Part shown: positions 1 to 64,000 of the stretch, piece by piece
How positions within the stretch are numbered: position 1 is the stretch's first letter
Layout: each line of letters opens with the position of its first letter
Source of the DNA: Sulfitobacter sp. OXR-159
Lineage (GTDB): Bacteria; Pseudomonadota; Alphaproteobacteria; Rhodobacterales; Rhodobacteraceae
Assembly (NCBI RefSeq): GCF_034377145.1
Contig: NZ_CP139711.1
Span: 1-64,000 of the forward strand
DNA length: 64,000 bases
Direction: 5' to 3'
Translations under genes and position numbers: made by a program
The notes under the pieces: generated by a model
The model's input: only the letters and a program-made list of their open reading frames with translations
The model's database searches: none
What the model was told of the DNA's origin: nothing

Positions 1-6
1 CTTGTT

Positions 7-1614
7 GTGAGCGAGAGACGTAGAAAATTTTATGCGTGGGGATTTGAGGATCAGAGCGCAACGGCCGAAGAGATGGCCCCGGTTCTAGATACTTGGCATC
101 GTACCTTTGGCGTCGACTCTTTCGATGTAATGGCTGCACCAACCCTCGACAGCATCGACATGCCTGAAAGCAGAATAAATGTTTTCCCGGAGGCAATTAA
201 GACTATCTGTCGCACTGATCGGTACGAACGCGCCTTGCATAGCTATGGCCGATCATTCCTGGACAGCGCTAAGATGTTCCGTGGTGATTTTAGAAACGCC
301 CCCGACGTGGTTGCTTATCCGCGCACCGAAGATGACGTCCGCGCAATCATAGACTGGGCTGGTGACATTGGTGCTGCGGTTATTCCATTTGGCGGCGGGT
401 CGAGTGTAGTCGGCGGAGTGAATCCTGAAATCGAGGGAAACTATGCCGGTGTAGTGACCATCGACATGTGGTATTTAAATAAAGTTTTGGAATTCGACCC
501 CGTGTCCCGTTCGGCGCGTGTGCAGGCTGGGGTGTATGGGCCCGACCTGGAAACACAATTGAAAGATCACAATGCCACACTGCGTCATTATCCTCAAAGC
601 TTTGAGCTTTCGACGCTTGGTGGCTGGATTGCGACGCGGGCTGCCGGGCACTACGCGACACACGGCACTTATATTGATGACTACGTCGAAAATATTCGGA
701 TGGTATCGCCAAGTGGAATTAGCGAAAGCCGCCGTTTGCCTGCTTCTGGTGCGGGTCCGTCGCCCGACCGATACGTGATGGGTACCGAAGGATCAGTGGG
801 CATTATCACCGAAGCTTGGATTAGGGTTCTTTCCCGGATCAAGCACAAAGCGACCAAGACAGTGACTTTTGCTGAATATGATCAGGGAGTTGAAGCGGTA
901 CGTGCGATCTCGCAATCTGGACTTTATCCAGATAACTGCCGGCTGATCGATGCGCTTGAAGCTAAGCTGACCGGATCATTTGATGGAACCCGCCCCATTC
1001 TGGTTCTTGGATATGAAAGCTCACATTATCCCGTCGATCAAATTCTGGATCTAACCGTTGATTTGTGTCGCGAGTTCGGAGGCACGCCAGTTAATGAGAC
1101 AGAACAGGGACGCAACAGCGTAGCTGGTCAATGGCGTAACGCCTTTATTCGAGGGCCATACTATCGCGAGCACATGACCGCGCGCGGTATATGTCGTGAG
1201 ACCTTTGAAACGGCTGTGTGCTGGAAAGATTTCAAAGAGCTGCATAGCACAGTCATCGAAACAGTGAATGCAGCGATCAAGCGTGTGACCGGTCGGGCAG
1301 GCACTGTTACCTGTCGCTTTACTCATGTCTACCCCAATGGTCCCGCACCGTATTTCACCTTCCATTGCCTGCCGGATCGTGAACGGATGGGTGAGCAATG
1401 CATGGAGATCAAGATTGCAGCCTATGATGCCGTGATGAAGGCCGGGGGAACGATAACCCACCACCACGCTGTCGGTAGACTGCACATGCCATGGTACGAA
1501 GAACAGCGTCCTGCACCGATTAGCGCAGCATTCTCGGCGGCAAAACAAGCGCTTGATCCCAAGTCGATCATGAACCCTGGTGTGATCATTTCTGAACAGG
1601 TGGGGATTAGATGA
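7..1614 (+). CDS. FAD-linked oxidase, alkyldihydroxyacetonephosphate synthase-like
   Basis: A 535-residue flavoprotein of the FAD-binding-4/FAD-oxidase-C family. The N-terminal half carries the PP-type FAD loop PFGGGSSVVGG (about residues 121-131) and the GTEGSVGIITEAW stretch (about 258-270). The C-terminal half has THHHAVGRLHMPW, resembling the His-rich segment of alkyl-DHAP synthases. The GTG start at 7 overlaps a possible TGA stop of an upstream gene (bases 8-10), so it is probably internal to an operon whose first part lies outside the window. Its stop overlaps the next gene by four bases (ATGA). With a CoA-transferase and a tricarboxylate-type transporter downstream, oxidation of an imported hydroxy acid is plausible. 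The actual substrate is not readable from sequence; true ether-lipid synthesis is less likely in this setting. Confidence 0.8.
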   Translation: MSERRRKFYAWGFEDQSATAEEMAPVLDTWHRTFGVDSFDVMAAPTLDSIDMPESRINVFPEAIKTICRTDRYERALHSYGRSFLDSAKMFRGDFRNAPDVVAYPRTEDDVRAIIDWAGDIGAAVIPFGGGSSVVGGVNPEIEGNYAGVVTIDMWYLNKVLEFDPVSRSARVQAGVYGPDLETQLKDHNATLRHYPQSFELSTLGGWIATRAAGHYATHGTYIDDYVENIRMVSPSGISESRRLPASGAGPSPDRYVMGTEGSVGIITEAWIRVLSRIKHKATKTVTFAEYDQGVEAVRAISQSGLYPDNCRLIDALEAKLTGSFDGTRPILVLGYESSHYPVDQILDLTVDLCREFGGTPVNETEQGRNSVAGQWRNAFIRGPYYREHMTARGICRETFETAVCWKDFKELHSTVIETVNAAIKRVTGRAGTVTCRFTHVYPNGPAPYFTFHCLPDRERMGEQCMEIKIAAYDAVMKAGGTITHHHAVGRLHMPWYEEQRPAPISAAFSAAKQALDPKSIMNPGVIISEQVGIR

Positions 1615-2828
1615 ATTCGCCACTTGAAGGTTTGCGCGTCCTCGATCTATCGCGCATTCTTGCGGGGCCAAGCTGCGCCCAGACATTGGGAGATCTGGGA
1701 GCTGATGTCATCAAAATCGAAAGACCGGATAAGGGTGATGATATTCGCGGCTGGGGCCCGCCCTTTCTAAAAGATCGTGACGGTAACGACACGCTCGAAA
1801 GCGCCTATTTCATGTCGACCAATCGCAACAAGCGGTCCCTGACCATCGACATTTCTTCTCAGGAAGGTCTAGAGATCATTAATGACCTCATCGACAAGAG
1901 CGACGTTCTGATCGAGAATTTTAAGGTAGGTGATCTTAAGCGCCGCGGCCTGGACTGGGATACGGTCCACGCCCGCAACCCAAATCTTGTCTATTGCTCC
2001 ATCACAGGGTTCGGGCAGTCAGGACCTTATGCCACACGGCCCGGCTACGACTTCGTCGTTCAGGGTATGGGCGGGCTAATGAGCATCACCGGCGAGACTG
2101 AAGGGATGCCGATGAAGGTGGGGGTGCCGATTTCCGACATCATGGCGGGAATGTATGCGACAGTGTCTATCTTAGCGGCTCTGAGGGAGCGTGATCAAAC
2201 AGGTTCCGGGCGGCACATAGATATATCGCTGCTCGATTGTCAGGTCGGATGGTTGTACAATCAGGCCTCAAACTACTTGATCGGGGGTACGGAGCCACAA
2301 CGGTTGGGCAATGCCCATCCGAACATCGTTCCGTATGAAACGTTTGCGACAGCTGATGGACACATCAACCTTGCCGTCGGAAACGACAATCAGTTTGAGC
2401 GCCTTTGTCAGGCTATCGAGCGACCTGATCTGGTGGACAATTCAAGGTCAGCAACAAACACCCAACGACTTGTCAATCGCAAAGCGATACTAATCGAAAT
2501 CCGCTCAGAGTTTACTAAGCGTTCTTCGACCAAGTGGCTGGCCGATCTGCAAACGGCTGGAATACCTTGCGGGCCAATCAACACCCTTGCCCAAGTTTTT
2601 GACGATCCTCACATTCAGGCACGCGGCATCGTTCAAGAGGTCGAACATAGCGCCGCACCAGATGTGAAGGCCAAGATAATGCGTACCCCCATTCGGATGG
2701 AGGGTCACGAACTCGATGTTCGTCTGCCACCTCCTATGTTGGGCGAGCACACTAATGAAATCTTATCCGAGATGCTCGAGTATGATCCCACTAGAATTGC
2801 AAAGCTACGGGAGAATGGGGCGATATAA
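1611..2828 (+). CDS. class III CoA-transferase (CaiB/BaiF family)
   Basis: A 405-residue protein with the family's start (MNSPLEGLRVLDLSRILAGP), the GADVIKIERP segment and the NRNKRSLTIDI stretch. An Asp lies in the RPGYDFVVQGMGGLMS region, where the family carries its catalytic Asp. Length is normal for the family. These enzymes move CoA between an acyl-CoA donor and a carboxylic acid. It is coupled to the upstream oxidase by an ATGA overlap, so the two are co-translated. The gene probably activates the acid produced or imported by its neighbours; the specific substrate is unknown. The following 259 bases hold no gene I can support; they end in a strong ribosome-binding site for tctC. Confidence 0.88.
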   Translation: MNSPLEGLRVLDLSRILAGPSCAQTLGDLGADVIKIERPDKGDDIRGWGPPFLKDRDGNDTLESAYFMSTNRNKRSLTIDISSQEGLEIINDLIDKSDVLIENFKVGDLKRRGLDWDTVHARNPNLVYCSITGFGQSGPYATRPGYDFVVQGMGGLMSITGETEGMPMKVGVPISDIMAGMYATVSILAALRERDQTGSGRHIDISLLDCQVGWLYNQASNYLIGGTEPQRLGNAHPNIVPYETFATADGHINLAVGNDNQFERLCQAIERPDLVDNSRSATNTQRLVNRKAILIEIRSEFTKRSSTKWLADLQTAGIPCGPINTLAQVFDDPHIQARGIVQEVEHSAAPDVKAKIMRTPIRMEGHELDVRLPPPMLGEHTNEILSEMLEYDPTRIAKLRENGAI

Positions 2829-3087
2829 ATGCGGCAATCTTACTCTACCTGAAGCTTCTGGAAAGACACGCCGAGGGAGCGGCTAACCCAAACAAGAGGG
2901 TCGGGAAAGCAACTAAGATTGGCAAATGATTCAATGGCACACGAGGTTCTTTTGTCCCTGTGGAACGCTTTGTGATCGGTTGACGAAAGGTTTCAACGCA
3001 ATTCGGTGAAGTCTACGCAGCTGCTTGCCACGGAAAGGGTCGAAGAGAGAGAGCTAGTATTTTGCTAGCCAAAAGGGAGGAAGACTG

Positions 3088-4068
3088 ATGAGATCGAAGC
3101 TGAAGCTGAGTGCGGCATTCATGGTGAGTGCTTTTACTTTAGCAACTGCCACTGGAGCTGTTGCAGAATACCCAGAACGCGCCATTCAAGCTATTGTCCC
3201 CTGGGGAGCGGGGGGCGGTGCCGACGGTGTTGTTCGGAAAATCATGAGCATCGCTGAACGTGATTTACCAGAATCCATCTTTGTCGAGAATCTGGATGGG
3301 GGCGTCACCTCTATCGGAATAAATCGACTCATGAACTCGTCTGCTGACGGTTACACCATTGGTGCTTTAACCTACGATAGCATCGTGACTGTGCCATGGG
3401 AAAAAATTCTACCCGGCTACAGTCTCGACAAGCTTGATATGATAGCTTTGGTCACCACCGAACCTAATGCGATGATCGTTGGTAGCGATACAGATTATAC
3501 TTCCTTCGACGAACTTGTTGCAGCGGCAAAGGAAGCGGAAGGAGAAATCAACGTCGGCATTATGGGCCTAGGGTCCATGACGCATCTGACACTTTTGCAG
3601 CTTCAGGAAATGACCAATACTAGATTTCGCGTGGTTTCATTTCCCGACGGTAGCGCAGGTCAGAAAGAAGGCGTCCTATCCGGCGAGGTCGACGCGGCGG
3701 TCACCAGTCTTGGGGATTTTGCACCCTTGCTGGCATCCGGGGACGCGCGTGGACTTGTCGAGTTCAGCGCGACCGAAAATCCGGGGTTTCCTGATGTACC
3801 TACAAGCGAAGAGGTAGGGCTTAACCTTCAGACGGGGAGTTTCTTGTTGTTTGCTACTCCGGCCGGAACGCCTGATGAGGCGAAACGGATTCTGGAAGAG
3901 GCGATCAAGACCGCTTGGGACAGCGACGAGTTTCAGGATTGGGCGGAAAAGGTCGGTGTGACGGCCACCTGGATGGGGAGTGATGAGGTTACGGAATTCG
4001 CTACTAACTTTCAGGCTAAGGTTTTCGAAATTCTCGAAGACCTGACGGAACGTGGTATCCTCGAATAG
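3088..4068 (+). CDS. tctC: tripartite tricarboxylate transporter solute-binding protein (TctC/Bug family)
   Basis: A 326-residue periplasmic binding protein. Residues 1-26 form a signal peptide ending near AVAEYPERAI, followed by the Bug-family opening IQAIVPWGAGGGADGVVRK. The start is fixed by GGGAGG nine bases upstream. In this family the protein captures a carboxylate in the periplasm and delivers it to the TctA/TctB membrane complex, whose genes follow directly. A small inverted repeat (GCTAG...CTAGC) lies about 20-40 bases upstream of the start, with no clear role. Coding sequence is visibly richer in A+T than the conjugation genes, suggesting a separate origin. Confidence 0.9.
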   Translation: MRSKLKLSAAFMVSAFTLATATGAVAEYPERAIQAIVPWGAGGGADGVVRKIMSIAERDLPESIFVENLDGGVTSIGINRLMNSSADGYTIGALTYDSIVTVPWEKILPGYSLDKLDMIALVTTEPNAMIVGSDTDYTSFDELVAAAKEAEGEINVGIMGLGSMTHLTLLQLQEMTNTRFRVVSFPDGSAGQKEGVLSGEVDAAVTSLGDFAPLLASGDARGLVEFSATENPGFPDVPTSEEVGLNLQTGSFLLFATPAGTPDEAKRILEEAIKTAWDSDEFQDWAEKVGVTATWMGSDEVTEFATNFQAKVFEILEDLTERGILE

Positions 4069-4173
4069 CGGCATTCCTCAATGCCTGAAACTCACCCCAG
4101 TTTTTATAAATTGGAGGCGGGCGACGGTAACACCGTTGCCCGAATTACTCAACTTCGCGATGAGGGAACTTTA

Positions 4174-4722
4174 ATGCCTGAAAAGCTCTCGTATTTCCGG
4201 TCTGGTGACTGGATCCTGCCAATAATTATTTTCATCTCTACTACAGCCTATCTTGTTGAGGCTTTGCAGAACGGTTCCTTTTTTCGTTACGGGCTACCTA
4301 GTGCGGGCTTCATGCCAATCGTTCTTAGTGTTGCAATGTACCTCTCACTATTGGCGGTTATTGTGGGGCAAATTAGGCGGCACAAGGTCAGACACGACAT
4401 AGAGTCCGCCCCTAGATCCTTAGAAGAGATGCATGATCTGGAGCCTTCCGTTCGTCCCAGTGGTAGCAGCGCATATGTTTCGCTGGCCGCCGTTATATTG
4501 ATTTCCCTCTTGTATGTATTGTTGTTTCGAAAGCTTGGGTTTGCAGTGGCCACCTTCTTTTTCTCACTGGGACTGCTGTCTACTTTCCGGTTCGGATGGT
4601 CGAAAGGCTTTCTCGGGATTGCACTGAATATCGTAGTGGCCGCGGCAATAAGTCTATTCGCATATTTGTTCTTTGCCGTTCTTTTCGGCATTCAACTCCC
4701 AAAAATGGAATTGCTGACATGA
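4174..4722 (+). CDS. tctB: tripartite tricarboxylate transporter small membrane subunit TctB
   Basis: A TctB-family protein with four predicted hydrophobic segments: GDWILPIIIFISTTAYLV, AGFMPIVLSVAMYLSLLAV, YVSLAAVILISLLYVLLF, and a long C-terminal pair ending in FFAVLFGI. The reading frame is open from 4081, but the ATG at 4174 has GAGGGAA just upstream, and the protein from there begins in the usual place for the family. I therefore prefer 4174 (182 residues). It sits between the binding protein and TctA and overlaps tctA by four bases. In the family, TctB stabilises or assists the large permease TctA. Confidence 0.8.
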   Translation: MPEKLSYFRSGDWILPIIIFISTTAYLVEALQNGSFFRYGLPSAGFMPIVLSVAMYLSLLAVIVGQIRRHKVRHDIESAPRSLEEMHDLEPSVRPSGSSAYVSLAAVILISLLYVLLFRKLGFAVATFFFSLGLLSTFRFGWSKGFLGIALNIVVAAAISLFAYLFFAVLFGIQLPKMELLT

Positions 4723-6257
4723 TGGAACAGTTGCTGCACGTTCTTGGGGGCTTCGAAACAATCGCGGAACCGGCGGTGTTCGGGTATTTGGTAGCCGGCT
4801 TCCTGATCGGGACTCTCTTTGCGGCGATCCCTGGGTTGACAGGCACATTGGCGATAGCATTGATCTTGCCGATTACCTATTCGATGGACATTACCCCGTC
4901 GCTTGTCATGTGCGCCGCTATTTTCATGGGAGCTCAGTATGGCGGCAGCATCACCGCTATAACAGTAAACATTCCTGGCGCACCTTGCGCTGTTATGACT
5001 GCATATGAAGGCAACATATTAATGCGTCGGGGGGAGGGTGCTCGCGCGTTGCGCAGTGCGGGCCTAGCGTCGATGATGGGGGGCGTGGTTGGTGCCGTAC
5101 TACTAATGACACTAGCACCTATAATAGCTCAAGCGGCATTGTATGTACAAACTCCCGGGAAGTTCTCTCTGATCCTATTCGCCTTTTTCGTAATCATTAT
5201 TTCGAACGATCAGTCCATTGCGAAGGGCATCGTCGCTACGCTGCTTGGCCTCATGGTCGCCACGATTGGAATTGATGTGGCAAGTTCCAAGGCACGTCAA
5301 ACCTTCGGACTGCCCTCTTTAGTTGAGGGTATCGATTTGATGGCTGTCATCATCGGGGCTTTTGCAATTAGCGAGTTATTGGTTCAGGTTACGGCAAGCT
5401 CTCGGAATAAGAATACTTTGAATTACAACCCAACCGAGTCAGTGAAGTGGAGTTGGCGTGACTTCCTGCCACGCGGTTCCGACTACAGCTTCATCGGCAC
5501 CTACCGCTACATAAAGTTCGCGATGATTGGCTACTTCGTTGGCGTCCTGCCGGGAGCAGGGGGAAGCAGTGCAGCGTTTGTTTCATATGCAGAGGCGAAA
5601 CGCAGTTCCTCGCGTCCTGAGGAATACAACAATGGTTCCGTAGAAGGAATTTCTGCCTCCGAAAGCGCTAACAACGCGATGTGCGGTGGTTCTCTCGTTC
5701 CGATGTTAACTTTTGGCATACCGGGAGATACTACATCCGCGGTGATACTCGGCGTCCTTATCATTAACGGCCTGCAACCGGGTCCACAGATGATGACTGA
5801 GCAATTCGCAGTAATAACACCAATGATGGCAGCTTTGCTCATCGCGGCACTACTGATCCCGATCACTCTTCTGTTCTTGGGTCCCTGGTACATGCGGCTT
5901 GTTTCAATCAACAAGGCGGTGCTTTTTTCGAGCATTGCAGTTGTTGCCATGGTAGGTGCATATGTATCAACTTTTTCTGTGTTTCAGATGGGAGCCGCGC
6001 TTGCCATCGGGGTTGGTGCCTATTTCATGCAGCGCGGTGGGTATCCAATGGTCTCCTTTCTGCTGGGTTTTATTCTCGGGCCAGACCTCGAGGTATACAT
6101 GAGGCGTAGCCTTGCCATTACTGACGGGAGCCCCTCCATTTTCTTCACTAGACCGGATAGTCTTTTCTTTCTTGGACTAATTGCAGTGTTTTTCTTCTTC
6201 ATGATCGTCCGTCCGTGGATTTCTTCGAGGCGAAAACACCTGTCACCGGATAAGTAA
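4719..6257 (+). CDS. tctA: tripartite tricarboxylate transporter permease TctA
   Basis: A polytopic membrane protein of about 512 residues. The family's glycine-rich motifs are visible early (GTLFAAIPGLTGTLAIALILPITY, given here in part) and again near FVGVLPGAGGSSAAF and FGIPGDTTSAVILG. The frame is open from 4596, but those first 41 codons lie inside tctB. The ATG at 4719 overlaps the tctB stop as ATGA and matches the family's N-terminus. It forms the transmembrane channel driven by an ion gradient. It ends the operon; IS debris starts about 20 bases later, so anything originally downstream has been lost. Confidence 0.9.
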   Translation: MMEQLLHVLGGFETIAEPAVFGYLVAGFLIGTLFAAIPGLTGTLAIALILPITYSMDITPSLVMCAAIFMGAQYGGSITAITVNIPGAPCAVMTAYEGNILMRRGEGARALRSAGLASMMGGVVGAVLLMTLAPIIAQAALYVQTPGKFSLILFAFFVIIISNDQSIAKGIVATLLGLMVATIGIDVASSKARQTFGLPSLVEGIDLMAVIIGAFAISELLVQVTASSRNKNTLNYNPTESVKWSWRDFLPRGSDYSFIGTYRYIKFAMIGYFVGVLPGAGGSSAAFVSYAEAKRSSSRPEEYNNGSVEGISASESANNAMCGGSLVPMLTFGIPGDTTSAVILGVLIINGLQPGPQMMTEQFAVITPMMAALLIAALLIPITLLFLGPWYMRLVSINKAVLFSSIAVVAMVGAYVSTFSVFQMGAALAIGVGAYFMQRGGYPMVSFLLGFILGPDLEVYMRRSLAITDGSPSIFFTRPDSLFFLGLIAVFFFFMIVRPWISSRRKHLSPDK

Positions 6258-6368
6258 ATCAAAGGCCGCCAAATTGGGCATCGATGGTGATCTGATCCCT
6301 GCAAACTGGACCGCCTGAAGCTGGAGTTTTCCGCTACGATTTCCCGGCTGGGAGAGGAGCGGAATCAC

Positions 6369-6486
6369 ATGAAGGCATCGAAGTTTTCGGACGCGCAGAA
6401 AGCGTTCATCATCAAGCAGGGCGAAGAAGGCACGCCGGTGTCTGAGATCTGCCGTAAGGCAGGCATCAGCCAGGTGACCTACTGGA
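6369..6486 (+). pseudogene. IS3-family OrfA N-terminal fragment
   Basis: The first 39 codons read MKASKFSDAQKAFIIKQGEE and continue VSEICRKAGISQVTYW, the opening helix-turn-helix of an IS3-family OrfA. The homology then stops abruptly and the frame runs into IS110 sequence. The 50-100 bases before it (from about 6285) look like the left end of the same IS3 element. The rest of OrfA and all of OrfB are missing. Confidence 0.75.
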
Positions 6487-7900
6487 CCTGTCGCGGGATT
6501 GTGCCGCTCCTTTGTAAGACCGCATGTCTTTTCCACCGGCCCGACCCGGCCCTGCCTGATCCGCCTGTATGCTGGTCGCGGGGCGGCGGGTGCCGTCGGT
6601 TTGCGATGGAGGAAGACATGCGGAACACCCAAGGAACGATCTACGTCGGAATTGATGTGTCCAAGGACAAACTTGCGGTCGCGATCGCGGGTGGAGAGCG
6701 TGGGGACGAGGTTCTCAGCCTTGGCACGTTCGAGAACACACCCGCCAGCATCAGCAAGTTGCTGAAGAAGCTTGCCGGGCGAGGAGACATCTCGACCTGC
6801 TACGAGGCCGGACCGACGGGCTACGGCCTCTACCGGCAGATACGTGCGGCCGGCTGCGAATGCTGCGTGGTCGCGCCATCCCTGATTCCGGTCAGGGCCG
6901 GAGAGCGGGTCAAGACCGATCGACTTGACGCCCTGCGTCTTGCACGCCTTCTACGTGCCGGAGAATTGACCCCAGTCTGGGTCCCCGACGAGACGCACGA
7001 GGCGATGCGCGATCTGGTCCGGGCCCGGGAAAGTGCCGCAGAGGATCAACGCCACAAGCGTCAGCTCGTCTCGGCCTTCCTTCTGCGTCATGGGCGGGTC
7101 TATCAACGCTCCAAGCCGTGGACGATGCGTTATCGGCGCTGGCTGCAGACCCTGACGTTCGATCACCCGGCGCACCAGATCGCGCTGCAGGAGATGTTGC
7201 AGGCGGAAAGAAATGCCTCGGAGCGGCTGGAGCGGCTGACCGGGCACATCGAGGTCCTTGTGCCGGACTGGACGCTCGCGCCAGCAGTGAACGCGCTTCA
7301 AGCGCTGCGGGGCGTGGCGCTGATCAGCGCCGTCACCTTCATGGCCGAGATCGGCGATGTGCGGCGGTTCGAGACACCTGTGAAACTGATGGCCTATCTC
7401 GGGCTGGTGCCGAGCGAATACTCGACCGGCAAAACGACCAGGCGCGGTGGCATCACCCGTGCGGGCAACGCCCGCGTGCGACACAAGCTGATCGAGGGGG
7501 CCTGGACTTACCGCCTGCAGGCACGACCGGGAGAGCGGAAGCTCTACATCCTCAGAGAGCAGTCGCCGGAGGTCCAAGACATTGCCTGGAAGGCGCAATC
7601 TCGCCTGACCGCCCGATATCGCCAGCTCATCCGGCGCGGCAAGAAGCCGACCGTCGTCACCACGGCGATTGCGCGAGAGATGGCCGCATTCATGTGGGAC
7701 ATCGCCCGCCGTACCATGCCTGCGCGCTGAACTCGCTCCCCCGACGCGCCCAATGGCGGGCGCGAGGTCGACGGCAGGGGAATATCCGACACTCGCTTTG
7801 TGGCCAGCTTCGTGCTGACGCCCGTTGTAAGACAGGAATAGCCCCGAGACGCACAATCGGTCATGCGGTATCCAGCCCGCGCATCAGAGCTTGTTCACCG
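6486..7900 (+). mobile_element. IS110-family insertion sequence (approximate limits)
   Basis: The element contains one transposase gene and sits inside the truncated IS3 OrfA on its left. The left edge is set by the loss of OrfA similarity near 6486. The right edge is estimated from the end of non-coding sequence before the IS66 remnant. IS110 elements often lack clear terminal inverted repeats, so the exact ends cannot be fixed by eye. The second half of the IS3 OrfA is not found on the right side, so a deletion accompanied or followed the insertion. Confidence 0.6.
6618..7730 (+). CDS. IS110-family transposase
   Basis: A 370-residue transposase. The RuvC-like DEDD domain starts with YVGIDVSKDKL (first Asp at residue 13), followed by the KTDRLDALRLARLLRAGEL segment. 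The C-terminal Transposase_20 domain includes GVALISAVTFMAEIGDV and YLGLVPSEYSTGKTTRRGGI. ATG 6618 has GGAGGA five bases upstream, so it is preferred over the in-frame ATG at 6606. The open frame continues upstream only because it is accidentally fused to the IS3 OrfA fragment. The gene appears intact. Confidence 0.92.
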   Translation: MRNTQGTIYVGIDVSKDKLAVAIAGGERGDEVLSLGTFENTPASISKLLKKLAGRGDISTCYEAGPTGYGLYRQIRAAGCECCVVAPSLIPVRAGERVKTDRLDALRLARLLRAGELTPVWVPDETHEAMRDLVRARESAAEDQRHKRQLVSAFLLRHGRVYQRSKPWTMRYRRWLQTLTFDHPAHQIALQEMLQAERNASERLERLTGHIEVLVPDWTLAPAVNALQALRGVALISAVTFMAEIGDVRRFETPVKLMAYLGLVPSEYSTGKTTRRGGITRAGNARVRHKLIEGAWTYRLQARPGERKLYILREQSPEVQDIAWKAQSRLTARYRQLIRRGKKPTVVTTAIAREMAAFMWDIARRTMPAR

Positions 7901-8011
7901 ACGTCTTCAGACCTCGTGCCCACCCTTGGGCGTCCAGACCACGACGAACGCCCGGGCGTAACCAATCGTGTGGCTCTCCCCTTGAAAAAAGACATCAGAG
8001 CGGTGCGCCGA

Positions 8012-8530
8012 TCACACGGATCTGACGTAGTTCCAGGGCAGCAGCTGGTCGATGTCGGTCTGTTTGTGCCCCGCGGCGATGGCTGTCATGGCACCAGCCA
8101 GATAGCCATGCGGTTCGATCCCATTGAGTTTGCAGGTTTCGATCAGAGACGCGATAACTGCCCAGTTTTGTGCCCCGGCATCGTGACCTGCGAAGAGCGC
8201 GTTTTTGCGGTTGAGGGCGATGGGACGGATTGTGCGCTCGACGGGGTTGGAATCCAGTTCGATGCGACCGTCGTCGAGGAACAGGATTAGCCCGTCCCAG
8301 TATTTGGCGATGTATTTCAGGGCCTCTCCTGTGGGCGATTTGGCTGAGACGCGTGCACGGCTTTGTGCGAGCCAAAGCTCGAATGCATCGATATTGGGTT
8401 TTGAGCGGTCCTGTCGTGCAGCAAGCCGTTGATCGGCAGGCAGGCCGCGCAGGTCTTTTTCGATGCGATAGAGTGCCTGGATTTGTGCCAGACCTTCCTG
8501 CGCAATTGGGTCTGCGCCAGATTGGGCAGC
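8012..8530 (-). pseudogene. IS66-family transposase (TnpC) C-terminal fragment
   Basis: The last ~170 residues of an IS66 TnpC. Recognisable segments are FLDDGRIELDSNPVERTIRP, ALNRKNALFAGHDAGAQNWA and SLIETCKLNGIEPHGYL, ending in DQLLPWNYV. Similarity fades upstream of about 8510-8530, where the N-terminal leucine-zipper, zinc-finger and catalytic parts should be. TnpA and TnpB are absent. It is therefore a dead remnant next to the cyclase island. Confidence 0.85.
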
Positions 8531-8757
8531 ATCATGCAGTTTGCGGCGGGCAGCAGGCCTACAATCGCTACTTGATCGGCGGGGCAAGTGGCGCGGAATA
8601 CGCAGCTCTCAAGGCGCGGCAGTTCTTCGGCGTGCAGCAGATGCCGGTGCGGCAAGGCATGGGACAGACGGGGCAAGCAAGCGGCACAGGATCATCGGGG
8701 GCCGGGTCTCGAATGCTGGCGCAACTGGCCCGGTTGGCTAGGTTGGGGCGGCGATGA
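8531..8757 (+). other. unidentified coding remnant
   Basis: On the plus strand a frame ending at the TGA at 8755-8757 reads ...YNRYLIGGASGAEYAALKA and continues through a Gly/Ser-rich stretch to LAQLARLARLGRR. It looks like the C-terminus of a real protein broken by the IS66 fragment, because the coherent segment begins where the IS66 similarity stops. I do not recognise the family. Low confidence that it is still expressed. Confidence 0.3.
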
Positions 8758-8767
8758 CGGGTACCGG

Positions 8768-9568
8768 TCACGAACTCGATTTGGCCAGAGGGCAGTATTT
8801 CATCGTCCCACAACACTTGGGCGCATCCTTACAAATATCCTGGATAAAGTCGTGCTGCGCCTTGCGACGCCTGTGCTCCAGTAAAGCAATGCGCTCTAGT
8901 GCAGATCTGTTTGGACACTCTGCCCTTAGGATCGGTTTCCCACCTGTCATCTCTCGGTCGGTGTCTACTGGACGGCAAACAATCGAACGATTGCTGTCGG
9001 CCTGACGCGTGCAACCCCTCGGGCAAGGAGTTCTAGAATTGAGCAATCGATCCAAGCGGTGAGATGCCTTGGGTAAGGAGTTGGCCAACCAGCCCTTCCC
9101 GCGGAACATGCCGACTAGGATCTCTTCTTTCCAACCCAATGGAGCAGCCAGCTCTTCCATTTTTTCCTGAATCCGCGCCGCGTCCCCGTGAGAAAGACCT
9201 CCTTCAAGAGGCCACACTCCATACTTCCGCGCATACTCCTGATGAAGGAGGAACATGCGTAGGTATTCCCACCAGGCTATCGCCGCATGCGCTTCGATTA
9301 GCGGTTCAGTTGATCCATAGGAGATACAAAAGGTGGCATCGGGATTGATGTGTCTCTCAGGACAGGAAGCGGGGAAATGATTGGCCGCTACGTCCTCCGC
9401 CACGCTAACGCCTCCTCCGTGCAATAGAGCGAGCTTCAGAAGGTAGTGTCCCGCGATCGATCCGCTCGCCTTTTGGGGTTCGCAAGTTACCTGCGCCGTT
9501 GCTGGTCTATCTGTTTCTACTCTGACCCATAAAGGGGTGTGTTTCAGCAGTAGCCTAAGAGAGTTCAT
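8768..9568 (-). CDS. E2 (ubiquitin-conjugating)-like protein with Cys-rich C-terminus
   Basis: A 266-residue protein. The segment CPERHINPDATFCI (residues 69-82) resembles the E2 signature: His73-Ile-Asn75 corresponds to the HPN tripeptide, and Cys81 is placed like the E2 catalytic cysteine. Downstream is an alpha-helical WEYLRMFLLHQEYARK stretch with WPLEGGLSHGDAA. The last 85 residues carry eight further cysteines (182, 186, 198, 218, 246, 252, 253, 259), possibly metal-binding. Its ATG overlaps the cyclase stop by four bases (ATGA), so it is translationally coupled to the nucleotide cyclase. No E1, ubiquitin-like or JAB peptidase gene is nearby. By analogy with E2-only CBASS, it may modify the cyclase. 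The assignment to a prokaryotic E2 family is my pattern match, not a search result. Confidence 0.6.
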   Translation of the reverse strand: MNSLRLLLKHTPLWVRVETDRPATAQVTCEPQKASGSIAGHYLLKLALLHGGGVSVAEDVAANHFPASCPERHINPDATFCISYGSTEPLIEAHAAIAWWEYLRMFLLHQEYARKYGVWPLEGGLSHGDAARIQEKMEELAAPLGWKEEILVGMFRGKGWLANSLPKASHRLDRLLNSRTPCPRGCTRQADSNRSIVCRPVDTDREMTGGKPILRAECPNRSALERIALLEHRRRKAQHDFIQDICKDAPKCCGTMKYCPLAKSSS

Positions 9569-11175
9569 TTCTTTGCGAGATGCGCGCGCGGTTGGCTTGG
9601 TTCCGAGGGGACGTGGGCTCGAGCGTACAACGGTTGAGCCAATTCAGTCGGCGTCGCAAGAATGCTAGCTGAGACATCGTCGTAGTCGACTTCTCTCGCG
9701 TACCCCTGATCACTGAGGACATCAATAAGGCCCTTGGGAGCAACACGAAGTGCGTCTGGTCCGATCTTTACACCGCCCTCGTTGCACTCTCGCTGCATTT
9801 TCTCCGACGTAGATGTGGCCTTTGATGACGCCACTCGTACGGATCGTTCGCCTCGAATACCAATCCTCGAAATCGGAGTCGGGCCGAGCTCTAGACCTAC
9901 GGCAAGCTCTAGGCTTTCGATCTCCTCAAGCATCGATTTGCAAAGGTCGAAGGAAGCATGAAATCCCGCTGCGCACTGTGTGGCTGTGGCGACACTCTTA
10001 GCTTCGTCAGTTGATGTGCCGCTGCCTTCTGCAACCAAAGCATGGATACTGTCACCGATGAACCGAACTTTGCGACCGCCAAAGTCGGCTTCTGCCACGT
10101 TTTGAAACTCTTGGCGTATGACAAAGAGCGCGCGCACGGCATCCTGAATGTTTCCTTCGGACACCGCCTCGTCGATGAAATTGGTGTAGCCCGATATGTC
10201 GGCGAACAATGAGACCAGAGGCATCCGGATTGATTTGCTCGGATAGAGTTGCGAGTAGTCAATCTCGCTCAAAGGAGGCTGCTTGAAGGAAAACCTAAAA
10301 TCGGAGGAAGTTAAGTCGTCCACAATCCCCTTTCGAACATCGCCCGACCAAGTGTCTACAACTCGTTCCGAAAAGGCTTGCCTGTTCATTACGCCAAACA
10401 TCAAGCTGCCATCGTCAGAAGTGTAGGCTGAATTCGTGCTGATTTGGCTTGCGTTCAGCCCCAAAAACTCTTCGAGCACGCCAACTTCTTGATATCCAAG
10501 CACGGCTCTAACTCGGTCTGAAACGTACACACCGGCCGTATCACCTTCTGCAAGCTTTGCTGCATGGTTGGCCGCTGAACCGAGAAACATCGGTTCTTGT
10601 TCAGACCCGGTCCCGTTGTTGATCGCAACGCATGTCCCAACATCAACACCGATCCGGAACTCAGTTCCAAACTCCCCATTGGCCAACCGATCATTGGCCA
10701 ATTGGACTACGCGCTTGAAATCTTCAACAAAGGCAAGGGCTTGACCTATAGTTTCTCGCGATACTCCGCCGCCCCCGGTCTCAAGAAAAACTGCATGCAT
10801 CCGCCCGCTGTGAAAGTCGACCCTTTGTGCACTGGTTTCTTCGATCACGCGATCCGCCGCGCCGTAGTATAGATGCAGCCCCTTAAGCGCCCGCGCGTGA
10901 GATCCCTCGGTTTCACGACCATCGTCCAAACGCATCTCATGGTACCCTACGATCGAGATATAGATCTGAACAGTATCGACTACGACTGCCTTGTCCCTTG
11001 GTAGGCTGAAAAGCGGTGGCGTAGTGGGCTGCTTCATCGCTGTCTGCAGCGCCTTATCGATTTGATATCGCGACCAATATTGGTCGAAGCGCTGGACATC
11101 CACTTCGGGCACTTCATCCAAGAGCTTCTGAATACGATCACGTGCGACCGAGTGCTTCCAAGGCATGATCTTCAT
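9565..11175 (-). CDS. tandem-domain class III nucleotide cyclase
   Basis: A 536-residue protein with two class III cyclase homology domains (about 65-240 and 315-515). Domain 2 keeps both metal-binding aspartates: LFADISGYT (Asp326) and VRFIGDSIHAL (Asp375). In domain 1 the matching positions are Ser74 (IYISIVGYH) and Gly124 (VDFHSGRMHAV). Domain 1 instead keeps the GSAANHAAK motif (Asn203, Lys207), which is altered in domain 2 (SVRVASSKA). The two halves can therefore make one composite catalytic site, as in mammalian adenylyl cyclase. Residues 1-60 are a non-cyclase extension. The gene is coupled to the downstream E2-like gene and divergent from the WYL-Pycsar operon. The nucleotide product is not predictable by eye. 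Confidence 0.8.
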   Translation of the reverse strand: MKIMPWKHSVARDRIQKLLDEVPEVDVQRFDQYWSRYQIDKALQTAMKQPTTPPLFSLPRDKAVVVDTVQIYISIVGYHEMRLDDGRETEGSHARALKGLHLYYGAADRVIEETSAQRVDFHSGRMHAVFLETGGGGVSRETIGQALAFVEDFKRVVQLANDRLANGEFGTEFRIGVDVGTCVAINNGTGSEQEPMFLGSAANHAAKLAEGDTAGVYVSDRVRAVLGYQEVGVLEEFLGLNASQISTNSAYTSDDGSLMFGVMNRQAFSERVVDTWSGDVRKGIVDDLTSSDFRFSFKQPPLSEIDYSQLYPSKSIRMPLVSLFADISGYTNFIDEAVSEGNIQDAVRALFVIRQEFQNVAEADFGGRKVRFIGDSIHALVAEGSGTSTDEAKSVATATQCAAGFHASFDLCKSMLEEIESLELAVGLELGPTPISRIGIRGERSVRVASSKATSTSEKMQRECNEGGVKIGPDALRVAPKGLIDVLSDQGYAREVDYDDVSASILATPTELAQPLYARAHVPSEPSQPRAHLAKK

Positions 11176-11233
11176 CTCCTAACATAGCGGCTCAGCATGG
11201 CAGCGAGTCGCAAAGTTTTTTCTGTGGTCATAC

Positions 11234-11261
11234 AAAATAGGAGTTTCCAAGAAAATGTCAA
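11234..11261 (-). promoter_or_regulatory. sigma-70-type promoter of the cyclase-E2 operon
   Basis: On the minus strand a consensus -35 TTGACA (11256-11261) and a -10 TATTTT (11234-11239) are separated by 16 bases. The predicted start of transcription is about 50 bases before the cyclase ATG. It lies in the 126-base spacer between the cyclase and the WYL regulator, so a repressor bound here could control both directions. Confidence 0.6.
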
Positions 11262-11301
11262 TATGGTAGAAATTGGGAGACATCAGGGGGGGGGACAAGC
11301 T

Positions 11302-12168
11302 ATGGACATCAAACCAAGTGTACGGCGACGTTTTGAGTTTATCGATTTTCAGTTGCAATGGACAGGTTCGATCGGTCGCAAGGCCTTGCAAAATCAGTTC
11401 GAGATATCGCCTCAACAAGCGACAAACGACCTAACCACATATCTTGATATCGCACCCCGCAACATGAGCTACGACCCGCGACGCCGATCTTACGTCGTGG
11501 GTTCAAAGTTCAAGCCAAAGTTCTCCAGCGGGGAGTCTTCCGGTTTCTTTCTTCATCTGGAGATGTTTCATCAAGGCTATCGCACTAAAGAGGAAATTTG
11601 GCCAACTCACTTGCCGGAGTTTGACGCTGTTGCCATCGCGTCTCGCAAGGTTGATCCGAAAATTCTTCGATCAGTACTCGATGCAATTGATGCAGAAGCA
11701 TGTTTGGAGGTTCGATATGTTTCGCTCAGCTCAGACTCAGAAACCATACGAACGCTTTGCCCTCATGCCATTGCTAGCGACGGACACCGATGGCACATGC
11801 GTGCCTATGATGTGGAGAAGGGCCGGTTCTCAGACTTTGTGCTTTCAAGAATTGAAGCCGCAAGCGTATTGCAAGAGGAATGCCCGGATCCGCGCCCAGA
11901 CGCACTTTGGCAACAAATAGCAGCGCTAAAACTTCAGGCAGATCCAACCCTTACCGCAAGGCAAAGAGAACAGATTGAGATCGAGTACGGCATGGTTGAC
12001 GGCGTTCTCGAGCTCCCAGTGCGCAAGGCAATGCTGTTCTATTACCTTAGATTCTACGGCTTTGATCCTCTCGAAATGGATGGGAAGGCCATGCGAAATA
12101 AGAGCAGCTACCGTCTCAAAATACTTAACTTGGAAGAAATAGAGACTTGTTTGGAAAGAAGAAAATAA
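11302..12168 (+). CDS. WYL-domain transcriptional repressor, CapW/BrxR-like
   Basis: A 288-residue regulator. An N-terminal winged helix (RRRFEFIDFQLQWTGSIGRK, then LQNQFEISPQQATNDLTTYL) is followed by the YDPRRRSYV linker. A WYL domain includes LEVRYVSLSS and HRWHMRAYD, and a C-terminal WCX-like region runs to the end. The architecture matches CapW/BrxR repressors, which sit beside CBASS, BREX and related defence operons. Start at ATG 11302 is preferred: it has a G-rich ribosome-binding site, whereas the open frame before it has none. Its last 22 bases overlap the start of the effector gene, so regulator and Pycsar genes form one operon. Confidence 0.82.
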   Translation: MDIKPSVRRRFEFIDFQLQWTGSIGRKALQNQFEISPQQATNDLTTYLDIAPRNMSYDPRRRSYVVGSKFKPKFSSGESSGFFLHLEMFHQGYRTKEEIWPTHLPEFDAVAIASRKVDPKILRSVLDAIDAEACLEVRYVSLSSDSETIRTLCPHAIASDGHRWHMRAYDVEKGRFSDFVLSRIEAASVLQEECPDPRPDALWQQIAALKLQADPTLTARQREQIEIEYGMVDGVLELPVRKAMLFYYLRFYGFDPLEMDGKAMRNKSSYRLKILNLEEIETCLERRK

Positions 12169-13057
12169 GCGATCCACCGCCACCGGTGGAAAATGATCAA
12201 TTGTCGACAGAAGTGTTAGACAAGCACCGACAGATCATTTGTCGAAGCGAACTCGTTGCCAATGAAGACGACCTCGCGGCTAAAATTATTGGCATGTCGA
12301 GGCTGGTTAAGTTCGACAAGGGTCAGGTTTTAATGACCCACGGCGAGGATGCTGATGATGTTTACTTCATTTTGTTCGGATCCGTCAGAGTATCCATCAA
12401 CTCAACCTTCATTGATACCAGAGAGGCACCTCAGACCATTGGCGAAATGGCGGCAATGAAACCAGGTGCTGCTCGCTCCGCAGATGTCTGTGTCGAGTCC
12501 GAGAAATTGGAAGCACGGGTTATCTCGGCACACGACTTTAGAACTCTAATGTCCACGCACACCGAGTTTTCTACGCGACTGTCGAGCATGGTAGATTCCA
12601 TGAATCGAAAAAACATAAGATTACTTGGCACCAGTAGTAGATCGCCGGGAAACGCCTGGACATGGACTTCGATAGTGTTCGGCGCAGTAGTTGGACTCCT
12701 TTGTGGCATTTGGCTTGGGCTTGGGGCTCTCCACTTTGGTTTGCGATTTTGTCGGCCCTCGGTGCCGGTGCCTTGAGCACCCTCGTTGCTATCCGGATGA
12801 ATCCAGACCTGATTTATCGCAACATGTTTTGGCTTTCGGGCGCAGCTATGATTGCTCAAACAGTCCAAACCGTCTTTAGCCTTTCATTTTCAGTCGATGG
12901 GACACAGAACCAACTGCCGCTTCTTTGGAATTTCAACTCGAACCCCGAGCAGAAGTGGTGGGTTGTCTTAATAATCTATCTCTCCCTTGCCGCGTTGGCG
13001 TTCATGTCTTGGCTGGCAGATCGAGATCTTCGAAGGAACTCCAGCAAAAGTGAGTGA
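12147..13057 (+). CDS. pycTM: Pycsar membrane effector (PycTM-like), frameshifted
   Basis: The first frame (TTG start 12147, GGAAG upstream) has a cyclic-nucleotide-binding domain at residues 45-155. Its phosphate-binding-cassette pattern is IGEMAAMKPGAARSA (Gly99, Glu100, Arg110, Ser111). One hydrophobic helix follows (SIVFGAVVGLLCGIWLGLG), then a stop at 12774. The rest of a four-helix membrane domain (FAILSALGAGALSTLVAI, FWLSGAAMIAQTVQTVF, VVLIIYLSLAALAFM) continues in the -1 frame to 13057. A one-base loss near 12730-12740 explains this; the repaired product would be about 303 residues. In Pycsar, cCMP or cUMP binding triggers such an effector to damage the inner membrane and abort infection. 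Its end overlaps pycC by eight bases. It may be inactivated, programmed, or a sequence error. Confidence 0.75.
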
Positions 13058-13742
13058 ATTCGAGAACAAGATACACGATGACGTTCGGGGCATCTTCAAA
13101 TCAGCCTGGACTGAGACCAAAGGACAAGTTGTTCCAAAGTCAGAAGACCTGGGCCTGTCAAATGTTGGGCGTTCAATATCCGCGACGATACTCTACGCAG
13201 ACATTGATGGGTCAACGCAGATTGTAGATCGATACGACGCCAAGTTCGCGGCCGAGGTTTACAAAGCGTTTTTGCTCTGCGCCACAAGGGTGATCCGGCT
13301 AAACGGGGGAGATGTTAGATCCTTCGATGGTGACCGAGTGATGGGCGTATTTATCGGAGACAGCAAGAACTCTGACGCTGCCAAAACAGGTCTTCAGATC
13401 AACTATTTGGTTAAGAAGGCTATCAATCCAGCACTGAAAGACCAATACACATCGACCAAATTTTCTCTTCGCCATACCGTTGGAATCGATACGTCAGAGA
13501 TGCTCGTTGTGAGGAGTGGTATTCGCAACAATAATGACCTCGTATGGGTCGGAAGCGCCGCCAACAATGCTGCACGAATGAACTCTCTTTCGAGCGATTT
13601 CGCAACGCGGTTGACTCCAGCCGTCTACAAGAAATTGAACGAAAAATCGAAATTCGGCGGAAACCCGAGGCGCAACATGTGGACCAGCGCGGACTGGAAT
13701 GGGCGAACAATCTACCGATCCTCTTGGACTTGGCGACCATGA
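13050..13742 (+). CDS. pycC: Pycsar pyrimidine nucleotide cyclase PycC
   Basis: A 230-residue single-domain class III cyclase. All catalytic positions are present: ILYADIDGST (Asp51), SFDGDRVMGVF (Asp95) and VGSAANNAARM (Asn172, Arg176), so a homodimer would have two complete sites. The short length, N-terminal helical lead-in and LYADIDGST motif match PycC enzymes, which make cCMP or cUMP on phage infection. The GTG at 13050 is chosen because it overlaps the effector stop, and because upstream codons in this frame lie inside the effector. Cyclase clade and nucleotide preference cannot be settled without alignment. The next 92 bases to traG hold nothing I recognise. Confidence 0.82.
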   Translation: MSEFENKIHDDVRGIFKSAWTETKGQVVPKSEDLGLSNVGRSISATILYADIDGSTQIVDRYDAKFAAEVYKAFLLCATRVIRLNGGDVRSFDGDRVMGVFIGDSKNSDAAKTGLQINYLVKKAINPALKDQYTSTKFSLRHTVGIDTSEMLVVRSGIRNNNDLVWVGSAANNAARMNSLSSDFATRLTPAVYKKLNEKSKFGGNPRRNMWTSADWNGRTIYRSSWTWRP

Positions 13743-13834
13743 ACTCCTATTTCGACCATCAAAGCAGACACTTAAGACTTGTGCAGCGAAAGACCTCTTC
13801 CCGCCCGCTCGATCGAAATACGATCCTAGCCACC

Positions 13835-15847
13835 CTATCGGGTAAACAGCTTTTCACCGCCGTCCTCTCGCAGCATCGCTTCCATATCGTCCAAGCCATC
13901 AACGGCAGAGCGCATCTGCGCCTCATCATCCACGCCCACTGTCTCGGCATCCGCAACCTGGCCCCCCAAATCCATTTCCATCTGTCGTTGTTCCTCGGCG
14001 ATAACGGCTTGAACGACGGGCGCGGTCTTCTTTGTGGCGACATCGGTTTGCCCTGAAGATTGGCCACCAGCAGCCTCGCGTGTCCGCTCCACATCAGCTT
14101 CAGAACCACGGGGCCCGCTCGACGGCGGTGTCATCGGCATGGCGCGCATACTCAGCGGCAGGTTCCCCTGCGGCCCCCCTCCCCCCTGATCCGGAAACGG
14201 CAACTCACCCGTCTGCGCCGCGTGGATCGCCTTGAACAGCCGGTCGTCAAAATATTGGATCCGCTTTGCACGGACCGGCATTTGCGCATCGATCACCATG
14301 ACGATCTCGTCGAGCGGCAGGCGGCGGGCCTCATCTTCGGGGAGCAAGGAGCTCTCTTCGGTCCGTGTGGATTGGCTGCGCCCTTCAAAGGGGTTCTTGC
14401 CGATGGACTGGGAGCGCGTGACCACGGTTTTCGTGGTCTTGCCGACCGCCTTGCTCAACTCTTCGACGGTTTTCTCATCCGAAGGCGTCAGGTAGAGCTT
14501 TACACCCGCGTTCCCCTGCAGCGCGCGGCGCGTGTTCTCACCATAGATTTCATCGAGGGCGGGGATTGTCTGGGTGACCACGGCCAGATGACCGCGGTAG
14601 GTCCGCAAGGTCTCGATGCTCTCGACCACGATGGGCATCTTGCCCAGGCGGTTGAACTCATCGAGCATGATCATCACCGGCCAAGGCTCATCCGGCCCGG
14701 GATCCTTTTCCTGCATGGCCGAGAGGAGATCGGAGAAGAACAGCCGGATCAGCGGCGCGAGCGGCTTCACCATGAGAGGCTGGACCACCAGATAGACCGA
14801 AAAGGGCTTCTTGCGGATCGTCCGGAAATCAAAGTCCGACACCGCCGTCGCCTCATCAATCGCCGGGTTCTGCCATTGATCGAGCCCCGAGGTCATCAGG
14901 AGCGAAACGTAGGAGGTCAGCGTGTCGTTGTTGGTCGAGGCCAACCGCGTGAAGATCAGCTTGGCCGCCCGGTTGTCGACCTCGTGACCCCGCGCAAAAT
15001 ACTCCTTCTGCTTGTTCCCGCCCGAGGCGGCGATGCGGTAGATTTCGCCCAAGGTGGGACGCTTGCGCTGGAAGGCCAGCAAGCCTGCTGCCACAAAGAG
15101 ATCGATCCCGCCCTTGAGGAGGCCCTGCACCCGGTCATTGTCGCTCTGCAGGAAGAGCGTCGCCAGAAGCTGCAGTTCCATCTGCTGGCGCGCGGGATCT
15201 TTCAGCTCAAAGATACGCAGGAGCGGGTTGTAGCGATGCGTGCGCTTGCCCTCCCAATCGGTGGGGGCAAAGCGATAGACCTTGTCGCCCTGGGCGGCGC
15301 GGTGGCGCGCCGTGGCCTCGAAACACTCGCCCTTCACATCGAGGGTGACTGCGGAGCCCTGCCAGGTCAGCAGGTTCGGAATGACGAAGCCCGTGGTCTT
15401 GCCGCGACCCGTGGGCGCCACGATCAGCGCGTGTGGGAAGACCTTCGAGCAGATGTATTTTGCGCGGGATTTTGGGGGGCCGAGTTTGCCGAGGATAAAT
15501 CCCGTGCCGGGCGCCCCGAAGAAGCCATTGGCCTTCATCTCGCGCGCGCTCTGCCAATGGGTCTGGCCAAACCGTGTCAGGGCCGATCCCGAGAGAGCGA
15601 GGCTCAGCATCATGCCGGCGGCGGCAAAGCTGCCGATGATCAGATGGATGAGCTGGGCATCCTCGGGGCGGCGATCGAGTATCGCGAGATAGTTCTGCGC
15701 GATATAGGCGAAATCGATCTCGGCCCCGAAGCCGAGGTCCTGGTAGCTCAGCACCGCCGAGGCGATGGTGTAGCCTATGGCGGCGGTCACCAGCGTTACC
15801 AGCAAAACGCCGGTCGCGATCCGCGCCTTTCCCATGGCGGCGCTCAA
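13835..15847 (-). CDS. traG: type IV secretion coupling protein TraG/VirD4
   Basis: A 670-residue ATPase that links the relaxase-DNA complex to the secretion channel. It has N-terminal membrane helices (GVLLVTLVTAAIGYTIASAV and IHLIIGSFAAAGMMLSLAL), a Walker A at IVAPTGRGKTTGF and a Walker B at VMIMLDEFNRLGKMP. The last 110 residues are a low-complexity acidic/Gln-rich tail. The start is either TTG 15847, overlapping the relaxase stop, or ATG 15835. The gene follows the relaxase in the same operon. It is conjugation machinery adjacent to, but convergent with, the Pycsar genes. Confidence 0.92.
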   Translation of the reverse strand: MSAAMGKARIATGVLLVTLVTAAIGYTIASAVLSYQDLGFGAEIDFAYIAQNYLAILDRRPEDAQLIHLIIGSFAAAGMMLSLALSGSALTRFGQTHWQSAREMKANGFFGAPGTGFILGKLGPPKSRAKYICSKVFPHALIVAPTGRGKTTGFVIPNLLTWQGSAVTLDVKGECFEATARHRAAQGDKVYRFAPTDWEGKRTHRYNPLLRIFELKDPARQQMELQLLATLFLQSDNDRVQGLLKGGIDLFVAAGLLAFQRKRPTLGEIYRIAASGGNKQKEYFARGHEVDNRAAKLIFTRLASTNNDTLTSYVSLLMTSGLDQWQNPAIDEATAVSDFDFRTIRKKPFSVYLVVQPLMVKPLAPLIRLFFSDLLSAMQEKDPGPDEPWPVMIMLDEFNRLGKMPIVVESIETLRTYRGHLAVVTQTIPALDEIYGENTRRALQGNAGVKLYLTPSDEKTVEELSKAVGKTTKTVVTRSQSIGKNPFEGRSQSTRTEESSLLPEDEARRLPLDEIVMVIDAQMPVRAKRIQYFDDRLFKAIHAAQTGELPFPDQGGGGPQGNLPLSMRAMPMTPPSSGPRGSEADVERTREAAGGQSSGQTDVATKKTAPVVQAVIAEEQRQMEMDLGGQVADAETVGVDDEAQMRSAVDGLDDMEAMLREDGGEKLFTR

Positions 15848-18177
15848 TGGATTTGTCCCCGCTCGGTCTCGCCATCCACGTCTGTCGCGCGGTGTTTTTC
15901 GTATTCCGCGTCGGCGAGTTCATCGACCACCTGGCGCAAGGCCTCCGTATTGGCCGTCGCTGCATCGGATTGCAGGTAGACCTTGGCGACATAGAGCCGG
16001 TCGAGGCGGTCCTCGAGAACCTTGTCCAGCGCATCGGCATCCCCGGATGTGAGCCGGCCCAATTGACGGTCATCCAGCACCCGCGCGATCTCGGTTCGGA
16101 AAGCGTCCCGCTCCGCCTCGGTCTCGAAGGGCGCGGACAACTCCCCCGCCCGCTCATGGTCCAGGACACGCGCGATTTCGTCTGCGAGAAGGTCGGTACG
16201 GTCAGTCTGCGGCGCCGTTTCATCGCGGGTGGCTAGACGTTCGTCACGCGTGCCAACCCCAAGCCCCTCGCGCAACTCGTTGTCGCGGCGAACCTGATTG
16301 ATGGCCTCCGTGTCCCGGATCTCCACAACGGCGGCATAGGTCGCGCCGAGCCCACGGGCGAGGTGGGAGGGCATGTCCGGATAGCGCGCTCGTAAGTCAT
16401 CCGTGACAGCATCCGCAATGGGCGTGCGGAGGTCGCGTGCCTCCATGATCCGGTCGACATCGCGGGCGATCTCGCTGGCGCGGGAAGCATCGGTGATGGC
16501 CTCCCTGTAGGGCTCGGACCGGTCGATCACATCGCCCGGCCGTGTCAGTAGGTCCGGATGTGCCTCGAGATACGCGCGCTGCTCGGTCTCGATCCGGCGC
16601 TCCGCCCTTGAGACAACCTCCCAGTCCCGGTCCTCGATCTGCTGCGCTGTCAGGCCGTCAGCGCGCATCTCCTGACGGATTGTCCCTTCCATCGCCCGGA
16701 CCGCGCCCTCGTGATAATGGAACCGCTCGCTGACCGCTTCCGTTTCCACAACGCCATCCCGACGCAGCACGTTTTCCCGTTTCAACAGCGTGCCAAGTTC
16801 GACATGCACGTCATTTAGGATGTCACGCGCCTGCTCCAGATCGGCGCGGCGTTCGAGGTTCAGATCGCGAGCCTCGGCGACCTTTGAGAGATCATCGGCG
16901 ATCCATTGATGTTCCAGCGCGGCACTCGCGGCGCCGGTCTCGATCCGGGCTACCACTTCAGATGTGCTGATCCCGGTTCCGCGCAGCGCGGTGTCTATGC
17001 GCGACCGCAAGTCCGGCCCGGCCAGACGGTCCAGCCGGCTGGCGTCGATATTGGCCTCAGAATAGACCCCGCCTTCCGAAGGAGCCTCGGAGAGCGTGGA
17101 TGATCGCAAACCGAGAGGCTGCATGTGCTGGATCTGCGCCTGGATCTCGATGAGGCGCTTTTCCAGCACGGGACGTTCCGCATCGGGCTTCTCGGCGATC
17201 ATGCCCTGCACCCGTGCGAGCTTCTCCGCATAGAGGCTTCTCAGATCCTCGAAACTTTGATCCTCGGCCATATACACATCTCCTGTTCGATCCACCTGCC
17301 CGCCCCGCGCCAGCACCTCGCCGGCGCGGAAGAGGGCCGCGGCAATATCCTCGCGGGCCTCCCGGGAGGCTTCCGCGGCAAGCGAATGGTAGACGGTTCT
17401 GGTATTGGCGATCTCCGCCAGCGTCCGCGCCAGGTCCTGCCCCACACGTTCGCGCTCGCGGGGTGCGCGACCCTCTTCCTTTGCGGCATAAACTTCGCGG
17501 GTGGGGGCCGGGTAATGCACAACCCCGCGATCCACCCGGCGCGTCGCTTCCAGCCGCACGCCGTACTTCTCCGCCTCCTCGACCATGGCGAGGCGGAAAT
17601 CTTCATAGTTGAAGCGATGGTTGCGCCCGAGGAAAAAGAACTCGCCTTCTTGCGAGCGGCGGTTCAGCACCAGATGCGCATGCGGGTGATCGCGGTCTTC
17701 ATGCACCGCGATGATGTAGTCGAAATGCCCCGCGTCACTCTGGAAGAACCGCTCGGCCACATCCGTCGCGATGTCGCGCACATCCTCTCCCCGCGTGCCG
17801 ATGGGGAAGGACATGAGCATGTGGGTGGTCTGGCCCAGCTTGGGTTTGAAGCCTGCATCCCACCGCTTGGCAAAGCGCTCGGTCAGATCCTTGATGTCAC
17901 GCGCCTCGAGCTTCGCTTTTCCATCGAGGAACCCGCTACTGTCCACGATATGGGTGGACTTGGTGGTGAGGTACTCGAGCTGGTTTGTGAGCTGCGACTT
18001 TGTATGCGTGCCCCCGCCCCGGATCGCCTTGAAGACCGCTGGCCGGTGCCCCGCCGCCGCGCGCGCAAGCTGGCTCTGCTTGGCGACATGCAGCCCCTGC
18101 ATCGAGCCCCGGATCCGGCTCCAGCCGTCCCGGAAGACCTCGCCTGTGACAGCGTCAACCGCATCATTCAGCCGCAT
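15844..18177 (-). CDS. VirD2-like conjugative relaxase
   Basis: About 777 residues. The N-terminal third is the relaxase domain with the three-His metal motif HEDRDHPHAHLVLNRR and the TTHMLMSFP segment. The nicking Tyr is likely within YLTTKSTHI or a nearby tyrosine. The remaining 500 residues are Arg/Glu-rich and mostly helical. ATG 18177, with AAGGGAG upstream, is preferred over the TTG at 18183. It nicks the plasmid at oriT and is carried to the recipient. It overlaps the upstream mobC-like gene and is followed by traG with overlapping ends. Confidence 0.88.
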   Translation of the reverse strand: MRLNDAVDAVTGEVFRDGWSRIRGSMQGLHVAKQSQLARAAAGHRPAVFKAIRGGGTHTKSQLTNQLEYLTTKSTHIVDSSGFLDGKAKLEARDIKDLTERFAKRWDAGFKPKLGQTTHMLMSFPIGTRGEDVRDIATDVAERFFQSDAGHFDYIIAVHEDRDHPHAHLVLNRRSQEGEFFFLGRNHRFNYEDFRLAMVEEAEKYGVRLEATRRVDRGVVHYPAPTREVYAAKEEGRAPRERERVGQDLARTLAEIANTRTVYHSLAAEASREAREDIAAALFRAGEVLARGGQVDRTGDVYMAEDQSFEDLRSLYAEKLARVQGMIAEKPDAERPVLEKRLIEIQAQIQHMQPLGLRSSTLSEAPSEGGVYSEANIDASRLDRLAGPDLRSRIDTALRGTGISTSEVVARIETGAASAALEHQWIADDLSKVAEARDLNLERRADLEQARDILNDVHVELGTLLKRENVLRRDGVVETEAVSERFHYHEGAVRAMEGTIRQEMRADGLTAQQIEDRDWEVVSRAERRIETEQRAYLEAHPDLLTRPGDVIDRSEPYREAITDASRASEIARDVDRIMEARDLRTPIADAVTDDLRARYPDMPSHLARGLGATYAAVVEIRDTEAINQVRRDNELREGLGVGTRDERLATRDETAPQTDRTDLLADEIARVLDHERAGELSAPFETEAERDAFRTEIARVLDDRQLGRLTSGDADALDKVLEDRLDRLYVAKVYLQSDAATANTEALRQVVDELADAEYEKHRATDVDGETERGQIH

Positions 18178-18679
18178 GAGCAAACTCCCTTAACGCGGCC
18201 GTGGCCTTGAGCTGTATCGCATCGCGACGGCGCCGCAGGAGCAGGTCGATCTCGTCGGCGGAATCGAGGATGAACCGCGCCAGCCCGCGCATCTGCGCGA
18301 GGCGCAATTCGGAGAACTCGGCACGCGTGCCACCATCAGCCCCCTGCCCCTGCCGGTTGGCCTTCGTCATCTGCTTGGCGATCTGCGCGACCCCATTGCC
18401 AACCTCATGCAAAGAGGACCTGTATCGCGCCATCTCGACCGCCATTTGCGCGTCCGGGACGAACACCCCACCCGCCGCCTGGATGAGCCGCCGCAGACCC
18501 TCGGCCCGGCTCTCGATCCCGGCCTTCGCCAACACCGCGTCGAGCGCCTCAAGCTCCGCAGCGGTGACCTTCACACTGACCGCTGAGACCGGGATCGCGG
18601 CATCCGTCTGGCGCTCCGCATCGGCTTTGAGCGTGTACTGGATCGCCCGCACCGACACGCCAAACCGTTCCGCCAGCAC
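18164..18679 (-). CDS. MobC-like plasmid mobilisation accessory protein, 5' truncated
   Basis: The 171 codons from a GTG at 18679 encode an Ala/Arg-rich helical protein (VTAAELEALDAVLAKAGIES, then RAEGLRRLIQAAGG) typical of relaxase-accessory DNA-binding proteins. The frame continues upstream without a stop right up to the transposon end at 18704, so the natural N-terminus has probably been lost. It overlaps the relaxase by 14 bases. Whether the remaining GTG start yields a functional protein is uncertain. oriT normally lies close upstream of such a gene and may also have been separated. Confidence 0.65.
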   Translation of the reverse strand: MLAERFGVSVRAIQYTLKADAERQTDAAIPVSAVSVKVTAAELEALDAVLAKAGIESRAEGLRRLIQAAGGVFVPDAQMAVEMARYRSSLHEVGNGVAQIAKQMTKANRQGQGADGGTRAEFSELRLAQMRGLARFILDSADEIDLLLRRRRDAIQLKATAALREFAHAAE

Positions 18680-18703
18680 TGAAGTGGAAACGCCTTCCGC
18701 AGC

Positions 18704-18819
18704 TGTCGCGTAGCCCTTAATTGTGAGATGGGAAATCCAACGAAATCAACGGCTTAGCTTTGCCCTTAAATATGAGATTTTGCCTTTAATTCTGATATTT
18801 TTGCCCTTAAACCTGAGAC
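18704..18819. repeat. left terminal TniA-binding sites
   Basis: Four similar 17-19-base sites lie at 18713-18729, 18760-18778, 18780-18798 and 18801-18819, consensus roughly TTGCCCTTAA-N3-TGAGA. The outermost follows the terminal TGTCGCG. The spacing is as expected for multiple transposase-binding sites at the end of a Tn7/Mu/Tn402-class element. Confidence 0.8.
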
Positions 18820-18849
18820 AGGGTTCACAGACATTTGCGGCAAATATCG

Positions 18850-20484
18850 ATGAATGATGATGGCGAAGACTCCGTTGCCGTTGGTGCTGAAGAGGCGCGC
18901 AGGGCCGCGGTGCTGCGCCCTCTTGTTCAGGCATATCTCAATGGGACTGGCAGCCTGGAACGTGGCATCAATGACGCCGTTTGGGAGCTTGGTGTCAGCA
19001 GGGCGACGGTCTGGCGTTGGATAAAACGGTTGGCGGAAGAGGGTGGGCGCACCAGCGCTCTGGCTCCGCGGAAACGGGGCCGCCCGACCGGGACGATGTT
19101 AATATCCAGCAAAGTCGAAGCGGTAATCGAGGAGCACCTTCGCCGCTATTTCTTGCGCCGGGAGCGTTCGAGCTTGTCGCGCGTCGTGACAGAAATCCGC
19201 AGCGCTTGCTGGCAGGAGGGCTTGCAACCGCCGACACGGCGAACGGTTCAGCGTCGTCTGGATGCGATGGATGCCCGCGAAGTTGCGAAGGCACGAGAGG
19301 GCGCAAAGGCGGCCCGCCAGAAATTTGCGCCGGTCACAGGTGAGAACAAGGCCAGTATGCCACTGGAGATCGTCCAAATTGATCATACACCGGCGGACAT
19401 CATTCTTGTCGACGGCTTGGAACGCAAACCAATTGGGCGGCCTTGGGTCACGCTGGCGATCGACGTCGCAACGCGGATGGTGACCGGATATTACACCTCT
19501 CTCGAGGCACCTTCGCGTCTGTCAGTGGCGCTTTGCCTGACACAGGCGGTGGCCCTCAAGGAGGAACTTCTTGCGGAATTGGCGTGCGATGTTCCTTGGC
19601 CGGCACAGGGCAAACCGCACAGCATCCACGTCGATAACGGTCGCGATTTCCGGTCGCGCGCCTTTCGGTCGGCCTGTGCGGATTGGGGGATCGATCTGGT
19701 CTATCGACCGCCAGCAAGTCCTCACTTCGGTGGTCACATCGAACGGTTGATCGGCACCATGATGGGGGCCGTTCACCTGTTGCCGGGAACAACGCAATCC
19801 TCGATCGCGGCAAAGGGCGACTATGACGCCGAAAGCAAGGCCACGATGACGTTGAGCGAATTCGATCGCTGGTTTGCTCTGGAAATCTGCCGTTACAACA
19901 ACAGCATTCATTCAAGTCTTGGCTGCACGCCCGTTGCCAAATGGGAGGCGCTCTCAGAGCAAATGACAGGCGACATCCCCTTCGAGATGGAAGCCTTTCA
20001 GGTGAGCTTCCTGCCGAGTGAACTGCGCAAGATCAGGCGTGACGGCATCCATCTGTTCCAGATAAGGTACTGGTCCGATGCCCTTGCAGGCCACATTGGG
20101 CGCGGGGATGGAAAGGTGGTCGTTCGCTACGATCCTCGCGATATCTCAATGATCTGGGTCGAACTGGACGATGGCCGGTATGTTGAGGCGCGGTACAGAA
20201 ACCTGGAAATTCCGCCCGTCTCGCTCTGGGAATATCGCGAAGCGATGAGGAAGGCCCGTGCCCTTGGCAAGTCCGGGTCTAATGAGCTGGTGCTGGCTGA
20301 GCTGATCCGACAGCAACGCCAGATCGAAGCTGAAAGCCGGGGCCTGACGAAGGCCGAACGCAGAACCCGTGAAAGAAAAGGGACATTGAAGGGCACGAAC
20401 TCGGCCGTCTCGACAACCGAAGGGCTGCGCCCGATCGATACGGGTGATACATCGCGCCCATTGTTCAAGGTGGAGAGATGGTGA
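18850..20484 (+). CDS. tniA: TniA/TnsB-type DDE transposase
   Basis: About 544 residues. N-terminal helix-turn-helix segments (LERGINDAVWELGVSRATVW) precede an rve-fold integrase domain. The acidic triad is in VQIDHTPADI (Asp), HVDNGRDFRS (Asp) and SPHFGGHIERLIGTM (Glu). A Mu-transposase C-terminal domain follows. ATG 18850 is used; a TTG at 18835 is an alternative. It binds the repeat sites at the element ends and catalyses strand transfer with TniB and TniQ. Confidence 0.92.
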   Translation: MNDDGEDSVAVGAEEARRAAVLRPLVQAYLNGTGSLERGINDAVWELGVSRATVWRWIKRLAEEGGRTSALAPRKRGRPTGTMLISSKVEAVIEEHLRRYFLRRERSSLSRVVTEIRSACWQEGLQPPTRRTVQRRLDAMDAREVAKAREGAKAARQKFAPVTGENKASMPLEIVQIDHTPADIILVDGLERKPIGRPWVTLAIDVATRMVTGYYTSLEAPSRLSVALCLTQAVALKEELLAELACDVPWPAQGKPHSIHVDNGRDFRSRAFRSACADWGIDLVYRPPASPHFGGHIERLIGTMMGAVHLLPGTTQSSIAAKGDYDAESKATMTLSEFDRWFALEICRYNNSIHSSLGCTPVAKWEALSEQMTGDIPFEMEAFQVSFLPSELRKIRRDGIHLFQIRYWSDALAGHIGRGDGKVVVRYDPRDISMIWVELDDGRYVEARYRNLEIPPVSLWEYREAMRKARALGKSGSNELVLAELIRQQRQIEAESRGLTKAERRTRERKGTLKGTNSAVSTTEGLRPIDTGDTSRPLFKVERW

Positions 20485-20485
20485 A

Positions 20486-21367
20486 TTGAGGGCAGGGACA
20501 ACTGAAGAAGACGGCCGGATCGCCCTCATTCAATCGGATATCTGGATCGGCTTTCCTCGGGCGGAACAGGTGTTGGACCGCTTGCAGGGCATGATCGAAG
20601 CGCCACGACAAACCCGTATGCCTGGGCTTCTTGTGCATGGCGCCTCCGGGATCGGAAAGACGATGATTGCCCGAAACCTGTCGCGCAAGTACGCACCAGA
20701 ATACGATCCGGCGTCGGGCATCACCCGCACACCGCTTCTGCTGTTGCAAGCGCCGCCCGCACCTGATGAACGGCGGTTTTACCTGCACATCCTGGCCGCC
20801 GTCGGCGCCCCGGCGACGGCTCTTAGCGCCCGCGCTCAAAATGTGGCTTCCCTCGAAGTCCGTGTCATCGCGCTCTTACGCGACCTTGGCCTGCGGATGA
20901 TCATGATCGACGAGGTCCACAATCTCTTGGCCGGGACCCACCGCGAACAGCGCCGATTTCTCAATGTCCTGCGGTATCTCAGCAATGAACTCGAGGTGTC
21001 ACTGGTCTGCCTTGGGGTCAGCGAGGCCGTCGATGCCATCCGTGGTGATATCCAGCTTGCCCGACGGCTGGACGAACATCATCTGCCAAACTGGCGCGAC
21101 GATGCCGAGTTCTCGGACATGATCCAGACCCTTATTGCTGCCATGCCACTGGAAAAGAAGTCCAACCTGAAGGTCAAGTCACTCAAGCAGATACTTGCAC
21201 TGACCGGTGGGGTGACCTCGCGCATTTTCGCCCTGATCAAGGATCTTTCCATCGACGCCATTGTAACAGGTGATGAATGCATCACCGATGACGCAATCGC
21301 AAAATGGACGCCGGTTTGGTCGCGCCATGCGAACCCCCATCGGCGGCTCGAGAAGTCCCGGGTGTGA
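20486..21367 (+). CDS. tniB: TniB/TnsC-type AAA+ transposition ATPase
   Basis: About 293 residues. Walker A is HGASGIGKTMIAR, Walker B is MIMIDEVHNLL, and the family's GTHREQRRFLNVLRYLSNE segment follows. The frame is open from 20444, but that part overlaps tniA; TTG 20486, with GGAGAG about ten bases upstream, is my preferred start. It selects target DNA and activates TniA. Its stop overlaps the start of tniQ (GTGTGA). Confidence 0.88.
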   Translation: MRAGTTEEDGRIALIQSDIWIGFPRAEQVLDRLQGMIEAPRQTRMPGLLVHGASGIGKTMIARNLSRKYAPEYDPASGITRTPLLLLQAPPAPDERRFYLHILAAVGAPATALSARAQNVASLEVRVIALLRDLGLRMIMIDEVHNLLAGTHREQRRFLNVLRYLSNELEVSLVCLGVSEAVDAIRGDIQLARRLDEHHLPNWRDDAEFSDMIQTLIAAMPLEKKSNLKVKSLKQILALTGGVTSRIFALIKDLSIDAIVTGDECITDDAIAKWTPVWSRHANPHRRLEKSRV

Positions 21368-22155
21368 AGCCGCACCCGCTGCCCAAGACTGTCGCGCCGC
21401 TGCCAGACGAGTTGTTGTCAGGTTGGTTGTCTCGGCTGGCGGCGGCCAACTACTGTGATGATGCGGAACTACTGGCTCATCTCAGAATCGATACCGCGCA
21501 TGGCATCGCCTTGAACTTCAACGTCGACGCGGCTGCGGCGGCGAAGATTGCCAACGCCGCACGGGTTGACCCAGATGTTGTGCGATCTTTGACCTTTCCA
21601 GCAATGACGACACGAGAAGCCTCGCTGACGGCCCAGATGCCATTCCAGCATTGCCTGCAATGCTCCAGAGAGGGCCTTTCGCTTAAGCATTGGAGGCGAG
21701 CCTGGGCATTCGACTGTCAGGTTTGCGGGACGAGACTTGTGCCGACGCTCGGCAAGCCCAGTGGCGAACAGATGCCCGAAAAGCTGATAAATCGTGCGCG
21801 CAACGGCGCCGCGCGGCTTGAATACGCCGCGCGATTACGCAGCTCCAAGCAACTTCGGCGCGCAATGCGCGCAGTCACCTTTGCCATGTCACTCAAAACC
21901 TTCCGCGGGGATCCGTCGTTCGCTGTCCAGAACCCCAGATCGGAAGTTAGGCTGTTCTGCCTCGCCGCAATCGCCGCCGCTCGATCTCATCCCTTGGCTA
22001 AGGCAGCCATCGTCAGCAAAAGCATCGACGACTATGCAAGGGTTGCTCTCTTGCGCGCCTTCGAGAAGGAGCCTCGATTGCTTGCCGCGGTTGATCACAT
22101 CGCGCAAAGGTGCGCGAGAAACAGGGGCCCCATGACAGCCGTATCTCACAATTAA
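21364..22155 (+). CDS. tniQ: TniQ-family transposition target-selection protein
   Basis: About 263 residues. The N-terminal PLPDELLSGWLSRLAAANY motif is typical of TniQ, and the zinc-binding CLQCSREG and FDCQVCGTRLVP motifs follow. The GTG at 21364 overlaps the tniB stop and starts the protein at the conserved region; the earlier ATG at 21304 lies in tniB. The reading frame runs into the right-end repeats, so the C-terminus is close to the element end. Confidence 0.85.
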   Translation: MKPHPLPKTVAPLPDELLSGWLSRLAAANYCDDAELLAHLRIDTAHGIALNFNVDAAAAAKIANAARVDPDVVRSLTFPAMTTREASLTAQMPFQHCLQCSREGLSLKHWRRAWAFDCQVCGTRLVPTLGKPSGEQMPEKLINRARNGAARLEYAARLRSSKQLRRAMRAVTFAMSLKTFRGDPSFAVQNPRSEVRLFCLAAIAAARSHPLAKAAIVSKSIDDYARVALLRAFEKEPRLLAAVDHIAQRCARNRGPMTAVSHN

Positions 22156-22209
22156 GGGCAAAAATTGTCGCCAAACGCGTCGCGTCTCAGATTAAAGGGC
22201 AACGCGACA
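22143..22209. repeat. right terminal TniA-binding sites
   Basis: Two inverted copies of the left-end sites lie at 22143-22161 and 22184-22202, followed by CGCGACA, the complement of the left-end TGTCGCG. The inner site overlaps the 3' end of tniQ. Confidence 0.75.
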
Positions 22210-22468
22210 TGTCCCATCAAACGATCAAATATGCACGCTCGGGCCTGTTACGCGATGAAGGGTCGCAAGATCATGGCCACCCCTTCGGGCGGCAAGCGAC
22301 AGATCCTGCACCTTCAGCTCTGCTGCCTCGGACAGGCGCCCGACAGTCTTTCCCTCCAAAACGAGGGCATGAAGACGTCACGCAATTTCTTGTCGATGAT
22401 CAAACTGGCGTCGGTCAGGCTGTGGATCGAATTTTATGAGCCCGCTGCCTAAAACTGTATTGCTAGCC
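22210..22468. other. unassigned stretch after the tni right end
   Basis: A plus-strand open frame of up to 95 codons ends at 22452 (...MKTSRNFLSMIKLASVRLW), but it has no recognisable family and no convincing start. It may be a broken gene fragment carried by the mosaic. No RNA gene or repeat was seen. Confidence 0.2.
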
Positions 22469-23809
22469 TTATGCGGTTTCGACGGGATTTCTCCCGACGG
22501 CGCGCAGCAGCACCGCAGCTACCAAATCACCGGTGACATTGACTGCTGTACGGCACATGTCGAGCAGTCGGTCGACGCCGAGAATGATCACCATACCCTC
22601 GACCGGGATGCCCATGTTCGTCGCTACGTTGACCAGGATCGCGATGCTGACGCCCGGCGTGCCGGGCGCGCCGATGCTGGACGCCACCAGCGTCCCGACG
22701 ACGACGGAAATCTGGACGGCGGTCAGGTCCACCCCGGCAAGCTGTGCGAGGAACAGGATGGCGACGGCCTGATAGAGCGCGGTGCCGGCCATGTTCATCG
22801 TCGCCCCGAGCGGCACGACCAGGTTGGCGATGTTTTCCGGCACGCCAAGCTTGCGCGCCGTCTGGATTGTCACCGGCATCACCGCTGAGGAACTGGAGGT
22901 CGAGAAGGCCAACAACAGGTTGCTGCCCGCCGCCTTCACTAAGCGCACCGGCGTGACCTGCGCAAAGAGCAGCGCGATCAGGAAATAGAGGCTCAGCAGG
23001 GCGGCCAGCCCCAGCAGAACGCTGCCGACATATCCAGAAATGCCGAGCATCGTCTCGAACCCCATGCGCATCACCAGCTGTGCCATCAGCCCGAAGACCG
23101 CGAAAGGCGCCAGAAACATCGCCCATTTGACGATGTTCATCGAGATCGATAGCACCGCATCCATCAAGGCCAGGAACGGCGCGGCGCGCTTGTCCTGAAC
23201 CTGGGTTACCGAAATGCCGACCAGCAGCGCAAGCACGACGACGGCCAGCATGTCCCCCTGCACGATCGACGCGGTGGGGTTGGTCGGCAGGATATTGACG
23301 ATCATGTCCGGCAGGGCGGCTGGCGCCTCCTGATCCGGCACGTCCGGTATCGCGCCGTTCAGATCCACTAGGGCCGGATCGGCAGGCCCCGCCGAAAAAC
23401 CGGCAAGCCCCTCGCCGGGCTTGAGCCACTGAGCCAGCATCACGCCGATGGTCGCCGCGACAGTCGTCGTCGAAAGGATGAAGGCCGCCAGCCGCAACCC
23501 GACCGAGCGCAACTCCTCGCCCGATCCGGCACCCGAGAGTCCCCCCACGATAGACGAGAAGATCAGCGGGATCAGCACCATGGCGATCAACGCCAGAAAT
23601 ATCTTGCCGGGCAGCGCCAGCCAGATCCCGATCACTTCCGCGGTGTCCGGCTGTACCAGTCCCGTTGCCTCGCTCAGGAGCAGACCGAGCCCAAACCCCA
23701 GGATCATCCCGGCCATCACCTGTGCCCAAAGCCTGGAGGTGATCCAGCCCCGCAACTTGAAGCGCTGCTTGGCGATCTGCATCGGGGGGTCTTGTGTGCG
23801 CTGCGTCAT
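22469..23809 (-). CDS. dicarboxylate/amino acid:cation symporter (DAACS family)
   Basis: A 446-residue membrane transporter of the DctA/GltP type. Multiple hydrophobic segments are present. The family's serine-rich hairpin appears as LLAFSTSSSSAVMPVTIQTA, followed by NLVVPLGATMNMAGTALYQ, the cation/substrate-binding region, and IGAPGTPGVSIAIL. It imports C4-dicarboxylates or acidic amino acids with sodium or protons. It lies alone, flanked by mosaic debris on both sides, so its regulator cannot be assigned. Confidence 0.92.
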   Translation of the reverse strand: MTQRTQDPPMQIAKQRFKLRGWITSRLWAQVMAGMILGFGLGLLLSEATGLVQPDTAEVIGIWLALPGKIFLALIAMVLIPLIFSSIVGGLSGAGSGEELRSVGLRLAAFILSTTTVAATIGVMLAQWLKPGEGLAGFSAGPADPALVDLNGAIPDVPDQEAPAALPDMIVNILPTNPTASIVQGDMLAVVVLALLVGISVTQVQDKRAAPFLALMDAVLSISMNIVKWAMFLAPFAVFGLMAQLVMRMGFETMLGISGYVGSVLLGLAALLSLYFLIALLFAQVTPVRLVKAAGSNLLLAFSTSSSSAVMPVTIQTARKLGVPENIANLVVPLGATMNMAGTALYQAVAILFLAQLAGVDLTAVQISVVVGTLVASSIGAPGTPGVSIAILVNVATNMGIPVEGMVIILGVDRLLDMCRTAVNVTGDLVAAVLLRAVGRNPVETA

Positions 23810-23924
23810 GGCACGCGCATAGCACGGCCTGATGTGAAGGTTAACTCTCTGGCGGATAATGACGAAAACACACGAAACTCCGCCCGTGTTTCAAGCCATC
23901 CAGGTTTGGGCTAAAGGAGAGACC

Positions 23925-23999
23925 ATGCAAAGCGCGCTCCACCTTCTGGTCATTGTCGCGGCCGCGGGTTTTCTCAGCCGCCATCGTCGGGCGCTGTGA
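23925..23999 (+). pseudogene. truncated exported or membrane protein start
   Basis: ATG 23925 follows a strong AAAGGAGAG site and encodes MQSALHLLVIVAAAGFLSR, then runs out of frame after 24 codons. It looks like the first hydrophobic helix of a lost gene joined to the PIN-protein fragment near 23975. Confidence 0.4.
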
Positions 24000-24255
24000 C
24001 GCTATCGTCACTCAGAACCTGAAGGACTTCCCGCCCGAGAGACTCGCGCCGTTCGGCATCGAGACTCAGCACCCCGATGACTTCTTCCGGGATCAGCTTT
24101 CTCTCACGCCTGGCCTGGTTTGTTCAGCGCTGCGCAAAGTTCGCGCGCGCCTCAAAAACCCGCGCAAGAGCGTTGACGAGTATTTGTCGATCCTGACACA
24201 GCAAGGGCTGGTCGCAACTGTTGCTGACCTAGAGCAGTTTGCCGATCTGCTCTGA
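23980..24255 (+). pseudogene. PIN-domain protein C-terminal fragment
   Basis: The frame reads VGRCDAIVTQNLKDFPPERL and continues to FADLL. The DAIVTQNLKDFP stretch resembles the conserved active-site region of PIN-domain ribonucleases. The N-terminal two thirds, with the first catalytic Asp, are missing, and no antitoxin gene is adjacent. It begins exactly where the preceding small ORF is cut. Confidence 0.6.
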
Positions 24256-24318
24256 TTGGCCTAGCTGGCCCGAAGCTGCATATTTGGGCTTTTGAGAGAA
24301 CAAAGAAAGTACTCTCTA

Positions 24319-24795
24319 TCAGTCTGACCGCTGCAGATACAAAGTGACGTTCTCGGCTGGCATCTTGAAGCCTCGACCGTCGGAGACCCGTTCAGTGCTG
24401 ATAGGGTATTTGGGTCTGTTGGGGTTGATCCCAACGATCCGGTGAAGGTCTCCACCGGTTTTAAACGTTCGGCGATAATCAGATGGCTCCAGCCCGAAAT
24501 GCGGTGCGAGCACTTCGAACATGGCTTTGTCCGGCGAGTAGATCGCGCCGTCTTCCATCGGAATGCCGACGCGGAAGCCGATGTTGAAGCTATGACGCAG
24601 ATCGATATCGCTCAACTCGCCGCCTTCGACCGTCAACCCATGTGTTTCAGCCACGGCGAGGCAGGCCTTCATCATGTCTCGGCGTAGGCGATCGCACAGC
24701 TCTGGTGTCAGATTGCGCGGCGGGGAAACTTTGGAACTTGTCTGGACCGACGTTTTTTTCGCGGGGGCCTTTGGCTTGCGGGTGTTCTTTTTCAT
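24319..24795 (-). CDS. conserved hypothetical protein
   Basis: 158 residues. A basic, Lys/Pro-rich N-terminus (MKKNTRKPKAPAKKTS) precedes a compact domain (LTPELCDRLRRDMMKACLA, RHSFNIGFRVGIP). I do not recognise the family. Its ATG overlaps the stop of the resolvase gene by four bases, so the two are co-transcribed and co-translated. This suggests a role linked to the mobile element, but nothing in the sequence shows what it does. Confidence 0.6.
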   Translation of the reverse strand: MKKNTRKPKAPAKKTSVQTSSKVSPPRNLTPELCDRLRRDMMKACLAVAETHGLTVEGGELSDIDLRHSFNIGFRVGIPMEDGAIYSPDKAMFEVLAPHFGLEPSDYRRTFKTGGDLHRIVGINPNRPKYPISTERVSDGRGFKMPAENVTLYLQRSD

Positions 24796-25385
24796 GACGC
24801 AGCCGTCCCGTTGCCATTGTGGTTCAAGGTCATTTGGGCCTTTGCTTTATAGACGGTTCCGCGCGATATCCGCATCTCTCGCGCGATTTCGGTGGGCAAG
24901 CAGCCGTCGATCAGCTTCGCCTGAATGGCCTCGAGATTGATTTTGGGTTTGCGCCCGCGATAGACACCGCGCTGCTTTGCTGAGGCAATGCCTTCGGCCT
25001 GGCGCTCCCGGCGCAGGTTGGTTTCGAACTCAGCGAAAACGCCAAGCATATCGAAAAAGGCTTTTCCGGTTGCCGTGGATGTATCCACAGGCTGCTCGGT
25101 GGCCGCCAGGTGCGCGCCCTTGGATTTCAGGTGAGTGACGATAGCCTGCAGATCACTGAGACTGCGGGCCAGCCGGTCAATGCGCGTGACGACCAGCGTT
25201 TCTCCTGGGTGGATGAAGTCGAGGATCGTCTTGAGTTCGGGTCGTCCCTCCAGGCTGGTCCCGCTCTTTTGCTCGGTGCGGACCATGCCGCACCCGGCCT
25301 CTTTCAAGACAGCAATCTGCGCATCGAGGTTCTGTTCGACGGTCGAAGTGCGCGCATATCCGATTTTGGCCTGATAAGTGTTCAT
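24792..25385 (-). CDS. serine recombinase/resolvase (TniR/Tn3 type)
   Basis: 197 residues. The catalytic serine lies in GYARTSTVEQNLDAQ (Ser14), with RIDRLARSLSDLQ and a C-terminal Hin-type helix-turn-helix (PTEIAREMRISRGTVYKAK). Length fits small transposon resolvases. It would resolve cointegrates at a res site directly upstream. In Tn5053-like elements a resolvase accompanies tniABQ, so it may belong to the tni transposon at 18.7-22.2 kb. Confidence 0.88.
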   Translation of the reverse strand: MNTYQAKIGYARTSTVEQNLDAQIAVLKEAGCGMVRTEQKSGTSLEGRPELKTILDFIHPGETLVVTRIDRLARSLSDLQAIVTHLKSKGAHLAATEQPVDTSTATGKAFFDMLGVFAEFETNLRRERQAEGIASAKQRGVYRGRKPKINLEAIQAKLIDGCLPTEIAREMRISRGTVYKAKAQMTLNHNGNGTAAS

Positions 25386-25500
25386 TATGGGTGTGCCTCT
25401 GACGTGATCTGTTCATTATCTAAAAAAGACCCAAAGTGAATAGGAAAACGGCTGCTTTCGCTGTTCATGCGCGTTGTCACTATGAGTGTACCCATTATGA
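25383..25500. promoter_or_regulatory. probable res site of the resolvase
   Basis: The ~115 bases upstream of the resolvase carry inverted copies of CATTATGGGTGTGC (from 25384) and GTGTACCCATTATG (ending about 25500), with further GTTCAT elements between. This matches the size and position of a multi-subsite resolution region, which usually also contains the resolvase promoter. Confidence 0.5.
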
Positions 25501-25505
25501 CGCCT

Positions 25506-26123
25506 CTAGCCCTCCATAACCCAACGTGATGTCCGCCGTGTCTTTTGTCTCTGCAGTTTCGCGAACTGCTCACTGACAGCATCGGCGTGGATTTCATCAT
25601 GAGCCCAGTCAACGTATCCTGCTTTCTTCGCCCAGTCATGTTCCGGGTGGTTTGTATTCTTCTGCGCCTCCTTGAAGACTTCGTACATGGGCGGGCCTCC
25701 AATGTCCTCGGGCGGGGTTGCCCATTGGCCGCCGACAAAACGCGGCAATGGCTCATTTGGCACAACCGTGCGTGTTGAGACGAGCTCAATGCGATGCGCC
25801 CAATCATCGCCAAAGTCATAGGTGTAGATCACCGGTGGCACCTTGGCGTTCAGGAAAAAGTCCAGCTTTTTCGTAGTGACCTCCATCACGGGTGGCCCGA
25901 ACATCGGCTCGATCCAGAAGGCCTCGCTTTTCATCTGATATTTCCGGTCACCAATCTCGAAGTCCCACAGGTGCATGTCGTACCATAGGAAAGCCGCCTG
26001 AATGGCATCGTGCAGGTGTGGCAGGGTCTTGTCCGAGCGGATCTCGATTTCCCGCCACGGGGCGGGGTCGACATATTCAAGAGTAATTCTCAGCCGTAGG
26101 ACCTGGGGTTCTTTTTTTACCAT
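25506..26123 (-). CDS. pRiA4b ORF-3 family protein
   Basis: 205 residues with the family's pattern: LRLRITLEYVDPAPWREIEI, LPHLHDAIQAAFLWYDMHLW, IYTYDFGDDWAHRIELVS, and PPEDIGGPPMYEVF. Proteins of this family are common on plasmids and accessory elements, and their biochemical role is not established. It is read leftward, as is the resolvase, but the res-like region separates them. Confidence 0.85.
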   Translation of the reverse strand: MVKKEPQVLRLRITLEYVDPAPWREIEIRSDKTLPHLHDAIQAAFLWYDMHLWDFEIGDRKYQMKSEAFWIEPMFGPPVMEVTTKKLDFFLNAKVPPVIYTYDFGDDWAHRIELVSTRTVVPNEPLPRFVGGQWATPPEDIGGPPMYEVFKEAQKNTNHPEHDWAKKAGYVDWAHDEIHADAVSEQFAKLQRQKTRRTSRWVMEG

Positions 26124-26258
26124 AAGCGCCCAGTTAACGTGACATCACCGTTGAATGTGTTATGATCCGCGAGAAAGACTTCAGAGGGGCGTGGATCGCG
26201 CAACCCCAAGCGCTTTGCTCTCGCCCTTTGCTGCCTGCCTTATACGGGAGGACACATC

Positions 26259-27050
26259 ATGCGACGGGAGGCGCATCATGTAGAGAAGGTGATCCGCGTG
26301 GTCGAATCCGGGTCGGACGCGGCGCGTTCGCCTCTGGCGGCATCTTGGCGGCGCTCGATGGAGCATCACGGTCTTGATCCCGCCAATGACAAAGCGCCTT
26401 ATCTGATCGAATGCAGCGAACTGGCTCGACGCCGGGACGAACTCGGAAGACTCCTCGCAATGGCGACGCCGAAGCTGGATGAGCTTTTCGCGCTTGTCGG
26501 CGCCTCGGGCTGCGGGGTTCTGTTGACCGATGCAACCGGGATCGTGCTCGACCTCAGATGCGCCGATGCGGATGCAGCAACCTTTCGCAACTGGGGTCTT
26601 CACCCCGGTGCCGACTGGAGCGAGGCGCACGAGGGCACGAACGGGATCGGCACCTGCCTGGCCGAAAAGCGCCGGATCACCATCCATCGCGAGGATCATT
26701 TTTTCGCGCGGAACACGGCCCTCAGCTGCATGGATGCGCCAATCTTCGGGGCGGATGGACACATTCTTGCGGCACTCGATGTCTCATCAGCGCGCGTTGA
26801 CGAGACCGAAGGCTTCAACCGGCTGTTGTCTAACACGGTGTCCCAGTACGCTCAGGTCATCGAGAACTGTCATTTCAGATCGTCCTTCCCCAATGCGCGG
26901 ATAATCATGGCAGGCCCGGACGGGATCGATGCAACAGCCCTATTGGCCGTGGACGGAGATGATCTGGTGATCGGTGCTACCCGTACCGCGCGCCGCATGT
27001 TCGGGCTTGAGCCGACTGGAGCATTCTCGCCCGCAACAATTCTGGACCGG
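26259..27050 (+). pseudogene. AcoR-like sigma-54 activator, N-terminal fragment
   Basis: About 260 codons from ATG 26259 (GGGAGGA upstream). The family opening (SPLAASWRRSMEHHGLDP) and a GAF sensor domain (VLLTDATGIVLDLRCADADA, EAHEGTNGIGTCLAEKR) are clear. The AAA+ and Fis-type DNA-binding domains do not follow. The sequence runs into the 3' end of the ISL3 element near 27050. It cannot work as an enhancer-binding activator in this form. Confidence 0.8.
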
Positions 27051-28614
27051 CTCGACCGTACATGGCGCGTTTGAGCGTCTTCAGGCGATTGATCTGACCT
27101 TCTGCTTGGCCGTTGCTCCATGGCATCTCGATGGCGTTTTTGACTGCATCGAAGTCCCGGTTCAATGTGCGGGCAAAGCGCACGATGGGCGCCAGATCGG
27201 TTTCGATCGCGTTGTCGATCCATGCTGGGAGCGGGTCTGCTTGGCGGCTGCGCAGGATACCGTTGAACCGCATGGCGAGACTTCGCATCGTTGCGAAGGC
27301 GGGAGAACCGGCCTTGAGCGCGTCGACTTTCCGCGCTTGATCCGGGGTGAGCTTTCCGCGGGGTTTGATGCACAGCGCGGCTGCGATGACCGGGGAAATC
27401 GCGTGCCCCGTTTCCGGGTCCCGGACTGGCTTAAGGATTTCGTGCTCTACCTTGGAGTCGCTCCCTTGCTGTTCTGCTTTTCGCCAGCCCGCCAACAGAC
27501 GCTGCAAATGCGACTGACTCCCCTCGTAACCGCGCTCTCGGATCAGACGGAACAGGGCGCTGCCAGTTCGAATGCCCTCCTTCCAGCTTTGGCTCAGGAA
27601 CTCTTCAAAGTACCACGGCGATGTCGGCTTCAAAGCGGCCCGCCTGCGGTCCGGTGGTGTCTCGAACTGCAGCCATTTCGCGATGCTGCGACGCGGGAAC
27701 CCTGTTCGCCGCCCGATCTCGCTGCATGAAAGCCCCTGATTTCGGAGCGCATGAATGGTGGCGAAAATCTCTTCCCGAGACGTCCTATGCGCCAGGCGTG
27801 ACTTCAGAAGGCTGCCGGCTGCGGTGATGTTGTCGGCGTCGGACAGCAGCGCCCTGCCGGTCGCACGGCCGTGAAGGTTCATTTGCTCCTCGATGGCCTG
27901 CCGCAGGTTTTGTACGATATGGAACCGGTCAGCGACCTGCTTCGCCTGCGGTGCCCCTTGCCGTGCTGCCTGGGCGTAGAGACCGCAGCGATCTCTGCTG
28001 ATCACTTCCACCTCGGGGTGTCGCTTCAGCCAGTTGGTGCAGCTGACGACATCTCGATCCTCAAGAATGTCGATCACCACGCGACGCTCCAGATCCACAA
28101 TGATCGTGCCGTAGGTTTGCGATTTCCGCCAACTCCAGTCGTCGATCCCGATGACTGTCGGCGACTCGCCACTGTCTTGGGCACGGTTCTTCAGCTGCCT
28201 AAGCACCGTGTCATCGCTGACTCCAAGGCCCAAACGATGCAACAACCGCTCGGCTGGCCGTCCGCCGGTCGCATGCCCAAGATGGGTGACAATCTCCCCG
28301 ACACGCGAAGTACGACGTGCAAATGGACGCGCAATCGAGGCGATTTGGTCTGAGAATGTCCGGCGTGGGCAAGCGGGTGCCTGACATCGCCAACGGCAAA
28401 TTGCGAGATCAACCGTTACCTCGTCTCCATGCGCGGGATAATCCTGCAGCCGCCGACGCCGCCAGCCGTGACGTCGGCGTGAATGCAATCCACAGTCTGG
28501 GCAAATGCCGTTGGGAGCCAAGACGCCAGATACAATCCACCCGCCTCTTTCACTTCGCTCAACGCTTTGAACGGCAACATCGCTCCCGGGCGACCAGTGC
28601 TTCTTCGAACTCAC
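26977..28614 (-). CDS. ISL3-family transposase, 3' end altered
   Basis: An N-terminal zinc finger (CPDCGLHSRRRHGWRRRRLQ, then CRWRCQAPACPRRTF) precedes the DDE domain (TVIGIDDWSWRKSQTYGTII, then EVISRDRCGLYAQA and VADRFHIVQNLRQA). The family's end NGQAEGQINRLKTLKRAMYG is present. The GTG at 28614, with AGGAGG just upstream, is the likely start. The codons after about 27040 read through into the AcoR fragment, so the authentic last residues and the right inverted repeat appear to be missing. It may be inactive. Confidence 0.85.
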   Translation of the reverse strand: MSSKKHWSPGSDVAVQSVERSERGGWIVSGVLAPNGICPDCGLHSRRRHGWRRRRLQDYPAHGDEVTVDLAICRWRCQAPACPRRTFSDQIASIARPFARRTSRVGEIVTHLGHATGGRPAERLLHRLGLGVSDDTVLRQLKNRAQDSGESPTVIGIDDWSWRKSQTYGTIIVDLERRVVIDILEDRDVVSCTNWLKRHPEVEVISRDRCGLYAQAARQGAPQAKQVADRFHIVQNLRQAIEEQMNLHGRATGRALLSDADNITAAGSLLKSRLAHRTSREEIFATIHALRNQGLSCSEIGRRTGFPRRSIAKWLQFETPPDRRRAALKPTSPWYFEEFLSQSWKEGIRTGSALFRLIRERGYEGSQSHLQRLLAGWRKAEQQGSDSKVEHEILKPVRDPETGHAISPVIAAALCIKPRGKLTPDQARKVDALKAGSPAFATMRSLAMRFNGILRSRQADPLPAWIDNAIETDLAPIVRFARTLNRDFDAVKNAIEMPWSNGQAEGQINRLKTLKRAMYGRAGPELLRARMLQSAQARTCGARYG

Positions 28615-28625
28615 AACTATACCTC

Positions 28626-28673
28626 CTGAATTTTCCAGTTTCAGGATACCTGAATTTTCCAGTTTCAGGATAG
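28626..28673. repeat. perfect 24-bp tandem duplication upstream of ISL3 transposase
   Basis: CCTGAATTTTCCAGTTTCAG-GATA occurs twice in a row at 28626-28649 and 28650-28673, without mismatch. It lies just upstream of the transposase ribosome-binding site, in the leader or promoter region of the IS. Confidence 0.9.
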
Positions 28674-28689
28674 TTGCGCCACACAAAGT

Positions 28690-28709
28690 GAGGCAGAACC
28701 GATTTAAGG
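28690..28709. repeat. second tni-type right terminal sequence
   Basis: The sequence ATTTAAGGGCAACGCGACA matches the outer right end of the tni element at 22191-22209. It lies just beyond the ISL3 leader, with unrelated sequence after it. It may be the real distal end of a larger transposon. Confidence 0.6.
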
Positions 28710-28758
28710 GCAACGCGACACCTGCCAATACATCAGCGTCCAAGAAATAAAGGCACAG

Positions 28759-28902
28759 TTACACGTAGATACGGGCGTCGGCAAATGGGAAGGGCAGGGC
28801 GCTGTTCCGATCTTCACGCCAGGCATAGTACGACTTGAGTGTCACAAGCTGGCGCTCGATGGTCGCGGGCATGGCGCCCAACTCGTCGCGCAGATGCCGG
28901 TG
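28759..28902 (-). other. unidentified C-terminal coding fragment
   Basis: On the minus strand the frame reads ...RHLRDELGAMPATIERQLVT and ends FPFADARIYV with a TAA at 28759-28761. It looks like a protein C-terminus cut by the neighbouring IS481 remnant. I cannot name the family. Confidence 0.25.
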
Positions 28903-28906
28903 ATAC

Positions 28907-29035
28907 AATTATTCGCGTCGCCTCAAGACGCTGCAGGGCCTGACACCATTCGAATACATCTGCAAAATCTGGACAAAAGAGCCAGAAAGATCCACTGTCG
29001 ATCCAACCCATCACATGCTGGGACTGAACACCTAG
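28907..29035 (+). pseudogene. IS481-family transposase C-terminal remnant
   Basis: The plus-strand frame reads YSRRLKTLQGLTPFEYICKI and continues with WTKEPERSTVDPTHHMLGLN to a TAG at 29033-29035. This is the characteristic end of IS481-type transposases. Only about 43 codons remain. It overlaps the last bases of the iron alcohol dehydrogenase gene on the other strand. Confidence 0.65.
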
Positions 29036-30198
29036 TAGGCCTCGCGGTAGAGCGCCAGAGCATCCGCCTCGGTCACCTCGACCGGGTTGTTGATCAATAG
29101 CCGGGACTGAAGCATGGCGTCGCGGGCCAGCGTCGGCAGGCTCTCCTCGGTGACCTGGCAATCGCGCAGGCGGCGCGGCGCGCCGGAGCGGTCCATCAGG
29201 TCCGCCATGTAGTCAACGAAGGCCGACGCGCGGGCTTGCACGCCCTCGTCGGAGGGGCCGAGCACGACATCCGCCAGTTCCGCATAGAGCGGCGCGGCGG
29301 CGCGCATGTTGTAGCGCAGGACCGGACCCAGCATCAGCGCATTGGTTAGCCCGTGCGGCAGGTGATAGTGACCGCCCAGCGGATAGGCCAGCGCATGCAC
29401 CGCCGCCACAGGGCTGTTGGCAAAGGCCTGACCGGCCAGTGCGGAGCCCAGAAGCATCGCCTCGCGCGCCGCCCGGTTGTCGGGCTGGGTGCAGGCAGTG
29501 ACGAGGTTCGGTGCCATGAGCCGCATCGCCTCCCGCGCGAAGACATCCGAGAGCGGGTTCTTGCGGTGTTTGCTGGTGAAGGCCTCGATGGCATGGACCA
29601 TGGCATCAATCCCGGTCGCGGCCGTCTGCACGGCGGGCAGGCCTAGGGTCAGCTCGGCATCCAGCAGCACGCGGTCCGCATAAAGCTGGTGCCCGACGAT
29701 GCCCATCTTGGTCGTCTCGCCGGTGGTCAGGATGGTGATGTTGGTCATCTCCGATCCCGTGCCCGCGGTGGTAGGGACCTGTACCAGCGGCGTGCGTGCG
29801 CCCCGAATATTGCCGATCCCGTAGAGATCGGAGAGCTCCTGTGCAGTGACCAGCAGCACCGCCGCCAGCTTGGCAATGTCCATGGACGACCCGCCGCCAA
29901 GGCCCATCACCAGATCGGCGCCGGCGGTTTTGCCCTGTTTCACGCAGGCCATCAGTACGGCTTCCGGTGGATCCGCGACGACCTGATCGAAGACTGTGAC
30001 CGAGAAGCCATTGGCCGCGAGCGAGGCCAGAGCGGGATCCAACGCGCCGCTCTCGTGCAGGAAGCGATCCGTCACGATCAGCAGGTTGCGCTGGCTGAAC
30101 CAGCCCGAGAGGGTTTCGCCGATCCGCCGCGCACCGCCCCAATCCACGCAGATCGAACCAGGGCTGTCGAAGGAGAAAGTTGCAATGCCATCTGTCAT
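29032..30198 (-). CDS. iron-containing alcohol dehydrogenase
   Basis: About 388 residues. The NAD-binding GGGSSMDIAKLAAVL motif and the iron-ligand region HALAYPLGGHYHLPHGLTNA (plus the conserved MVHAIEAFTS) are present. ATG 30198, preceded by AAGGACA, is preferred over the upstream in-frame ATG at 30243. It oxidises an alcohol or hydroxy acid to an aldehyde. With the adjacent succinate-semialdehyde-type dehydrogenase, a 4-hydroxybutyrate-like substrate is plausible, by inference only. It is last in the leftward operon. Confidence 0.88.
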   Translation of the reverse strand: MTDGIATFSFDSPGSICVDWGGARRIGETLSGWFSQRNLLIVTDRFLHESGALDPALASLAANGFSVTVFDQVVADPPEAVLMACVKQGKTAGADLVMGLGGGSSMDIAKLAAVLLVTAQELSDLYGIGNIRGARTPLVQVPTTAGTGSEMTNITILTTGETTKMGIVGHQLYADRVLLDAELTLGLPAVQTAATGIDAMVHAIEAFTSKHRKNPLSDVFAREAMRLMAPNLVTACTQPDNRAAREAMLLGSALAGQAFANSPVAAVHALAYPLGGHYHLPHGLTNALMLGPVLRYNMRAAAPLYAELADVVLGPSDEGVQARASAFVDYMADLMDRSGAPRRLRDCQVTEESLPTLARDAMLQSRLLINNPVEVTEADALALYREAY

Positions 30199-30232
30199 GT
30201 GTCTGTCCTTGGCTTGAAATTGGGCAGGGCGA

Positions 30233-31687
30233 TCAGACCGCACTGCAGAGGTATTTCAGTTCGAGGTATTCATCGAGACCATGGCGCGAGCCTTCGCGCC
30301 CGAGGCCCGATTGCTTGACCCCGCCGAAAGGGGCCACCTCGTTCGAGATCAGCCCCGTGTTGTGCCCCACCATACCGTATTCCAGCGCCTCGGACACGCG
30401 TACGAGACGCGCGTGGTCCCGGGTGAAGAAATAGGCCGCAAGGCCGAAGATCGTGTCGTTGGCCATGGCGATGGCCTCTTCCTCGGTCTCGAAGCGGAAG
30501 ACCGGGGCGAGCGGCCCGAAGGTCTCTTCAGTCGCCACTTTCATGCGCGGGGTGACACCCGTCAGAACGGCGGGTTCCAGGAAGAGGCCGCCAAGGCGTT
30601 TTCCGCCCTGACGGAGCGTGGCGCCCAGGGCCACCGCATCAGAGATATGTGCCTCGACCTTGTCGAGGGCCTTGGCCTCGATCAGCGGGCCGATCTCGGT
30701 GCCTTCTGCCGTGCCGTCGCCCACCTTCAGCGCGGCCACGCGCGCGCTCAGTTTCTCGACGAAGGCGTCGTGGATGCCCGACTGCACGAGGATGCGGTTG
30801 GCGCAGACGCAGGTTTGCCCGGCATTGCGGTACTTGGACGCCATGGCCCCCTCGACCGCCTTGTCGAGATCGGCGTCGTCGAAGACGATGAAGGGCGCAT
30901 TGCCGCCCAGTTCGAGCGAGAGCTTCTTGATGGTATCCGCGCATTGCGCCATCAGCAGCCGCCCCACCTCGGTCGAGCCGGTGAACGAGAGCTTGCGGAC
31001 CACGGGGCTGTCGGTCAGCACCTTGCCAAGCCTGGAGGCCGGGCCTGTCACGACCTGCAGCACGCCCCCAGGCAGGCCTGCACGCTGCGCCAGTTCGGCC
31101 AGGGCCGTGGCGGTCAGCGGGGTCAGGTCGGCCGGTCGCAGGATCATCGAACATCCCGCTGCCAATGCCGGGGCCGCCTTGCGGGTGATCATCGCCGCCG
31201 GAAAGTTCCAGGGCGTGATCGCCGCGGTAACCCCGATGGGCTGGCGCATCACCGTCAAGCGCTGGTCACGGCGGGGGGCGGGGGTCGTCTCGCCATAGAC
31301 CCGCTTTGCCTCCTCGGCGAACCATTCGACGAAAGAGGCGGCATAGGCGATCTCGCCGCGCGCTTCGCCCAGGGGCTTGCCCTGTTCCAGCGTCATGATC
31401 AGGGCTAGGTCGTCGCTATGGGCAAGGATCAGCTCGAACCAGCGACGCAGCACGGCCGCACGCTCGCGCGCCGCCCGTTGCGCCCAATCCGCCTGGGCCT
31501 GTTGCGAGGCCTCGATGGCGGTGGGGATTTCCTCCGGCGACATCTGCGGCACCCGACCGACGGTCGTGCCATCCGAGGGGTTGAGGACGGCGATGGTTTC
31601 GCCCGAAGCGGCCTGGCACCAGGCGCCGTCGATCAGGCAGGCTTCACGCAGAAGCGTCGGGTCATTCAGGCGGGTATGTGTCGACAT
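30233..31687 (-). CDS. NAD(P)-dependent succinate-semialdehyde dehydrogenase-type aldehyde dehydrogenase
   Basis: About 484 residues. It has [20 protein letters not shown], the catalytic Glu in [16 protein letters not shown] and the catalytic Cys in [13 protein letters not shown], all typical of the GabD branch. ATG 31687 has AGGAAG upstream; the frame is open to 31723. It oxidises an aldehyde to the acid, probably the product of the neighbouring alcohol dehydrogenase. It lies between the acyl-CoA ligase and the dehydrogenase with short spacers, in one operon. Confidence 0.9.
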
Positions 31688-31746
31688 GTGACTTCCTGGC
31701 AAGGTCCGTTGTCGCCGCGTCAAGCGACGGGGGAAGGGATCGGGCC

Positions 31747-33375
31747 TCAGGCCCGCTCACGGGCAGGTTTCTCTGCCTCGCGGTCCCAGGTGTCGGGTGT
31801 CACACCCGCCTTGCGAAGCAGGTGTTTCTGCACCTTGCCCGAGGCGGTCTTGGGCAGGTCATCCAGCACCCGGAGGTAGCGCGGCACCATGAAGCGCGGC
31901 AGCGTGGCAGACAGGCTTTCGCTGACCGAAACCGGGTCGATCCTCTGCCCTTCGGCGGGGGAAACGACGATCAGAACATCGTCTTCGGTGAACTCGGACG
32001 GCACGGCCACGGCGGCGCATTCGCGAATTTCGGGAAGGTTCAGCACCTCGCCTTCCAGCGCGAAGGACGAGATGTTCTCTCCGCGCCGCCGGATCACGTC
32101 CTTCAGCCGGTCGACGAAGTAATAGGTGCCATCCGCGTCGCGGCGGAAGCTGTCGCCCGTGTGGAACCAGCCGTTCCGCATCGCGTCCACCGTGACGCCG
32201 GGATTGTTGTAGTAGCCCGACATCAGGGCCCAGGGCCGATGCGACCGGATGATCAGCTCGCCGGTTTCGCCATCCCCCAGGGGCATGTCGTTCTCATCGA
32301 CGATCCGCAGCTCGCACCAGGGCCGTGGCTTGCCGGCTATCCCCTTGGTGGTGATGCCGGGACCCGCGCTCATCGGGCTGGCAATCTCGGTCATGTTGTA
32401 GATCGTCCAGGCCTCGACGCCGAAGCGCTCTGCAAAGAGCGGGCCATCCTCGCCGAAGGGCGTGATGAAGGCGCGGCGCAGAGTGTGGTCGCGATCATCC
32501 GGGCTAGCCGGGGCCTTCAGGAGGAAGGCGGCCATGACCCCGAGGAGGAGGCAATAGGTCGAGCCGGTATCACGCACCGCCTGCCAGAAGGTATCGGTCT
32601 TGAATTCGCGCATCATCCCGATCGAAAGGCCCCGCGCCAGCATGGCATTGACGTAGAGCGTCGAGCCACAGTGGAAGATCGGGCCGCAGATCAGGCAGCG
32701 GTCGTCTGCCGCGACATCGAAGGCATCCGGGCCCATGGTATAATGCTGGGCATAGGTGCTCATCACCCCCTTGGCGTTCCCCGTCGTGCCGGAGGTGTAC
32801 ATGATCGCATGCAGATCCCAGGGTTCGATTGGCTGCGCCAGCTTCAGCGCCTCGGGGTCTTCTTCCTGCGGATCGACCAGCGGCGCGATGTCGTAGCCGT
32901 CGATGGCGCCACCCTCGCCCTCGACCACCAGAACGGTCGTCACCTTTCCGGGCCTCACCTCGGCCAACCTCTCGACCAGCGGCGCCTGGGCAATGAGGAT
33001 GGGCGCGTCGGCGTCGGCCAGGATGTGCTCCAGCATCTGCCCGCGCGCGCCTGTGTTGATGGGGACATAGACCGCGCCGAGGTAGTTGATCGCAAACCAG
33101 GTGCACAGAAGGTCGGGGCTGTTGCCCATCAGGCAAAGCACATGGTCGCCGCGCCTGACACCGGCCTGGGCCAGCGCGCTGGCCCGCAGCCGCACACGGC
33201 GGCGCAACTCGCCATAGCTCCACAGCGGCCCGGGCCAGAACTGGACGAACGGCGCGTCGGGCTGTGTCTCGGCATAGCCATCAAGGATATAGCGCAGGAC
33301 GGACCTGTTCCGATCAAGCGCGGGATCGGCGCTCATGGTACTGTTCAGGGCCATATCCGTGGAGCTCTGGGCCAT
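31747..33375 (-). CDS. acyl-CoA synthetase (AMP-forming ligase)
   Basis: 542 residues. The AMP-binding P-loop is [19 protein letters not shown], the hinge region is [20 protein letters not shown] followed by [14 protein letters not shown], and the C-terminal catalytic Lys is in [16 protein letters not shown] 33375 has an excellent AGGAGG site. It activates a carboxylic acid to its CoA thioester, the entry reaction for the beta-oxidation-like enzymes encoded around it. It starts the leftward operon at the palindromic operator 33460-33487. Overall it resembles the CaiC-type ligases, but the substrate is unknown. Confidence 0.9.
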
Positions 33376-33459
33376 CTCTTCCTCCTCAAGAAAAGGTCAA
33401 TCTGCGCGCGCGCCGGTGACTGCGCTCTTAATTTTCATATTGCATTGCTGCAACTCGAT

Positions 33460-33487
33460 ATGCAACATACTTGGTAGTATGTCGCAT
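33460..33487. promoter_or_regulatory. palindromic operator at the ligase/hydratase divergent promoter
   Basis: A 28-base inverted repeat with 11 of 14 pairs matching; the right half is AGTATGT-C-GCAT. It lies between the divergent acyl-CoA ligase and enoyl-CoA hydratase genes. The half-site GTAGTATGT is shared exactly with the palindrome upstream of the TetR gene (42689-42715). Confidence 0.7.
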
Positions 33488-33512
33488 GACGGCAGAGCGA
33501 CGACAAGGGAAA

Positions 33513-34259
33513 ATGACCAAGATGACAGGTGTTGAAGCCGAGATTCAGGACGCGGTCGCGTCCGTGCGATTCGACCGGGGCGGCAACGCGAATGCGCTGG
33601 ACTACACGATGATCGACGGGCTTGAGGCCGCTGCGATCGAGCTTTCGCGCAACCCCGACGTTTCTGTTGTCGTGCTCGCCGGAACATCAAGCATCTTCGC
33701 GGCCGGGGTCGACCTGAAGGACGCCCGCCTGTGGAACCCCGAAGGCAAGGATGTCGCCCGCCACCTGTCAATGAATGCGGGCGTGCGGATGAGCAATGCC
33801 TGGCGGCGACTGCCCCAGATCGTCATTGCTGCGCTGGAGGGGCCCGCGATTGGTGGCGGTGCGATCCTCGCGCTCTGTGCCGATTTCCGCGTCATGTCGG
33901 AAGAGGCCTACCTGCGCTTTCCCGAGGTCCGTCTCGGCATGACGCTTGGCTGGGGCGGGCTGCCGCTGCTGACCGAGCGGGTTGGCGCCGGACGCGCCAA
34001 GCGGATCCTGTGCTGTGACGAGACGATCGGCGCCGATGAGGCGCTGGAGCTGGGGCTGGCCGATCGCAAGGTCCCGGCCGGCACCGCCTTGGACGCTGCG
34101 CGGGCCTGGGCGGCCACGATCGCCGAAAGTCCGGCGATGTCCCTGCGCATGACCAAATCCGCCATTGACGCCCACGCCCGGAGAAACTGGGCCGAGGGCG
34201 CCGAAGGAGATCAGTTTCTTCTGGCCAAACTGCTTGCCGAAGGTGGCAGCAGGGCCTGA
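33513..34259 (+). CDS. enoyl-CoA hydratase/isomerase family protein
   Basis: About 248 residues with the crotonase signature: AGTSSIFAAGVDLKDA for the oxyanion-hole region and ALEGPAIGGGAILALCADFRVM further on. FPEVRLGMTLGWGG carries the usual Glu position. ATG 33513 follows AAGGGA; the frame is open from 33471, but those codons overlap the operator. It hydrates an enoyl-CoA or acts on a related thioester. It leads the rightward operon with the LivKGFHM importer. Confidence 0.88.
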   Translation: MTKMTGVEAEIQDAVASVRFDRGGNANALDYTMIDGLEAAAIELSRNPDVSVVVLAGTSSIFAAGVDLKDARLWNPEGKDVARHLSMNAGVRMSNAWRRLPQIVIAALEGPAIGGGAILALCADFRVMSEEAYLRFPEVRLGMTLGWGGLPLLTERVGAGRAKRILCCDETIGADEALELGLADRKVPAGTALDAARAWAATIAESPAMSLRMTKSAIDAHARRNWAEGAEGDQFLLAKLLAEGGSRA

Positions 34260-34331
34260 TGCAAGGGCCGTCGCAAGGGGCGACCGGCCAGTCATGCACC
34301 GGCATCGGTGCGAAACGGGAGGAGTATTCCA

Positions 34332-35537
34332 ATGACAAAACTGAACAGGGCCGCTCTGGCTTCGCTATTCTCGGTTGCGCTTGCCGCGGGGGCGCATGCC
34401 GAACCCTATCGGATCGGCGTTCTCACCGATATGTCCGGGATGAATTTTGACCTTTCAGGCAAGGGCTCGGAAGTTGCCGCGCGCATGGCCGTCGAAGATT
34501 TCGGCGGCAAGCTGCTTGGCGAGGACTTGGAGGTGATCGTTGGCGACCACCAGAACAAGCCGGACGTCGGCTCGACGCTCGCCCGTCGCTGGGTCGACGA
34601 ACAGAACGTCGTCGCCATCGCTGACCTGCCGACCTCTTCGGTTGCCCTTGCCGTGCAGGAAATCACCCGCCAGAGCGATACCGCGCTGCTGATATCGACC
34701 GGCGGCTCCTCCGAGCTGACAGGCGCGTCTTGCTCGCCCTCGACCGCCCAATGGACCTGGGACACCTATGCGCTGGCGAACGGCACCGGCCGTGCGATGA
34801 CGCTGGAAGGGGGCAAGAACTGGTTCTTCCTGACGGTCGACTACACGTTTGGTCATGCGCTCGAGACCGATACTTCGGCAGCGGTGGAAGCCGCGGGTGG
34901 CACGGTCGTCGGCAAGATCATGCACCCGCGCGAAACCTCGGACTTCTCCTCATACCTGCTGCAGGCCCAGGCCTCGGGCGCGGATGTGATCGCACTTGCG
35001 AATTCGTCGGGCGACACGATGACGGCCCTGAAGCAGGCCGAAGAGTTCGGTATTACCGCCACCGGCCAGGAGATGGCGGGTATGCTGCTGTTCCTGACCG
35101 ACGTGCACGGTGTCGGCCTTGAGACCGCGCAGAACCTGAAGCTGACCACCGCCTTCTACTGGGACATGAACGATGACACCCGCGCCTGGTCGCAACGCTT
35201 TGCCGACCGTATGGACGGCAAGATGCCGACCATGGTGCACGCCGGCGTCTACTCGGCGGTCATGAACTACCTCAAGGCGGCCGAGGCCTCCGGCCAGGCA
35301 ACCAGCGGTTCGCAGGTCATGGAGACCATGCGCGGCATGGATATCGACGATTTCTTCAACCAGAACGCCTACCTGCGCAAGGACGGCCGCGTGGTGCACG
35401 ACATGTACCTCGTGCAGGTCAAGACCCCCGAGGAATCGGAGGGCCCCTGGGACTACTACAAGGTCCTGCGCACCATCCCGGGTGACGAGGCCTTCCGACC
35501 GATCGAGCAGAGCGCCTGTCCGCTCCTCGACGACTGA
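34332..35537 (+). CDS. ABC transporter substrate-binding protein, branched-chain amino acid type
   Basis: 401 residues with a signal peptide (MTKLNRAALASLFSVALAAG, cleaved near AHA) and the peripla_BP_6 fold (YRIGVLTDMSGMNFDLSGKG). ATG 34332 has GGGAGGAG upstream. In this family the protein binds amino acids but also aromatic or other carboxylic acids. Its place between CoA-dependent catabolic genes suggests that the ligand is the acid activated by the ligase, not an amino acid. Confidence 0.9.
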   Translation: MTKLNRAALASLFSVALAAGAHAEPYRIGVLTDMSGMNFDLSGKGSEVAARMAVEDFGGKLLGEDLEVIVGDHQNKPDVGSTLARRWVDEQNVVAIADLPTSSVALAVQEITRQSDTALLISTGGSSELTGASCSPSTAQWTWDTYALANGTGRAMTLEGGKNWFFLTVDYTFGHALETDTSAAVEAAGGTVVGKIMHPRETSDFSSYLLQAQASGADVIALANSSGDTMTALKQAEEFGITATGQEMAGMLLFLTDVHGVGLETAQNLKLTTAFYWDMNDDTRAWSQRFADRMDGKMPTMVHAGVYSAVMNYLKAAEASGQATSGSQVMETMRGMDIDDFFNQNAYLRKDGRVVHDMYLVQVKTPEESEGPWDYYKVLRTIPGDEAFRPIEQSACPLLDD

Positions 35538-35548
35538 AGGGTGATCCC

Positions 35549-36343
35549 ATGACGATGGCTACCGTTCCGGCGCGCCCCGCGCCGGCCGGGTCCCGTGCCG
35601 CAATGTCGGCACGGGGTCTCAGCAAGACCTTCGGAAACTTCCAGGCGGTGAACAACGTCGACATCGACATTCACCATGGCCGGATTCACGCGCTGATCGG
35701 TCCGAATGGCGCGGGCAAGAGCACGGTCTTCAACCTGTTGACCAAGTTCCTGCAGCCGACCACGGGCAAGATCATGTTCGGCGAGACCGACATCTCCGGT
35801 ATGGAGCCTGCCCATGTGGCACGGCTCGGGGTTGCGCGGTCGTTCCAGATTTCCGCGACCTTCGGGGACATGTCGCTGGTCGACAACGTCTGCGTGGCGC
35901 TGCAACGGCCCAACGGGCTTGCCGTGCAATTCTGGCGATCACTTGGCAGCCTGTCACGGCTGCGTCCCCGGGCGATGGATCTGCTGGGGCGCGTCGGGCT
36001 CGCCGACATGGCTGATCGGCGCGCCGCGGACCTGTCTTACGGGCGCAAGCGCGCGCTTGAGATCGCCACGACGCTGGCTCTGGATCCCAAGGTTCTGCTT
36101 CTGGACGAGCCGCTGGCAGGCATGGGCCAGGAAGACGTTGAGGCCATGGCCGGCCTGATCGCCGATGTCGCCCGCGACTGCGCGCTGCTGATGGTAGAGC
36201 ACAACATCAAGGTCGTCGCCGACATCGGTCACGACATCACCGTGCTTCAGCGCGGCGAGATCCTGACCCAGGGCAGCTATGCCGAGGTCAGCGCCGATCC
36301 CCGCGTGCGCGAAGCCTACATGGGAGCTGAGGACGATGATTGA
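35549..36343 (+). CDS. livG: ABC transporter ATP-binding protein LivG
   Basis: 264 residues. Walker A is IGPNGAGKSTVFNLL, the signature region is LSYGRKRALEIATTLA, and Walker B is VLLLDEPLAGMGQED. The C-terminal VREAYMGAEDDD is typical of LivG. It energises uptake through the LivH/LivM channel. It overlaps livF by eight bases. Confidence 0.92.
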   Translation: MTMATVPARPAPAGSRAAMSARGLSKTFGNFQAVNNVDIDIHHGRIHALIGPNGAGKSTVFNLLTKFLQPTTGKIMFGETDISGMEPAHVARLGVARSFQISATFGDMSLVDNVCVALQRPNGLAVQFWRSLGSLSRLRPRAMDLLGRVGLADMADRRAADLSYGRKRALEIATTLALDPKVLLLDEPLAGMGQEDVEAMAGLIADVARDCALLMVEHNIKVVADIGHDITVLQRGEILTQGSYAEVSADPRVREAYMGAEDDD

Positions 36344-37079
36344 GGCAGCGGCGACGACCCGCGAGGCCCGCGGCCCCGCGCAACTGAGGGTGCGCGATCT
36401 CGAAGCCTGGTACGGCGAGAGCCAGGCGCTCTACGGCGTCCATCTCGACGTTTACCCGGGGGAGACCGTCACGCTTCTGGGTCGCAACGGCGTCGGCAAG
36501 ACCACCACCCTGCGCAGCTTGATGGGCATCCTGCGCAAACGCACCGGAGAGATCGAATTCGACCAGCGGTCGATCCTGCGGCTGCCGCTGCATCGGATCG
36601 CCCATGTCGGCATGGGGTTCGTCCCTGAGGAGCGTGGCATCTTCGCCTCGCTCACCGTCGAGGAGAACCTGCTGCTGCCGCCGAAGGTGGCCAGCAGCGG
36701 AAAGGAAATGTCGCTGGACGAGATCTACACGCTGTTCCCCAACCTGCTGGAGCGACGGCACAGCCCGGGTACCAAGCTTTCCGGCGGCGAGCAGCAGATG
36801 CTGGCCATCGCCCGCGTCCTGCGCACCGGGGTCAGCATGATCCTTCTCGATGAGCCGACCGAAGGGCTGGCCCCGGTGATCGTGAACCGGATCCGCGAGA
36901 TGCTGAAGGCGCTGAAGAGCCATGGGCTGAGCGTCCTGCTGGTCGAACAGAATTTCCGTTTCGCGGCCAAGATCGCCGACCACTTCTACGTCATGGATCA
37001 TGGCGTGATGATCGACAGCTTCGACGTGGCCGAGCTGCCCGCGAAGCGAGACGCGCTGAACATGGCGCTAGGGGTTTGA
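36336..37079 (+). CDS. livF: ABC transporter ATP-binding protein LivF
   Basis: 247 residues from ATG 36336, which overlaps the livG stop. Walker A is LLGRNGVGKTTTLRSLMG, the signature is LSGGEQQMLAIARVL, and Walker B is MILLDEPTEGLAPV. VEQNFRFAAKIADHFYVMD is the LivF-type H-loop region. The frame is open further upstream, but only within livG. It is the second ATPase of the importer. Confidence 0.92.
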   Translation: MIEAAATTREARGPAQLRVRDLEAWYGESQALYGVHLDVYPGETVTLLGRNGVGKTTTLRSLMGILRKRTGEIEFDQRSILRLPLHRIAHVGMGFVPEERGIFASLTVEENLLLPPKVASSGKEMSLDEIYTLFPNLLERRHSPGTKLSGGEQQMLAIARVLRTGVSMILLDEPTEGLAPVIVNRIREMLKALKSHGLSVLLVEQNFRFAAKIADHFYVMDHGVMIDSFDVAELPAKRDALNMALGV

Positions 37080-37080
37080 T

Positions 37081-37968
37081 ATGATAATGATTCTTGGGAT
37101 GCCGCTGCCGGTTCTCACCGGCCAGCTGCTGATCGGCCTGATCAACGGCTCGTTCTACGCGCTGCTGTCGCTTGGCCTGGCGGTGATCTTCGGGCTGTTG
37201 CGCGTGGTGAACTTCGCCCATGGGGCCTTCTACATGCTGGGCGCTTTCTCGGCCTGGATGCTGGGGCAGTACCTGGGCATTGGTTTCTGGGGCGCATTGC
37301 TGCTGGCCCCGCTCATCGTCGGCCTTGTCGGCGCGGTGGTCGAACGGACAATGCTGCGGCGCCTCTACGAACTCGACCATCTTTACGGGCTGCTGTTCAC
37401 CTTCGGGCTTGCCCTGCTCCTGGAAGGGCTGTTCCAGCACTTCTTCGGCGCTTCGGGCAAACCCTTCTCCGCTCCGGCCGAGATGAAGGGCGTGGTGCGG
37501 ACCGATTTCGTGACCGTCCCCATCTATCGCGGCTGGGTCGTCATCGCGTCGCTTCTGCTGTGCCTGGGTACCTGGGCACTGATCGAGAAAACCAAGATCG
37601 GCTCGTACCTTCGCGCGGCGACCGAGGATGCAACGCTTGTCCAGGCCTTCGGTGTGAACGTGCCGCTGCTGCTGACGCTGACCTACGCCTTCGGTTGCGC
37701 CCTGGCGGGCATCGCCGGGGTGCTGGCCGCGCCGGTCTTCCAGGTCAGCCCGACGATGGGATCCAACCTCATCATCATCATCTTCGCGGTGGTCGTGGTC
37801 GGCGGCATGGGGTCGATCCTCGGCGCGATCGCCACCGGCTATCTTCTCGGCATCGTCGAGGGAATGACCAAGGTCTTTTACCCCGAGGCCGCGAATATCG
37901 CGATCTTCATCATCATGGCCGTGGTTCTGATGCTGCGTCCTGCGGGTCTCTTCGGAAAGGAAAGCTGA
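37081..37968 (+). CDS. livH: branched-chain-type ABC permease LivH
   Basis: 295 residues with about eight hydrophobic helices. It has the family segments LINGSFYALLSLGLAVIFG, LRVVNFAHGAFYMLGAF and VVVVGGMGSILGAI. It begins two bases after livF and ends one base before livM, so the operon is very tight. It forms half of the import channel. Confidence 0.92.
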   Translation: MIMILGMPLPVLTGQLLIGLINGSFYALLSLGLAVIFGLLRVVNFAHGAFYMLGAFSAWMLGQYLGIGFWGALLLAPLIVGLVGAVVERTMLRRLYELDHLYGLLFTFGLALLLEGLFQHFFGASGKPFSAPAEMKGVVRTDFVTVPIYRGWVVIASLLLCLGTWALIEKTKIGSYLRAATEDATLVQAFGVNVPLLLTLTYAFGCALAGIAGVLAAPVFQVSPTMGSNLIIIIFAVVVVGGMGSILGAIATGYLLGIVEGMTKVFYPEAANIAIFIIMAVVLMLRPAGLFGKES

Positions 37969-37969
37969 C

Positions 37970-38944
37970 ATGACCGTAGCCAAAGAATACGAGTCGGTCG
38001 CCGAAGCCCGTCGACCACACCCTGCCCAGCGGATCCTCGTGCTCGCGCTGATCGGCGTGCTCATGCTGCTTCCGCTCTGGTTCTATCCGGTGCTTCTCAT
38101 GAAGCTGATGTGTTTCGCCCTCTTCGCGTCGGCCTTCAACCTGCTGCTTGGCTACGGAGGGCTGCTGTCCTTCGGCCACGCCGCTTTCTTCGGGGGCGCG
38201 GCCTATTTCACGGCCCATGCCCTGAAGGTCTGGGAGGTCAACCCCGAGGTCGCCATCCTCGCCGGTGTCGGCGGGGCGCTGGTGCTGGGGCTGGTGATCG
38301 GGCTGCTTGCCGTGCGCCGTCAGGGCATCTACTTCGCCATGGTCACGCTGGCCCTGTCGCAGATGTTCTACTTCTTCTGCCTGCAGGCCCCCTTCACCCA
38401 AGGCGAGGACGGCATTCAGGGCTTTTCCCGCGGAAAACTGTTCGGGGTCATCGACCTCGCCGACAGCACGACGCTCTACTACGTCGTCGCGGTGGTCTTC
38501 GTGGCCAGTCTCTTCGCGATCTGGCGCATCGTGCATTCGCCCTACGGGATGATCCTGCAGGCGATCCGCGAGAACGAGCCGCGCGCGATCTCGCTCGGCT
38601 ACTCGGTGCAGCGCTACAAGCTGGGAGCCTTTGTCATGTCGGCGGGCTTTGCCGGTTTGGCCGGCAGCCTCAAGGCGCTGCTGTTCCAGTTCGCCACCCT
38701 AACCGACGTCAACTGGCACATGTCTGGAGAGGTCATCCTGATGACCCTGCTGGGCGGCATCGGCAGCATTGCCGGGCCGATCGTCGGCGCGGGTCTCGTC
38801 GTGACGCTGCAGAACTACCTGGCCACCACCGGTGTTCCGGTGACCACGGTTCTGGGCGCGACCTTCATGGTCTGCGTGTTGGTGTTCCGCCGCGGAATCG
38901 TGGGGGAGCTGCGCCACCGGCTGCCCGCCTGGGGGCGCAAATGA
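37970..38944 (+). CDS. livM: branched-chain-type ABC permease LivM
   Basis: 324 residues. The LivM pattern FASAFNLLLGYGGLLSFGHAAFF is present, as are the coupling-helix region IRENEPRAISLGYSV and VILMTLLGGIGSIAGPIVGA. It pairs with LivH. The stop overlaps the start of the thioesterase gene (ATGA), which ties that enzyme to the importer. Confidence 0.92.
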   Translation: MTVAKEYESVAEARRPHPAQRILVLALIGVLMLLPLWFYPVLLMKLMCFALFASAFNLLLGYGGLLSFGHAAFFGGAAYFTAHALKVWEVNPEVAILAGVGGALVLGLVIGLLAVRRQGIYFAMVTLALSQMFYFFCLQAPFTQGEDGIQGFSRGKLFGVIDLADSTTLYYVVAVVFVASLFAIWRIVHSPYGMILQAIRENEPRAISLGYSVQRYKLGAFVMSAGFAGLAGSLKALLFQFATLTDVNWHMSGEVILMTLLGGIGSIAGPIVGAGLVVTLQNYLATTGVPVTTVLGATFMVCVLVFRRGIVGELRHRLPAWGRK

Positions 38945-39417
38945 GCGGACCCGAACTGCCCGTCAGCCGGTTCCGCGTGCCGTCGGACTGGGTCGACTAC
39001 AATGGCCACATGGGCGACTTCGCCTATGGCATCGCCTTCTCGCGCAGCGTGACCGCGCTGATGGGGGACATCGGACTGGATGAGGGCTACCGCGCCTCGG
39101 CCCAGGCGACGCTCTACACCCTGGAAATGCGGATCGGCTACCAGCGCGAGTGCCACGAGGGCGATTCGCTTGTCGTCCAGACCCGGGTGCAGGCCGCCGA
39201 TGCCAAGCGGATGCACCTCTACCAGGAGATGCAGGCCGAGGACGGCACCCTGCTGGCCTGGTGTGAACAGGTTCTGCTGCATGTGGCGCGAGACAGCGGC
39301 ACGCCCCGCGCGGCCCCCTTCCCGCCCGTCACCGCGGACTGGCTGGCTGCGGCGGAAGCCCGGCACAACGCGGCCGGGCGTCCGGCCTGGCTGGAGCGGC
39401 GCACCGGCCTCGGCTGA
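38941..39417 (+). CDS. acyl-CoA thioesterase, 4HBT hot-dog fold
   Basis: 158 residues from ATG 38941, overlapping the livM stop. The N-terminal VPSDWVDYNGHMGDFAYGIA has the Asp of the 4-hydroxybenzoyl-CoA thioesterase family, followed by the central hot-dog helix. It hydrolyses acyl-CoA, perhaps as an overflow valve for the pathway. It ends the rightward operon, before two terminator hairpins. Confidence 0.8.
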   Translation: MSGPELPVSRFRVPSDWVDYNGHMGDFAYGIAFSRSVTALMGDIGLDEGYRASAQATLYTLEMRIGYQRECHEGDSLVVQTRVQAADAKRMHLYQEMQAEDGTLLAWCEQVLLHVARDSGTPRAAPFPPVTADWLAAAEARHNAAGRPAWLERRTGLG

Positions 39418-39458
39418 GGCAGGCGGTCCTTTTCAGCTCATCAGGGCCCGCCCATGGA

Positions 39459-39495
39459 GACTCCGCCCATGGATACACAGGCGGGTCTTTCTTTT
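39459..39495 (+). terminator. rho-independent terminator after the rightward operon
   Basis: GAC-T-CCGCC pairs with GGCGGGTC across a 12-base loop and is followed by TTTCTTTT (39488-39495). It lies 40 bases after the thioesterase stop. Confidence 0.65.
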
Positions 39496-39514
39496 GCCAA
39501 GGGCCGCAAGGCAA

Positions 39515-39541
39515 ACGGCCGCCGGGGGAACCGGCGGCCGT
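39515..39541. terminator. hairpin between convergent operons
   Basis: A perfect 11-base stem (ACGGCCGCCGG / CCGGCGGCCGT) with a GGGAA loop lies between the convergent thioesterase and thiolase genes. On the minus strand it is followed by a T-rich stretch, so it probably ends the leftward thiolase transcript. Confidence 0.6.
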
Positions 39542-39565
39542 CTGGATCCTTCGGCGGATGCCGTT

Positions 39566-40768
39566 TCAGAGCACTTCGAAAAGCCCTGCCGCCCCCATGC
39601 CACCGCCGACGCACATGGTGACGACAACAAAGCGCGCGCCGCGCCGCCTGCCCTCGATCAGCGCATGGCCGACCATCCGCGCACCCGACATGCCGTAGGG
39701 ATGCCCGATGGAGATCGCCCCGCCATTGACGTTGAGCCGCTCGTCGGGAATGCCCAGCTCATCACGCGAGGGGATGACCTGCGCGGCAAAGGCCTCGTTC
39801 AGTTCCCACAGGCCGATGTCCTCGATGCTCAGGCCATGGGTGGCCAGCAGCTTGCGGACCGCAGGCACCGGGCCCATGCCCATCTCGTCCGGCGAGACGC
39901 CCGCGACGGCCATCCCCCGATAGAGCCCCAGCGGCGCCAGCCCGCGACGCTCGGCCTCGGTGCGCTCCATCAGGACCGCAGCGGAGGCTCCGTCTGAAAG
40001 CTGCGAGGCATTGCCTGCAGTGACATGTGCCCCCGCAGCAATCTGCTGCCCGTCCCTGAACACCGGCGACAGGCCTGAAAGCCCTTCCAGCGTGGTGCCG
40101 GGACGGTTGCCCTCATCCCTGGACAGCGTCACTTCCTGCATCGAGGTCTCGCCCGTGGCCCGGTCGGTGACCTGCATCACCGTGGTGATCGGCACGATCT
40201 CGTCATCGAACTTGCCCGCGGCCTGTGCGGCGGCGGTGCGCTGCTGCGACTGCAGGGCGTAGGCATCCTGATCCGCGCGGCTGATGCCGTTGCGACGCGC
40301 GACGATCTCGGCCGTTTCGACCATCGACATGTAGGTCGCGGGCAGGTGCTCGGACAGCCAGGGGTCTTGCCAGTGGCGGGTGTTCATCTCGGGGGTCTGC
40401 ACCAGCGAGATCTGTTCGACGCCGCCGCCGATGGTCACGGTCATGCCATCCGAAATGATCTGCTTCGCTGCGATGGCGATCGCCATCAGCCCCGAAGCGC
40501 ATTGCCGGTCGACACTTTGTCCGGGTACCGAAACGGGCAGGCCCGCGCGCAGCAGGCCGGTGCGCGCGATGTTCATATGCGTGGTGCCCTGCTGCAGGGC
40601 GGCCCCGACGATGACATCCTCGACCTCGCCCGCCTCGACTTCGGCGCGGGTCACGGCGTGCGCGATGGCATGACCGATGAGACGGGGCGCGGTGGTGGCG
40701 TTGAACGCTCCGCGATAGGCCTTTCCGATCGGCGTGCGGGCGGTCGAGACGACGACGGCTTGCCTCAT
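39566..40768 (-). CDS. thiolase (acetyl-CoA acyltransferase)
   Basis: 400 residues from ATG 40768 ([20 protein letters not shown]). The nucleophilic Cys is in [12 protein letters not shown], the His in [11 protein letters not shown], and the second Cys in [13 protein letters not shown]. It cleaves a 3-ketoacyl-CoA with CoA, the last beta-oxidation step. The frame is open upstream, but that part belongs to the thioesterase gene, with which it overlaps by four bases. Confidence 0.92.
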
Positions 40769-41241
40769 TTCGGGGTCTCCTCTTTGTCGGTGGCGGGATC
40801 GCGGAACAGGGCGTCGGCACAGGCGCGCAGCGCCGGGGTCAGGGGTGCCGGGCGGCGGGTGTCTCGGTCGACGTAGACGTGGACGAATTGCCCCCGCGCG
40901 GCACAGGCGCCGTCGGCCAGGTCGAAAAGACCGAAGCCCCAGGTCAGGCTGGTCCGTCCGATGACCTCGATCCGCACCCCGACACTGAGTTTCGCGGGAA
41001 AGGTGATCTCGCGGAAGAACTGAGCCCCGTTTCGCACGACGAGCCCGATCGGCCCCTCGGCGGTCGCCGAAAGATCGAGTGCGCCGTGCTCCAGCAAGGC
41101 CACGTTCATCGCCGTGTCGAAGTAGCCGAGGTAGGCGACGTTGTTGACGTGGCCATAGACATCGGAATCCGCCCATTGCGGCGCGGTTGCGTGATGCCAG
41201 CCATAGGCATCATGCGGCAGCGGTTCGAAACGCTCGGACAT
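40765..41241 (-). CDS. acyl-CoA thioesterase, 4HBT hot-dog fold (second copy)
   Basis: 158 residues from ATG 41241. [25 protein letters not shown] holds the family's Asp and HVNN motif (given here in part). It is distinct in sequence from the thioesterase at 38941. Two thioesterases in one pathway cluster suggest control of CoA sequestration. It lies between the SDR and thiolase genes in one leftward operon with overlapping or near-touching ends. Confidence 0.82.
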
Positions 41242-41245
41242 GACG

Positions 41246-42163
41246 TCACCCCTTCGTCGCCAGCGCGGCGCGGGCATTGGCAATGATCCGGTCGACATGG
41301 TCGAGTCCGGCCATCACCTCGATCTGCCCGTCGAGACTGGCGATCTCCTCGAAGCGCTCGCCGACGGTATCGGGCGTGAAATCTGTGCCTGCAAAGCACA
41401 CGCCCTGGCTCTCGACCAGCGCCAGCCGGGACACGGTGCCCGCCCCGGCCAGCAATGCGGTGCGCGAGGGCGCGTCACGGCTGACCAGCCAGACCGCCGC
41501 CGGGGAGACCAGTTCGGGCGTCAGAAGGTCCAGCATCGCCGGGTCCATCATGTCGCCGGTCATGCGGGTCGCCGCCGTGGGAAGGATGGCGTTCAGTTGT
41601 ATCCCGTATTTCGCGCCTTCTAAATGCAGCACGTTCATCAAACCCAGCACCCCCATCTTCGCGGCGCCGTAGTTCGCCTGGCCGAAGTTGCCATAGCTGC
41701 CGGAGGTCGAGGAGGTGACGAGGATACGGCCATAGGCCTGCTCGCGCATCGTGGCCCAGACCGCCTTGGTGGCAACCGCAGTGCCTAGGAGGTGCACATC
41801 GACGACGCGGCGGAAATCATCGATCTCCATCTTCGCGAAGCTCTTGTCGCGCAGAATGCCAGCGTTGTTGATCAGAACGTCGATCCGCCCGAAGGCTGAC
41901 AGCGTCTGTTCCACCATCGCGGCCATGTCGGCTTCGGAGGTGACGTTGCCGGCGTTGGCGATGGCCCGGCCGCCCTCGGCCGTGATTTCGCGCACGACGG
42001 CCTCACTGGCCTCGGTGTTGCCGCCGCTCCCGTCTCTGCCGCCGCCAAAGTCGTTCACCACGACCGCCGCACCGTGACGGGCCAGCATGAGGGCGTGGGA
42101 GCGGCCCAGACCGCCCCCCGCCCCAGTGACGATTGCGACTTGATCCTTGAATGAAACCGGCAT
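41246..42163 (-). CDS. SDR-family 3-hydroxyacyl-CoA dehydrogenase-like protein
   Basis: 305 residues. The cofactor loop is VTGAGGGLGRSHALML, followed by NNAGILRD and the catalytic STSGSYGNFGQANYGAAK (Ser, Tyr and Lys). The resemblance is to the dehydrogenase part of peroxisomal multifunctional enzyme type 2, which pairs with MaoC hydratases. ATG 42163 has GGAGGA upstream. Beside the MaoC gene it probably oxidises the hydroxyacyl-CoA. Confidence 0.88.
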   Translation of the reverse strand: MPVSFKDQVAIVTGAGGGLGRSHALMLARHGAAVVVNDFGGGRDGSGGNTEASEAVVREITAEGGRAIANAGNVTSEADMAAMVEQTLSAFGRIDVLINNAGILRDKSFAKMEIDDFRRVVDVHLLGTAVATKAVWATMREQAYGRILVTSSTSGSYGNFGQANYGAAKMGVLGLMNVLHLEGAKYGIQLNAILPTAATRMTGDMMDPAMLDLLTPELVSPAAVWLVSRDAPSRTALLAGAGTVSRLALVESQGVCFAGTDFTPDTVGERFEEIASLDGQIEVMAGLDHVDRIIANARAALATKG

Positions 42164-42231
42164 GTTGATGTCCTCCGCGCCGTTGATCTTTGCAAATTCT
42201 CCAGATGGGCCCGCGCCCTGCCTGCGGCGCC

Positions 42232-42660
42232 TCAGCCGCCGACGATCAGCACAAGCCAGTCCGCGGCAAGCGCCGGGCGGTCGCTGCCCTCGACCTCGAC
42301 GCTGACGGAATAGCGTCGCAGCACCCCGCTCGCCTTCGGGGTTTCGGCTGCCAGCGTGAAGTGTCCGCGCAGGCGTGCCCCCACCGACACCGGCGCCAGT
42401 AAGCGTATCTTGTCGAAGCCGTAGTTCACCTCGACGACGCCCGGTGCCGCCGCAGGCAGCGCGCTGCGGGTGAAGGCAGTCAGCAGCGAGAGCAGATAGA
42501 AGCCATGCACGATGGTGCCGCCATATTCTGTCTCGGTCCGGGCCCGCTCAGGGTCGACGTGGATGAACTGGTGGTCGTCGATGGCATCGGCGAAGCGATC
42601 GACCATCGGTTGATCGATCAGGATCCAGTCTGAGACGAACGGGGCTGGCGCATGTTGCAT
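42232..42660 (-). CDS. MaoC-family enoyl-CoA hydratase
   Basis: 142 residues with the hot-dog hydratase motif: FADAIDDHQFIHVDPERA (Asp and His of the hydratase-2 motif) and GGTIVHGFYLLSLL. It is first in the leftward operon MaoC-SDR-thioesterase-thiolase, and its start lies 30 bases from the palindromic operator 42689-42715. Confidence 0.88.
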   Translation of the reverse strand: MQHAPAPFVSDWILIDQPMVDRFADAIDDHQFIHVDPERARTETEYGGTIVHGFYLLSLLTAFTRSALPAAAPGVVEVNYGFDKIRLLAPVSVGARLRGHFTLAAETPKASGVLRRYSVSVEVEGSDRPALAADWLVLIVGG

Positions 42661-42688
42661 TTCGGGGTCCTTGAAACTGTCACTTCGG

Positions 42689-42715
42689 GTTACAACCTAC
42701 GCCGTAGTATGTAAC
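42689..42715. promoter_or_regulatory. palindromic TetR-type operator
   Basis: A 27-base inverted repeat with arms GTTAC and CTAC paired to GTAG and GTAAC. It sits between the divergent MaoC and TetR genes, the classic place for autoregulation. Over a 22-base core it agrees with the palindrome at 33460-33487 at 17 positions. Confidence 0.75.
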
Positions 42716-42828
42716 AATCCAACTGTCCAGACCTGATGCGGAATGCAATGAATGATAGTTGTTTGATTTCGTTATCCGCCTTATGGAATGGACGTCATAA
42801 ATCTGAAGACTTTGCTGGAGGGACCCGA

Positions 42829-43494
42829 GTGGCGAACCAAGACATTCACCGTGAATGGGCGTCAAGGATTCGCGGCCACGAGGGTTCGGAGCCTCTTGCC
42901 GAAAGCGTCGTAGAAATCTTGGATTGCGCCGCACTGTGCTTCACCGAGACGGGTTTCCAGGGCACCAGTATCGACGACGTCGCCCGCCGCCTTGGCGCGA
43001 CCAAGGGGCGTATCTATCACTATTTTCGCTCCAAGACCGATCTCTTCTTCGAGGTACATCGAGAGGGCATGAAGCGCCTGATGGATGCGGTGATCGAAGC
43101 GAAGTCCGCCGGGGGAACCGGGCGTGAAACGCTGCAGCGCATGGTCGAGGCTCATGCCCTGACGATGATGCAGAATGTCGCCTACGAGGCCGTTGTCGTG
43201 CAGGGGGTCCACCTGCACCGGCTCAGCGCCACCACCCCCGAGCAGCGCGTGATCCTGAATGAGCTGATGGACGTCCGGCACCGTTTCGAGCAGCTGTTCG
43301 TCGAGGTCTTCGAAGCCGCCCAGGCCGAAGGCAGCGTGCGCCGGGATGCCAATACCTCCCTGGCGGTGAAGGGCATCTTGGGGGCCGTAAACTGGATGGC
43401 AATCTGGTATCGTCCGCGTCAGGACGAAAGCCCGGAGGCCCAGCAGGCGATGGCTCGCAACTTGGCCACATTGCAGGTCGAAGGGGTCGGCTAA
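42829..43494 (+). CDS. TetR-family transcriptional regulator
   Basis: About 221 residues. The helix-turn-helix is TGFQGTSIDDVARRLGATKG followed by RIYHYFRSKTDLFFEV. The C-terminal ligand domain is unassigned, but the length fits TetR/FadR-type regulators of acyl-CoA metabolism. The frame is open from 42736, but GTG 42829 has GGAGGGA upstream and starts at a sensible place. It is likely the repressor of both divergent promoters, with an acyl-CoA or free acid as inducer (inference). Confidence 0.82.
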   Translation: MANQDIHREWASRIRGHEGSEPLAESVVEILDCAALCFTETGFQGTSIDDVARRLGATKGRIYHYFRSKTDLFFEVHREGMKRLMDAVIEAKSAGGTGRETLQRMVEAHALTMMQNVAYEAVVVQGVHLHRLSATTPEQRVILNELMDVRHRFEQLFVEVFEAAQAEGSVRRDANTSLAVKGILGAVNWMAIWYRPRQDESPEAQQAMARNLATLQVEGVG

Positions 43495-43651
43495 TTTATT
43501 GGTCACCAAGTCAGGAGGGACTGTTTCGCTGGCACTGTAAAGTTAACGGACGCCGACCAAAGACATTCAGAGGCTCTGGCTGTTAATTTCCGCTGAGAAC
43601 TGACCCGGTATGTTCACCGAGATTTGACCCGCCCTTACAGCTTATCAGCGG

Positions 43652-44443
43652 TCATGTTTTGGTCAATGCGGGCGTCTCCTTTCGCTTTTGCTTTGCAGCC
43701 TCGGAGCTGGCCTTGAAGCGATAGCTGTCGTTGCCGGTCTCCAGGATGTGACAGCGATGTGTGAGGCGGTCGAGGAGCGCCGTTGTCATCTTGGCGTCCC
43801 CGAAGACTTGGGCCCATTCCGCGAAGCTGAGGTTGGTTGTGATGATGACGCTGGTGCGCTCATAGAGCTTGCTGAGGAGGTGGAACAGCAAGGCGCCACC
43901 GGACGCACTGAACGGAAGGTAGCCGAGCTCGTCGAGGATAACCAAGTCGATCTTGGTCAGCATCTCAGCCATCTTCCCGGCCTTTCCCATGGCCTTCTCT
44001 TGTTCGAGGGCATTCACGAGTTCCACGGTTGAGAAGAAGCGGACCTTGCGACGATGATGCTCGATGGCCTGGACGCCGATGGCTGTCGCAACGTGGCTTT
44101 TTCCGGTGCCTGGGTCGCCTATGAGAACGACGTTCTCTACGTTTTCCATGAACTCCCCTCGATGCAGCTGCCGGACTGTGGCCTCGTTGATGTCGCTGGA
44201 GGCAAAGTCGAAGCCCGCGAGGTCCTTGTAGGCTGGGAAGCGCGCGACCTTCATGTGGTAGGCGATGGATCGGACCTCCCGTTCAGCCATCTCCGCCTTG
44301 AGCAGTTGGGACAACATCGGCGTTGCGGCCTCGAAGGCAGGTGCACCTTGGGCGACGAGATCATCGACGGCCTGGGCCATGCCGTGCAGCTTGAGGCTGC
44401 GCAGCATGATCACAATCGAAGCCCCTGCAGGATCATGACGCAT
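43652..44443 (-). CDS. istB: IS21-family helper ATPase IstB
   Basis: 263 residues. Walker A is [17 protein letters not shown], Walker B is [15 protein letters not shown], and the [20 protein letters not shown] sensor region is present. It assists IstA in transposition. The gene is complete, but its partner is truncated. Confidence 0.92.
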
Positions 44444-44681
44444 GACGCTTCTCCGTGGTTTGCCTCAGGCCGTCATAGCGGTCGACATCGGCCTTCGGTG
44501 CGGTCTCCAGCGCCAGCGCTTCCGGCGGATCGATCTCGGGGTGATCGGTCTGTTTGCAGTCGACCAGCCTGTGGAGCAGGTTCAGGATGTGCGTCTTGGT
44601 TGGCACGCCGGCCTCCAGAGCCAGTTCGACGGCGCACAAGACCGCCTCTTCGTCATGGTGGAGCACAAACATAAACTTCAT
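44433..44681 (-). pseudogene. IS21 transposase IstA C-terminal fragment
   Basis: 82 codons reading AVLCAVELALEAGVPTKTHI and LLHRLVDCKQTDHPEI, the conserved C-terminus of IstA that overlaps the istB start. The DDE domain is absent; the fragment ends near the repC stop. Confidence 0.8.
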
Positions 44682-44732
44682 TACGAGATTTTCAGCGCGT
44701 TTTTGGGCAAGTTCAGTTGCGGGTTGGAAACT

Positions 44733-45962
44733 CTACCTCACCCCATTGCGCCGTTTTTGCAGAGCCGCAACGCTTGCATCGAAGTCCAGCCTTCCTGCCT
44801 TGGCTCGACGGATCAGTTCGCGCATCAAACCGCCAGGATTGCGAACAGGGTAGCTCGGGTGATCTCGCTGCGCATCAACCAATAGTAGGCAGAAAGCCAA
44901 CCCGTGGTCGCCCAAGGTGCTCTGGCCCTCATGCCAAACTGAAGCATGGATATCGAGCATCGGCAGCAACGCCCAGGCAGCCTCGATGATGTCGCGCTCT
45001 TTGAGAGGTCGGTTCTGATCTCGGCTCGTGTCAAGCATCATGCGTAAGCCGTCGCCGGCAATGCGATATAGATTCTCTGGCGTCAGAGCGGGTGGCGCGG
45101 GGCAGGGAATTGATGATGGCGGTTCACTCTGTGCGATTTCCGCATGTCTTCCAGAGTTATCCACAGCGGGCGGCGTCTTTACAGTTTGAGTTTCTTCTCT
45201 GGTGTTTTGTGTAAAGGGCCGGAAGTTTTCCGCTGGCTGGTCGGAAGAAAGCCCATGTTTTTCAAGCCAGTCATCAAGGCTGTTGCACAGATCGGAACTG
45301 GCCTTCAAATGGGCGTTGAGCCGCTCCAGACCGAGACGGCTTAAAGCATCGCTGCGTGGCCATTTATCGAAACTGGCGAGAATCTTGACGATCTCAGGAT
45401 CTTTGATAGCCGAGGAGGGCAGGGCGGCGATGCACCGTTTCATGTGACGCAAACGAAGGGACCGAAGATCCTTCAAAGCGCGCAAATGCCTCCGTTCCGC
45501 ACGGAGCCGATCGCGAAGGGCTATGAACTCTTCCAGTCGCGCGATCAGCGGAGTCAGTATCAAGCCTAGGCCAGCGCGACCATAGCGGGCCCCATTCGCC
45601 GCGACACGTTTCACGATCAGCCCAAGCTTGGCCAGCGCGGCCTCATCCGTTCGCAACTGGCGCGACGTCTTGCCAAGTTCGACCGCTGCGAGATCTTGCG
45701 TGCCAAAAAACACCGGTTCACGATGGGGAGAGGTCCAGTCGGATGCGCGGGTCCGCCCGATGATGTAGTTCAGAACTGCGAGGCGCGCCGGGCGCAGGCC
45801 TATATGCGGGGCAACCTCTGAAATTAGTGCCATAACAGCACCTTTGGTCCAGCCTTCCGGCAGGGTGAGATGGGTTCGGATCACGTTCACTGTCTTGTCC
45901 TTATGACTTGGGACAAGGCTGCAACAGGGCATCCGTGTCCCAGCGGGAGACACGTTTTTCAT
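44733..45962 (-). CDS. repC: plasmid replication initiator RepC
   Basis: About 409 residues. The N-terminal winged-helix region has LPEGWTKGAVMALISEVAPH, LRPARLAVLNYIIGRTRAS and FGTQDLAAVELGKTSRQLRT, typical of RepC of repABC plasmids. The C-terminus (NPGGLMRELIRRAKAGRLDF) is complete. ATG 45962, with AAGG upstream, is preferred; the frame is open to 46025. RepC binds the origin that lies within its own gene. repA and repB, normally directly upstream, are not present here, so partition and RepA/RepB control are missing or elsewhere. Confidence 0.85.
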   Translation of the reverse strand: MKNVSPAGTRMPCCSLVPSHKDKTVNVIRTHLTLPEGWTKGAVMALISEVAPHIGLRPARLAVLNYIIGRTRASDWTSPHREPVFFGTQDLAAVELGKTSRQLRTDEAALAKLGLIVKRVAANGARYGRAGLGLILTPLIARLEEFIALRDRLRAERRHLRALKDLRSLRLRHMKRCIAALPSSAIKDPEIVKILASFDKWPRSDALSRLGLERLNAHLKASSDLCNSLDDWLEKHGLSSDQPAENFRPFTQNTREETQTVKTPPAVDNSGRHAEIAQSEPPSSIPCPAPPALTPENLYRIAGDGLRMMLDTSRDQNRPLKERDIIEAAWALLPMLDIHASVWHEGQSTLGDHGLAFCLLLVDAQRDHPSYPVRNPGGLMRELIRRAKAGRLDFDASVAALQKRRNGVR

Positions 45963-46009
45963 TGCCTTGACTGTCGGGACTGCTAGAACGGGACCATAGT
46001 TTGATTTGA

Positions 46010-46083
46010 TCTGGCGGAACGCCAATTCCGTTGTTCTTTGAGCCCCTCGCTTGGTTGCCGCCTTGCGGGGGTTTCTTCTTTTT
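46010..46083 (+). ncRNA. candidate antisense RNA controlling repC
   Basis: Upstream of repC, on the opposite strand, is a GGCG-GAA-CGCC hairpin followed by an imperfect GC stem (CCCC-T-CGC at 46043-46050 with GCG-GGGG at 46065-46071) and a T-rich tract (46072-46083). repABC plasmids carry a small countertranscribed RNA at exactly this place and orientation. No good promoter could be assigned by eye, so the 5' end is a guess. Confidence 0.4.
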
Positions 46084-46108
46084 AACGTTTGCCTTCGACT
46101 ACTTGAGA

Positions 46109-46762
46109 TCAGTAGTTGACTTGTTCGAAGCCATAGGTGCCCTCAAAATCCGCCCAATCGACGAACACAGCACGGACCCAGATATAGGGGCAGTTCTGAC
46201 CGTACCGCTCAGCTCCCCGAAAAGCTGGAGGAAGAGCACCCATCGAACTGATTTCCCAACGAAATTGCCCATCCTGATCATACGTACCGCGCCGCACAGA
46301 AGCATATCTGTTGCATTCGTCACGGCCTTCGTTCTGACGTGCCGTAACCTGAAAGACATCTATGGAACGGATGAAATCAAAAGCAGGATCGGTCACGTCG
46401 ATATCGGCACCACGCCCGACAGCTTGCGCAAGATGGAGCGTTTCCCGTTCAGGGGGCCGGGAGACTGCTGGATTAGGATTGAAGCCCGCCAACCTGTAGA
46501 GCTGCGCGACCGGATCCGGCTTTTCAAGCGCTGCGCGCATTGGACAACGCCAGATCTGCAGCGGTGGTTCGACTGGCCAGGGCGTGATCCGGCGGATAAA
46601 CTCCGCGCGCGCCCGGGCACATGGGACCGAAGGCGGCCAACCGCCTGCGAGGCACAGGAGGATCGCACAATCGATCTGGTAGCCTTGTGCGGCGGCAGGT
46701 TTGGCAGCAAGCGGTGTAAGCCCGATCGCGATGATCGCGGCAGTTGACAGAAGCCGCCTCAT
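46109..46762 (-). CDS. exported hypothetical protein
   Basis: 217 residues with a signal peptide (MRRLLSTAAIIAIGLTPLAA, cleaved near AAA). The mature part is rich in Cys, Pro and Trp (YQIDCAILLCLAGGWPPSVP, PLQIWRCPM). I do not know the family. It is read toward repC, and its 5' flank is cut by the IS30 element, so its original promoter may be lost. A link to the type IV secretion genes is possible but unproven. Confidence 0.65.
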   Translation of the reverse strand: MRRLLSTAAIIAIGLTPLAAKPAAAQGYQIDCAILLCLAGGWPPSVPCARARAEFIRRITPWPVEPPLQIWRCPMRAALEKPDPVAQLYRLAGFNPNPAVSRPPERETLHLAQAVGRGADIDVTDPAFDFIRSIDVFQVTARQNEGRDECNRYASVRRGTYDQDGQFRWEISSMGALPPAFRGAERYGQNCPYIWVRAVFVDWADFEGTYGFEQVNY

Positions 46763-46775
46763 GACAGAGCGCCGC

Positions 46776-47886
46776 TGTGAACTCACGGTGAAGTGCAGTT
46801 CTTGATATGTCGTTTTACTCCAACCGGTTCTGTATTTCCATCAGGTTGCTTTCAAAGACCTCAGCGGGCGTCCGGTAGCCAAGGCACTTGCGCGGCGTTG
46901 CGTTGAGGCGGTGGCAAATCGACCTCAAATATCGATTTGTCAGCGCCGTCGGTGCGGTTGATCTTGGAAGGTATCGACGCAGCCTGTTGTTCGTATTCTC
47001 AACAGTGCCTTTCTGATAGGGCGCTTGCGGGTCACAGAACCAGGCATCCGCTCCGATCCCGGCCTTGAGATATTTCCAGGCCGAGAACTCGGTGCCGCGG
47101 TCGAAGGTAATCGACTGGCGCGCATCGGCGGGCAGGGGAGCCAACCCGTTGATCAGAGACTCCATGATCGGTTTGGATTGGCGATCTTCATTACGCATCA
47201 CGACGGCATAGCGGCTGACGCGCTCCACCAGTGACGTCACGTTTACCTTCCCATGCTCCTTGCGGAACATCATCAAGTCGCACTCCCAATGGCCGAATTC
47301 TAAGCGTTTTGAGACACGCTCAGGCCTGTGTGACAGGCTTTGACTGTCAAATATGTGGGTTCTGTTGTGCCTGCGGTAACCACGCGGCCGACGGTGGCGA
47401 CGATGCTCAGGGAGATGGCGGTAGAACTGTTCCTCGCGACCGTCTTTGGAATAGGCAAAGCGATAGATCGTCTCGTGACTCACGCGGATCGGGTGCCGTT
47501 CGAGCCGCATCCTGCCGGCTATCTGTTCGGGCGACCAGCCAGCCTTCAGGCGGTTTTCGATAGCGGCTTTCAAATCAGGGTGGATGATCATCTTGCGATG
47601 GATCGCACGGCGCTGCTCATATTTGTCCTGAGCGACGAGCGCGTGATACCCATTTAGCTCAAGCAGTTCGTTGTCCGTGTACCGATTACGCTTAATGTCT
47701 CGGTAGATCGTGGACGGGTCGCGACCCAGTCGATCCGCGATCTCTGAAATCGGCATTTTGGCTTCAAGCCACTTTGCAAGCTTGCGACGTTCGTCCAGCT
47801 TCAGGTGACAGTAGTGGGTTCCCATTCTTCATACTCCATGCAACTCTCTGTATTCGTACATATTTTGCACTTCGTTTGTGAATCCA
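46776..47886 (-). mobile_element. IS30-family insertion sequence (approximate ends)
   Basis: Imperfect inverted repeats flank the transposase: TGTGAACTCACGGTGAAGTG at 46776 onward, and the opposite-sense TTGCACTTCGTTTGTGAATC ending near 47886. The GAAGTGCA core is common to both. Target duplication could not be read. Confidence 0.6.
46815..47825 (-). CDS. IS30-family transposase
   Basis: 336 residues. The N-terminal helix-turn-helix (LDERRKLAKWLEAKMPISEI, then ADRLGRDPSTIYRDIKRN) precedes the DDE domain: GHWECDLMMF (Asp), ITFDRGTEFSAWKYL (Asp), and YQKGTVENTNNRLRRYLP (Glu). It appears complete. Confidence 0.92.
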   Translation of the reverse strand: MGTHYCHLKLDERRKLAKWLEAKMPISEIADRLGRDPSTIYRDIKRNRYTDNELLELNGYHALVAQDKYEQRRAIHRKMIIHPDLKAAIENRLKAGWSPEQIAGRMRLERHPIRVSHETIYRFAYSKDGREEQFYRHLPEHRRHRRPRGYRRHNRTHIFDSQSLSHRPERVSKRLEFGHWECDLMMFRKEHGKVNVTSLVERVSRYAVVMRNEDRQSKPIMESLINGLAPLPADARQSITFDRGTEFSAWKYLKAGIGADAWFCDPQAPYQKGTVENTNNRLRRYLPRSTAPTALTNRYLRSICHRLNATPRKCLGYRTPAEVFESNLMEIQNRLE

Positions 47887-48196
47887 CCCGCCGCTAACCC
47901 GTTGGCGTATAATAAGACTTATGTTAATTGTGTCATAATTGCTGACATATTTTGCGCGTCGTTTCATTGGAACATCTCCTGGTAAGCGTCAAGCACAAGA
48001 CGGACTTCGGCCTGCGCGGAAGCTGATGCTGCGGCGAGGCAATTCAGATAGGTTTGTGCCTCATCGAAGTAGGTGTTGAACGCGGCTCTGATGTCGTCGC
48101 CGTACTCGTTCAGGAGCGCAGGCGAGGCCGCCAGCTCCGGCCGCAACGGCAACACGCAGTCCATCGCCAGCGTCTCGGCGGTTGCTGGGATCGCTA

Positions 48197-49366
48197 GTGT
48201 TCTCCACCTGACAGGAGATTCCCATCGGCAACGTGATGTGCCATATTTGAGGCATGAGACGCCATGACATCTGCCTTTACCTTGGCCCCGCCGACCGTAC
48301 TGAGCTTCAAGCCCTGATCAGCAACCGCAACACTGCGCGCAAGCTTGTCTGGCGGGCCGAGATCGTCCTGGCCACAGCGGACGGTCATGGCACGTTCGAG
48401 ATTATGCGACGCGCGGGCACGTCGAAACCCACGGTCTGGCGCTGGCAGCAGCGGTATCTCGATGAGGGCGTGGCCGGTCTCAAGCGTGACAAGACGCGAC
48501 CCTCGCGGGTGCCGCCTTTGCCCGTGGAAACAAGGCTGAAGGTGATCGCCAAGACGGTGCAGGAAACCCCGCCCAATGCAACGCACTGGAGCCGCGCGCT
48601 AATGGCCGAAGCCATGGGCATCTCGCCGTCGAGCGTCGGCCGCATCTGGGCAGAAGCTGGCTTGAAGCCGCATCTCACGAAGGGGTTCAAGGTCTCGAAC
48701 GACCCAAAGTTCGAGGAGAAGGTCACCGATATCGTCGGGCTCTACCTCGACCCGCCAGACCGTGCCGTGGTGCTCTGCGTCGATGAGAAATCCCAGATCC
48801 AGGCGCTGGATCGCACCCAGCCCGGACTGCCGCTCAAGAAGGGCCGTGCCGCGACCGTAACGCACGATTACAAACGCCATGGCACGACCACGCTGTTTGC
48901 TGCGCTGGATGTGAAATCAGGCACCGTCATTGGCGATTGCATGCCACGCCATCGTGCGCAGGAGTTCCTGAAATTCCTCCGACAGATCGACAAGGCTGTG
49001 CCCACGCGGCGCGATGTGCATCTGGTGCTCGACAACTACGCCACCCACAAGACGCCTGAGGTAAAGGCCTGGCTCGAAAAGCATCCGCGCTTCAAGCTGC
49101 ACTTCACGCCCACCAGCGCGTCATGGCTGAACCTGGTGGAGCGCTTCTTTGCCGAGATCACATCAAGGCGCATCCGGCGCGGCAGCTATTCCAGCGTCGA
49201 TGATCTTGAGGCCGCGATCTACGACTATCTGGCCCACCACAACGAGAAGCCAAGGCCCTTCAAATGGACCAAAACCGCAGAGGATATCCTCACCCGGGAA
49301 CGTCGCGCGCTGGACAAGCTCGATGAAACTCGCGGAAACAGGTAGGAAGTGTCAGACTCAGAGCAC
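48197..49366 (+). mobile_element. IS630-family insertion sequence
   Basis: Terminal inverted repeats (GTGTTCTCCACCTGACA on the left, and its imperfect complement ending GAGCAC on the right) are flanked by TA at 48195-48196 and 49367-49368, the hallmark target duplication of IS630/Tc1 elements. It interrupts a signal-peptide gene. Confidence 0.85.
48254..49345 (+). CDS. IS630-family transposase
   Basis: 363 residues. The helix-turn-helix is GTFEIMRRAGTSKPTVWRWQ. The DDE triad is in VLCVDEKSQIQALDRTQPG (Asp), DVHLVLDNYATHKTPEV (Asp) and SWLNLVERFFAEITSRR (Glu). It is complete and probably active, given the clean ends. Confidence 0.93.
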   Translation: MRRHDICLYLGPADRTELQALISNRNTARKLVWRAEIVLATADGHGTFEIMRRAGTSKPTVWRWQQRYLDEGVAGLKRDKTRPSRVPPLPVETRLKVIAKTVQETPPNATHWSRALMAEAMGISPSSVGRIWAEAGLKPHLTKGFKVSNDPKFEEKVTDIVGLYLDPPDRAVVLCVDEKSQIQALDRTQPGLPLKKGRAATVTHDYKRHGTTTLFAALDVKSGTVIGDCMPRHRAQEFLKFLRQIDKAVPTRRDVHLVLDNYATHKTPEVKAWLEKHPRFKLHFTPTSASWLNLVERFFAEITSRRIRRGSYSSVDDLEAAIYDYLAHHNEKPRPFKWTKTAEDILTRERRALDKLDETRGNR

Positions 49367-49602
49367 TAGGGCGATGAATGTGCTACATGCCAGCAACCGC
49401 GACATCTGGTGGTCTCCCGACAATCTGGGGGCGAATCGTGTGTCGGACCTATCACCGAAAAAATATCTTAATCAATCAAAAGATATCTATTGACCATATA
49501 AAGGGTTTTCCGCTACGTCGCCGCATATCTTGTGACATGCACTGTTTGAAGCGGTGCAAAAGCAGGTTACTTCCGTAGGAACTTCTTTCCTTCGGAGGCA
49601 AA

Positions 49603-49944
49603 ATGGCAGGAACAAAATACCCCGTGATCCTAACATCGCACATGCAAGAGGCGATCGAGGGTGGGGCATGGATCGAGGTGGAATGCATTGAAGCCCCGGA
49701 AAAGGGCGGCAATACGCATAGGGGTGGCTGGACGGTTTTCGTCTGCTCCAATGACGGTCAAGGCGGTGTGCACCGGTCGGTCTATGTGACCAACCGGGAT
49801 CTGAAACCACGCGTCTTCAAGACCGCAGCAGGGCTCATGAGCTTCTGCCTGGAGCTCGACGCAAAGGTATTCAGCTGCCCTCTCCGAGAAGGTGAGAGAG
49901 GCACGTGGGAGTTTGAGACGACAAGGTATCCTACCAGCGGCTAG
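49603..49944 (+). CDS. conserved hypothetical protein at the head of the virB operon
   Basis: 113 residues ([20 protein letters not shown]...). A compact beta-rich domain with [20 protein letters not shown] and [17 protein letters not shown] do not know the family. It has a TTCGGAGGC site upstream and overlaps the virB1-like gene by about 50 bases, so it is in the same operon. The ~200 bases before it (49406-49602) are A+T-rich and probably hold the operon promoter, but I could not fix one. Confidence 0.55.
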
Positions 49945-50575
49945 CCTCGTTCTCTGGGGGCTTTCAGGCCCTTCCACTCATGCACAATCCGTTATCGATC
50001 TCGATGCTCCAGACCGTGTTGGTCGACTGACCAGTAGCGTTCTCGACTTTGCAAGACTCCAACCCGAGCAAAGCGACGTTGTCGCACGCTCTGAGGTCGT
50101 CCCTCTTGATTCACCGCGCCTTTCTCCGCCGCGGGTCCCATCGGGCCGCCCTGCGATCGAGACTATGATCCTTGATGTGGGGTCGGTCTACGTGGACCAC
50201 CCGGCCCTGCGGAGGGCCGGGATGTCCTCGCGCGATTGGCTCGCATTCTTTCGCGCCAACATCGCTATCGAAAGCGCATTTGATCCAAGCGCGCGATCGC
50301 ATGTTGGCGCAATCGGGCTTGGGCAGTTGATGCCGGACACTGCACGCGTGCTTGGCGTCGATCCGCATGATCCTGAGCAAAACCTGCATGGATCCGCCCG
50401 CTACTTGCTGACACAACTTGATCGGTTCGGCACGCCGCAGCTTGCGCTCGCGGCCTACAACGCCGGCCCCGAAGCCGTGGCGCGCCATGGCGGGATTCCC
50501 CCCTACCGCGAAACCCAAGGCCATGTCCGCAAGGTCATGGCCGTCTATGCCCAATCCATCGGAGACCAGATATGA
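49892..50575 (+). CDS. virB1: VirB1-like lytic transglycosylase
   Basis: 227 residues with an N-terminal signal segment and an SLT domain. [21 protein letters not shown] has the catalytic Glu, followed by [20 protein letters not shown] and [20 protein letters not shown]. It opens the peptidoglycan for the secretion channel. The GTG at 49892 is used; the exact start is uncertain. The stop overlaps virB2. Confidence 0.85.
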
Positions 50576-50856
50576 AACGCATCGACTATACCCGGGCGGC
50601 ATTGGCCGCGTTGCTGATAGTGGCCGCAGCCCCGGCGCTCGCACAAGACCTTAGCCCGGTCTCTGACATGATCGACAACATCATCGACGCGGTGACGGGT
50701 CCGATCGGTCGTGGCCTCGGTGTGCTCGCTCTCGTGGGATCCGGTGTCATGATGTTTTTCGGGCGCCTCAACTGGCCGATCTTCGTCGCCGTGTTTGTCG
50801 GCGTGGTGCTGATCTTTTCGGCCGAGACCATCATCGACGGCTTTGCGGCTCCTTGA
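50572..50856 (+). CDS. virB2: VirB2 pilin
   Basis: 94 residues: a signal segment ([20 protein letters not shown], cleaved near ALA) then two hydrophobic helices ([20 protein letters not shown] and [20 protein letters not shown]), the usual VirB2/TrbC layout. It polymerises into the conjugative pilus. It is overlapped by virB1. Confidence 0.88.
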
Positions 50857-50879
50857 TCTGACCGACCGCAGAGACCTCC

Positions 50880-51155
50880 ATGCGCGACACACCACTCTTT
50901 CTGGGGCTTACCAAGCCGCCACGGATATTCGGTCTCCCGATCGGATATTTTGTGGCGCTGGTCTTCGCATCCGTGATCCCTTTCATTCTGGTTGACGACA
51001 TGCGGTTCCTGCTGGTGTTCATCGCGGGCTACCCACCGCTTTGGCTGGTCGCAGACCGCAATCCAAATCTGTTTCAGATTTTGAACGTGGTGATGTCGCG
51101 CACACCGCGAACGAGTGTGCGATCCCGTGATGGGGGCGATCTCTATGTCGCGTGA
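50880..51155 (+). CDS. virB3: VirB3 inner-membrane component
   Basis: 91 residues with the VirB3 opening TPLFLGLTKPPRIFGLPIGY and two close membrane helices. Its end overlaps virB4. In this family it is an inner-membrane partner of the VirB4 ATPase. Confidence 0.85.
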   Translation: MRDTPLFLGLTKPPRIFGLPIGYFVALVFASVIPFILVDDMRFLLVFIAGYPPLWLVADRNPNLFQILNVVMSRTPRTSVRSRDGGDLYVA

Positions 51156-53514
51156 GTTTCGGGGGTTGATTGCAAGCAACGCTGTTCGGGATGCACTTGG
51201 GGACAAGGTCTTGAAAGCCGAGCGTCTTGGGCGGCACCTACCCTACATCGCTGCGGTGCGAGACAATGTCATCCTGACGCGCCAAGGTGATCTGATGGCG
51301 TCGGTCACGCTCGGCGGGATCGACAGCTTCACCAGCGATGACACCCGGATCGATGAGATCAGTGAAGGCTTTGCCCGGATCGTCAGTCAGTTGGGCGAGC
51401 GTTTCGGTTTCCACATCAACAAGGTATCACGCCCGGATGTCGCGGACCTTGCTGCGCCTGACGGTATGCCTTTTGCAAATGCGGTAGACGCGGCGTGGCA
51501 GAGAAGCCTGCGCGCACGTGACCTGAAAGCCCGCACCTTGATGCTGACAGTATTGATGCGTCCGTCGATGCCGCAGGCATTCTCGAAGGTTCTGGGTGCC
51601 CTAGGCGGGGGCCGCGATTTCCAGAAAGACATCGATACGCGAATTGTTGCCCTGGAAGAGGCCATGACGCTGCTCATGGCGATGTATTCCGACGCAGGTG
51701 CAGCGCGCCTGACAGTCTCGAGCGGGGACTGGCTTGCAGTGTTGGCCGCGGTTCACGGACAGAGCTACGGCAAAATCATCGCGGCCCCCGGGCAACTGTT
51801 GGCTGACACGATGAGCAATTTCGACGTCAGCTTTCAAGGCAAAACCATGCGGCTGGAAAGCGGCGACAGCGCACGATACGGCGCGATTTTCGGGATAAAA
51901 TCCTATCCCAGTCGCACCTGGCCAACCATGCTTGACGCGTTGGAACTGCCCTATGACATCACGATCACCAACTCTTTCACGCCGCGGCGCGCCAATGAGA
52001 TGGTTGAGCGCATTCAACGCACCTTTCGCCAGCGGGGTGCCTCCGAGGATGCTGGTGTCAGCCTGACAGAGCAATTGATCGAAGCCGCCGACGCCGTGGC
52101 ATCCGGCCGGTCGACCTTTGGGACACATCACGCCTCCGTGCAGGTTTTCTGTGACAGCGCCGAGGAACTGGAACAGGCAGCTTCCGAGATCTGGCGGGCG
52201 GGGCAAGAGACCGGTGCCGTTCTGGTCCGGGAATCCTGGGCCGCAAAGGCACTCTATTTCGCACAAGCGCCGGGAAACTGGGCCTACCGGATCCGTGACG
52301 GGATCGTTTCGTCGCACAATTTCGCGGAACTTGCAGCGTTTCACAAGACAAGGCCGGGGCGCGGACCCGAGGCCAGCCCATGGGGCAAGACGATCACGGC
52401 CTTCCCGACCGTGACCTCCAGCCTCTACCGGTTCAACTTTCACGAAGCGGGGCGCAGGACCGATGAGCCAAGCGTCGGGCACACGCTTGTTCTAGGCCGC
52501 ACCGGGTCCGGCAAGACACTCGGTACGGCTTTTCTCATGGCGCAGGCCCGCAGAGTGGGTGCGCGAGTCATCGTTTTCGACAAGGATCAGGGGTTGGAGA
52601 TGGCGATCCGCGCTTTGGGTGGCAGCTACAGCGAAATCAAGGTGGGCCAGCCCACCGGCTTTAACCCGATGACCACGGAGACCGATGCGCGGGGGGCCGC
52701 CTGGCTGACAGATTGGCTCGGCGACATTCTGGCCCGTCACCGTCCATTTGAGACGGTCCAGACCGCAGCACTGAACGAGGCGGTTCGTCAGATCGCCGCC
52801 GCGGAGCCGGGCCTCAGAACCTTCGACGGTTTGGCAAGTCTCGTGGCCTCCACCGATGATGACGGCGACCTGGTGTCCCGCGTGCGGGAATGGACAGAAG
52901 TCGGCCGGTACGGTTGGCTTTTCTCAAGGCCCGGTGCCCAGGCGATTGCCATTGGCGAGGATGTCCTTGGTCTCGACATGACCGAACTTCTGGACCAGGA
53001 CGCAGAACGCTCAGCCCTGCTCGCCTATCTCTTCCGCCGTATCGAGCGCGTGATCGAGGATCGCAGACCAACAATCATTGTGATCGACGAGGCGTGGAAG
53101 ATGTTGGCTGACGATATCTTCGTCAAGCGCCTCCATGACTGGCTGGTTACCATGCGCAAGCGCAACTGCGTGGTGATGATGTTGACCCAGACACCGGGCC
53201 ATCTGGACCAAAGTTCGGTCGGCCAGATCATCGCGGAAAGTGTGGCAACCCAGATCCTGTTTCCCAATCCACGGGCAAATCCGGAGGATTACAGCATCCT
53301 GCGCCTGAACGCGCGCGAGGCGGATTTTCTTTCCAGCCCGACAGCCGGGTTGCGGCTGGCATTGATCCGTTCCGGCGCCGACAGCGTGTTCGTCAATACC
53401 GATCTCGCAGGCTTGGGCGGCCTGGTTACTGTTCTTGGTGGCGGCAAGACCGGCGAGGAAAAGGCGCCTGCCAATTGGCGCAAGAAAGAAGAATTCTGGA
53501 AGGACATGATGTGA
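51145..53514 (+). CDS. virB4: VirB4 secretion ATPase
   Basis: About 789 residues. Walker A is VLGRTGSGKTLGTAFLM and Walker B is IIVIDEAWKMLADDIF, with MMLTQTPGHLDQSS after it. The N-terminal CagE/VirB4 domain is complete. ATG 51145, with a G-rich site upstream, is preferred over the in-frame ATG at 51115 inside virB3. It powers pilus assembly and substrate transfer. Confidence 0.93.
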   Translation: MSREFRGLIASNAVRDALGDKVLKAERLGRHLPYIAAVRDNVILTRQGDLMASVTLGGIDSFTSDDTRIDEISEGFARIVSQLGERFGFHINKVSRPDVADLAAPDGMPFANAVDAAWQRSLRARDLKARTLMLTVLMRPSMPQAFSKVLGALGGGRDFQKDIDTRIVALEEAMTLLMAMYSDAGAARLTVSSGDWLAVLAAVHGQSYGKIIAAPGQLLADTMSNFDVSFQGKTMRLESGDSARYGAIFGIKSYPSRTWPTMLDALELPYDITITNSFTPRRANEMVERIQRTFRQRGASEDAGVSLTEQLIEAADAVASGRSTFGTHHASVQVFCDSAEELEQAASEIWRAGQETGAVLVRESWAAKALYFAQAPGNWAYRIRDGIVSSHNFAELAAFHKTRPGRGPEASPWGKTITAFPTVTSSLYRFNFHEAGRRTDEPSVGHTLVLGRTGSGKTLGTAFLMAQARRVGARVIVFDKDQGLEMAIRALGGSYSEIKVGQPTGFNPMTTETDARGAAWLTDWLGDILARHRPFETVQTAALNEAVRQIAAAEPGLRTFDGLASLVASTDDDGDLVSRVREWTEVGRYGWLFSRPGAQAIAIGEDVLGLDMTELLDQDAERSALLAYLFRRIERVIEDRRPTIIVIDEAWKMLADDIFVKRLHDWLVTMRKRNCVVMMLTQTPGHLDQSSVGQIIAESVATQILFPNPRANPEDYSILRLNAREADFLSSPTAGLRLALIRSGADSVFVNTDLAGLGGLVTVLGGGKTGEEKAPANWRKKEEFWKDMM

Positions 53515-53678
53515 AAGCACGATTTTTTCTGTTGGTCGCCATGACGGTCCTGAGCGCTTGCGAAGGTGCATCAACAGGCGTGCGATCGCCCTGTTTTGAA
53601 CGGCCCGCGATGGCGTTCTCGGCCCCTGCTCCCGATCTTGTTTCACGGAATGCGCATTGTGATTTCCAGAGCTTCTAG
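53511..53678 (+). CDS. small T4SS lipoprotein (VirB7-like position)
   Basis: 55 residues from GTG 53511, which overlaps the virB4 stop. MKARFFLLVAMTVLSACEGA is a lipoprotein signal with lipobox LSAC. The mature part is short and Pro/Ala-rich. It could be the VirB7 outer-membrane anchor or an entry-exclusion lipoprotein; the sequence does not decide. Confidence 0.6.
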   Translation: MKARFFLLVAMTVLSACEGASTGVRSPCFERPAMAFSAPAPDLVSRNAHCDFQSF

Positions 53679-54768
53679 AATGGCGATTCCGTTGGCCTTG
53701 GGTCTTGGCTCGCTTGCCTCCGCGCAGGGCGTGCCAGTGATCGATGGCTCCAACCTTGCCCGCGCTGTGTCGCGCGTCGAAGAGCTCGCACGCGACGCCT
53801 TGCGGCAGGGCCAGAAGCGCGACGCCCGCCAGGATCAAGCGGACATCTATCAAGAGCAGCTTGAAGCCTACGAACGTTTCCTTGCGGAGACCACCGGTGT
53901 CACCGACCTGAGTGGGTTCGAGGCTGGTGGGCCCGGCTGGGCGAGCGCTGCAGAGACTTACCCAGCCCAGGAAGATCATCCTGATGCCGATCGCCTCTTC
54001 GGTGAGCCAAGCGACGTGGAGCGCATGATCATCACGGTGGCGCGGCGCTATGAGGGTCATCCCGGTGTTGCGGCCGCCGGTCTGACGCCACTGACATGGC
54101 GTATCCTGTTTCAGTCACTGATCAAGCAGGAAAGTCGTTTCAACAATGCAGCCGTCTCCCACGTGGGTGCGCGCGGTTTTTGCCAGCTGATGCCGGGCAC
54201 AGCATCGGATCTCGGTGTGAACCCGTATGATCCTTGGGAAAACCTGGACGGTGGCGCACGCTACATTCTCACGCAACTGAACCGCTTCGGTCGGATCGAT
54301 CACGCTCTGGCGGCCTATAATGCAGGTCCTGGCCGTGTTCTCGAGTATGGTGGTGTGCCTCCTTTCGAGGAAACCCAGACCTACGTCCGGCGCATCAACG
54401 GCTATTACAACGACTATCTTGGCACCATCACCGGCGTCGACATGACGGGGTCACTGGCGGGCTTCGATGGTGCCTCGGCCGCCTGGGGCAACTGGGCGGA
54501 TGCCTCGGTCGGCTATGGCGCCTACATGGGCACCCAGATCGATCAGGCCATGACCCGGATCGCGGCGCTTTTGCGTGAAGATCCGCCCGATAACGCAAAA
54601 GAGTCGCTGGACCGCTCCACCTATATGCTTGCTGAACGGGCGCGGCTCATGGCGCTGACGCTGCGTCTGCGCGCGGCCCACGTGAAAGTCGAAGCGGCAC
54701 AAGGTTTGACCGAGGCCGCCGATCACCTGGAGCAATCCACTTTCTGGAGGTATTCCGATGAGGGCTGA
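53650..54768 (+). CDS. VirB5-like/lytic transglycosylase fusion protein
   Basis: About 372 residues. A signal peptide (MAIPLALGLGSLASA) is followed by QGVPVIDGSNLARAVSRVEE, nearly the same start as the VirB5 encoded next (QGVPVIDGSNLAQNIEQL). A lytic transglycosylase domain follows ([60 protein letters not shown]), then a helical VirB5-like C-terminus. Start at ATG 53650 or 53680. It may cut the wall and contribute to the pilus tip. The operon thus has two transglycosylases. Confidence 0.75.
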   Translation: MRIVISRASRMAIPLALGLGSLASAQGVPVIDGSNLARAVSRVEELARDALRQGQKRDARQDQADIYQEQLEAYERFLAETTGVTDLSGFEAGGPGWASAAETYPAQEDHPDADRLFGEPSDVERMIITVARRYEGHPGVAAAGLTPLTWRILFQSLIKQESRFNNAAVSHVGARGFCQLMPGTASDLGVNPYDPWENLDGGARYILTQLNRFGRIDHALAAYNAGPGRVLEYGGVPPFEETQTYVRRINGYYNDYLGTITGVDMTGSLAGFDGASAAWGNWADASVGYGAYMGTQIDQAMTRIAALLREDPPDNAKESLDRSTYMLAERARLMALTLRLRAAHVKVEAAQGLTEAADHLEQSTFWRYSDEG

Positions 54769-55567
54769 CACCCGCATTGCCGCAATTATTGTCGCGAGCA
54801 CGCTCATGGCGGCACACCCGCCCGCTGCCTTCGCTCAGGGTGTGCCTGTGATCGATGGATCGAACCTCGCGCAGAACATCGAGCAGCTGCAGGCCGCGCT
54901 GCGCGATGCGGAAAACCAGCTCCAGCAAATCGAGGAATTGCGCACCCAGATCGAGCGCCTCACTGATATTCAGGGCCTTCTTGATGACGTCTTGGGTTCA
55001 ATTACCGGCCTGAATGAAATCGCAGCCCTCTACAACGATGTGGAGGACCTGCGTGCCCGCGCCCAGAAGATCACCGATCTATCGGGTTTCATGGACAGTC
55101 TGTCGCTCGGGGATTTTGACAGCCTGCTGGACGATCTGCTCGATGGCGACGTCACCATGGGAGAGCGCCGGGCCGCCGATGCCATGCGCGAGACAATGGC
55201 CAGTGCGGGGTTCACCTCGGAAAAGCTCACCGAGCTGAACGACGCCGGGAACCCGCAAGGCGCTGCCATAGCCGATCTGGCGGCTGCCAATGCCATGGTT
55301 ATCGGGCAAGCCCAGATTTCCTACGAGGAAGCCGCCCAGAGCATCGAGCGTATCGATGGGCTGGTGGAAGCGATTGGCGATCAGGAAACGCTCAAGGAAT
55401 CGATCGATCTCAACACGCGTATGGCCGCAGAGACGAATTACATGCTGGGCCAGATGTGGCGCCTGAATGCCGCCCAAGGCTTGGCGCAAGGTCAAAACGG
55501 CATTGATTTCGCGGCCGAGCAGGCCCGCACACGCTCCTTCTTTGATTTCTCCGGCGCCGAGGACTGA
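54758..55567 (+). CDS. virB5: VirB5 minor pilin
   Basis: 269 residues with a signal peptide (cleaved near AFA) and a mostly helical mature protein: QLQAALRDAENQLQQIEELR, DIQGLLDDVLGSITGLNEIA, then RARAQKITDLSGFMDSLSLG. This matches TrbJ/VirB5 proteins of the pilus tip. It overlaps the upstream fusion gene by 11 bases and shares its first mature residues, consistent with gene duplication. Confidence 0.85.
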   Translation: MRADTRIAAIIVASTLMAAHPPAAFAQGVPVIDGSNLAQNIEQLQAALRDAENQLQQIEELRTQIERLTDIQGLLDDVLGSITGLNEIAALYNDVEDLRARAQKITDLSGFMDSLSLGDFDSLLDDLLDGDVTMGERRAADAMRETMASAGFTSEKLTELNDAGNPQGAAIADLAAANAMVIGQAQISYEEAAQSIERIDGLVEAIGDQETLKESIDLNTRMAAETNYMLGQMWRLNAAQGLAQGQNGIDFAAEQARTRSFFDFSGAED

Positions 55568-55570
55568 CCC

Positions 55571-56059
55571 TTGAATACATCACTCAAAGCACTTGCAGTT
55601 TTCATCGCCCTGGCAGGCAGTGCCTGGGCGGAAGACTTGCAAGACCTGCCCGACGATACGTTGCTCGGGGAGGTCGTCACTGCCACCGAAAATGGGGAGG
55701 AAGAACGCCTCCTCGATCTCATGCGCGAGGTACAGGCAAGAGGGCTCTTGATGTTCCCGAAGCCGCAAACCTGCACCTTCAGCTATCCGGACACTGAGTT
55801 TTTCGGCAACGAGATTTTCCGTGGAGCGGTTCGATGGGGCTTCGGCACCGACCTGAGAGAGCTTGCAATGTCGCAGGGCTTCTGCGGCTGCATCTATGAT
55901 CTCGGGTCGCTCGATGCGTTTACGCAGGAACGGATTGGTAAGGCGGCGCAGGATGCAACTACCAGCGATTTCAGCGTCTTTCGCAAATACCGTCGTAGCG
56001 ATTGGTCAGATGTAAACGAGCGCTATCAGAACTTCCAATTGGAGCGGTGTGGTAGTTAA
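55571..56059 (+). CDS. exported hypothetical protein within the virB operon
   Basis: 162 residues from a TTG start preceded by GAGGA. A signal peptide (LNTSLKALAVFIALAGSAWA) is followed by a mature domain with several Cys (KPQTCTFSYPD, SQGFCGCIYDLGSLDAF, LERCGS). The family is unknown; the position between virB5 and virB6 suggests a periplasmic conjugation accessory. Confidence 0.65.
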   Translation: MNTSLKALAVFIALAGSAWAEDLQDLPDDTLLGEVVTATENGEEERLLDLMREVQARGLLMFPKPQTCTFSYPDTEFFGNEIFRGAVRWGFGTDLRELAMSQGFCGCIYDLGSLDAFTQERIGKAAQDATTSDFSVFRKYRRSDWSDVNERYQNFQLERCGS

Positions 56060-56061
56060 GG

Positions 56062-57063
56062 ATGGCCATAATCGCTGAGGTTCTGGCATTGGTAGATGCC
56101 ACTGTCGCGGGCGTGGCAGCTGACACGTATGCCGATACGGTTGCCGCAGTACGCCCGGTTGTACAGACCGCATCTGTGATGGTGGTCGTTCTTGTAGGCG
56201 CAAATGTGGGTCTGCAAGCCGTGCCGCTCTCGGTTTCCACAATCGTGTCGGTAGGGCTGCGCATTGTGCTGGTCAATGTGTTTTTGATCTACGCAAACCT
56301 TTCTGTTCCGTACGAAGCGCTGACAAATGCTCCTGCCGAACTTGGTGCAGGTATTCTCAACTCCCTCTCAGGTGGTGATGTCACAAACCTTTATGACGGC
56401 ATAGACGATCTCTACTCCCAAGCTCTGAATGTCGGACAGGCGATCAGCCAGAATGGCGGCTGGCTGGCCGGGGCCCTGACCAGTGTGATCATGTTCCTCG
56501 TTGCCGCGGCCATGGCGACCATCACCATTATTGTCCTGTCGGCCGCCAAGATCATGTTGGCGGTGCTGGTCGCCATCGCACCGGTGGCTGTGGCCTGCAC
56601 ATTGTTCAAGCAATCGGCGCCACTGTTTGAGGCCTGGGTCAAGCTCGCCATCGGATTTGCCTTCGTGCCGCTATTCGTGGCTGCCATGGCCGGCTTCACA
56701 ATCGCGACGGGGGAAGCCGTGGCCCCTCGCGACCTCGACAGCGTCGAAACACTCGGGGACGCGATTTCGTTCGTCGTGGTGATGATGATCGGCGCCGGTC
56801 TGATGTTGCTCGTGCCAACTTTCGCGCAAGGGCTTGCCGCTACGAACATCGGCCTCGCCTCGATCGGTGCAAATGCCGCGCGGATGCCCGGGAACGCATG
56901 GCGCAATACCGGTGCCGCGATCCGGGGCGGAGATGACATGCGACGGGGCTTCAACGCAGGAGTTCAGGGACAAGGCGTCTCCGACCGATCGTCCAGCGCG
57001 GCCCGTGCCGGGAGCTATGCGGGCGGTGCGGTCAAGCTCGCCGGAAAGATGAAGAAGGGATAG
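56062..57063 (+). CDS. virB6: VirB6/TrbL channel protein
   Basis: 333 residues with five or six long hydrophobic helices (for example VVQTASVMVVVLVGANVGLQ, SVIMFLVAAAMATITIIVLS and AVLVAIAPVAVACTLFKQS) and a polar Gly/Arg-rich tail. It forms the inner-membrane channel for DNA. Two bases separate it from both neighbours. Confidence 0.88.
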   Translation: MAIIAEVLALVDATVAGVAADTYADTVAAVRPVVQTASVMVVVLVGANVGLQAVPLSVSTIVSVGLRIVLVNVFLIYANLSVPYEALTNAPAELGAGILNSLSGGDVTNLYDGIDDLYSQALNVGQAISQNGGWLAGALTSVIMFLVAAAMATITIIVLSAAKIMLAVLVAIAPVAVACTLFKQSAPLFEAWVKLAIGFAFVPLFVAAMAGFTIATGEAVAPRDLDSVETLGDAISFVVVMMIGAGLMLLVPTFAQGLAATNIGLASIGANAARMPGNAWRNTGAAIRGGDDMRRGFNAGVQGQGVSDRSSSAARAGSYAGGAVKLAGKMKKG

Positions 57064-57065
57064 TC

Positions 57066-57710
57066 ATGAGTGATTTCGATATCGATTTGGTGATGGGTCC
57101 GCGCCGGGCAGCGCGCGCCGCATGGATCGTTGCGGGCTGTTCCTGCGCCGTATCCGTGCTGTTGGCCCTGACCATTACGGTTATGTTGCCCCTGCGCGAA
57201 ACCGAAGTGTTTACCGTCCTCGTCGACAGCACGTCGGGTGCAGCAGAACGCATCTACCAGGTTCAGCCAACCGGTATCACCGATGAGGAAGCGATCAAGG
57301 AGTCCCTGCTTGTCAGCTATATCAGCGACCGCGAAAGCTATTTCAGGAACGGCATTCAGGAACGGCTCGAAAGTGTCCAGCGGCGCTCCAGCGGGCCAGC
57401 CCGCGCCTCGCTGATAGAACTCTGGACTACGGGGGCCGAGAATTATCCACCGCGCAGCTACGGCGCGAATGCGCAGGTCGATGTCCGCGTGCGGGCGATC
57501 ACCTTCCTGCAGGACGAAGTGGCCCAGATCCGGTTCGACAAACGCCTCACCCGACCCAACCAAACCCCCGTCACGCAAACATTCATTGCCACCGTCGGGT
57601 TTGAATTTGCCCCCCGCCGCGAACGCTCCCTGACACGCGTTTGGGAAAATCCCCTTGGCTTCTCGGTGACCGCTTACCGGGTCGATGCCGAAACACTGAC
57701 ACGAGAATAA
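57066..57710 (+). CDS. virB8: VirB8 inner-membrane assembly factor
   Basis: 214 residues: a short cytoplasmic lead, one membrane helix (AAWIVAGCSCAVSVLLALTI) and a periplasmic NTF2-like domain (ITDEEAIKESLLVSYISDRE, RVRAITFLQDEVAQIRFDKR). It organises VirB9/VirB10 and the channel. Confidence 0.9.
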   Translation: MSDFDIDLVMGPRRAARAAWIVAGCSCAVSVLLALTITVMLPLRETEVFTVLVDSTSGAAERIYQVQPTGITDEEAIKESLLVSYISDRESYFRNGIQERLESVQRRSSGPARASLIELWTTGAENYPPRSYGANAQVDVRVRAITFLQDEVAQIRFDKRLTRPNQTPVTQTFIATVGFEFAPRRERSLTRVWENPLGFSVTAYRVDAETLTRE

Positions 57711-57713
57711 TTC

Positions 57714-58445
57714 ATGAAAACCTTCATAATTGCCATCGCAACGGTCGGCGGGTTGCTCGGAACGCCCGCCTTGGCCGAGCGCGCACCGGTCACCATGGGT
57801 CAGGACGCCCGCGTTCGCCACGTGACCTTCAACCCTACGGATGTGATCCGGATCGACACCCACCTTCGGGTAAACACGTCAATCGAACTCGGTCCCGGCG
57901 AACGGATCAATCAAGTCCTGATCGGTGACTCCGCGTCCTATGAAGTGGAGGTTCTGTCAAACCGCAATACGATCTCGATCAAGCCTGTCGAGGCACGGGC
58001 TGCGACAAACCTGACGATCTTTACCAACCGCCGCGCTGTCGCCTTCTATCTGACAGAGGGACGCTCGCGGACACAGTCTTTCCGGGTCGTCGTAAACTTT
58101 CCCGACGAGCGACCCGCCGGGCGCCAGCTTGCGGCTGGAGGCCGAGATACCGGCTATCAGTTCGCGGGCAGCGGTGCGATCCGCCCGGTGCGGGTCTGGA
58201 ATGATGGGCGCTCGACCTTCTTTGAATTCCGGCCCGGCATGCGGCCCTCGATCTTCGGCTTGAACGCCCAAGGCTACGAGATCACCCAGAACAGCCAGAC
58301 GCAAGGTGCGGTCGTGCGGGTCACCGGCGTGCGGGACGCCTACACGATCCGCATGGGCGACGATCATATCTGCATTACCCGTGAGACTGGCGGGTTCACG
58401 ACCGAGGCTGCTGCCGTGGCCGCCCTGCGTGGACGGGAGTTCTGA
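57714..58445 (+). CDS. virB9: VirB9 outer-membrane core protein
   Basis: 243 residues with a signal peptide (cleaved near ALA), the VirB9 N-terminal DARVRHVTFNPTDVIRIDTH domain and the C-terminal GSGAIRPVRVWNDGRSTFFE domain. With VirB10 and VirB7 it builds the core complex that spans the envelope. Confidence 0.92.
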   Translation: MKTFIIAIATVGGLLGTPALAERAPVTMGQDARVRHVTFNPTDVIRIDTHLRVNTSIELGPGERINQVLIGDSASYEVEVLSNRNTISIKPVEARAATNLTIFTNRRAVAFYLTEGRSRTQSFRVVVNFPDERPAGRQLAAGGRDTGYQFAGSGAIRPVRVWNDGRSTFFEFRPGMRPSIFGLNAQGYEITQNSQTQGAVVRVTGVRDAYTIRMGDDHICITRETGGFTTEAAAVAALRGREF

Positions 58446-58447
58446 TC

Positions 58448-59905
58448 ATGAGCGACGAGAAAACCGGGGAAAAGGAATACAGCTTCGCACCCAAGCGGCG
58501 CGCATCTCTCGGGCTCAGGCTTGGTTTGGGTGCGTTGCTTCTGGCAGGGACCGCCATCATTGCCTACCCGCTTGTGCAAGGCAGCGGCATCACGTCTGCC
58601 GTTGAAACATCGAAAGCCGACGACTTTCAGGATCAGGTCGACGGTGACGGGTTTGGCCGCATGACAACCGACGCGGAACCGACCGAACAAAGATCGGAGC
58701 CTAGGTTCGATCCCGGACCAATCGAGGATGAACTCGCGGCGCAGCGCCAGGCGCTGGAGGAACAGAACGCCAAGCTTGCGAGCGACGTGGTCGCCCTACA
58801 AGCCCAGTTGGCAAGACTGGCCGAGGCCCCTGCCCCCGACAATTCCGCCGAGCTGGCCGAAGCGCTGCGCTCGGTCCAGGAACAGAACACGGCGCTTATC
58901 GCCCAGATGCAAAGCGAGATGGACACCCGGTTGGCAGAAGCCGATCTTGAAGCGCAAAAGCGTATCGCTGATGAGGTTGCCGCACGCGCGCGTGTTGCCG
59001 ATGGCCGGATGGAGCAGTTGATGGAGCAAATGCTCGGACTGCAGCGCCAGAACGACGCCCTGCAACAGCAGATCGATGACGGTATGAGTGACGCTCTACG
59101 CGCGCAAACCGAGAGGGATCAGCTCGCCGCCGAGGAAGCCGCGCGGCGGGCTGAACTGGACCGTCGGCGTGCCGAGGCGGCGGCGCTGCGCGACACACAA
59201 ATCCGGTCCGAAGGGGTGATCTTTGATGCGGGCGGACAGACGGGCAGTCCGGCATCTGACCCTGAGAGGGGACCTGCGGTCGGAGATGCGGCGGCGCGCG
59301 CCTTCGTGTTGGACGGTGCCCAGCCCGTTCAAGTCGCGACAGCGGAGGTAATCGCCAATCCTTCCAATACGGTTCTGCAGGGCACGCTCATTCAAGCGTC
59401 ACTGGAAACCGCCATCGAATCCACATTGCCCGGACAGATTACCGCCATCGTGAACTACCCGGTCTGGAGTTTCGATCAGTCCCGCGTTCTCATTCCCGAA
59501 GGCTCCCGCCTCTTCGGGACCTACAATTCGAATGTCTCTTTGGGCCAGGCCCGCATTCTGGTTGGCTGGTCACGCCTTGTCACACCCGAGGGGCAATCGG
59601 TTCAGCTCGCCGCATTTGGCGCGGACGATCAGGGCCGCTCGGGCGTGACGGGCTCCGTGAACTCCCGCTTTGGGCTGCGCTTTGGCACAGCTGCATTGCT
59701 CTCGATCATCGGCGCAGGACCGGCAATCGCCGCATCCGAGGCCAGCTCCGAGACCGGATCAGAAATTGCCGAGGATGTCGCGGGCAGTTTTTCGCAGGCC
59801 ACCAATGCGGTGATCGGCGAATATGCCACCCTGCCTCCGGTTATCTCGGTCCAGCCGGGCGCTGCGATCAGTGTGATCGTCGACCGTGATCTTGAGTTCT
59901 ATTAA
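58448..59905 (+). CDS. virB10: VirB10 core-complex energy transducer
   Basis: 485 residues. One inner-membrane helix (GLGALLLAGTAIIAYPLV) is followed by a long Gln/Glu/Arg-rich coiled coil at about residues 95-250, longer than in many VirB10 proteins. The conserved TrbI beta-barrel domain follows (LQGTLIQASLETAIESTLPG, PVWSFDQSRVLIPEGSRLFG, LVTPEGQSVQLAAFG). The coiled coil may span a wide periplasm or bind another partner. Confidence 0.92.
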   Translation: MSDEKTGEKEYSFAPKRRASLGLRLGLGALLLAGTAIIAYPLVQGSGITSAVETSKADDFQDQVDGDGFGRMTTDAEPTEQRSEPRFDPGPIEDELAAQRQALEEQNAKLASDVVALQAQLARLAEAPAPDNSAELAEALRSVQEQNTALIAQMQSEMDTRLAEADLEAQKRIADEVAARARVADGRMEQLMEQMLGLQRQNDALQQQIDDGMSDALRAQTERDQLAAEEAARRAELDRRRAEAAALRDTQIRSEGVIFDAGGQTGSPASDPERGPAVGDAAARAFVLDGAQPVQVATAEVIANPSNTVLQGTLIQASLETAIESTLPGQITAIVNYPVWSFDQSRVLIPEGSRLFGTYNSNVSLGQARILVGWSRLVTPEGQSVQLAAFGADDQGRSGVTGSVNSRFGLRFGTAALLSIIGAGPAIAASEASSETGSEIAEDVAGSFSQATNAVIGEYATLPPVISVQPGAAISVIVDRDLEFY

Positions 59906-60015
59906 GTGCGTTTCGGGTTCGACAAAACAATCAGGTGTCGAAACACGCGTTCGACCGAAGGGAGAGGCCGCGTGTCTCAAAGCAACACAAACCTGAAACA
60001 CACGGGCGGCCAGCC

Positions 60016-61014
60016 ATGAACCCGACGGCAGAAAAAACCAGTTTTCTTTCGACCTATCTAAAACCTCTGGCTGCACCGCTCGCCGATCCCTGCGTGGTCG
60101 AAATAGCGGTCAATCCCGATGGAAAGGTCTGGGTGGAAACCCGGGGGGCTGAGCATATGGTCGGCCTCGAAGGTGTGTTTTTCTCCCCTTCCCAAGCTCG
60201 GGATCTTGCAACATCCATTGCCAGCGCCACCCACGGACAAATCAGCGAGAAAAAGCCGCTCGTCTCCGGCAAGATCGAGATGAACGGCAAGCCGATCCGG
60301 GCACAGGTCGTCTATCCGCCCGTCGTGGATGGCGGGCCCTCGATCACTTTGCGCCGCTATAGTGAAGACCAACTCACCTTGGGCGACATCGGTCTGTTGC
60401 ACGGTGGACTGGTGGATTTGGATGCCGAACGACAGGCAAAAGCCGAACGGGTGATCGCACTGACGCAGGCGGGGGATATTCGAGCCGCCATGAAACTCTG
60501 CATCGAAGAGCGGTTGAACATCATGATCAGCGGCGGGACGTCCACGGGCAAAACGACTTTTGCCCGGGCGCTTCTCGCGCTGGTGACCAAGACGGAGCGT
60601 ATCGTGACCATCGAGGACGCATTCGAGCTCTTTCCTCCGCAGCCCAATCGCGCGATGCTCAAGGCTGACCGTGTCCCCTCAAGTGAGCGCACCGCGGCCA
60701 AATTGCTGGAGACCTCTTTGCGCATGCGTCCTGACCGGATCATTCTTGGCGAGTTGCGCGGCGATGAGTGCAAGACCTTCCTCGACGCGATCAACACCGG
60801 CCATTCAGGCTCTTTCACCACAATTCACGCCGATACCGCGCAGAAGGCGCTCGACCGCCTTGCCCTCATGGTCATGTCGGTGGGCATCAATATGAGCTTT
60901 GAGGAGGTAAGGCGCTATGCCGCGTCCAGCATCGATGTCGTGGTGCAGCTTGGTCGGAAAGACGGAAGACGTGGGGTCGAACAGGTGTGGGTGCCTGGCA
61001 GCTCAAATCCTTGA
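60016..61014 (+). CDS. virB11: VirB11 secretion ATPase
   Basis: 332 residues from ATG 60016. Walker A is MISGGTSTGKTTFARALL, the Asp/His boxes include FTTIHADTAQKALDRL, and LRMRPDRIILGELRGDE is the Walker B region. The frame is open from 59935, but the earlier codons are not homologous. It is last in the virB operon. The 128 bases before the restriction gene contain nothing I can name. Confidence 0.92.
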   Translation: MNPTAEKTSFLSTYLKPLAAPLADPCVVEIAVNPDGKVWVETRGAEHMVGLEGVFFSPSQARDLATSIASATHGQISEKKPLVSGKIEMNGKPIRAQVVYPPVVDGGPSITLRRYSEDQLTLGDIGLLHGGLVDLDAERQAKAERVIALTQAGDIRAAMKLCIEERLNIMISGGTSTGKTTFARALLALVTKTERIVTIEDAFELFPPQPNRAMLKADRVPSSERTAAKLLETSLRMRPDRIILGELRGDECKTFLDAINTGHSGSFTTIHADTAQKALDRLALMVMSVGINMSFEEVRRYAASSIDVVVQLGRKDGRRGVEQVWVPGSSNP

Positions 61015-61142
61015 GGGGATCTGCTAGTCCGCCACAGAGGGCCTGCACACAGCGATGATGCTTAACGGGGCACCCTGATCTGCAAGCGGAAAATGGTCTG
61101 TTTGGCGTCAACAGGAAACTCGAGGGAGATACCGCGGTTTCT

Positions 61143-64000
61143 TCACCCCACATCTTTCACCAGCGTCATAAGTTCAGAGTAGCTGGTGACCACATCATAT
61201 TTGACGCTGTTGTCATTGATCCGTCGACCGATTTCGTCAAAGAACTTTCGGGCACATTTGATCTTGGTCTGTTCCAGTTCACGCATCTTCATCGAGGGGA
61301 GGTCAGACTTGGTCTCTGCGACAAAGTAGAGATGCTTGATACCGCCTTCTTTGAACGCGATCGCCCAATCCGGGTTGTAGTCACCAACGGGTGTCGGGAT
61401 CAGGAAGCCGCGTGGTAGTTTGGAGTAAACGACAACCTCTGCGCTTGTATCGAGATCCCTGACAAAGTCGCGCTCTACCTTTGAATCCACGATCGCATAA
61501 TCATAGACGTGGTTCTTCAGCTTCTCAGTCGCCTTCTTGAAGTCGTTGCCCGTTTCGCCCGCCGTGAACAGCTCGGAATCATAGCGCTCTTCGACCGCAT
61601 CGTAGGTCAGCTTTTCGATGATCGCGGTTGCTTTTTGCTCTTGGATCAAGTGCGAGGCATCAGCGATGAATTGTTCAGGGTTCTTGGCAAACTCACCAAA
61701 TTTTGCCGGTTGGATCCCGGCCAGGATTTCGCCCACGGTCTTGCGTGTCAAATCAGTATTCTGAGCAATTGATCCGATGACATCGTATGACACGCGTGAA
61801 TGTGCACTCTTGCCGCTCTCAGACCGAATTTTCCCCTGCACGAAGGCACTGCCATCCCGAAGGTTTTCATCGGTCACGTCATCGGACAAGGCACCCTCCG
61901 TCACCAGATATTGCAGCGGCGCAACCTGCAGTTCGCTTTCCAACCGGTTAATACAGCTTTGGACCAGTGCGACGCTGTCGAACTCGACCTGATAGACGGC
62001 CTTTCGGTTTATCCGGCGCCAAAGCTCTTGAAACTCCTTGCGCTGGAAATTTTCATTCAGCCGGTTTCTCTTTGGGGTGCGCCCGTCGCTGAACATGTCG
62101 TCGATGGCCCTGCCATTGAAAACGGTGTCAATCAGCGCGAAGACGGCATCGCGATGGGCTTCCAGCTCCTCGGGAAGCTCTGCCAGTTCCTCCGACCTAC
62201 GGGCCTCGTGATAGGCGGCGGTGATGTGGCCATCTTCATCGACATAGTCGCTCTTGATCAGGAAGCGCTCCAACTTTTTGGCAAGCGATTTGTCCAAGAC
62301 CAACTCCAGATCGCCGGTTTTCAACGTCTTGCCATCAAAATACTCGGCATCCGCCTGCTTGGGCCGAGCCGACAGGTTCTCGACGATCTCTTTCTGCAGG
62401 GCTGTCACAAACCCCTTGTAGCTCTCCGATGCGACTACGGTCAGCACGTTGATGTCATGCACGGTCACCGGATGATCCATCCTCTCGCCATTGCGATTGA
62501 CCGCGATCCGCAGACCGCGCCCGACTTCCTGACGCCGTGAGATGGTGTTCTGGCTTTCATTGTGCTTGAGCATGCACATCACGAAGACATTGGGGTTGTC
62601 CCAACCTTCTCGCAGGGCTGAGTGGGAAAAGATGAAACGCGTGGGTTCCTCAAAGGACAACAGCCGCTCCTTGTCCTTCAGGATCAGATCGTAATCACTG
62701 GGTTCTGTCGATTGGCCCGCCAACTCGCCACGGGCGGCAGCCTTGGGGTCTGTCATCCGCCCCTTCTTGTCGATCGAGAAATAACCGCGATGGGTCTTGC
62801 CCACCTCGATCCCGGTCAGATAGTCGCGATACTCCACATTCTCCAGCGGCAACTCAGCAAGTAGCTCGTCAACCGCCTGCGCGTATTCTTCCTCGAACAC
62901 CCTGGCATATTCGCCCTGCTCGTCAGCCTGGTCGTAGTCACGATACTTCACCACCTCGTCGATGAAAAACAGCGACAGCACCTTGATCCCACGCGCGAAC
63001 AGCGCCTGTTCGCGTTCCAGATGGGCCGAGATCGTTTCGCGGATCTGAATGCGCCGGATGTCGCGTTCCGTCACATCGCCCGACGCCTCACCCGCGTGCA
63101 GTTCATCACCATTGGTGAAATGCACCGTGTCATCGCGGGCGTCGATATTGCTGACAACGAAATCCTTGTAGACCTCCAGCCCCTTGGACAGATCGAACAG
63201 GTTGCGCCCCTGTTCCAGTTTGCGGGCGACACGTTTGATCCCGCTCTGCATCTTGACCTCGATATCCACCCAGGCGACCGGCGCGGCGCTTGAGGTCTCG
63301 ATCCGGTGCAGGAACAGATAGGGGTTCGTCCCGCTCAGGCCTTTGGTTTCCACACCGCGCACCTTGATTTTCTTGACCAGCTTCCTGTTGAAGGCATCCA
63401 CCGCATCCAGACGATGCACCTTGTTGTGGACGGTTCTGTGCGTCGCCGAATAGCGCAGGATGAACAGCGGGTTGAACAGCGGTAAGCTTTTTTGCGTCGC
63501 CGGCCCTTCCATTTTCTGCGGCTCGTCCAGGATCAGGATGGGGCGGTTCTTGGCGATCACGTCGATGGGCTTGCGCGACTGGAAATCGTCCAGCTCGTCA
63601 TAGATCCGCCGGTTATCCGCCCCTGACGCGTTAAAGGCCTGAACGTTGATCACCATCACGTTGATGCCCGCGTCCGACGAAAAGCTCTCCAGCTCGTGCA
63701 GCCGCTTTGAATTATAGACGAACGCCCGGACCTTCTTGCCGTATTCTTGCTGGAAATGCTCAGCCGTCATCTGGATCGACTTGGCCACCCCTTCGCGGAT
63801 CGCCACGCTGGGCACCATGATGATGAACTTGGACCAGCCATAGCGTTTGTGCATCTCGAACATGGTTTTGATGTAGACATAGGTCTTGCCCGTGCCTGTC
63901 TCCATCTCGACGTCGAGGTTGATCTGCGCGCCGGGCTTGTAGCTGGCGGGCTTGGTCTTGCCCTTGTCATCGGTGTGATGCGTCAGACTGTCCGACGGGG
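61143..64000 (-). CDS. res: type III restriction enzyme Res subunit (C-terminal part, runs off window)
   Basis: At least 951 residues are visible; the N-terminus lies beyond the right edge. The helicase Walker A is [19 protein letters not shown], and motif II is [12 protein letters not shown], followed by [18 protein letters not shown] (motif III). The C-terminal nuclease pattern [11 protein letters not shown]...YFVAETK (encoded near 61305-61380) is a PD-(D/E)xK-type centre. In type III systems Res pairs with a Mod methylase, which should be encoded further right. It is read toward virB11, so the two operons converge. Confidence 0.88.

Follow-up and report, generated by a model that had tools for sequence, protein, structure and literature searches.

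We consider it likely that the two genes at positions 8768 to 11175 of the window (the whole 64,000-nucleotide stretch of Sulfitobacter sp. OXR-159 analysed here) form the core of an E2-controlled Pycsar operon, in which the signal of a tandem cyclase would open a CNB-membrane effector and the E2, by means of Cys81, would act on the cyclase tail, priming or restraining the enzyme. The locus is predicted to be a phage-defence operon. The first-pass annotation had presented the pair as a candidate new immune module, a reading that we replace by an E2-bearing form of a known system: the cyclase is a clade A PycC, already included in PADLOC and crystallised as 6YII (PaPycC), and the E2 family is present in PADLOC, Pfam and NCBI. 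What is new is the fixed order of cyclase and E2, the exchange of the E2 with Cap2-like ligases, the linkage of the cyclase tail to the ligase and the likeness of these tails to those of CBASS CD-NTases. The coordinates, the strand and the ATGA overlap originally reported were correct, and the features are as follows:

8768..9568, minus strand: E2 (ubiquitin-conjugating-like) protein, 266 aa (Pfam, PADLOC, alignment A1, structure model, 61-row check)
9565..9568, minus strand: ATGA in which the cyclase stop codon overlaps the E2 start codon (many relatives share this 4-base overlap)
9565..11175, minus strand: tandem class III nucleotide cyclase of 536 aa, a clade A PycC (Pfam/PADLOC, 6YII, alignment A2)
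9568..9640, minus strand: cyclase C-terminal tail with two R-A-H motif copies, the last 4 residues from the C-terminus (tail statistics, hold-out set)
11197..12168, plus strand: WYL-domain transcription factor, transcribed divergently from the cyclase (Pfam WYL, 3e-12)
12147..12776, plus strand: CNB part of a predicted membrane effector (Pfam cNMP_binding, PF00027, 2e-11; PADLOC PycTIR-type N-terminus)
12662..13057, plus strand: transmembrane portion of this effector, read in a different frame (ORF list, PADLOC)
12987..13742, plus strand: single-domain PycC cyclase, an optional extra (PADLOC PDLC00766, 9e-94)

The 266-aa protein is composed of an E2-ntca domain (residues 27-120; PF20298, 6e-18) and a cysteine-rich domain (residues 127-261; E2-Crich PF20272, 2e-9), both exceeding the Pfam cut-offs, and the PADLOC E2 model PDLC00878 covers it over its full length (1e-114); with full-length family matches of this kind in Pfam and PADLOC, a chance ORF was ruled out. 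Its predicted structure is an E2 fold (pLDDT 89), and the top VIA-align matches of this model were CBASS Cap2 and CBASS E2 (CdnG-E2) proteins. The motif H73-I74-N75 and the catalytic-type Cys81 were invariant in all 50 rows of alignment A1 (the window and 49 of the 120 homologues listed), as well as in 61 of 61 rows of the locus set, which holds the window twice (also as L001) together with near-copies, and whose search pattern favors HIN but not Cys81. The traits of a prokaryotic E2, i.e., a domain match over a curated cut-off, the HIN, a downstream cysteine and the E2 fold, were all found, and thioester formation and conjugation would be the predicted activity.

The 536-aa cyclase matches PADLOC PycC at 4e-171 and 6YII at 1e-66, and the sole Pfam family matched, PF00211, aligns to it in two stretches, as the two-domain class III cyclase proposed at first; two consecutive class III cyclase domains within one PycC are what defines Pycsar clade A (excerpt of PMC11224242). 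In alignment A2 (51 rows) Asp326 and Asp375 are invariant in the second domain, and Asn203 and Lys207 in the first. By our reading of the alignment the two aspartates would be the metal-binding positions, and this distribution of invariant residues leads us to predict one composite active site for the tandem cyclase. The expected product is a cyclic mononucleotide, clades A-D being reported as cUMP producers in PMC11224242. CBASS was excluded, as the cyclase has no SMODS match in Pfam and does not present the CD-NTase (SMODS) fold of CBASS type II, whereas eight CBASS comparator cyclases matched SMODS and/or DncV-like.

The association of the two genes extends well beyond this strain. Among the 55 genome loci found via the E2, a cyclase gene (partial in three of them) lay immediately upstream of the E2 in every case; conversely, all five distinct genomes recovered with the cyclase model also carried the E2. 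Genome sampling was inefficient as a source of further cases, yielding 4 of 398 and 2 of 385 genomes, and PADLOC PDLC00872 (E<=1e-5) matched in 79 of 398 genomes, with only three places strong (E<=1.5e-38) and the remaining matches, of 5.8e-8 or weaker, confined to short stretches near the end of the profile. A pair private to the Sulfitobacter genome was ruled out by its recurrence in related loci, including a Pseudomonas pair whose cyclase is exactly the crystallised PaPycC (6YII). The outcome was hence favorable on the points set in advance for challenging the first-pass annotation, an E2 fold being predicted, Cys81 conserved and the pair recurrent in other genomes. Cyclase and E2 distances were correlated (r 0.82 over 50 loci), a value to which we give no weight, since joint inheritance of neighbouring genes yields the same correlation. 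Of 27 plasmid records with a clade A PycC, 22 carried the E2 and five a Cap2-like E1-E2 ligase occupying the E2 slot, accompanied by a JAB in three of the five; the ligase type changed twice on the tree. E2 and E1-E2 (with or without JAB) are exchangeable in one slot, and they are the two options of CBASS type II. In one plasmid, the pair is apparently separated by an IS.

The cyclase C-terminus differs with the ligase encoded beside it. The consensus next to an E2 is R-[AP]-[HYF]-x~4, and the strict R[AP][HYF] occurs within the last 20 residues of 45 of the 51 E2-type cyclases (shuffled mean 1.5, maximum 7) and in 9 of the 13 members of a hold-out set, vs. none of 120 GF[AS]-type relatives. 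The best 120 of 1398 relatives of an E1-E2/JAB-type cyclase end in -GFA or -GFS. A similar -GFA tail was present in four of six CBASS CD-NTases adjoining a related Cap2, whose fold is unrelated to PycC, and P-[HW]-x(2-4) terminates the CD-NTases of all six lone-E2 CBASS operons fetched; these operons and the match to the Cap2 and CdnG-E2 folds support the analogy with E2-only CBASS drawn previously. As in CBASS type II, the ligase directly follows the cyclase and the cyclase tail is conserved. On the basis of these comparisons the cyclase tail goes with ligase type, E2 vs. E1-E2, and the ligase probably acts on it, reading the tail and not the fold. Relatives of the Agrobacterium cyclase L070 have mixed ends (R[HN]A in the first 13, RPH- or APY-like tails in others) and were left out of the tail counts.

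The same tails could be explained if the E2 merely bound them, as docking partner or as chaperone/inhibitor, its Cys81 chemistry being unused on the cyclase. The conserved part is indeed short and internal, as is often the case for binding motifs, with more than one copy in 13 of 51 rows, and the last residue is variable; the invariance of H73, N75 and Cys81 and the replacement of the E2 in the same slot by E1-E2 ligases, three with JAB proteases, make this explanation unlikely. Equally improbable appears the conjugation of another protein (from the host, a phage, or a ubiquitin-like protein encoded elsewhere and charged by a housekeeping ThiF-type E1), with the cyclase tail as recruiter. Two ThiF-family genes are present in the genome and Bil-type systems tag phage proteins, both in agreement with such a route. 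Nonetheless, a search of 56 loci (L001-L056) for relatives of five sister-operon enzymes, three ligases and two JABs, gave none, and no Prok-JAB exceeded the cut-off in the whole genome, where two weak matches lay below it; the same results led us to reject a dependence of the E2 on a nearby E1 or JAB, and no E1 or JAB gene accompanies the E2 in the window, in line with the first-pass annotation. Moreover, the cyclases of the E1-E2/JAB sister operons L068 and L069 end in -GFS, their closest relatives mostly in -GFA, and in CBASS it is the CD-NTase C-terminus, with C-terminal Gly or Ala, that Cap2 conjugates (excerpt of PMC10097602).

We therefore retain the cyclase tail as the putative E2 substrate, a proposal of the first-pass annotation that comparison supports. 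The sequences show an E2 with an invariant cysteine, a fixed gene order, E2/E1-E2 exchange, a tail that differs with ligase type and a -GFA end in common with CBASS CD-NTases. In the E2-only CBASS of Serratia, the E2 reportedly cleaves the cyclase end, forms a thioester and transfers it to a lysine, and lone E2s in CBASS are thought to exert a comparable control by tail clipping or conjugation. Since no dedicated E1 was found, the window E2 may take the cyclase by tail cleavage, removing the residues after R-[AP]-[HYF] to form a cyclase thioester, from which the cyclase would pass to a lysine of a cyclase or of another protein; conjugation would raise signal output during infection, and the cyclic pyrimidine nucleotide made by the tandem clade A cyclase would open the CNB-membrane effector. 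A broader and more tentative version, to which we give somewhat less than even chances, is a portable ligase-tail code valid for both CBASS and clade A Pycsar, whose cyclase folds are unrelated: the ligase of the operon would set the cyclase C-terminal tag, -GFA with a Cap2-like E1-E2/JAB and, with a lone E2, P/A-[H/Y/F/W] placed a few residues from the C-terminus. The lone E2, with neither E1 nor ATP, would cut the cyclase peptide bond behind the motif, charge Cys81 and join cyclases mutually or to a target, so that Pycsar would be switched on by a ubiquitin-style conjugation of its own making.

The genes on the opposite strand had been described as a complete Pycsar locus with its WYL repressor. 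WYL, CNB-effector and cyclase genes are indeed present, whereas a complete second system is not: the effector is split over two overlapping ORFs, its frame being interrupted before the transmembrane part ends, and it is a single 303-aa ORF in the near-identical relatives L002 and L076. As in Pycsar clade A, a CNB effector is encoded beside the cyclase, albeit split in the window copy. Within 4.5 kb of the pair, CNB effectors were found in 42 of 55 loci, a WYL gene in 23 and a single-domain cyclase in 16; a divergent WYL with a CNB-TM effector flanked it in 17 loci, only five of which had a single-domain cyclase within that distance. The single-domain PycC adjoins PycTM (genes in 9 of 55 loci) in some cases, i.e., it has its own Pycsar pair there, as expected if cyclase-E2 and WYL-effector-cyclase were two independent systems, chance neighbours in a defence island, which was the first-pass reading. 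Such independence has in our opinion a slim probability, considering the frequency of CNB effectors, the 12 of 17 WYL/CNB-TM loci with no single-domain cyclase within 4.5 kb, and the description of PaPycC as partner of a CNB-TIR effector (excerpt of PMC12489823). For the most part, the neighbouring locus supplies the effector half of the cyclase-E2 unit. The WYL protein would keep the divergent genes repressed until infection or DNA damage occurs, after the model of CapW-type regulators (excerpt of PMC13373217). Its true start may lie downstream of a G run near 11287. The strong promoter of its own attributed to the pair was not borne out by the promoter scan (one 10-of-12 consensus match; shuffles mean 0.6).

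With Pycsar clade A (PaPycC/PaPycTIR) the window shares the tandem cyclase, the CNB effector, a frequent location on plasmids and a gene of the same E2 family after the cyclase gene, although this system is published as cyclase plus effector, the receptor (excerpt of PMC11224242); in the window the effector is CNB-TM instead of CNB-TIR, and E2, WYL and second cyclase are additional. Short CBASS type II (Serratia CdnG-E2, PDB 8HSB/8YJY) likewise has a cyclase followed by a lone E2, and Cap2 and the E2 of CdnG-E2 are the nearest structural matches of the window E2, but the window cyclase is class III and not a CD-NTase, its expected product is a cyclic mononucleotide and its E2 bears the PF20272 cysteine-rich domain. 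Long CBASS type II (CD-NTase, Cap2 and Cap3) resembles the sister clade A operons with Cap2-like E1-E2 and JAB after the cyclase, -GFA being possible on the tails of both cyclase folds, whereas the window holds the E2 only, with no E1 or JAB. Bil and Bub ubiquitin-like systems also employ a prokaryotic E2-type enzyme in defence, but the window operon has no recognisable E1 or JAB gene.

A limited search of the Pycsar literature found no treatment of an E2 as a component. That a third gene keeps a constant place next to the clade A cyclase, and can be replaced by a Cap2-like ligase, implies that post-translational control by conjugation probably arose for class III cyclases, as it did for CD-NTases. 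The C-terminus of 6YII is consequently predicted to serve as a handle for the enzyme encoded next to it, and Pycsar constructs devoid of the E2 or of the native tail may under-report the function of the system. An origin as a phage gene was discarded, since none of 50,697 phage records matched a sister cyclase query. One viral contig carries a cyclase, and ends directly after it.

The tandem cyclase and the ubiquitin-conjugating-type (E2) protein are encoded by a 536-aa and a 266-aa ORF joined by an ATGA overlap, with a regulator, an effector and a second cyclase on the opposite strand:

11175-9565, minus strand: tandem cyclase, 536 aa (PF00211; PADLOC PycC model PDLC00762, 4e-171 over most of its length)
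9568-8768, minus strand: E2 protein, 266 aa (PF20298 E2-ntca; PF20272 E2-Crich; PADLOC E2 model PDLC00878, 1e-114)
11197-12168, plus strand: WYL regulator
12147-12776, plus strand: cyclic-nucleotide-binding (CNB) protein, effector part
12662-13057, plus strand: transmembrane (TM) part of the effector, in another frame than the CNB part
12987-13742, plus strand: single-domain Pycsar cyclase (PycC)

The first-pass annotation had proposed cyclase and E2 as one immune module, and the pair proved constant: 55 E2-encoding loci were identified by scanning genome contigs, and in all 55 a tandem cyclase stood directly before the E2 gene on the same strand (a fragment in locus L003, cut by the contig end in L005 and L039). 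Within the window's own family PF20298 was matched in 6 of 295 genomes; the five above the cut-off all carry the cyclase as well, and no cyclase match was found in the sixth (L061, below the cut-off). Searches starting from the cyclase gave matches in 4 of 398 and 2 of 385 genomes, the window's genome being in both sets, and the E2 was present in all five distinct genomes found. Transposase-like ORFs at 6369-7730 and 8012-8587, which we take to be IS110-like and IS66-like, lie immediately downstream of the E2 gene.

The cyclase matched PDB entry 6YII at 1e-66; 6YII is described as PaPycC, a member of PycC clade A, which is defined by two consecutive cyclase domains, and cUMP is the product of clades A-D (PMC11224242). 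The crystallised enzyme also has an E2 beside it: the Pseudomonas veronii cyclase (L034) equals 6YII over 514/514 residues and is followed by an E2 gene, and P. aeruginosa plasmid NZ_CP115292 carries annotated pycTIR and pycC and then an E2 that shares 99.6% identity with the P. veronii protein, this E2 being missing from the plasmid's gene table, which is incomplete. Among 51 aligned tandem cyclases (the window's and those of 50 of the 55 loci, omitting the near-copies L002 and L021 and the partial L003, L005 and L039), Asp326 and Asp375 of the second domain and Asn203 and Lys207 of the first were invariant, and first-domain position 124, aligned by us to Asp375, was mostly Gln, Gly, Ser or Ala. 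With the roles of the four invariant residues presumed from what is generally known of class III cyclases, one composite active site is predicted.

The CNB-TM effector of the window (12147-13057) is split over two overlapping ORFs. Since it is a single 303-aa ORF in the near-identical L002 (Roseovarius sp. MMSF_3350; 16.8 kb matched to the window with one mismatch and two gap openings) and L076 (Roseovarius plasmid pTHAF9_a), the interruption would be a recent change or loss, or an assembly difference. A CNB effector lay at most 4.5 kb away in 42 of the 55 loci, 24 being CNB-TIR and 18 CNB-TM, the latter class assigned by a simple hydrophobicity test; within the same distance of the pair were WYL genes (23/55), single-domain PycC (16/55) and PycTM (9/55). 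The divergent WYL and CNB-TM arrangement of the window recurred in 17 of the 55 loci, including the near-copy L002, and only 5 of these 17 had a single-domain cyclase within 4.5 kb; we therefore interpret these neighbours as the cyclase-E2 unit's effector side, to which a second cyclase may or may not be added. In L023, L025-L027 and L070 the tandem cyclase is preceded by a gene in which a CNB domain is fused to a class III cyclase (checked with Pfam for L023, assigned by clustering or by our reading elsewhere); this gene may substitute for the usual effector or serve as a sensor. Five loci (L025, L026, L036, L049, L053) have an IrrE/Peptidase_M78-type gene near the cyclase, assigned as one cluster with one member checked by Pfam, which brings CapP-type regulators to mind. 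Conjugation-type genes, among them a TraG/VirD4-like and a relaxase-like ORF by our reading, stand beside the island at 13835-18679, and pTHAF9_a, 97.2% identical to window positions 8551-18631, has a relaxase and T4SS annotated; the unit thus travels on conjugative plasmids.

The clade A cyclase also occurs with another ligase. In a plasmid collection, 27 records matched a clade A PycC at E<=1e-30, and in 24 the match spanned at least 80% of the query; the E2 was also present in 22 of the 27 and adjoined the cyclase by coordinates in 21 of these 22, the distance on a Phenylobacterium plasmid being about 1.8 kb, with an IS3 transposase annotated under the cyclase match. As for the remaining five records, an E1-E2 gene and a JAB/Mov34 gene were found in Mesorhizobium (L068), Cupriavidus (L069) and Sphingobium baderi, and two Agrobacterium plasmids (L070, L075) have a ThiF gene with no JAB annotated beside it. 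Pfam recognised ThiF in L068, L069 and L070, Prok-E2_B in L070 and Prok-JAB in L068 and L069, and PADLOC classed the three ligases as E1-E2 under two different models; the Sphingobium and L075 ligases were identified by annotation, the former also by its match to the Mesorhizobium E1-E2. On a tree of 58 cyclases trimmed of their C-terminal 45 residues (49 E2-type rows and nine others, three with a known E1-E2 partner and six labelled by a GFA tail), the ligase type has to change twice, and the well-supported branches demand this number too, with the caveat that L070 joins another long branch.

The cyclase tail goes with the type of ligase. The strict motif R[AP][HYF] occurred within the last 20 residues of 45 of the 51 E2-type cyclases (shuffling gave a mean of 1.5 and at most 7 of 51), and 31 of these 45 have it four residues from the end; the loose motif [RQE][APS][HYF], shaped on these same cyclases, occurred in all 51 (shuffled mean 3.9, maximum 11). 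In a hold-out set of 13 of the 22 E2-type plasmid cyclases (omitting matches H1, H2, H4, H5, H21, H26 and H27, as well as H3, which is L067 and a copy of the L034 cyclase, and H25, which is L076 and a near-copy of the window unit), the strict pattern was found in 9 and the loose one in 10, the misses being TPY twice and KAH once; these cyclases share 49-91% identity with the first set, and the rows are not independent events. The Mesorhizobium cyclase had 1398 relatives, and the best 120, taken on cyclase similarity alone, all terminate in GFA (110) or GFS (10), with the strict pattern in none and the loose one in eight. GFS is also the ending in L068 and L069, whose E1-E2 and JAB are known, and GGTRHA that in L070/L075.

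Such tails also appeared in CBASS. Relatives of the Mesorhizobium E1-E2 were found on 120 plasmid records, 90 of them from Klebsiella, and several of the 15 listed adjoin nucleotidyltransferases. Six were compared (L095-L100), with 33-41% identity across 93-99% of the query: L095-L098 have a nucleotidyltransferase, ThiF and Mov34 with a SAVED gene nearby, and L099 (Bacillota) and L100 (a cyanobacterium) a similar gene set. The CD-NTases of L095-L099 matched SMODS and/or DncV-like in Pfam, with no match to PF00211. Four of the six CD-NTases end in GFA, and the tail extends as GFGGAE in L097 and GFGGK in L098. When four CD-NTases (L095-L098) were compared with four of the PycC, no more than 2 of 500 shuffles equalled the tail score in 11 of the 16 pairs, and no more than 3 did in 12; the bodies, by contrast, showed no similarity beyond chance in any of the 16 (at least 8 of 100 shuffles reached the score). 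Three of the four missed tail pairs involve the Cupriavidus tail and the fourth is L098 against L068. With the L096 tail, every one of the 120 GF[AS] tails scored 38 or higher, and none of the 51 E2-type tails exceeded 35.

Lone-E2 CBASS operons numbered three in 398 genomes, their CD-NTases matching SMODS and DncV-like and their E2s matching PADLOC E2 models and no Pfam family; three more came from plasmids by E2 similarity, with nucleotidyltransferases known by annotation only. In all six cyclases RPH, SPW or KPW stands two to four residues before the C-terminus, a pattern derived from these same operons. A broadened form, [APS][HYFW] two to five residues from the end, occurred in 43 of the 51 E2-type PycC (mean 5.7 and maximum 14 after shuffling) and in 0 of the 120 GF[AS] tails.

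CBASS Cap2 attaches the CD-NTase by its C-terminal Gly/Ala to lysines, whereupon signal output rises, and conservation of this residue is confined to systems with both Cap2 and Cap3 (PMC10097602). No dedicated E1 was found for the window's E2, two ThiF-family genes lying elsewhere in its genome. The Serratia E2 of Yan et al. 2024 reportedly first processes the cyclase C-terminus. The E2 of the window might likewise cut the cyclase tail behind the inner motif and use that bond, which would fit a tail that keeps this motif while its last residues vary.

PADLOC models for E2, E1-E2, JAB and PycC, Pfam family PF20298 and the NCBI name 'E2 domain-containing protein' already catalogue the components, and word searches of partially accessible literature found no account of an E2 or E1-E2 as a Pycsar part, although an earlier mention is possible. 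With the individual parts known, the surprising element, judged from sequence comparison, would be the ligase-tail correspondence across two cyclase folds.

The name E2-ntca may stand for nucleotide-cyclase-associated, which is our guess. On Acinetobacter plasmid NZ_CP051210 (L086, 4514-5271) the E2 and cysteine-rich domains are annotated as two overlapping genes and may thus exist as separate proteins. Lone CBASS-type E2s (L102, H89, H98, H99) seemingly carry a C-terminal SEC-C-like cysteine motif, as judged from annotation and the L102 sequence, a possible counterpart of the PF20272 domain.
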